Source: a virus
IMG/VR virus record: IMGVR_UViG_3300029267_000770
Coordinates: 1-23,576 of that record
DNA length: 23,576 nt
Direction: 5' to 3' (one strand)
Part shown: positions 1 to 23,576 of the stretch, piece after piece
How the letters are laid out: every line of letters begins with the position of its first letter
Position numbering within the stretch: the first letter of the stretch is position 1
Notes under the pieces: generated by a model
The model's database searches: none
The model's input: the letters and a program-made list of their open reading frames with translations, nothing else
Told to the model about the DNA's origin: nothing
Made by a program: the position numbers and the translations under genes

Positions 1-2021
1 TTGATAAGTGGAATCATGGCGCTATAGTAATTGACTTTGAAACTAGATCCGAAATCGATCTTAGAAAAACAAATCCTTATGTCTATAGTTGCCATGATTC
101 CACTACTGCGCTTTGTTGTGCTTTTAAGATACTCGCTATAACCAATGAAGGACACTTGTTTGAATATCCAACTAGGCTTTGGATTGAAGATGACATCTTT
201 TGTCCAGATGACTTAGAACAAGCAATCGAAAGGGGCTTTCTTGTTTGGGCACATAACGTTTTCTTTGAACGCTGTATCTTAGAAAACGTTATGGTCCCTA
301 AATTTGGCTGGCCGAAAATCGATCCTAGAAACTATCGTTGTTCTGCGGCCCAATGCGCCGCTTACTCTATGCCCCGTTCGTTATTTGGTGTCTGTCAAGC
401 GCTAAGACTTACCAATCAAAAAGACGATACGGGGCATAGAGTAATGATGCAACTTTGTAAGCCCCGCAAACCAACTAAGAATAATCCCGATAGATGGTTT
501 ACCAAAGAACGCTACCCCGAAAAATTCGATCAACTCTATTCGTATTGTGTTAACGATGTAAACGCGGAATATGAAGTGATCCAAACCTTGCCATATCTAA
601 ACGCTACCGAATTCAAGATATGGCAACTTGATCAAGAAATCAATCAACGGGGTATCCAATGTGATATTGAAACCGTTGAAACGATAATTAGCCTATTCGG
701 TGAAATGCAGGAAAAAGCGAATAGACAAATCAAAAAGCTTACCAAAGGAAAAGTAAAGACCACTAACCAAGTAGCAGCGATTACCAAATTTTGTGGGCTT
801 GATTCTTTAAGCGCTCAATCGGTCGAAACCGCGCTAGCTGGCAAGCTTCCAAAACGAATTAGACGCATCTTAGAATTGCGCCAATTGATGTCAAAGGCTA
901 GCGTTAGGAAATATCAAGCTATGTCTAATCTAGCTTCCGATGATGGAAGAATTAGAAGCCATTTGATCTATCATGGTGCCCGAACTGGACGTTGGACGGG
1001 ATCGGGAATTCAACCGCAAAATATGCCCCGGGGTAACATCAAATCAACTAGTGATCGGGATTGGTGTATTAAGCAAATTCGAAAACGGGATATAGAAGCG
1101 CTAGAGCTTGTCTTTAATAGTGCTACAGACGTTTTCTCTAGTCTTGTTCGATCTATGCTTATGGCGGGAAAAGGAAAAACGTTAATAGCGGGCGATTTTG
1201 CATCTATTGAGGCAAGGATTTTATTTTGGCTTGCTAGGGATAAAACCGCATTGGACATTTTTAGAGCAGTAGACAAGGATCCCGAAAACAACCCCGATAT
1301 TTACATGGTTCAAGCTGGATCGATTTACGGTATTGATCCAATGAAAGCCTATAAGGGAAGCGAGGAAAGATATTTAGGGAAAAAGTCTATTCTTGGTTTG
1401 GGCTATGGTATGGGCTGGCGAAAATTCCAATCAACTGTTTTCGATGAAAGCGGTATAGAGCTAGATAACCTATTTGCTAAAAGAGTAGTTGATAAGTATA
1501 GAAAGCGCTGGAAATCGGTTCCGCGACTATGGAAGCAATTTGAATCCGCCGCTATCAAAGCTGTTATGGATCGAGTTTCTGTTAGGGTCAATAATTATGT
1601 TAAATACGAATGTAAAGGTCCATTCTTATATTGCATTCTTCCAAGTGGTAGAAAGCTTGCATATTACAAACCCCACATAATAGAAGATTTGGATCCGTGG
1701 GATAATGAAACATACAAATTAGCATATTACGGAACTAATAGTCAATCCTATAAATGGGAACGTATACATACTTACGGGGGTAAACTAGCTGAAAATGCAG
1801 TTCAAGCTATAGCCCGCGATTTAATGGCTTATGCTATGTTAAGGCTTGAAAGAAGTAACTATAGAATTGTTCTTACTGTTCATGATGAAATTGTTTGCGA
1901 AGTCCCCCGCACAATTGGATCGGATGAAATTTTCCGTGATATAATGTCTATTGTTCCCAAGTGGGCTAAAGGTTGCCCGATTGAATGCGAAAGTTGGATC
2001 GGAAAGAGGTATAGAAAATAA
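1..2021 (+). CDS. Family A DNA polymerase with 3'-5' exonuclease domain, 5' end outside window
   Basis: Replicative phage DNA polymerase of the Pol I (family A) type. The frame is open from base 3, so the gene starts upstream of the window; the TTG at 156 is not a convincing start because the exonuclease Exo I motif (DFETRS, about 33-50) lies before it. Exo II is seen as HNVFFE (about 254-271) and Exo III as YCVNDVNAEYEV (about 543-578), giving a complete DnaQ-like proofreading site. The polymerase half shows TGRWTG and QNMPRG near 985-1030, motif A AGDFASIEAR near 1188-1217, motif B with KKSILGLGYG near 1380-1409 and motif C VHDE at 1878-1889, so both catalytic aspartates are present. No 5'-3' exonuclease domain is visible. 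The stop overlaps the next start as TAATG. Function is near certain; the true N-terminus cannot be seen. Confidence 0.95.
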   Translation, partial: DKWNHGAIVIDFETRSEIDLRKTNPYVYSCHDSTTALCCAFKILAITNEGHLFEYPTRLWIEDDIFCPDDLEQAIERGFLVWAHNVFFERCILENVMVPKFGWPKIDPRNYRCSAAQCAAYSMPRSLFGVCQALRLTNQKDDTGHRVMMQLCKPRKPTKNNPDRWFTKERYPEKFDQLYSYCVNDVNAEYEVIQTLPYLNATEFKIWQLDQEINQRGIQCDIETVETIISLFGEMQEKANRQIKKLTKGKVKTTNQVAAITKFCGLDSLSAQSVETALAGKLPKRIRRILELRQLMSKASVRKYQAMSNLASDDGRIRSHLIYHGARTGRWTGSGIQPQNMPRGNIKSTSDRDWCIKQIRKRDIEALELVFNSATDVFSSLVRSMLMAGKGKTLIAGDFASIEARILFWLARDKTALDIFRAVDKDPENNPDIYMVQAGSIYGIDPMKAYKGSEERYLGKKSILGLGYGMGWRKFQSTVFDESGIELDNLFAKRVVDKYRKRWKSVPRLWKQFESAAIKAVMDRVSVRVNNYVKYECKGPFLYCILPSGRKLAYYKPHIIEDLDPWDNETYKLAYYGTNSQSYKWERIHTYGGKLAENAVQAIARDLMAYAMLRLERSNYRIVLTVHDEIVCEVPRTIGSDEIFRDIMSIVPKWAKGCPIECESWIGKRYRK

Positions 2022-2101
2022 TGGAAGTAACCATGTTTGATATTTGCTTCTGTTCGGTTTTTCTATTGGTGCTTTTGCTAATTGTGTTGAAGCTTCATTA
2101 G
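2021..2101 (+). CDS. 26-aa hydrophobic micro-ORF, putative single-pass membrane peptide
   Basis: A 26-codon frame starts at the ATG that overlaps the polymerase stop (TAATG) and ends with a TAG whose last base is the first base of the tRNA. The product begins MEVTMFDICF and continues with about 16 strongly hydrophobic residues (SVFLLVLLLIVL) before a short basic end KLH, so it would make one membrane span. A good ribosome-binding sequence, GGAAAGAGG at 2001-2009, sits 11 nt before the ATG. No family is recognised. Position before a transglycosylase gene allows a lysis-related (holin- or antiholin-like) role, but that is inference; it may also be a non-functional leader. Expression is unproven. 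Confidence 0.5.
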   Translation: MEVTMFDICFCSVFLLVLLLIVLKLH

Positions 2102-2185
2102 CGGGGTTGGTGGAATTAGGTAGACACGAGAGACTTAAAATCTCTTGGGCGATTGCCCGTATCGGTTCGATCCCGATACCCCGCA
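2101..2185 (+). tRNA. tRNA-Leu (anticodon UAA)
   Basis: An 85-nt class II tRNA. Acceptor stem GCGGGGT (2101-2107) pairs with ACCCCGC (2178-2184) and is followed by discriminator A at 2185. The D region (TGGTGGAAT...GGTAGACAC) is the usual bacterial tRNA-Leu sequence. Anticodon stem AGAGA/TCTCT (2129-2133/2141-2145) encloses loop CTTAAAA with anticodon TAA at 2136-2138. The long variable arm folds as GGGC-GATT-GCCC, and the T arm is ATCGG-TTCGATC-CCGAT (2161-2177). CCA is not encoded; the bases after the discriminator are CAA. It decodes UUA and probably UUG. It is co-oriented with the operon and immediately precedes the transglycosylase gene, so it must be cut out of the same transcript. Confidence 0.95.
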
Positions 2186-2209
2186 CAAATCGAAAGGGAG
2201 AAAAGAGAA

Positions 2210-2809
2210 ATGGAAATGTATAGGAAATCGGTAATCGAGATTTTAACTCTAATTGTTTTTCTGCTAGTTATTTGGCTTCTTTTTCTACTCGGAACGGATG
2301 TAAACGCAAACCCGTATATTGTGGAAATGGAGATTGAAGATACTATAGCGGGGAAAGAGGTTTTGAGCTATCTAGCGGAATTCCATTCTAAGGTGTCTAG
2401 CAGCCGTTTTGAACGGGCTAAACGCTATGCCCCATACGCGATCCATTGGTCCGATTATTACGGCTTAGATTGCCTTCTAACGTCTGTAGTGATAAGCGCC
2501 GAATCGGGCTGGACTGAAAACCCGCTATGCCAATTTCAGAATAAAACGAAATGTGGAAGGGGCTTAATGCAGGTTAAGGGGGTTGCGGCTAGGGGTTTCG
2601 ACTTGAACGATCCTAGCCAGCAAATAAAGGCGGGATCCAAATGGCTTAGACGTTCGATCGATCGTTGCCACGGTTCAGTTATTCGGGGGCTTATGGCATA
2701 TCAAACCCGGGGCAGATGTAGCGGGAAATTGATTAGCGGGGCAAAAAAACGCTATAGGCTATATAAAAAGGCAATCAAAAACCATAGAAAAACGGACTTA
2801 GTATCATGA
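2210..2809 (+). CDS. SLT-type lytic transglycosylase / lysozyme-like enzyme with N-terminal membrane segment
   Basis: A 199-aa cell-wall enzyme predicted to cut the peptidoglycan glycan strand. Residues about 11-27 form a hydrophobic span (ILTLIVFLLVIWLLFLL) followed by TDVNANP, a possible signal-peptide cleavage region or a membrane anchor. The C-terminal half has the SLT/lysozyme-like signature: catalytic Glu near residue 98 in VISAESGW, then GRGLMQVKG, then LNDPSQQIKAGSKWL and a late AYQTRG motif. ATG 2210 is chosen because AAAGGGAG (2193-2200) lies 9 nt upstream; the frame extends farther back only into the tRNA. It could be the endolysin, an exported lysis enzyme, or an entry transglycosylase. 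Its place inside the replication arm, away from the tail genes, favours lysis. The stop overlaps the next ATG (ATGA). Confidence 0.83.
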   Translation: MEMYRKSVIEILTLIVFLLVIWLLFLLGTDVNANPYIVEMEIEDTIAGKEVLSYLAEFHSKVSSSRFERAKRYAPYAIHWSDYYGLDCLLTSVVISAESGWTENPLCQFQNKTKCGRGLMQVKGVAARGFDLNDPSQQIKAGSKWLRRSIDRCHGSVIRGLMAYQTRGRCSGKLISGAKKRYRLYKKAIKNHRKTDLVS

Positions 2810-3015
2810 ATGAAATTCTATTCCAAATGACAGCCAAAGAAGCGGCTAACGAGCTAGATATTTCTGTTGATTTGTTACGGCAGTATTTGAGAAAAGGAGT
2901 ATTCAAAAGGGCTTTCAAAGCGGGCGGTACTAGGTGGATATTAGATCGGCAAGAAATCGAGGATTTCAAACGGGGTAAAATAGGTGCGCAAGGTGCTTTT
3001 AGAAAAAGACATTGA
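2806..3015 (+). CDS. MerR/excisionase-like helix-turn-helix DNA-binding protein
   Basis: A 69-aa protein of the small winged-HTH type shared by MerR N-termini, phage excisionases and 'HTH domain-containing' proteins. The helix-turn-helix is TAKEAANELDISVDLLRQYL (about residues 9-28), followed by a wing with GGTRWILDRQEIEDFKRG, where the residues after the turn read the groove in related families. The start overlaps the transglycosylase stop by four bases (ATGA), so translational coupling is likely. The 3' end overlaps the next gene by 32 nt. Whether it acts as a regulator of the arm, an accessory to the adjacent nuclease, or a directionality factor cannot be told from sequence; no integrase is in view. 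Confidence 0.7.
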   Translation: MNEILFQMTAKEAANELDISVDLLRQYLRKGVFKRAFKAGGTRWILDRQEIEDFKRGKIGAQGAFRKRH

Positions 3016-3274
3016 AAAGAAATTCTGCGAAACCGCTAAAGCCTATGGTCTTTATCCGGTCAAAATGACGGATCTTAGCCGCAAAGGTGCACCGGATAGA
3101 ATGGTTCTTTGTAATGGTGGATCTGTATTCTTTGTTGAATTCAAACGGCCCGGTTTAGTTCCATCGGTTCAACAATTGCGATACCATGATCATCTAACTG
3201 AAATGGGTTTCAATGTTTATGTATGTGATTCAATGGAAGAAATACATAATATATTAGACCTATATGTTTTTTAA
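2984..3274 (+). CDS. VRR-NUC domain nuclease
   Basis: A 96-aa single-domain nuclease of the VRR-NUC family (PD-(D/E)XK superfamily), which is often found beside phage helicases and thought to process branched DNA. The active site is readable: GAPDRMV (Asp38), then VEFKRPG (Glu52-x-Lys54), with a glutamine pair at QQLRYHD just after. The GTG at 2984 is used here; a second GTG at 2993 would trim three residues. The gene overlaps the upstream HTH gene by 32 nt in another frame and the helicase start by 11 nt, so these are a tightly coupled set. The length is typical of the stand-alone phage form. Confidence 0.85.
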   Translation: MRKVLLEKDIEKKFCETAKAYGLYPVKMTDLSRKGAPDRMVLCNGGSVFFVEFKRPGLVPSVQQLRYHDHLTEMGFNVYVCDSMEEIHNILDLYVF

Positions 3275-4700
3275 GCCCCATCAATACCAAAAAGACGCTA
3301 TCCGGTTCCTTTACCGGAATCGGTTTAGCGGTATCTTTGCCGATCCCGGTTTGGGGAAAACAGCAATTGCGCTAGCCTTGCTACGGAAGATCAAGCGTAA
3401 AGACCCAAACCATAAGGCGTTGATTGTCTCGCCTTTGACCGTTTGTTTCAATACGTGGCAAGATGAAATAAACAAATGGGCACAATTCAACGATCTGTCT
3501 TACGGTATTTTACATGATCAATGGCAAAGCCCTTTCGCTTGGACGGATGACCAACTAGAAACTCTTTGTGATAAGGATCTAGACCTTTACATTACTAACC
3601 CTGAAAATTTGAAATGGTTGTTTAGTGTTCTATCTCATTGGTATAAACGATTTCCTTTTCATACTCTGCTAATCGATGAATCAACCCGATTCAAGAATAT
3701 GAAAGCTAAACGCTATTCCATCATTCGAAAATTCTTGGATCGGTTTCAACGTCGTCACATAATGACCGGTACACCGATCCCGAATTCATTACTAGACATA
3801 TTCCCCCAAATGTACCTAGTCGATAAAGGGTTTTGCTTAGGAAAACATATAGTGCCTTTTAGGGAACGCTATTTCAAGAAAACCGGTTATAAGGGCTACC
3901 AATGGAAAGCGTTAGAGGATTCACAAAAGAAGATTGAAAAGAAGATAGCGCCGGCTATAATCAGGATTGACGCGGAAGATCATATAGATATGCCGGAATT
4001 CATTGAAAACCCGGTATATGTGGGGTTGCCCGATGAAATACAAGAAATATACGAGTCAATCGAAAAAGCTTTCTTCGCAGAAATTGAAGATGAAGAAATC
4101 ATTATCCCTACCGAATCGGCTAAATACAATGTCTGTAGACAAATTGCAAGCGGGGGTTTATATAAGCCTTCCGAATTCTTCGATATACCCCGAAATCGAA
4201 AAACCTTTTATTTGCATACTGCTAAAGCGGAAGCATTAGAAAACATCCGAAACGAGTTGAACGGGAAACCGGTTCTAGTGGGCTATCATTATCGGTTTGT
4301 AATTCCACATTTGAAAGCCTATTTTAAAGCCCCCAGATTGCCCTATATTGCCAGCGGAATTAAGCAAGGTACTATTACCAAATTAATAAAGAAATGGAAT
4401 GACAACCGCTTACCGTTACTTCTAGGGCAACCGCAATCGGTGGGGCATGGATTGAACCTGCAAAAGTCAAGTTGCAAAGATATAGTTTGGTTTGGTGTAC
4501 CGGATAATTTCGAGAGTTACGATCAATTCAATAGGCGTGTTAGGCGACAAGGATCCAAACAAAAGAAGATAACAGCCCATATCCTGATAGCAAAAAACAC
4601 GATTGAAACCGTAATATGGAAACGACTGCAAACAAAGGATATGAATCAAAAAGCCCTATTAGACGCATTAAAGCGCTATGGGCAAAAGAAAGGATATTGA
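3264..4700 (+). CDS. SNF2-family DNA helicase/translocase (DEAD/DEAH superfamily 2)
   Basis: A 478-aa superfamily 2 ATPase of the compact phage SNF2 type. N-terminal RecA-like lobe: Q-motif-like HQYQKDAIRFL (6-16), Walker A FADPGLGKT (25-33), Walker B LLIDES (135-140, a DExx box of the DEST form), and motif III MTGTPIPN (167-174). C-terminal lobe: LLLGQPQSVGHGLNLQ (385-400, motifs IV/V) and motif VI QFNRRVRRQG (421-430) with arginine fingers. It would move along or remodel duplex DNA during replication or recombination, and the overlapping VRR-NUC gene suggests a helicase-nuclease pair. All catalytic motifs look intact. The stop at 4698-4700 is one base before the next start. Confidence 0.93.
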   Translation: MFFKPHQYQKDAIRFLYRNRFSGIFADPGLGKTAIALALLRKIKRKDPNHKALIVSPLTVCFNTWQDEINKWAQFNDLSYGILHDQWQSPFAWTDDQLETLCDKDLDLYITNPENLKWLFSVLSHWYKRFPFHTLLIDESTRFKNMKAKRYSIIRKFLDRFQRRHIMTGTPIPNSLLDIFPQMYLVDKGFCLGKHIVPFRERYFKKTGYKGYQWKALEDSQKKIEKKIAPAIIRIDAEDHIDMPEFIENPVYVGLPDEIQEIYESIEKAFFAEIEDEEIIIPTESAKYNVCRQIASGGLYKPSEFFDIPRNRKTFYLHTAKAEALENIRNELNGKPVLVGYHYRFVIPHLKAYFKAPRLPYIASGIKQGTITKLIKKWNDNRLPLLLGQPQSVGHGLNLQKSSCKDIVWFGVPDNFESYDQFNRRVRRQGSKQKKITAHILIAKNTIETVIWKRLQTKDMNQKALLDALKRYGQKKGY

Positions 4701-4701
4701 A

Positions 4702-4941
4702 ATGAATTTTCTAAAGAAAATGCCGCTACCGAAAGTCAAAGCAACCAAATTAAAAGCAGGAATGGTTTTACCAGTAGAGCTTGAAAATAGTTCAGACGGA
4801 AACATTATAAAAACGATCAAAGATCCATCGGTCAAATTAGAGCTATCGGGATTGAAACCCCATACTATCATTATTAGTCAAAAGGATTTGAAAGCGTTTT
4901 TGAAAAGCTCTAAGAGATATGCAGAATTCGAATTAGCCTAG
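4702..4941 (+). CDS. Small protein of unknown function, last gene of the + arm
   Basis: A 79-aa protein, not recognised. ATG 4702 is preferred over the in-frame ATG at 4678 because AGAAAGGA (4688-4695) precedes it at a normal distance; the upstream choice would begin inside the helicase gene. The product is basic at the N-terminus (MNFLKKMPLPKVKATKLK) and contains a beta-rich middle with GMVLPVELENS and PHTIIISQKDLKAFLKS. There is no membrane segment or catalytic signature. It follows the helicase by one base, so it is probably co-translated, and could be an accessory DNA-binding or single-strand-binding-type protein; that is only a guess. Its TAG stop is shared with the opposing gene as CTAG. 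Confidence 0.7.
   Translation: MNFLKKMPLPKVKATKLKAGMVLPVELENSSDGNIIKTIKDPSVKLELSGLKPHTIIISQKDLKAFLKSSKRYAEFELA
4938..4941. other. Shared CTAG double stop at the convergent junction of the two arms
   Basis: The + strand TAG (4939-4941) and the - strand TAG (complement of 4938-4940) occupy one palindromic CTAG. There is therefore no intergenic space for a terminator between the early and late arms, and no convincing GC-rich hairpin with a T-tract is visible immediately on either side. Confidence 0.9.
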
Positions 4942-5165
4942 CCAATCATTTTATAGATTGCAATTCCCGCAACCGCGATAGCTACTAGCACTTGGCCAAT
5001 CAAAGCCCATGAAACCCCTTTATGCATTTTTCTTTCATGGGTAACAATACTACTATTAACCCGGTTTTCTAATTTATCCTTATCTATATATTCGGCTTTA
5101 ATTTCATTTACAGTTGTATCAATCCGAATCAACAGATCATGATCGCTAGGCGTTCCATTTGGCAT
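4938..5165 (-). CDS. Small XhlA/holin-like protein: coiled-coil region plus C-terminal membrane segment
   Basis: A 75-aa protein built as a polar helical N-terminal part with heptad-like spacing (LLIRIDTTVNEIK, then KDKLENRV) and a C-terminal hydrophobic span (WALIGQVLVAIAVAGIAIYKMIG). This layout matches XhlA-type haemolysin/holin-accessory proteins and other small phage membrane proteins found next to tail fibres. It is the last gene of the late arm. An ATAGAAAGG ribosome-binding site (5175-5183) lies just upstream, and its TAG is also the stop codon of the tail-fibre gene. A lysis role (holin or partner) is plausible from architecture and place; a membrane-linked tail or injection role is the alternative. 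Confidence 0.68.
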   Translation of the reverse strand: MPNGTPSDHDLLIRIDTTVNEIKAEYIDKDKLENRVNSSIVTHERKMHKGVSWALIGQVLVAIAVAGIAIYKMIG

Positions 5166-5179
5166 TAGAAATAACCTTT

Positions 5180-6844
5180 CTATCGGATTCCCGATCGCGG
5201 TAGACGTCTAATGATACCATCTCCTAACGCTAGTTGATTAGTCCAAACCGCCCAAATATCCCTACCATCAAAAGCCATTGGCCCAAAATTCTGTTGATCA
5301 ACAATTATACTATTATCATCACAATATGAAAACTTAGCTTTATATGCTTCATAGGCGTTAATTTGCCGTGGGGCTGGCCCGGGATCCGGTTCGATGATAC
5401 GAGACAAATCAAACTGATAAAGCCTATTCCTTTGGTTAACCCCTGCGAATTCTTCATTGCAGAAAAGCCAAAGGTAAGTACCATCGCAAACCGCCCGCCC
5501 GGGAATCGGATCAAATGTTCCCGATTCGAAAGTAGTAAAATCCAATCCGCTATATTCCGGTTGCCCGGGTTTGTGGATCTTGACTGAATAAACGCCCCGG
5601 GTTTGCCAAACTGAAATGATATGCTCACCGTCCGAAACCAAATCGGCTAGGTCTAGTAGAGTTCCGAAATTATACGGCCAGCCGCTACCGGTTCCAAGCG
5701 TCAAATCGGCTATGGTAGCCGTATTGATTTCAGTAACTCCCGGGGCGTAACTAGTGCAAAAATAAACAGTAGAATTATCTACCACCAATCCGCCGATTGG
5801 CCCGCGTAAAGCTGCCCCGGTTCCAGCGTCGCCAGCCCCACTAGCAATAGTGCTTCCGTCCTTTGCAATGATGGTTACATAGGGTGTATTAGGGGTTGGA
5901 GTAGCACTAGCAACCCAACTATTCAAATGAACGATGTTACCCCCGCCATGCGGGGTAATAGCCATTTCATCGCGCACACTAGCCCCGCTAGCCGGTAAGA
6001 CAATTCCGCCCGCCCAATTGGGATCGGGATCATCCCATGATAGATCCGAGACTACAAAAGCTTCAACTCTATGCAAGTTGCCTAATGCGGGATTTTCAAG
6101 GCTAACATATACGTTATCCCCGTCTGATACCATTGTACGGACTTCCCAGCCTGGATCAAAACTGCTATAGCTTGCATCTTGGCTCCCGGTAGTAACATCA
6201 TAAACCCTGATACCATTCAAGGTAGCATCTAAAACAAGTAAACAAAGGCGGCGATTGCATACCGCAAAATCAATATCAAGAATTTGATTGCCCGTTCCCG
6301 GGCCAAACTCGTTATTATTGGCCCACATTTGAGCCCATCCCGATCCGCGAATCCCACCAATCAAATTCCAATTATAGCGCCGACAAATAATGTCTTTTAA
6401 ATCTTGCCCGTCTGGATAGGTTTGGGCGGTAGACATTCCAAGTAAGTCTAAAGCGGTTGCTATCTCATCCGTATGAGTACGGATAGCCGCAACATTAGAC
6501 AAATCGCCAAGTTTTCTAGGCGTATCAATTCCGGTATTACCTACTTTATCGCCGCCATTAGACGATCCAAGCGTATCAACGATTTCAGTAATACAATCGT
6601 CATGATTTGTTGCGGCTAATGGATCTGTATCAAACCAAGTTGGTGCACCTAAGAAAGTAATACCTAAATTGATTTCCTCGATACAACTATTAATCGCTTC
6701 GCATTCTTGGTTATCTAACCAATTATGCCATTGGGCGGGGGGTTGTTCGCCCGGGATCCAACCGGTATCAATCTTAACGGGATCGGGGGTTAGAATTGCT
6801 CCGCTATCCGCCCAAACATCTAAAGCGGTAATTGGTCTAGACAT
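5180..6844 (-). CDS. Tail fibre / receptor-binding protein with predicted seven-bladed beta-propeller
   Basis: A 554-aa virion protein placed directly after the baseplate genes, where host-recognition fibres lie. The N-terminus has the segment common in phage fibres that attach to the baseplate (IPGEQPPAQWHNWLDN, about 30-45). From about residue 190 to the end there are seven related segments, each with a beta-strand signature of the VxDGxxVYVxx kind: near 193 (FAVCNRRLCLLV), 238 (VSDGDNVYVSL), 295 (AITPHGGGNIVHL), 353 (LVVDNSTVYFC), 402 (LVSDGEHIISVW), 451 (AVCDGTYLWLFC) and 523 (MAFDGRDIWAVW). This periodicity suggests a seven-bladed propeller as the binding head. The location supports the fibre call; fold and receptor are inferred. 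Confidence 0.78.
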   Translation of the reverse strand: MSRPITALDVWADSGAILTPDPVKIDTGWIPGEQPPAQWHNWLDNQECEAINSCIEEINLGITFLGAPTWFDTDPLAATNHDDCITEIVDTLGSSNGGDKVGNTGIDTPRKLGDLSNVAAIRTHTDEIATALDLLGMSTAQTYPDGQDLKDIICRRYNWNLIGGIRGSGWAQMWANNNEFGPGTGNQILDIDFAVCNRRLCLLVLDATLNGIRVYDVTTGSQDASYSSFDPGWEVRTMVSDGDNVYVSLENPALGNLHRVEAFVVSDLSWDDPDPNWAGGIVLPASGASVRDEMAITPHGGGNIVHLNSWVASATPTPNTPYVTIIAKDGSTIASGAGDAGTGAALRGPIGGLVVDNSTVYFCTSYAPGVTEINTATIADLTLGTGSGWPYNFGTLLDLADLVSDGEHIISVWQTRGVYSVKIHKPGQPEYSGLDFTTFESGTFDPIPGRAVCDGTYLWLFCNEEFAGVNQRNRLYQFDLSRIIEPDPGPAPRQINAYEAYKAKFSYCDDNSIIVDQQNFGPMAFDGRDIWAVWTNQLALGDGIIRRLPRSGIR

Positions 6845-6859
6845 TGTAATTCACTCCTT

Positions 6860-7465
6860 TTACGAAATATCGAAATATTCAACGCGAATAGTAACCCCCG
6901 CAACCAATGGGGCTAGCAATTCGGTTAACCATTTCTGTTGTGCGGTTATATATTCTCTAGGGGTTACTAAAACAAATCCCGTTATTGGGCTTGTTACATC
7001 TGCTTCAAATCCGAATACTTCCCTGCAAAATAGGGTTATGTTTTTCAAGCTTCCAAATTTGCCCGTTGTCCAAGCCTTACCCTTGATAGCTTGCCTATAG
7101 TCATCATCGGCCATAGGTACACCGTCAATAGTCAAACCCCCTAATGCATCTTGATACTTCCCGCCCGTTGTGGCTGGAACCGTTGCAAAGGCTTTATCTA
7201 CATCATCGGGATCGCCAATGTCTTTATATGTGAAAATGTAATCATCTGATTCAAAAGCTTCCGGCCTTACTAGCCCGATGATTTCACCAACTTGATTTAA
7301 CCAAATTCCTTCCGCTGTATCGATATGACGCTTTGTAGCCAATTCAACGATCATATCGTCGCTATCTTGCATCCTAGCGAACAATACCGCCAAGAATGCA
7401 AGCCATTTAGGCCGATTCTGGAATTGGTTTAGTAACCGCTCGTATGCTGTTGTTAGTCTTGACAT
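6860..7465 (-). CDS. DUF2612-type baseplate protein (tail protein I counterpart)
   Basis: A 201-aa baseplate protein of the DUF2612 family, which takes the gpI/Tail_P2_I position between the J-like wedge protein and the fibre. Recognised by the N-terminal segment around TAEGIWLNQVGEIIGLVRP (about 50-68), the central DDDYRQAIKGKAW segment (about 119-131), and SLKNITLFCREVFG further on, ending in VAGVTIRVEYFDIS. It likely links the wedge to the tail fibre. It starts two bases after the baseplate J stop, and a 15-nt gap separates it from the fibre gene. Length is normal for the family. Confidence 0.83.
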   Translation of the reverse strand: MSRLTTAYERLLNQFQNRPKWLAFLAVLFARMQDSDDMIVELATKRHIDTAEGIWLNQVGEIIGLVRPEAFESDDYIFTYKDIGDPDDVDKAFATVPATTGGKYQDALGGLTIDGVPMADDDYRQAIKGKAWTTGKFGSLKNITLFCREVFGFEADVTSPITGFVLVTPREYITAQQKWLTELLAPLVAGVTIRVEYFDIS

Positions 7466-7467
7466 TG

Positions 7468-8661
7468 TTATGCCGTTACTATTTCAATGTTAGCAATTTC
7501 GATAAACGCTTGTTCATTTACTGCCATTGCAATATCGGTTTGTCCGGTTGGGGGTGATACCGTGTCAATTCTCAAATCCGCTACAGTATGTCCCGGGATC
7601 GAGTTAATCGGGGTATAGTGCCTAGTATATTCTACAATATCACCGATACCAAAGCCTTCAACTTGCCTTCCATCTATGGTCATATCCCCCGCGTAATAAT
7701 CTACAATGTTTTGTTTCATTTGTGAATCGCCATCGGCGGGATAATCAGCTTGTTTATTCAACGTAACTTTTACATATATGGGCACATCTACCGGGCGATC
7801 GAAATAAACGGTATAGGTTCTATCTGATTCTTCATCATAATAAGCGTACATGATAGAACCATAATAGCCGATCCCGCCCGCTACATTTTCAACTAATGTT
7901 CTGGCTATATCGTCATCATTACCGCCCCGCACAATAGCCCAAATATGTTGTGGCGGAACAGAAGTAATCGGATCAATTACAAAGCCCTTATTGACATAGA
8001 GGTTAACCCATTCAACCCCTTCAATTTCGGTCAACTCCCTAAAGATGCTAGGTTCCGATCCTTGTCCGGTAGCCTGCGAAGCGATCAAGCGGCGGGCTCG
8101 CAATTCGCTATCGGTTTCTTCTGTTTGCCCGGGGCTAGCTGATAGGGGGTTAGTTACGGTTTCCCACGAATAGACGGGGGTTTTTATTTTCGTTAAATCC
8201 CCGGGATCCGCCTCGATTGGTCCCGGTTCCGTGCAAGTAGCACTAACCGTTTTCGTTTCGAAGGGCAGAAGGTTTACCGGATTGTCAATCGCCCATTCGT
8301 TGACATCATTAGGATCTGATACCAAAGACCCCGCTGGTATTGTAGTTGGTGCCGTTCCGGCTGTTACATCTAGGGCAACGGTCGAAAACTCGTTTTCATT
8401 GCGAGTAATGCCGTTGAATAAAACTAGATTGGACAGAAAGATCCCGCTAGCCGCTTGCGGATTGAAAGCACTAACAGTTCCCTCGATTAATTCGTTTTGT
8501 TCTGCAATAGCAGCCGCAATCAATCGAATGATTTGACCCGTTACGGAATCGGGGGTTGTTTTGATGTCATCACCAAAAGACGCTTGAAAATCGGCAATCA
8601 AGCGATCCACTACATCTTGATAACGATCAAGCTCGATCCCATCCGGTGTGAATGAACTCAT
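7468..8661 (-). CDS. Baseplate J-like wedge protein
   Basis: A 397-aa baseplate wedge component of the Baseplate_J (P2 gpJ / Mu gp47-like) family. The typical N-terminus is visible: DRYQDVVDRLIADFQASFG, then DSVTGQIIRLIAAAIAEQNE, then AASGIFLSNLVLFNGITRNE, followed by the beta-rich domain with GTAPTTIPAGSLVSDP and the E(T)DSELRARR segment (about residues 181-191). Its ATG overlaps the gp25-like stop as ATGA, so the wedge proteins are probably translated in coupled fashion. In known particles this protein and gp25-like form the wedge around the hub and trigger sheath contraction. No truncation is seen. Confidence 0.93.
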   Translation of the reverse strand: MSSFTPDGIELDRYQDVVDRLIADFQASFGDDIKTTPDSVTGQIIRLIAAAIAEQNELIEGTVSAFNPQAASGIFLSNLVLFNGITRNENEFSTVALDVTAGTAPTTIPAGSLVSDPNDVNEWAIDNPVNLLPFETKTVSATCTEPGPIEADPGDLTKIKTPVYSWETVTNPLSASPGQTEETDSELRARRLIASQATGQGSEPSIFRELTEIEGVEWVNLYVNKGFVIDPITSVPPQHIWAIVRGGNDDDIARTLVENVAGGIGYYGSIMYAYYDEESDRTYTVYFDRPVDVPIYVKVTLNKQADYPADGDSQMKQNIVDYYAGDMTIDGRQVEGFGIGDIVEYTRHYTPINSIPGHTVADLRIDTVSPPTGQTDIAMAVNEQAFIEIANIEIVTA

Positions 8662-9014
8662 ATTGCTACGCTCCCTTCAATGGTCCCGTATACGGTATTA
8701 GCGATAAATTCAACTAAAGCCCCACGGTTTACCGGGTCAATACTAAATTTGAATTCCTTTACCGTCTTTACTCCAATGGTCTTTTGAAGCGTATCAATCA
8801 ACCATTGCCGTTTTCTTTCATAGCTAATTTCAGTAGCGAACATTTCCGAAAGCCAAGGAATACCAATAGTGAAATCAAAAACCCATTCGGTTTGTATAAA
8901 CCGAAAACGAATAGAAGCGGATTGGACTACTTCTAACGCTTCTTTGACAAGCTGAAAATCTCGCCCATCAAAAAACAAATCGTTATTTTCATCTAATAAA
9001 ATATCTGTAGGCAT
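8658..9014 (-). CDS. gp25-like baseplate wedge protein
   Basis: A 118-aa protein in the gp25/GPW position between the spike and baseplate J. The sequence has the hallmark WVFDFTIGIPWLSEMF (about 44-59), corresponding to the conserved glycine-hydrophobic loop of the family, preceded by the N-terminal segment around DLFFDGRDFQLVKEALEVVQ. It joins the sheath's first ring to the wedge in contractile tails. A ribosome-binding sequence AGGGG lies just before ATG 9014, and the gene ends in a four-base overlap with baseplate J. Confidence 0.88.
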   Translation of the reverse strand: MPTDILLDENNDLFFDGRDFQLVKEALEVVQSASIRFRFIQTEWVFDFTIGIPWLSEMFATEISYERKRQWLIDTLQKTIGVKTVKEFKFSIDPVNRGALVEFIANTVYGTIEGSVAI

Positions 9015-9022
9015 ATCAACCC

Positions 9023-9688
9023 CTATGGCCCGCCCGGGATAGGTGGCCCGCTATTTCCCGCTGGCGTTGAATGAATGTGAGTCAATAAGGAAAGTAATAC
9101 TATGATAAAGTCATTGGCTGTTACTGTTCCGTTAACATCTATGTCCCCCACAATATGAATTCCGGTTGTATCGATCTTTATGCTAAAAGCGCCGAAAAAC
9201 ATTTCCACGCTTGTATCAGTTAATTTGAATCCGTTTGTTCCGGCTTTGTTTCTTAGCGCCATACCACTAACCGGAGCAATTTGGGCCGCATCCGGTTTAG
9301 GTAAAACGCCACAAATAGCGATTGAATCGGAAAGATCAAAGCGCCTTTCTTGTTGTGGATCAACAATACCCCCTTGATTCAACCATACTTCTAGCGATCG
9401 TTCCGCCACTATCAAAAGAGCATAGCTACTCTTTTCAGGTTCAAAGGTTAGCCAGAAATCGCCGCTACCGGGGAAAACAACCGGTATATCTTCTATGACC
9501 GGTAAATTTTCAGCTTTCGTCTTATACTCATATAGCCTTTGTAATGTGGGTTGCGCTTTAATGGTCTTAGCTGCCCCGTCAAAGCTCACAATTTCCGCCG
9601 GTAATGCGGTATGCGTTCCCGCCATTAAGCCCGCGAAAACGGCTGCTAGCGCTTCATCTAAGGGGCTTTCGGTTCTATCCCTTGTCAT
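9023..9688 (-). CDS. Baseplate spike protein, Gp138 N-terminal OB-fold type
   Basis: A 221-aa central spike (puncturing) protein. The N-terminal half matches the Gp138_N/gpV-like OB domain: LPAEIVSFDGAAKTIKAQP (about 29-47), then EDIPVVFPGSGDFWLTF and a beta-rich stretch. A short beta-helical stem follows (TDTSVEMFFGAFSIKIDTTG, then IHIVGDIDVNGTVTANDF). The end LLTHIHSTPAGNSGPPIPGG contains an HIH motif, as seen in the spike tips of many baseplate assembly proteins, where it can bind metal. Its start overlaps the hub stop as ATGA. The protein is short, fitting a compact baseplate. Confidence 0.87.
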   Translation of the reverse strand: MTRDRTESPLDEALAAVFAGLMAGTHTALPAEIVSFDGAAKTIKAQPTLQRLYEYKTKAENLPVIEDIPVVFPGSGDFWLTFEPEKSSYALLIVAERSLEVWLNQGGIVDPQQERRFDLSDSIAICGVLPKPDAAQIAPVSGMALRNKAGTNGFKLTDTSVEMFFGAFSIKIDTTGIHIVGDIDVNGTVTANDFIIVLLSLLTHIHSTPAGNSGPPIPGGP

Positions 9689-10596
9689 TGGGCTATACCT
9701 TCTATCTTACAATCAAAAGAACCCCCGAAATTATCGCCCATAAAAGAAACGGTATCCACCAAATAGATTCCATCTGCATTTGCTGTCGGAACTCTAGTTT
9801 CATTTAAATTTCCAAATGTAATAGAGGCATATAAAGAAAAGATTTGAATCAAGCGATTTGGCTTGATTTGCGGTATCAAAAGCGAATTTGCTTTTACAAT
9901 CTTCTTTAACTCCGGTTCGGATTTTCTATTCTTCTTTACTTTTTCATAGGCAATTTCTGGCGAACCAATTAACCCGGTATCGAATGTTAGCAGAGTTGCA
10001 ACGGGATCGGAACTCAAAACCGATCCTTTCGGGGTTACCTCTATAATACCGAATTGAACGGACCAATCTAGATCATAGTCCTTTGCTAACTGATTCATAG
10101 CCTTTTCGGCTTTGCCTTCAAATGTAACACCCCTTAATAATGATTGCGAAAGCACATCAAATAGGATTGGATCAATATTTATGGGTAAGCTAAATACATC
10201 TGCAATATCAGTAAAGATTGTAATTAGTGGGGTTCCAGCAGAATATGATTTATTGAAATACGTTTCATTGAATTCTTTATGTCCATCGGCCGCATAAAGA
10301 GTAGTTATCCAATCCGGCCCGTTTTTATTGGAAAGAGCATTGCTAATAGTACCCTTGAAAATCTGTTGTGGTCCGGTACTAGCATAACCAGCATAGAATT
10401 CTAATCCTAAACTTTCTTCACTGAATAGGTTACGGGTTGTTTCGGATAGATTGTATACTCCGATCTTAGCCGGATTCGGCTTCGGATCCCGCCTTAAAAG
10501 AATCTCAAAAGTCATATGAAGATCGGTTATTTCGTATTTCTTGCCCGTTGCAAGATATACAACTAGTTTAACTTTTCTGTCGAAAAGCAAAGCCAT
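9685..10596 (-). CDS. Baseplate hub protein (gp27/gpD-like)
   Basis: A 303-aa protein between the plug and spike genes, in the position of the baseplate hub that joins tube and spike. It is rich in beta segments and has the late-protein-D-like middle (AGTPLITIFTDIADVFSLP, then LRGVTFEGKAEKAMNQLAKD, then YDLDWSVQFGIIEVTPKG), where a short helix and a 'dwsvqfgiI-I-pkg' strand pair are typical of phage tail hub domains. N-terminal FDRKVKLVVYLATGKKYEITDLHMTFEI fits the hub tube-like domain. It starts with a one-base TAATG overlap with the plug gene. Family assignment comes from local motifs and order. Confidence 0.82.
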   Translation of the reverse strand: MALLFDRKVKLVVYLATGKKYEITDLHMTFEILLRRDPKPNPAKIGVYNLSETTRNLFSEESLGLEFYAGYASTGPQQIFKGTISNALSNKNGPDWITTLYAADGHKEFNETYFNKSYSAGTPLITIFTDIADVFSLPINIDPILFDVLSQSLLRGVTFEGKAEKAMNQLAKDYDLDWSVQFGIIEVTPKGSVLSSDPVATLLTFDTGLIGSPEIAYEKVKKNRKSEPELKKIVKANSLLIPQIKPNRLIQIFSLYASITFGNLNETRVPTANADGIYLVDTVSFMGDNFGGSFDCKIEGIAQ

Positions 10597-10910
10597 TATG
10601 CGGCCCGTTCCCTATACATAATTCGAAACCGATCGCCAAATGTAGCAAAATCGGGATCTAAATACTTTTCTTCTAAATCGATCATATACATTGATCCCAT
10701 TTCAAGAATAGCAAACGGACCAATTAGATTGACTCCACCAACAATTTTAATACCGCGGTATAGAACCGAATTGGTTAACCCGATTATATCCATATACCAT
10801 GATTCATCCGTTTCATTCCACCTAGTATAAATAGTGTATGATTGCCCGTCCAAAGTAACTTGATACTCTGTTACGGGGTAATTGTTAGTTGGGAGAAATA
10901 GATCGGCCAT
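10596..10910 (-). CDS. Baseplate plug protein, cyanophage Pam3 gp18-like
   Basis: A 104-aa small beta-rich protein with the pattern of the Pam3 plug gp18 family: an aromatic N-terminal half (TLDGQSYTIYTRWNETDESW, about 19-38, then YMDIIG), a YRGIKIVGGVNLIGPFAI segment and a C-terminal EKYLDPDFATFGDRFRIMY. In the Pam3 structure this protein plugs the baseplate, next to hub and spike. Gene order here (Dit-like, plug, hub, spike, gp25-like, J) agrees. The stop overlaps the hub ATG by one base. Confidence 0.82.
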   Translation of the reverse strand: MADLFLPTNNYPVTEYQVTLDGQSYTIYTRWNETDESWYMDIIGLTNSVLYRGIKIVGGVNLIGPFAILEMGSMYMIDLEEKYLDPDFATFGDRFRIMYRERAA

Positions 10911-10912
10911 AA

Positions 10913-11584
10913 CTAACCCCCTAAGCCTAGCAAGTTAAATAGAATCGAGCTTGATTTTTCTTCCGCTGGATCGGGCGTCTTATTACCTTGCTTTTGTGGT
11001 TTAGCGCTAGCTTTGTTCGCCGTTTCATTTGCCCCGGTAGCTTTAGCCAATAGACTATCGGGGATTTGTGAAAGGTCTATATCGGAAATAGCACTTGCAA
11101 CAAATCGAACGTTGATTAATTCGATTTGGAAAAACAAAGCTCTAGCAGTATCTTTAGTGCGATCAAATTTGATCGATTTGATCAACATATTATCATATTG
11201 GAAGAATGGAGTTGAAACGGTTACAACTTTATTCTTATCCTTCAATTCGAAAAGCTTATCCCGTTTATCAATCCATGTATCGATCCCATCCAATAAAGAA
11301 GTAATGGAACCAACAGATAACTCTAGAATGTCATCCGTAATAATACAATCTAGCACTAAACTAGTCGGTTGCTCTATACGAGCATCCGTTATATTTAATC
11401 CGATTTCAACCGGGCGATCGGTTACTAACCAACTATAAGAAGGTGTTTCAACTCGTAAAACGTCAATCAATATTTCATCTATATATGTCGGTTGCGGCGC
11501 AAAAAATTCTAATATAGATGAAGGATTGGTAATTACGTTAGCTACATCTGCAATACCCATTTTAGTAAACCACCCCGCTAGCAT
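10913..11584 (-). CDS. Dit-like baseplate protein following the tape measure
   Basis: A 223-aa protein immediately after the tape measure gene and overlapping it by 23 nt. The core around IDEILIDVLRVETPSYSWLV, then DRPVEIGLNITDARIEQPTS, then LFELKDKNKVVTVSTPFFQY (residues about 35-130) matches the Dit-like N-terminal domain seen in baseplate proteins of DUF3383-type myophages. The C-terminus is low-complexity (ANETANKASAKPQKQGNKTP, then a short hydrophobic end SSSILFNLLGLGG), possibly a flexible tail. It would form the ring joining tube to hub. Assignment rests on position and these blocks. Confidence 0.78.
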   Translation of the reverse strand: MLAGWFTKMGIADVANVITNPSSILEFFAPQPTYIDEILIDVLRVETPSYSWLVTDRPVEIGLNITDARIEQPTSLVLDCIITDDILELSVGSITSLLDGIDTWIDKRDKLFELKDKNKVVTVSTPFFQYDNMLIKSIKFDRTKDTARALFFQIELINVRFVASAISDIDLSQIPDSLLAKATGANETANKASAKPQKQGNKTPDPAEEKSSSILFNLLGLGG

Positions 11585-13226
11585 TATTACGGACTGCGCT
11601 AGCGCTTTGCTCGCCTATTTGTTTAGCGATTTGCCTTGCTAAATCGGTTGCACTTTGCCCGGGTTGCTGATTCACGGTAATATTGTTTTGGTTACTTACC
11701 GCTACATTACCCCCCTGATTATTCGTTACGTTGTTAGTCGGTTGCGGGGTTGGAGTTCCGCCCATTGCATTTACAACAAAGCTAGGCAAAGCCCCCTTGA
11801 TAGTCTGAATTCCCGATTTCACTTTATCAATTGCCCATTGCATACCGCTAACAATTGAATCATATATCCGGCCCATGAAAGCTATTAATTGCTCACCTTG
11901 ACTAATCCAAAAAGAGAAAAAGCTTTTTACAAGCTTGACAGCAAAATTAAGAGCATTGCCGATTTTATCGGGCAATTGGGTTAAGAATACATCCGCTCTT
12001 TGCTTTAGGAATTCAATTTCCTTATCTGTATACCCCATAGCAGACAAAAGGAAATCTTGAATGCTCGATATTCCTTCTTGAATTTTGGGCTGTATAATTT
12101 TGTTGAACTCACCGATTACGGACTCCCCGCCCGTAACGAATTGATATAAATCCTCTAAGACAAGGGCAACCAATCCAAGACTAGCAGCCCGCAACCCCAT
12201 CATTGCTACTTTAGTCGCGGCTGCCCTAGCGGCTAACAAACCCTGTGCAATGGTTAACCCCTTAGTCAGTCCTAATAGGGTCTGCAATGCAGCTATAACT
12301 TTAAAAGATAACCACATTCCAAATAGAATAGCTGTTAATCGTAAAGCCTTATTCAATCCACCTAGAAACTCAACCAAATCAATAATCCAACCGACTACAG
12401 TTTTTAATAAACCGGTAATAGCCTTAAAGACCTTTATAAAGCCTTCCGCCCATTGCTTAACCCTAGTTCGGATCAAATCCCTATTTGCTCTAACCCATTC
12501 GTTGAATAGCTCTAAAACCGGTGCTATTCCTTCTCCAACTAACCCTGAAAATAAGGCTTTAATACCTGAAACCGCGTTACCTACATCATCTAAAGCATAG
12601 AAAAAACGTAAAGCTCCCGCCCGTCCTTCATCGGTTTGAACATTGATCCTAGCCTGCGCTTCTAAGATTTCTTCTACTGTTCCTTTTTGTTGTCTTAGAT
12701 AGCCAACAATCATAGCAGCTTGCCGGCCGCCTAATTGTTGTGCGGCTGCTAGTGCGGTAGCTTGATCGGTTGAATCTTTAGCCGCTTGAAGAATAGTTAT
12801 ATACTGTTCTTCTGGCTTCATTTTTTGAAGCTTATCAAACTCAATATTGATAGCCTTAGCAGCATCTTTAATGGTTTCGGCGGAACCGATACCGGCTGCC
12901 GCTTGCCCGATACGTACTGACATATCTTTCATTAACCGGGTTACCGCGCTAGCCTCCAACCCGATAGCAGAAAGAAGAAAACCCCAATTTTCCGCCGCTT
13001 CCGCGCTAAGCCCAAAAGACCTAGCTAGGTTTGTATTTACTGCGGTTTGTTTATTGGTAACTGTGATAAGAGCAGTAACAGCAGTAACAGCCCCCGCAAC
13101 CGCAATAGACGCTTTTTTAACAATGTCTTTTAGATTGGTCGCTTGTTCATTAAATTTATTTAGCCCCTTTGGGTCTACATCCCACCCCAAAACCGCTACA
13201 AATTCTTCAACTACTGTTTTAGCCAT
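11562..13226 (-). CDS. Tail tape measure protein
   Basis: A 554-aa tape measure protein. It sits right after the tail assembly chaperones and before the baseplate. The N-terminal part (FNEQATNLKDIVKKASIAVA, about 25-44) is helical and typical of phage tape measures. There are strong hydrophobic helices around 300-365 (LTAILFGMWLSFKVIAALQT, then LAARAAATKVAMMG and ASLGLVALVLEDLYQF) that could cross the host membrane. The C-terminus is Asn/Gln rich (NNVTNNQGGNVAVSNQNNIT). At the usual 0.15 nm per residue it would set a tail of about 80 nm, which is short. Its ATG overlaps the preceding stop by 8 nt (ATGGCTAA). Confidence 0.9.
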   Translation of the reverse strand: MAKTVVEEFVAVLGWDVDPKGLNKFNEQATNLKDIVKKASIAVAGAVTAVTALITVTNKQTAVNTNLARSFGLSAEAAENWGFLLSAIGLEASAVTRLMKDMSVRIGQAAAGIGSAETIKDAAKAINIEFDKLQKMKPEEQYITILQAAKDSTDQATALAAAQQLGGRQAAMIVGYLRQQKGTVEEILEAQARINVQTDEGRAGALRFFYALDDVGNAVSGIKALFSGLVGEGIAPVLELFNEWVRANRDLIRTRVKQWAEGFIKVFKAITGLLKTVVGWIIDLVEFLGGLNKALRLTAILFGMWLSFKVIAALQTLLGLTKGLTIAQGLLAARAAATKVAMMGLRAASLGLVALVLEDLYQFVTGGESVIGEFNKIIQPKIQEGISSIQDFLLSAMGYTDKEIEFLKQRADVFLTQLPDKIGNALNFAVKLVKSFFSFWISQGEQLIAFMGRIYDSIVSGMQWAIDKVKSGIQTIKGALPSFVVNAMGGTPTPQPTNNVTNNQGGNVAVSNQNNITVNQQPGQSATDLARQIAKQIGEQSASAVRNNASGVVY

Positions 13227-13515
13227 TGCCTAAACCATTCTTCTTATCAATGTATTTTTGGAATTGGCGATCGGTTTCCATTTGAACAAACATGAATTCT
13301 TGCCTATCCAAAAAATCTACATTGGACCAGTTCTCAACTATGCTAGGATCAAGGCTATAATAGTAAGCAACTTGATACGTTTCCAACTGCCCCGGTTCCA
13401 AACTATGATCTAATCTAGGTTCAAATCCTTCATTTTCTCCACGATAGCGGAACCGGTGAGCTTTTCGCGGAGTATCGTAAAAACCTTTGGATAGTTGATT
13501 TGAATTGCATTCCAA
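13219..13515 (-). CDS. Second tail assembly chaperone frame (T-like), -1 relative to the upstream chaperone
   Basis: A frame overlapping the end of the upstream chaperone (13410-13515) and running on to the tape measure start. It has no ATG or normal start in the overlap (the first usable codon is TTG at 13515). The T frame is open only from 13530 (TGA at 13533-13531). The section after the upstream stop, around YQVAYYYSLDPSIVENW and FLDRQEFMFVQMETDRQF, has the small acidic/aromatic look of T-type chaperone extensions. It is most likely made as a -1 frameshift fusion (GT) that coats the tape measure during tail assembly, as in lambda. No canonical slippery heptamer is seen, so an independent weak start cannot be excluded. 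Confidence 0.68.
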   Translation of the reverse strand: MECNSNQLSKGFYDTPRKAHRFRYRGENEGFEPRLDHSLEPGQLETYQVAYYYSLDPSIVENWSNVDFLDRQEFMFVQMETDRQFQKYIDKKNGLGNG

Positions 13516-13871
13516 ATCGCTATATAAAGCTCACTAGGATTTTCCCCAAAATATTCCTCAAAATCTATTTCTTCTTTGTCAATGATTACATTTGCTAAAA
13601 GTGTTTCGCCCAAATCCCAAACTGTTGAAAAATCGAGTGTCTGTAACGCTTTTAACAAATCGCTTGATTCGGGAGCATCGCCGCTTTTTACAAGCTCAGA
13701 AAAAGCCCCCGCAATAGCCAATAAAGTATTATGGAAAATCCTAGCAGCATCTTTCCGCTTTAGCAGAACAAAGGAATACTCTTTTTCCCCGTCCAATGTT
13801 TTAATGGTAACGGTTTTTTCGAGATTCTTTAGCGCTTGTTTTGCTTCATTCTTTGTCATATCCGCTCGCAT
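13410..13871 (-). CDS. Tail assembly chaperone (G-like)
   Basis: A 153-aa protein between the tail tube and the tape measure, where the G chaperone is expected. It is a helical acidic/basic protein (EAKQALKNLEKTVTIKTLDG, with KEYSFVLLKRKDAARIFHNT, about 8-49), with FDEEYFGENPSELYIAIWNA-like C-terminal segment resembling Mu-like and DUF3383-phage chaperones. ATAGAAAGGG (13879-13888) lies upstream of the ATG at 13871. The short N-terminal MRAD preceding MTKNEAK allows a second possible start four codons in. It probably works with the overlapping frame to chaperone the tape measure. Assignment is by position and general features rather than a specific motif. Confidence 0.78.
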   Translation of the reverse strand: MRADMTKNEAKQALKNLEKTVTIKTLDGEKEYSFVLLKRKDAARIFHNTLLAIAGAFSELVKSGDAPESSDLLKALQTLDFSTVWDLGETLLANVIIDKEEIDFEEYFGENPSELYIAIWNAIQINYPKVFTILREKLTGSAIVEKMKDLNLD

Positions 13872-13894
13872 TATCTAGCCCTTTCTATCAAATC

Positions 13895-14311
13895 TTAGAC
13901 GTCTTTAGCCCCACTATGGTTAATTTCACCTTTCACAAACTCTAAAACCCATTCATTCATGCTAGCTTCGCTACCTTTAACCATGTTCGGAACCCTTTGA
14001 ACCATCGCGCTAGCCGCAAAGAATAGCCCCGCATTAGTAGACTTATCAGTTACAACTAAGGGTAAAGGCGTATCAGCCCTATGAATCAGCATTAAAGCAT
14101 CATTGGACGGGCTATAATCGGCTAATCTAACCGTTGCGGTTCCAGACAAATCATTAGATTTGATATGCCTCCCTTCCCCTTGTGTCCCCACATGAACCGA
14201 TCTTTGATCATTGGTGTACTCAATTGAAACCATATCCCCATCGGCAAAGCCCCGCAATGGAACCCCGCCCACTACAACCGAAACTTTTGTTGGATCATAT
14301 TGAACGATCAT
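13895..14311 (-). CDS. Tail tube protein (DUF3277 type)
   Basis: A 138-aa tail tube subunit. The N-terminus YDPTKVSVVVGGVPLRGFAD (about 5-24) and GDMVSIEYTNDQRSVHVGTQGEG-type run (positions 25-47, GTQGEG at 42-47), plus ATVRLADYSPSNDALMLIHR, are the core of the DUF3277 family, which forms the tube in myophages with DUF3383 sheaths. It follows the sheath gene and precedes the chaperones. A strong site, ATAGAAAGGA (14321-14330), precedes the ATG, as expected for an abundant structural protein. Confidence 0.88.
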   Translation of the reverse strand: MIVQYDPTKVSVVVGGVPLRGFADGDMVSIEYTNDQRSVHVGTQGEGRHIKSNDLSGTATVRLADYSPSNDALMLIHRADTPLPLVVTDKSTNAGLFFAASAMVQRVPNMVKGSEASMNEWVLEFVKGEINHSGAKDV

Positions 14312-14343
14312 TTTACTAATTCCTTTCTATTGATTTGCTTGGC

Positions 14344-15792
14344 CTAGAGTTCCCACGTACCGATCAACTCGTAATCATTGATTGCACTATTCAAAAAGCC
14401 CCTAAAAGCTTCCGTAACGGTTAGCTTATGGGTTGCCCGTTCACTTGGCGGAATATCATCGGCATCTGGTAACGTAACGGTAAAAGGCCGATCCACGGTA
14501 TTAACGAGAATCCGCCGATCGATTGCTTCATCTGCCCATTCCCGAATCCGTTGTTCAACTCTAGTGAGTGTTTCATTATCATAGGCGTGCAAATCATCAT
14601 TAATCATATCCGTATAGATTGATTCTCGAATACGAGCAACGAACCAATCCCGCCCTAACATGATACGCTTTTCTTCATTCCCGCTAGTAATACCATCATA
14701 CATTGTAACATTTCCCTTAATATCGATGAAATAGTTACAATTTTTATCATCTAAAGCATTCCGCTCGCCAATGGTAAGCGGAAGCGTCAAACCGGATTTG
14801 GTTACTAAGCTAACCAACTTCCAAGCCCAATTAACTGTACCTTCTTTGGTCGGCAAGATTCGACCAGCGATAGCGGCATCTGGATATTGATCGGTATGCT
14901 CGGTATAGATAATCATGGTACGCTTTAAGGTAAGCGCTTTTAACTCACTAGCCAAATCATCCGTAACCAAAGGATCCTTAGTATCAGCGTCAAAAGTTAC
15001 CAAGTCTAAAAGCTTTTCTTTAGTCTCGATGTAAGAAGCTAAATCAAGTTTCTGCTCGTCAGTACCGCCCCGCATTGCAACGTTATAGAAGCTATCATCA
15101 ATATCACTGATAGCGTCTAATGCATCTTGCGGTTCTTCCGCGTCAAAGCCTTCAATGCTTGTTCCGTATTCAGCATCCATAAAAAATACACTTAAATCCG
15201 TACCGACAGCCGGACTTATTTCGCCAATAAAAATCTTAGCTGCGCTAGCGCCGATTGTGGGCATTTCTAAAACTACTCGACCCGCACCATCAATTTTGAA
15301 TTCCGCACCGTCCAATCCGGTAATGGCGGGGGTAACTAATAATGATAATTCAGTATTCAAAACCGTTAAGACGTCATCAAAAGAAGTAACAGCAGTAAAA
15401 TCAATTGCTGTTAATTGTACTTCATTTGGTGACGGGGTTGCATTATCAAGCACTGAGAAACTGCCATCACTAACCGCTTTCCAAAGTAAATAATCGCTAT
15501 AGTAATTTGGACCCCAAATAAAGAAGGGGTGGGAAGCGGATTCGATCCAACGTCCGATCATCAATTCATCTGCTTTAAGCGCTTGCCCAAAAAAGACTTG
15601 CGCAAAATCATACGGGGTTGAACCACTAGAGAATTCGTCTGAATACGAATCCGAATCGACGTACTTAAATCGCACGTCTACCGGGATTTGTGGATCGTCC
15701 ACTAAGAATAATTCCAGCCCGAAACCTTGCGGCGGAATGGAACCGGTTTTTAATAAAACCTGGACATTAACATAGTCTTGAATTCTAGCCAT
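14344..15792 (-). CDS. Contractile tail sheath protein (DUF3383 family)
   Basis: A 482-aa protein of the DUF3383 family, the sheath subunit of many simple myophages. The start MARIQDYVNVQVLLKTGSIP with GFGLELFLVD, the VDSDSYSDEFSSGSTPYDFA segment (about 44-63), RMWIES-like KADELMIGRWIESA, and the C-terminal domain with DALDDKNCNYFIDI-like ERNALDDKNCNYFIDIKGN, IMLGRDWFVARIRESIYTD and DRPFTVTLPDADDI are typical. Sheath proteins wrap the tube and contract at infection. Its presence is what makes the particle a myovirus. Length is within the family range and there is no truncation. Confidence 0.92.
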   Translation of the reverse strand: MARIQDYVNVQVLLKTGSIPPQGFGLELFLVDDPQIPVDVRFKYVDSDSYSDEFSSGSTPYDFAQVFFGQALKADELMIGRWIESASHPFFIWGPNYYSDYLLWKAVSDGSFSVLDNATPSPNEVQLTAIDFTAVTSFDDVLTVLNTELSLLVTPAITGLDGAEFKIDGAGRVVLEMPTIGASAAKIFIGEISPAVGTDLSVFFMDAEYGTSIEGFDAEEPQDALDAISDIDDSFYNVAMRGGTDEQKLDLASYIETKEKLLDLVTFDADTKDPLVTDDLASELKALTLKRTMIIYTEHTDQYPDAAIAGRILPTKEGTVNWAWKLVSLVTKSGLTLPLTIGERNALDDKNCNYFIDIKGNVTMYDGITSGNEEKRIMLGRDWFVARIRESIYTDMINDDLHAYDNETLTRVEQRIREWADEAIDRRILVNTVDRPFTVTLPDADDIPPSERATHKLTVTEAFRGFLNSAINDYELIGTWEL

Positions 15793-15818
15793 TGTCTAAC
15801 CTTTTTCCTTTCGTTTAC

Positions 15819-16340
15819 TTACGGGTTATACACCCCGTCAATTTCTACCTCTAAAATTCTTTCGTAACTTTCTTTTACCGTGCTATTTGTTCTGAAATTG
15901 AAATCAGCTTGATAGCGGGGCTTAAAATCTGTATCGCCTAATTCAGTTAGATCCCGAATTTCCCCGCAACCTAAAAGCACCATTCCAAGCGGTTGAAAAA
16001 TCAATCTAGTTTCTAACCTATATCTTGATTGCTCCAATTGTGCTAGCTTTTCCCGCCCGTCAATCGCTTCATATATTTCAACCGAAATCGTTACAGCATT
16101 TCGATTTAAATACGTTGCTTCTACAAAATCTTCAAATGGCGGGGCTTTAACCTCTTTAGTGGTGTTTGAATAATCGGAAGTGTTACCGCTTACAATTTGA
16201 TATGTAAAATAATATTCCGCCCGGGGTTGCGGCGTATAACCATTTTGATTCGCACGAATAGAAAAATCATCATCGGACATTCCGAAAAACTCGTTAATCC
16301 ATTCATGCAAAGCGGAGTATATTTGTTGTTCAGTTGTCAT
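15819..16340 (-). CDS. Phage neck terminator protein (gp12-like)
   Basis: A 173-aa tail-terminator of the neck, of the family described for Pam3 gp12-like and LIC_12616-like proteins. Supporting segments: PQPRAEYYFTYQIVSGNTSD (about 32-51), RNAVTISVEIYEAIDGREKL (about 80-99) and the RYRLETRLIFQPLGMVLLGC block followed by GEIRDLTELGDTDFKPRYQA. It caps the tube at the head end and sits directly before the sheath gene. Its ATG abuts the stop of the upstream head-closure gene (TAAATG, no gap). Confidence 0.82.
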   Translation of the reverse strand: MTTEQQIYSALHEWINEFFGMSDDDFSIRANQNGYTPQPRAEYYFTYQIVSGNTSDYSNTTKEVKAPPFEDFVEATYLNRNAVTISVEIYEAIDGREKLAQLEQSRYRLETRLIFQPLGMVLLGCGEIRDLTELGDTDFKPRYQADFNFRTNSTVKESYERILEVEIDGVYNP

Positions 16341-16697
16341 TTAGACACCGTTTATATCCCGCATAACAACCCGTTTGAAGTTACCCAATGGATCCCGATC
16401 GTTTACTTGGACAACCTTATAGACTGCCCCATCATAGATTATTTGATCCGCTTCATATTTGCTATCTCTAGTGTGCAATTCAGTATCAGAAAAAACCCAA
16501 GTAACTCTATAGTCGCTAGCCTTTTCCCCATCGGCTAGCATGTTTAGATCATTTTCCCTTACGGGTTGCGGGGCAATTATCTTAATTGGTGTTTGTGTGG
16601 TCGTTGATTTCGAAAACTCCCCGCCCGTATAGGTACCGAAAGCATCCGCGCGATCTAAGATCGCATCTACCATCAAATCCGTAAAATATGAAAGCAT
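16341..16697 (-). CDS. Head-closure / head-tail connector protein
   Basis: A 118-aa protein between the gp10-like gene and the neck terminator. The segments TTTQTPIKIIAPQPVRENDLNML-type run (positions 32-53) and YDGAVYKVVQVNDRDPLGNF (about 89-108) followed by KRVVMRDINGV are usual in small beta-barrel head-closure proteins of this gene order, which bind the adaptor ring and stop DNA leakage. It is an ORFan-like family at the level I can read; the call is based on position, size and these beta patterns. There is a three-base gap to the upstream gene. Confidence 0.65.
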   Translation of the reverse strand: MLSYFTDLMVDAILDRADAFGTYTGGEFSKSTTTQTPIKIIAPQPVRENDLNMLADGEKASDYRVTWVFSDTELHTRDSKYEADQIIYDGAVYKVVQVNDRDPLGNFKRVVMRDINGV

Positions 16698-16700
16698 ATC

Positions 16701-17117
16701 CTATCCCGTCCATCCGGCCCAACTAATCGATTGTCTTAGTTGCCCGGTATCTATTAGGTGGATTGCCGTTATTGTTGCTTGGATGTCTCTTTGTACGAGT
16801 AGCCCCAAAGCCCCTTGTGCTTTTTCGGGCTTTATCTTCGCCAATAACAAATCACGAATAAGCCTTTTCATCAAATCTCGATACTTCTTATCGTTATTTA
16901 TTAGCGTTGATCTTAAAAAATGTTTCGCTTTGACTCTTTTAGTGCCGAATTCTTGCCACCATGCAATTTCGGCTACCGTTGCCCCCGTATCAGAATTGTT
17001 ATGCTCGCCCGCCCCACGTAATACACCAACTTTAACCATAGCTGGATTTGTACGCTTTTTCAGTCCTTCAACGCCACCATTGCGGCTAGTCCGCTTGATA
17101 TGTCCCGTAAAAGGCAT
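16701..17117 (-). CDS. HK97 gp10-like neck/tail-completion protein
   Basis: A 138-aa protein recognised by the conserved core of this family: AEIAWWQEFGTKRVKAKHFL (about 50-69), where 'EFGT...PFLR'-like motifs are diagnostic, and the C-terminal LIDTGQLRQSISW (about 121-133). It has the usual arginine/lysine-rich N-terminus (GHIKRTSRNGG). Family members act in neck or tail completion between adaptor and terminator. Its ATG directly abuts the stop of the upstream DUF4054 gene (17117/17118). Confidence 0.82.
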   Translation of the reverse strand: MPFTGHIKRTSRNGGVEGLKKRTNPAMVKVGVLRGAGEHNNSDTGATVAEIAWWQEFGTKRVKAKHFLRSTLINNDKKYRDLMKRLIRDLLLAKIKPEKAQGALGLLVQRDIQATITAIHLIDTGQLRQSISWAGWTG

Positions 17118-17411
17118 CTAGCAGCCCGTCTGTAACTCCGAAACCGCAACCGCGCCCATTCCTACCAACCTAACTAAAGACCAGTATTCTGCCCCGTAGG
17201 GCGTTCTAAGATAATATGCTTCCGTTCCGCTATCGACAGATGGAACAGCATAGTTAATTTGTACATCCCCAACTTTTTTAGAGGAAACGGGAAAAGACGG
17301 GGTAGCACTGCTAGCGGATTCCTGCAAAATCGAAAGGGCTAGATAATGCGCCGCTAACAGTGCTACCCCTTCATCATACAAATTACCCCATTTACACTCA
17401 CTAACAAGCAA
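17118..17411 (-). CDS. DUF4054-type head-tail adaptor, N-terminally truncated reading frame
   Basis: A 97-aa frame that matches the main part of DUF4054 adaptor proteins: CKWGNLYDEGVALLAAHYLA, then SVDSGTEAYYLRTPYGAEYW, then RLVGMGAV. The open frame extends upstream of the TTG at 17411 as LNKATLLVSECKWG, which aligns well with the family helix 'LxxAxxxVxxxxW', but there is no ATG; the frame closes at a TAA about 27 bases earlier. The expected family start MITPxQFxxRF occurs just upstream in another frame (17458-17423). So the gene looks disrupted near its N-terminus by a deletion plus frame change, or it starts at TTG. If real, the adaptor ring subunit might be altered or replaced elsewhere in the genome. 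Confidence 0.68.
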   Translation of the reverse strand: MLVSECKWGNLYDEGVALLAAHYLALSILQESASSATPSFPVSSKKVGDVQINYAVPSVDSGTEAYYLRTPYGAEYWSLVRLVGMGAVAVSELQTGC

Positions 17412-17422
17412 TGTCGCTTTAT

Positions 17423-17458
17423 TTAAAACCGCTCTTTAAATTGTGTAGGGGTAATCAT
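17423..17458 (-). pseudogene. Detached N-terminal fragment of the DUF4054 adaptor
   Basis: An 11-codon frame, MITPTQFKERF then TAA. The text is the family's usual N-terminus (MIT-x2-3-F-x-x-R-F, normally followed by PEF). It is in the 0 frame, whereas the rest of the protein is in the -1 frame. About 14-18 family residues between RF and LNKATLL appear missing. A stop of the upstream gene lies 8 bases before the ATG, with a weak AAGGAATAGG ribosome-binding stretch, consistent with this being the original start. Confidence 0.6.
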
Positions 17459-17466
17459 ATGCTTAC

Positions 17467-17712
17467 CTATTCCTTATCCTTCTTTTTCTTCTTATCCTTC
17501 TTTTCAGTCTTAGCCTTAACGATAGAAACGTTCTTTTTCTCCTTATGAGCTTTGAAATAATCGCTACCCTTCAAAGCTTTAAACGTTTCTTCATCATTAA
17601 TGCTATTTTCGCCCGGGATAAGACGGACGAATTTTTTTTCATCCCCAACAGTTACATTGAAACCTAATAACCTTTCAGTATTATTTTCAACAATTCGGCT
17701 ATCATCCGACAT
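17467..17712 (-). CDS. Small lysine-tailed protein following the capsid gene, function unknown
   Basis: An 81-aa protein. The core VTVGDEKKFVRLIPGENSIN (about 20-39) followed by DEETFKALKGSDYFKAHKEK resembles small conserved proteins that follow phage capsid genes, with 'L-x-PG-x-N' and a downstream 'Fkahke' element. The last 14 residues are almost entirely K, E and D (KTEKKDKKKKKDKE). A site ATAGAAAGGGG (17718-17728) lies before the ATG. It might be a minor capsid or neck accessory; no function is claimed. Confidence 0.65.
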   Translation of the reverse strand: MSDDSRIVENNTERLLGFNVTVGDEKKFVRLIPGENSINDEETFKALKGSDYFKAHKEKKNVSIVKAKTEKKDKKKKKDKE

Positions 17713-17764
17713 AGCAACCCCTTTCTATTGTAATGGTAATTGTAGCCCTTTCATTACCTAGCCC

Positions 17765-18697
17765 CTAGATTTTCTCTTTGATATTGAACGCAAGGGGGTA
17801 ATAGACGTTAAGCCCGCCGCATTCAGCCGTTACGGGGGTAATAACCTCTAAATTCCGCCTTTCCTCGGGATGGAAAACAATATCTTCTGGGATCTCAAAT
17901 TCAACCTTCATCGGGTCGCGGGGGTAAGCTACCATAACGTCCACGCCAGCCGTGCCAGCCCCTTCTAATTGCGGAACAGCGATAATATCATTAGGGCTTG
18001 ACAGATAAGGGCTATTCTGAATCACAAGCTGCGCAATCGTCATAGAAAGATCGGGAACTCGTTTGGTGAAAATGAGATTCCATTGCGCCAACGGGAGTAA
18101 CAGAGTATTAGCCCGTTCCTTACCCTTAGTGTTATCGTTAATCTCACTAAAAATAGCGTTAATATCATCTAAGATTTCATCTGCCGTTTTGGTGCTCCAT
18201 TCGGGGGTTGTAGCCGCTCCATTGGGAACATCACTAGTGGGGATATTCGGATGCGTTAACACACCAAATAAACCACTATCGGAATCCCCAAATAAAGAAA
18301 CGTCATTCATGAATTCTTCAATTGCGCGTCTAGCGGCATCTGCGCGCATCTGCGAAAGGGGCTTACCAGCCATACGGGCGGAAAGAATCTCTTTTCTTGA
18401 ATAACCAAAGCTAGCCGCAACCGTCCGAACGGGAATCGTAACCTCCCGCCCGTCTACATCTGCCCGGGGCAAATCGCCAGCATAGTTATTGATGATTTTC
18501 GCAATCCCCCGCTTATCATAAACCTGATACGTGATATGAGTGGCACCGGGATTGGTATCGGTCGCGATCGGGAAGATCGATCGATACATCAAATCAGCAT
18601 ACTGAACGTCAAAAGTTTTAGCCTTAATAGCTTCCAATTCTCTTTCAAAGAAAATCGAGCCTTCATCATTCAACAGTTCAACGATTTTGGGATCCAT
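17765..18697 (-). CDS. Major capsid protein (DUF2184, HK97-fold type)
   Basis: A 310-aa major capsid protein of the DUF2184 family. Recognised by ELEAIKAKTFDVQYADLMYR (about 20-39), GATHITYQVYDKRG (about 51-64), then GREVTIPVRTVAASFGYSRK and the spine-helix region DAARRAIEEFMNDVSLFGDS (about 119-138) with 'GLFGVLTHPN', and a late VYYPLAFN segment. The fold is the HK97 type. It follows a cement gene and a protease/scaffold gene as is usual. The ATG has a very strong site, ATAGAAAGGAG (18707-18717), fitting a high-copy product. No proteolytic prodomain is obvious within the protein. Confidence 0.92.
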   Translation of the reverse strand: MDPKIVELLNDEGSIFFERELEAIKAKTFDVQYADLMYRSIFPIATDTNPGATHITYQVYDKRGIAKIINNYAGDLPRADVDGREVTIPVRTVAASFGYSRKEILSARMAGKPLSQMRADAARRAIEEFMNDVSLFGDSDSGLFGVLTHPNIPTSDVPNGAATTPEWSTKTADEILDDINAIFSEINDNTKGKERANTLLLPLAQWNLIFTKRVPDLSMTIAQLVIQNSPYLSSPNDIIAVPQLEGAGTAGVDVMVAYPRDPMKVEFEIPEDIVFHPEERRNLEVITPVTAECGGLNVYYPLAFNIKEKI

Positions 18698-18706
18698 TTT
18701 TATTAC

Positions 18707-18717
18707 TCCTTTCTATA
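18707..18717 (-). promoter_or_regulatory. Extended ribosome-binding site of the capsid gene, ATAGAAAGGAG
   Basis: ATAGAAAGGAG on the - strand, 9 nt before the capsid ATG. The same element, (A)TAGAAAGG(A/G), precedes five other late genes (13879-13888, 14321-14330, 17718-17728, 19210-19219, 5175-5183). It can pair over 10 bases with a 16S 3' end of the CCUCCUUUCUA type. Confidence 0.75.
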
Positions 18718-18724
18718 GGCTCGA

Positions 18725-19201
18725 TTAGCTACCGATAGCCGGAAGAATGTTAACACGGACAAGACAAATATCACCGGAAACCGCGCAAGCTTCTTCTAAT
18801 TGCGCTCTAATAGCAATATGAGTTCCATCGACAGCAGCGGTCGAAAGCTGGCCGGAAGTGGTAACGTAAGTTAAACCATCACCTACATTTCCGGTTCCAT
18901 CAATTGAACAATAAATGAAACCTTCTTGCATATAGGCTACAGCTTCTTCATCCGAATAAAGTGCAACCCCACTACTATCATTTTCATGCGCCAAATCCCT
19001 AACTGAAATACCGGTTGCAGCGCCGCCTTCCGCCACCTTAACCTGCTTTTCGGGATCGGTGCCTAACTCAACAGCTAAACCAAAAGCAACATTCCCTTCC
19101 GCCGCTTTAGACCTAATCACTTTGGGTTCTAAATCAGCAATCAAACCGGGATAGGCTTTTGCCATTTTATTTTCGTAACTGGTCTGAACTCCCTGCGTCA
19201 T
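18725..19201 (-). CDS. Capsid cement/decoration protein (DUF2190-like)
   Basis: A 158-aa protein between protease/scaffold and capsid genes. It has the recognisable pattern of structural cement proteins: an N-terminus YENKMAKAYPGLIADLEPKV (about 9-28), VAFGLAVELGTDP, then GGAATGISVRDLAHEND (about 59-75) and a YMQEGFIYCSIDGTGNVGDG block (about 89-108) followed by LTYVTTSGQL. Such proteins stabilise the mature shell on its outside. TAGAAAGGAG (19210-19219) lies before the ATG, a full-strength site. I am confident of the role, less of the exact family. Confidence 0.83.
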   Translation of the reverse strand: MTQGVQTSYENKMAKAYPGLIADLEPKVIRSKAAEGNVAFGLAVELGTDPEKQVKVAEGGAATGISVRDLAHENDSSGVALYSDEEAVAYMQEGFIYCSIDGTGNVGDGLTYVTTSGQLSTAAVDGTHIAIRAQLEEACAVSGDICLVRVNILPAIGS

Positions 19202-19232
19202 TTTAGTATCTCCTTTCTACTATCTTTCTATG

Positions 19233-19772
19233 TTACTTATCTTCATTCTTGTAAGCATTCCGCGAATTTTCAACAAACTTTTTACGGGCCGCTTCGCTCG
19301 GCTTTTCTTTACCTTTAGGAGCATTGTTGAAAGCGCCGTTTAAAGCATCATTACTATCATCCAACCCTTTCTTTGCATTGGCTAACATAGTATCGAAAAC
19401 AGCATCAATATAATCATTGGACTTGTCTTTTAAATCAGCATCTTTGTTAGCCGCGAGAATAGCCGCTTTCTTGATTTCGACGTTAGACTTATTATCTACT
19501 TCGATCTTAGGATCTAATACCTTTGCATTGGTGATCAATTCGGTGCGCTCCTTAACAAGTGCATCAATTCGATCGGTATTAGCTAACTCCGCTTTGGTGG
19601 CGTCTAATTCGCCTTTCGTCTTATCAAGCTCTTTCTTCGAATTCTCCAATTCAGTCTTAACGCTATCAAGCTCACTACTAAGTTTTTCATTCTCAGTAGT
19701 GACGCTATCAAACGCCTGTAAAGCCTGATTCGAAAATTCAATCTCGATTCCGTTAACAATTCGTTTCTCCAT
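19233..19772 (-). CDS. Probable nested scaffold protein (in-frame internal start)
   Basis: An in-frame internal ATG at 19772 would give a 179-aa scaffold consisting of the coiled-coil and charged tail only. Directly before it lies AAGAAAGGAA (19781-19790), with an 8-nt spacer, close to the site used by the strongest late genes in this window. The protease domain ends before this point. The arrangement is the lambda C/Nu3 plan. Not proven that it is translated. Confidence 0.62.
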   Translation of the reverse strand: MEKRIVNGIEIEFSNQALQAFDSVTTENEKLSSELDSVKTELENSKKELDKTKGELDATKAELANTDRIDALVKERTELITNAKVLDPKIEVDNKSNVEIKKAAILAANKDADLKDKSNDYIDAVFDTMLANAKKGLDDSNDALNGAFNNAPKGKEKPSEAARKKFVENSRNAYKNEDK

Positions 19773-20369
19773 TTTCCCGTTTCCTTTCTTGTTGTTTTGG
19801 CTTTCCTCATTAGCCAAGCGGACTTTATCACCGGCCCGCCCTTTGAACACAATAGCCACATGATTAACGCGAATATCTTTAAATTCCGCGTCATACTCCC
19901 CAAAATCGGGATCTTCACCTTTATTCCAAAGGACTTCCGCCTTCATTCCCGTTGAACATTCTTCTTTAACTTTATCATTAATTTGATTGATCAATTCCGA
20001 ATCAGTGATAAGCAAATCGGCGCTAACCATGTTTCCTTTTTTCCTAGCCGCTTTAACGAAACCGCGCGAAAAGAACCGGGCATTTTGGCTAGTCACATTT
20101 TCGGACGGGTGACCATTGGTTATCGGCTTATCAATGATCGAAGCGATCGATTCTTTATCAAAAACCGCCTCTGGCCGATAAAGAACGCGGATAGCTTGAT
20201 CCATCGGGGCATTTTTCAACTCATTAGGTAGCGCTTCCGTGGGAAAATCGAAAACACAATAATTCAAAATACCGGACCTAGCAACGTTAGCATTAACCTT
20301 CATAAACCCTTCTGAGGTAATTTCACGATTGCTCAATTCGACGGTTTGACGATTATTGATTTGGATCAT
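19233..20369 (-). CDS. DUF2213 prohead protease with C-terminal scaffold region
   Basis: A 378-aa fusion of prohead protease and scaffold. The N-terminal domain has the DUF2213/U35-like serine protease elements: His87 in ITNGHPSENV, Ser139 in EECSTGMKAEV, and His170 in RVNHVAIV, then GRAGDKVRLANE. From about residue 200 the protein is a coiled-coil scaffold (TTENEKLSSELDSVKTELEN, then KKELDKTKGELDATKAELAN), ending in a charged tail. A Met at residue 200 (ATG 19772) has its own strong ribosome-binding site, so an independent scaffold is probably made, as with lambda Nu3. AAAGGAG precedes ATG 20369. Gene order fits: minor head, protease, cement, capsid. Confidence 0.9.
   Translation of the reverse strand: MIQINNRQTVELSNREITSEGFMKVNANVARSGILNYCVFDFPTEALPNELKNAPMDQAIRVLYRPEAVFDKESIASIIDKPITNGHPSENVTSQNARFFSRGFVKAARKKGNMVSADLLITDSELINQINDKVKEECSTGMKAEVLWNKGEDPDFGEYDAEFKDIRVNHVAIVFKGRAGDKVRLANEESQNNKKGNGKMEKRIVNGIEIEFSNQALQAFDSVTTENEKLSSELDSVKTELENSKKELDKTKGELDATKAELANTDRIDALVKERTELITNAKVLDPKIEVDNKSNVEIKKAAILAANKDADLKDKSNDYIDAVFDTMLANAKKGLDDSNDALNGAFNNAPKGKEKPSEAARKKFVENSRNAYKNEDK
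19781..19790 (-). promoter_or_regulatory. Internal ribosome-binding site for the nested scaffold
   Basis: AAGAAAGGAA on the - strand, 8 nt before ATG 19772 and inside the protease-scaffold frame. It matches the TAGAAAGGA-type sites before the capsid, cement and tube genes. Confidence 0.6.
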
Positions 20370-20434
20370 ATTGAACGCTCCTTTGTTGAATCATACTCGC
20401 GCACTAGCAAATAAACTAGTTGACAAACTTTCCC

Positions 20435-21262
20435 CTAAGCTTTCATTATTTTCAATCCAGTTAGATCGGGATCTGCCGTGCATCTGCATTGTATATCCTC
20501 GCCCGGGTGTCCGGTTATAGCGGGCGGGCTATCCCATGCAAACCGCTTCCCATTATTAGCAGCATGATCCGGTCTAACCCTTTCATCTTCACTAGTACGC
20601 CAGAAATAATGTGTTATACCTATATCATCTTGACGAATTCGGTTTAGGTTACCATTCAATTTGCTAACTTGGTCCCGGGCAATTAGCTTTGCTCGACGTT
20701 TTGAAACGCCACCAATTGCTTTTATATCCTTCTTTATAGAGAAGAAATCATTTCCACTTGTAACACCTTGCAAAACAACCCGTTCAATTCTATCAAATTG
20801 CTTTGCAGGCATCGTTTTTATTAGTGCTACATTCTCAGTAACACTAGCCCGCAAAGCCGAATCAACGTTGCTATCCGCAAGAATAGAAGTAATATCTACT
20901 CCAACCGCTTTATTGATTTGCTTTACAAATTTCTTTCTATTGAATTCGCTGTTTTGCTTTGCCATTTCTGCGGCGATTTCTTCCGCTACTTTTTCAACTT
21001 GTGTCCATTGCGATCGCAAAGCCCGAATTGCTATTCGGATGCTAGAAGGATCATAGTTAGCAATATAAAACTTTTCTTCCCTTTGTAATAGGGGTAATAA
21101 CTCCTTTTCAATATCCTTTATAACGGGATCCACAAAATGTTTTACTAGCGCCCTATAATAGCTCAATTCAATTTGCCTGGATACGTCTACCCCCGTTCCC
21201 GCACTAGCTTTAAGCCTTTGGCTTTCTAGTTGCTTTTGGAGCTTGATAGGGTCAATAGCCAT
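20435..21262 (-). CDS. Mu gpF-like minor head / head morphogenesis protein
   Basis: A 275-aa protein of the phage head morphogenesis (Mu gpF / SPP1 gp7) family. The diagnostic C-terminal block is clear: KRRAKLIARDQVSKLNGNLN (about 193-212), then THYFWRTSEDERVRPDHAAN and NGKRFAWDSPP, ending with the HPGEDIQCRCTADP cysteine motif. The N-terminal half is helical and basic. Such proteins bind the portal or incoming DNA inside the prohead. Its ATG overlaps the portal stop by one base (TAATG), as is typical for portal-gpF pairs. After it there is a 65-nt gap before the protease gene with no clear promoter. Confidence 0.9.
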   Translation of the reverse strand: MAIDPIKLQKQLESQRLKASAGTGVDVSRQIELSYYRALVKHFVDPVIKDIEKELLPLLQREEKFYIANYDPSSIRIAIRALRSQWTQVEKVAEEIAAEMAKQNSEFNRKKFVKQINKAVGVDITSILADSNVDSALRASVTENVALIKTMPAKQFDRIERVVLQGVTSGNDFFSIKKDIKAIGGVSKRRAKLIARDQVSKLNGNLNRIRQDDIGITHYFWRTSEDERVRPDHAANNGKRFAWDSPPAITGHPGEDIQCRCTADPDLTGLKIMKA

Positions 21263-22857
21263 TACTTAGCCCTTCCCATAACTAGTGTGATTCCTTCCGC
21301 TACGCTGTCATTTCGGAAAGTGCTAAAGTGTTGTGGATCATATTGGCGGAATCGGTAGCTAGTATTAGTCTCATCTACTCCATAATTCTTGAATTGTTCA
21401 TGATCTGCAATCCATTTTTCGGCTTGTGCTTTGGTGAATTCTTCTTTCGAAAGAATGATCGATTGTGCTAACCATTTGCCCTTTTGATCTGCGGCGGGCT
21501 TTCGTCCAATAGCCGGATTGGTAAACAATGCGTTATCAACGTCGGTATCAGTTGGTTCCATTCCTTCAATCGATTCCAATGCAGTTACATATTCATCGTC
21601 AATAGCATTATAAACGTCGTTATCCCTTAACTGTTTAGCCACAACAGAAGATGAAATAACCCCGTTTTGCAAATAAATTTGGTCCCGTTCCGCGTTTGAT
21701 TTCTGAATTTCGGCCTTTTCTTTGTCCGAAAGTTGCCATAAAGAACGAAATTCAAAGCTCCAATCATCGGGATAATAGCCCAAAATGGACCTAGAAAACA
21801 CTTGATCGAAGTAGGTTAGCGCCGGTAATAACTCGTTTTCTTGCTTGGAACTAACCATATCATAGTAATTCTCTAAATCACTATCGCCGGTAGCATTCAA
21901 ACCAGACGGGCTAGCCCCTAATAATCGAGTTTGCGGGATGTCACTAGCGGCGGAAACAATGCCAAGATATTCATTCATCATAGCATCTAAACCGCTAAAG
22001 CTAGTTTGCTTGCGATCGTGTGTTTCTTCCCTATCAAGTAACAAGGTATTGTTAATCGATTTCAACAAATCGGCCAAATGGAATCGATCGATTAATTGCT
22101 TTTCCCCATCGGGCATAGATAGCATTTGCATTAGATTCGGGATAGAAATAATGTCTAACTTCGATTCGTATACTAGGGAATTTACAATTTCTGCAAAGGA
22201 TTGAGAGTTCAAAACCGCATCATATACCCTTTGCAATACGGGGTTACTCCAATAATTGTTTTGCTGGCGCACCCTAAACGGCGCTAGCAGCCCATCAAAC
22301 CGGATAACCCTTGTATGGTGTACCATATACCCGCCCGGTAATTGATAGAATTCTGGATACTGGTAGTTAGCTTTGGTTGGATCTGAGGTATTGATCGAAC
22401 TGGCCGATACCATCCAACGATCTAGAATATGAATATATTTCAAATTCCCTTGTTTAATACCATCTAAAACCAATGGCTCCTCTAGATTTCCGCTATCTTC
22501 TACCCCCAAAAACATCAACGAACCACCATAGAGGTAAGCCCATTTAAGCGCTTCATTGAATTTCCGTTTAATCTTCCATTCTCTTTCGGCTTTTTCGTAT
22601 TGCTCAATCTCCTTTGGATCCATGTTCGGGGTAGTAATCGCCCGCCAATTTCGAACAGCATCATTAGCGGGAATATCAATGATTTTCCCCGATAGCCAAT
22701 CGTTAGTATACATATCTTCCAATTGCTGATAGCTGAAATCCCTTGCTTGAAAGAATGAATACATACGCTTGTCTTTATTGGTGCCAATATTGGCTACCAA
22801 GTTTCTTAGCGTATTTTGTGCATCTACAATTTCCGCTTTTGGCTTTTCTTGTGACAT
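21262..22857 (-). CDS. Portal protein (DUF1073 type) with extra C-terminal domain
   Basis: A 531-aa portal of the DUF1073 (HI1409-like) family. Typical segments: FSYQQLEDMYTNDWLSGKII, DIPANDAVRNWR, the WAYLYGGSLMFLGVED strand, then HHTRVIRFDG, and TRLLGASPSGLNATGDSDLE (a hallmark of the family), followed by ENYYDMVSSKQE. ATG 22857 is preferred to the upstream start at 22884, because AAGGGGG lies 7-12 nt before it and the extension MGRCIRGFD is not like the family. The last 70-80 residues (SIILSKEEFTKAQAEKWIAD ... TSYRFRQYDPQHF, ending ITLVMGRAK) are a separate small domain found in other phage structural proteins. Database labels sometimes call this family Acb1-like; there is no Acb1 catalytic pair here. 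Confidence 0.9.
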   Translation of the reverse strand: MSQEKPKAEIVDAQNTLRNLVANIGTNKDKRMYSFFQARDFSYQQLEDMYTNDWLSGKIIDIPANDAVRNWRAITTPNMDPKEIEQYEKAEREWKIKRKFNEALKWAYLYGGSLMFLGVEDSGNLEEPLVLDGIKQGNLKYIHILDRWMVSASSINTSDPTKANYQYPEFYQLPGGYMVHHTRVIRFDGLLAPFRVRQQNNYWSNPVLQRVYDAVLNSQSFAEIVNSLVYESKLDIISIPNLMQMLSMPDGEKQLIDRFHLADLLKSINNTLLLDREETHDRKQTSFSGLDAMMNEYLGIVSAASDIPQTRLLGASPSGLNATGDSDLENYYDMVSSKQENELLPALTYFDQVFSRSILGYYPDDWSFEFRSLWQLSDKEKAEIQKSNAERDQIYLQNGVISSSVVAKQLRDNDVYNAIDDEYVTALESIEGMEPTDTDVDNALFTNPAIGRKPAADQKGKWLAQSIILSKEEFTKAQAEKWIADHEQFKNYGVDETNTSYRFRQYDPQHFSTFRNDSVAEGITLVMGRAK

Positions 22858-22868
22858 ATCAAACCCCC

Positions 22869-23330
22869 TTATGCATCTACCCATTTAGAAACGGGAATGA
22901 TCCCGTCTACTAGGGTTTGATCGTCTGTTGTGATTAGGCTAGCATCGACTAATTGTTGAACAATCAACCTAGCTAAATCGAAATTGTAGTTATCTAATGC
23001 TACAATGAAAACCGCTTGTGTATTCAATGCAGACATTAACCGGGGCAATTGGGTTACCGGTTCGGCTTGATCATAGATAGCGGACATAATCAATTCCCGC
23101 GTCATACGAGTTAACCGCTTACCCAAACAACCGCTTACAATACCATCCAATAACGTCTTATCGCCGCTAGACAAATCAGCATCAAACCAAATCTTTAGCC
23201 AATTCTCCGTTGGATGATAGCTTTGATCGGTCCAATTCTTATCCGTCATTTCCGATTTGGCTATATTCTCTTTCATCATACTAATGCAAGGTTCGGCGGA
23301 TAAATCATTATATGTATATTCAGTAGTCAT
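22869..23330 (-). CDS. Protein of unknown function upstream of the portal
   Basis: A 153-aa protein, family not recognised. It has a charged, Asn/Asp-rich N-terminus (MTTEYTYNDLSAEP) and two similar short segments, GDKTLLDGIVSG and DDQTLVDGIIPV, suggesting an internal duplication. The middle ENWLKIWFDADLSSGDKT and SALNTQAVFIVALDNYN are not motifs I can place. No membrane segment is seen. GAGG before ATG 23330 is adequate. It ends 11 nt before the portal ATG and begins 2 nt after the upstream gene's stop, so it belongs to the head operon; candidates are a head fibre-related or packaging accessory protein, without evidence for either. Confidence 0.72.
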   Translation of the reverse strand: MTTEYTYNDLSAEPCISMMKENIAKSEMTDKNWTDQSYHPTENWLKIWFDADLSSGDKTLLDGIVSGCLGKRLTRMTRELIMSAIYDQAEPVTQLPRLMSALNTQAVFIVALDNYNFDLARLIVQQLVDASLITTDDQTLVDGIIPVSKWVDA

Positions 23331-23332
23331 GA

Positions 23333-23576
23333 TTAAACCTCGCTTTCCACGTTAAGAGCAACCGATCGGGTTTGTCCACTATACCCCGCTGCTACTCCCA
23401 ACTTTAACGTTAGTATATCCCCGCTAACAGCATCAAAGGGGAAATTGAATAGAACCAATTGCGGATCAACCCCCGCATTATAGTTAGCGCTTAAAGCTAC
23501 CCTAGAACCAACAATCCCAGCCCCATTTAAAGCTAACTCCGCTACAATTGGAGTTACCCCACTTGGCGCGGTTGTA
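23333..23576 (-). CDS. Partial protein, C-terminal 80 residues, probably virion or fibre-like
   Basis: An open - strand frame from the right window edge to a TAA at 23335-23333. The readable part is Gly/Ala/Val-rich and beta-like: PIVAELALNGAGIVGSRVAL, then LVLFNFPFDAVSGDILTLKL and a final QTRSVALNVESEV. Composition is like phage structural or fibre proteins, but there is no specific family. The start is outside the window. It ends 2 bases before the next ATG. Confidence 0.7.
   Translation of the reverse strand, partial: TTAPSGVTPIVAELALNGAGIVGSRVALSANYNAGVDPQLVLFNFPFDAVSGDILTLKLGVAAGYSGQTRSVALNVESEV

Follow-up and report, generated by a model that had tools for sequence, protein, structure and literature searches.

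A neck adaptor gene split over two frames in a contractile-tailed phage fragment: most likely a recent deletion or an assembly error

In the phage DNA analysed here (IMG/VR record IMGVR_UViG_3300029267_000770, positions 1 to 23,576, i.e. a stretch of 23,576 nt, hereafter called the window), the gene for the DUF4054 / gp15-like neck adaptor lies in two different frames and lacks a segment of 14 residues; the other head, neck and tail genes checked are intact, and relatives carry the adaptor gene as a single copy. Judged from its letters, the window adaptor is a broken copy of a DUF4054 / gp15-like member and, as written, not a functional one. Most likely, this is a known gene present as an ordinary broken copy, due to a recent deletion or an assembly error, and no new mechanism is involved. 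The reading that we consider best, and towards which we lean, is an isolated, recent, out-of-frame deletion of ~43 nt in the adaptor gene. The following features of the region are referred to below:

17765..18697, - strand, major capsid protein gene, intact (PF09950, 4.6e-70; full-length match to relatives)
17467..17712, - strand, small gene between capsid and adaptor, intact, 81 aa, with a Lys-rich tail
17423..17458, - strand, N-terminal fragment of the adaptor gene (ATG 17458, MITPTQFKERF, TAA 17425-17423)
17118..17435, - strand, DUF4054 / gp15-like adaptor body, 105 residues open, in another frame than the ATG of the fragment, without ATG or GTG
17424..17430, - strand, putative deletion junction (GGTTTTAAAT), where codon F11 meets the T-run that stands before the I/L-x-x-A helix of relatives
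17409..17411, - strand, TTG, the sole start codon of the body frame, with a weak ribosome-binding site
16701..17117, - strand, next neck protein gene (tail completion / Neck1), intact (phrog_222, 1.9e-22; relatives matched over most of the length)

Two pieces of one adaptor gene

A first-pass annotation had described a DUF4054 adaptor whose start and body are in different frames, and this description holds: the peptide MITPTQFKERF from ATG 17458, its stop TAA and a body without ATG in the -1 frame relative to this ATG were all reproduced in coordinates and sequence. The body frame (RAVLNKATLLVSECKWGN...) contains an in-frame TAA at 17438-17436 and is then open from 17435 to TAG 17120-17118. 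Its product reached 57.4 bits (1.8e-15) against PF13262 (DUF4054), for which the curated cut-off is 23.9 bits, with a match restricted to profile positions 20-105, and 2.7e-28 against the head and packaging family phrog_302; the conserved residues A27, H28, Y78 and G79 are all kept. With an N-terminal motif profile of 9 columns built from 13 relatives, TPTQFKERF scored 23.1, compared with 11.7 for the runner-up among the 28,648 six-frame positions of the window and no more than 16.2 in any of 20 shuffles. The upstream peptide is no chance match, and it sits exactly at the expected place of the N-terminus. The body itself comes after the major capsid gene and before the next neck gene, an order shared with L015, L033, L017-L019 and L023. 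By family score and gene position it is therefore a DUF4054 adaptor; what it lacks is a complete in-frame N-terminus, i.e. the helix, the PEF turn and the second helix.

The window is part of the genome of a contractile-tailed phage that belongs to the E217 / XM1 / Pam3 structural type. All other genes tested in it are open, and those with detectable homologues are colinear with relatives, most being matched over most of their length. The small gene upstream of the adaptor gave only a weak PHROG match in the family search and has counterparts at the same place in L015 (4953-5327), where its end overlaps the adaptor start, in L033 and in L037. Its tail is fast-changing and of low complexity, i.e. 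Lys-rich in the window and composed of Pro/Glu/Lys repeats in L015 and L033. Further downstream in the operon, the tail assembly chaperone gene (phrog_1613, 13219-13871, - strand) overlaps another ORF, which is in the -1 frame; the overlap contains GGTTTTT at 13485-13479, likely a typical tail-chaperone programmed -1 frameshift site, with the same site and arrangement in G004/L061 (6362) and G002/L067 (12247). A tRNA-Leu (anticodon taa, 2101-2186, + strand) separates the gene for DNA polymerase from a transglycosylase-like gene and overlaps the start of a mechanical ORF at 2153.

Relatives and the missing segment

In capsid protein, L015/L016 (57%) and L033 (53%) stand nearest to the window, all being IMG/VR contigs with the same gene order; a two-sequence alignment was used for this capsid search of the relatives, the six-sequence alignment being too divergent. 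The window adaptor body is 44% identical to the L033/G004 adaptor. The adaptors of L033 and L015 resemble it in gene order, N-terminal motif (TPxTFKxRYPEF) and body (~42-44% identical), whereas they run in one continuous frame with the 14 residues present. L033 reads TPATFKARY-PEFDSESDARIQIF-INDAMLEVSESRWG, the window TPTQFKERF-(nothing)-LNKATLLVSECKWG; exactly 14 residues (PEF...F) separate both pieces in L033, ending at the T-run, and these are absent from the window. Lost with them are the PEF turn, which is conserved, and the N-terminal half of the second helix. A T-run stands just before the I/L codon in L033 (ATTTTTATC), L037 (ATGTTTTTG) and L015 (TCTTTTTTC), and in all three its spacing from the R[YF]PEF motif is ~14 codons.

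The comparison with L033 thus implies a putative deletion with its junction in TTTT 17428-17425; since 14 residues are lost and the frame has changed, ~43 nt would be gone (remainder 1 on division by 3). Of the size proposed by the first-pass annotation (14-18 residues, 40-55 nt), the deletion and the frame change stand, and the range narrows to these values. Considering the T-run before the I/L codon in relatives and the junction GGTTTTAAAT in the window, the deletion edges probably share T-rich microhomology. A collapsed tandem repeat was discarded as the cause, as the only repeats close by (AAAGAAGGATAAG, 17478-17504) are located within the upstream gene rather than on either side of the junction.

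The adaptor set comprised 43 distinct sequences, including that of the window. All 42 relatives have at least 50 residues (range 50-79) between ATG or GTG and the conserved His; for the window adaptor this count is 22 from the TTG, or 30 when the whole open frame is counted. A short TTG-started form shared by relatives had been named beforehand as evidence against a disruption, and it was found in none of these 42 distinct adaptors, so the deletion reading stands. Among the 10 relatives above the family cut-off, the PF13262 match starts at profile position 1-4 in eight and at 11 and 32 in two divergent ones, compared with 18-20 in the window. Each relative record with a match, two of which are contigs of 42.5 kb, has one PF13262 copy, and the search for a second adaptor gene that had been proposed returned none in the window with PF13262. 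Exact-DNA scans of viral_contigs with the N-terminal and body sequences yielded no intact or identical sibling, and the adaptor protein scan yielded only distant relatives (33-40% identity).

Structure and expected function

The intact L033 adaptor was modelled with block-mean pLDDT values of 89-96 over residues 1-60 (75.9 overall) and helices at residues 5-11, 20-31 and 36-66. Its best solved match in Foldseek was E217 gp27 (E 1.5e-4, probability 1.00), followed by Vibrio phage XM1 gp1 (probability 0.99, 31% identity) and then the T1 and FCWL1 adaptors. Mapped on this model, the missing segment covers the PEF turn together with the initial 7 residues of helix 20-31. TTG 17411 corresponds to residue 32, after this helix, and a TTG-started product would be left without both N-terminal helices.

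The window body also matches E217 gp27 (PDB 8FVH; PMC10329688) in sequence (phmmer E 1.4e-4), and the neighbourhood is of the same type, i.e. a Major_capside family capsid, an E217 gp24-like cement protein and weak E217-like neck and hub matches. While gp27 is modelled for residues 1-155, the N-terminal region in the window is split and 14 residues shorter. XM1 gp1 (PDB 7KLN; PMC10457771), a dodecameric protein of 118 residues that completes the head and has the gp15 fold, is intact in XM1, in contrast to the broken gene of the window. Both proteins form a 12-subunit ring under the portal, with their C-termini as anchors (PMC10329688; PMC10457771). The SPP1 gp15 adaptor (PMC9701221) belongs to the same functional class, to which the window gene is linked via the literature and the XM1/E217 structures and not by a direct sequence or fold match. 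The N-terminal helix of SPP1 gp15, alpha0, links the alpha1 helices of adjacent subunits, and in the Arg5Glu Arg8Glu mutant, in which the alpha0 contact is broken, the connector does not close (PMC9701221). Considering the lost N-terminal helices together with the role of alpha0 in SPP1 and the ring formed by E217 gp27 and XM1 gp1, loss of adaptor function is to be expected by analogy.

Origin of the lesion

The split gene might nevertheless yield a functional short adaptor, either by termination-reinitiation at TTG 17411 or by -1 frameshifting or slippage that fuses the two frames at the junction. The body frame is intact to its end with its four conserved residues kept, and TAA 17423 precedes the TTG by 12 nt, which makes coupling physically possible. 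However, the ribosome-binding site of the TTG is weak (-2.9 kcal/mol; ATG 17458 has -7.8 kcal/mol, typical for the operon), the other assigned starts in the - strand operon are all ATG, except for the frameshift product at 13515, and no relative is built in this way. A switch into the body frame is possible only within the 12 nt of AAAGAGCGGTTT, bounded on both sides by TAA codons, i.e. that of the body frame at 17438-17436 and that of the N-terminal fragment. Translational frameshifting was rejected since no codon in this stretch re-pairs one base back; the slippery heptamer conserved in relatives that marks a programmed -1 frameshift is absent from the junction, the relatives being single-frame, and the junction looks quite unlike the likely genuine GGTTTTT site at 13485. 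Transcriptional slippage on TTTT was rejected as well, because the run is short. Moreover, any fusion of both frames would still be without the 14 residues, including the near-invariant E of PEF. The recoding proposed in the first pass thus finds no support, and we regard a functional short adaptor as improbable. Even less credible is a viable phage whose neck adaptor has dispensed with its N-terminal helices and is re-initiated at TTG after an 11-codon leader, the relic of the old N-terminus.

The first-pass annotation had also raised the idea of a decaying prophage, in which the adaptor lesion would be one of several in a degenerate integrated phage, and a broken essential gene is compatible with it. 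Yet no other broken gene is present in the 23.6 kb, and neither several damaged genes nor relaxed selection is seen. The sibling contig L014 (IMGVR_UViG_3300017987_001366) is 99.8% identical to window 18103-22697 (4595 nt, no indels); eight of the nine differences are synonymous and all nine are at third codon positions. From these comparisons, the structural genes look actively maintained, probably under purifying selection. The window encodes a family A DNA polymerase and an SNF2-like helicase, both frequent in lytic-type phages. Neither the window nor the two 42.5-kb relatives or three others (relatives of up to 47.6 kb) contain a tyrosine integrase, and no bacterial flanking sequence is seen in the window, itself a genome fragment. 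Since the structural genes are open and colinear, the sibling differences mostly synonymous and a tyrosine integrase absent from these records, a decaying prophage is not supported and appears very unlikely. The intact other genes and the mostly synonymous sibling differences agree instead with an isolated deletion of very recent date or with an error of assembly. In the latter case the sampled phage would be intact, and contig ends or strain variants would have been misjoined at T-rich sequence, with ~43 nt dropped. We consider this tentatively, as a serious possibility that falls short of the deletion in probability. A lethal lesion in the sampled consensus is unexpected among structural genes that look actively maintained, which raises the odds of an artefact, and this is the sole lesion among them. 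In addition, L014 stops at window 18103, 650 nt short of the adaptor gene, and six of its nine differences fall within its last 263 nt, inside the capsid gene (binomial p ~2.5e-6); this cluster suggests strain mixing near the adaptor and is possibly a recombination or strain-mixing boundary. Pseudogenes made by assembly are, moreover, common in bacterial genomes (PMC11017572). On the other hand, the junction shares only ~4 T with its flanks, probably too short for ordinary k-mer collapse, the window contains no N, and the 12-nt repeats nearby (17484-17504) are outside the junction.

If, as we infer, the deletion arose in the DNA and not in the assembly, it would have removed the sequence between the TTT of codon 11 and the T-run ~14 codons further on, and slipped mispairing at the T-rich microhomology would be the probable route. 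The allele as written would then encode an 11-residue peptide only, and at best weak re-initiation at TTG 17411 might add a protein without the two N-terminal helices. The 12-subunit adaptor ring under the portal would not be formed or closed, so that heads would be neither sealed nor joined to tails, and the genome could persist only as an inactive copy or where intact relatives take part in a mixed infection.

In more general terms, the case calls for caution, as one small deletion, be it genuine or introduced by the assembler, can be enough for a metagenomic phage to appear defective or reliant on recoding. If the deletion is real and frequent in the population, an essential neck gene would have a null allele in nature, perhaps kept in the population by co-infection with intact relatives, and this would be of modest interest.
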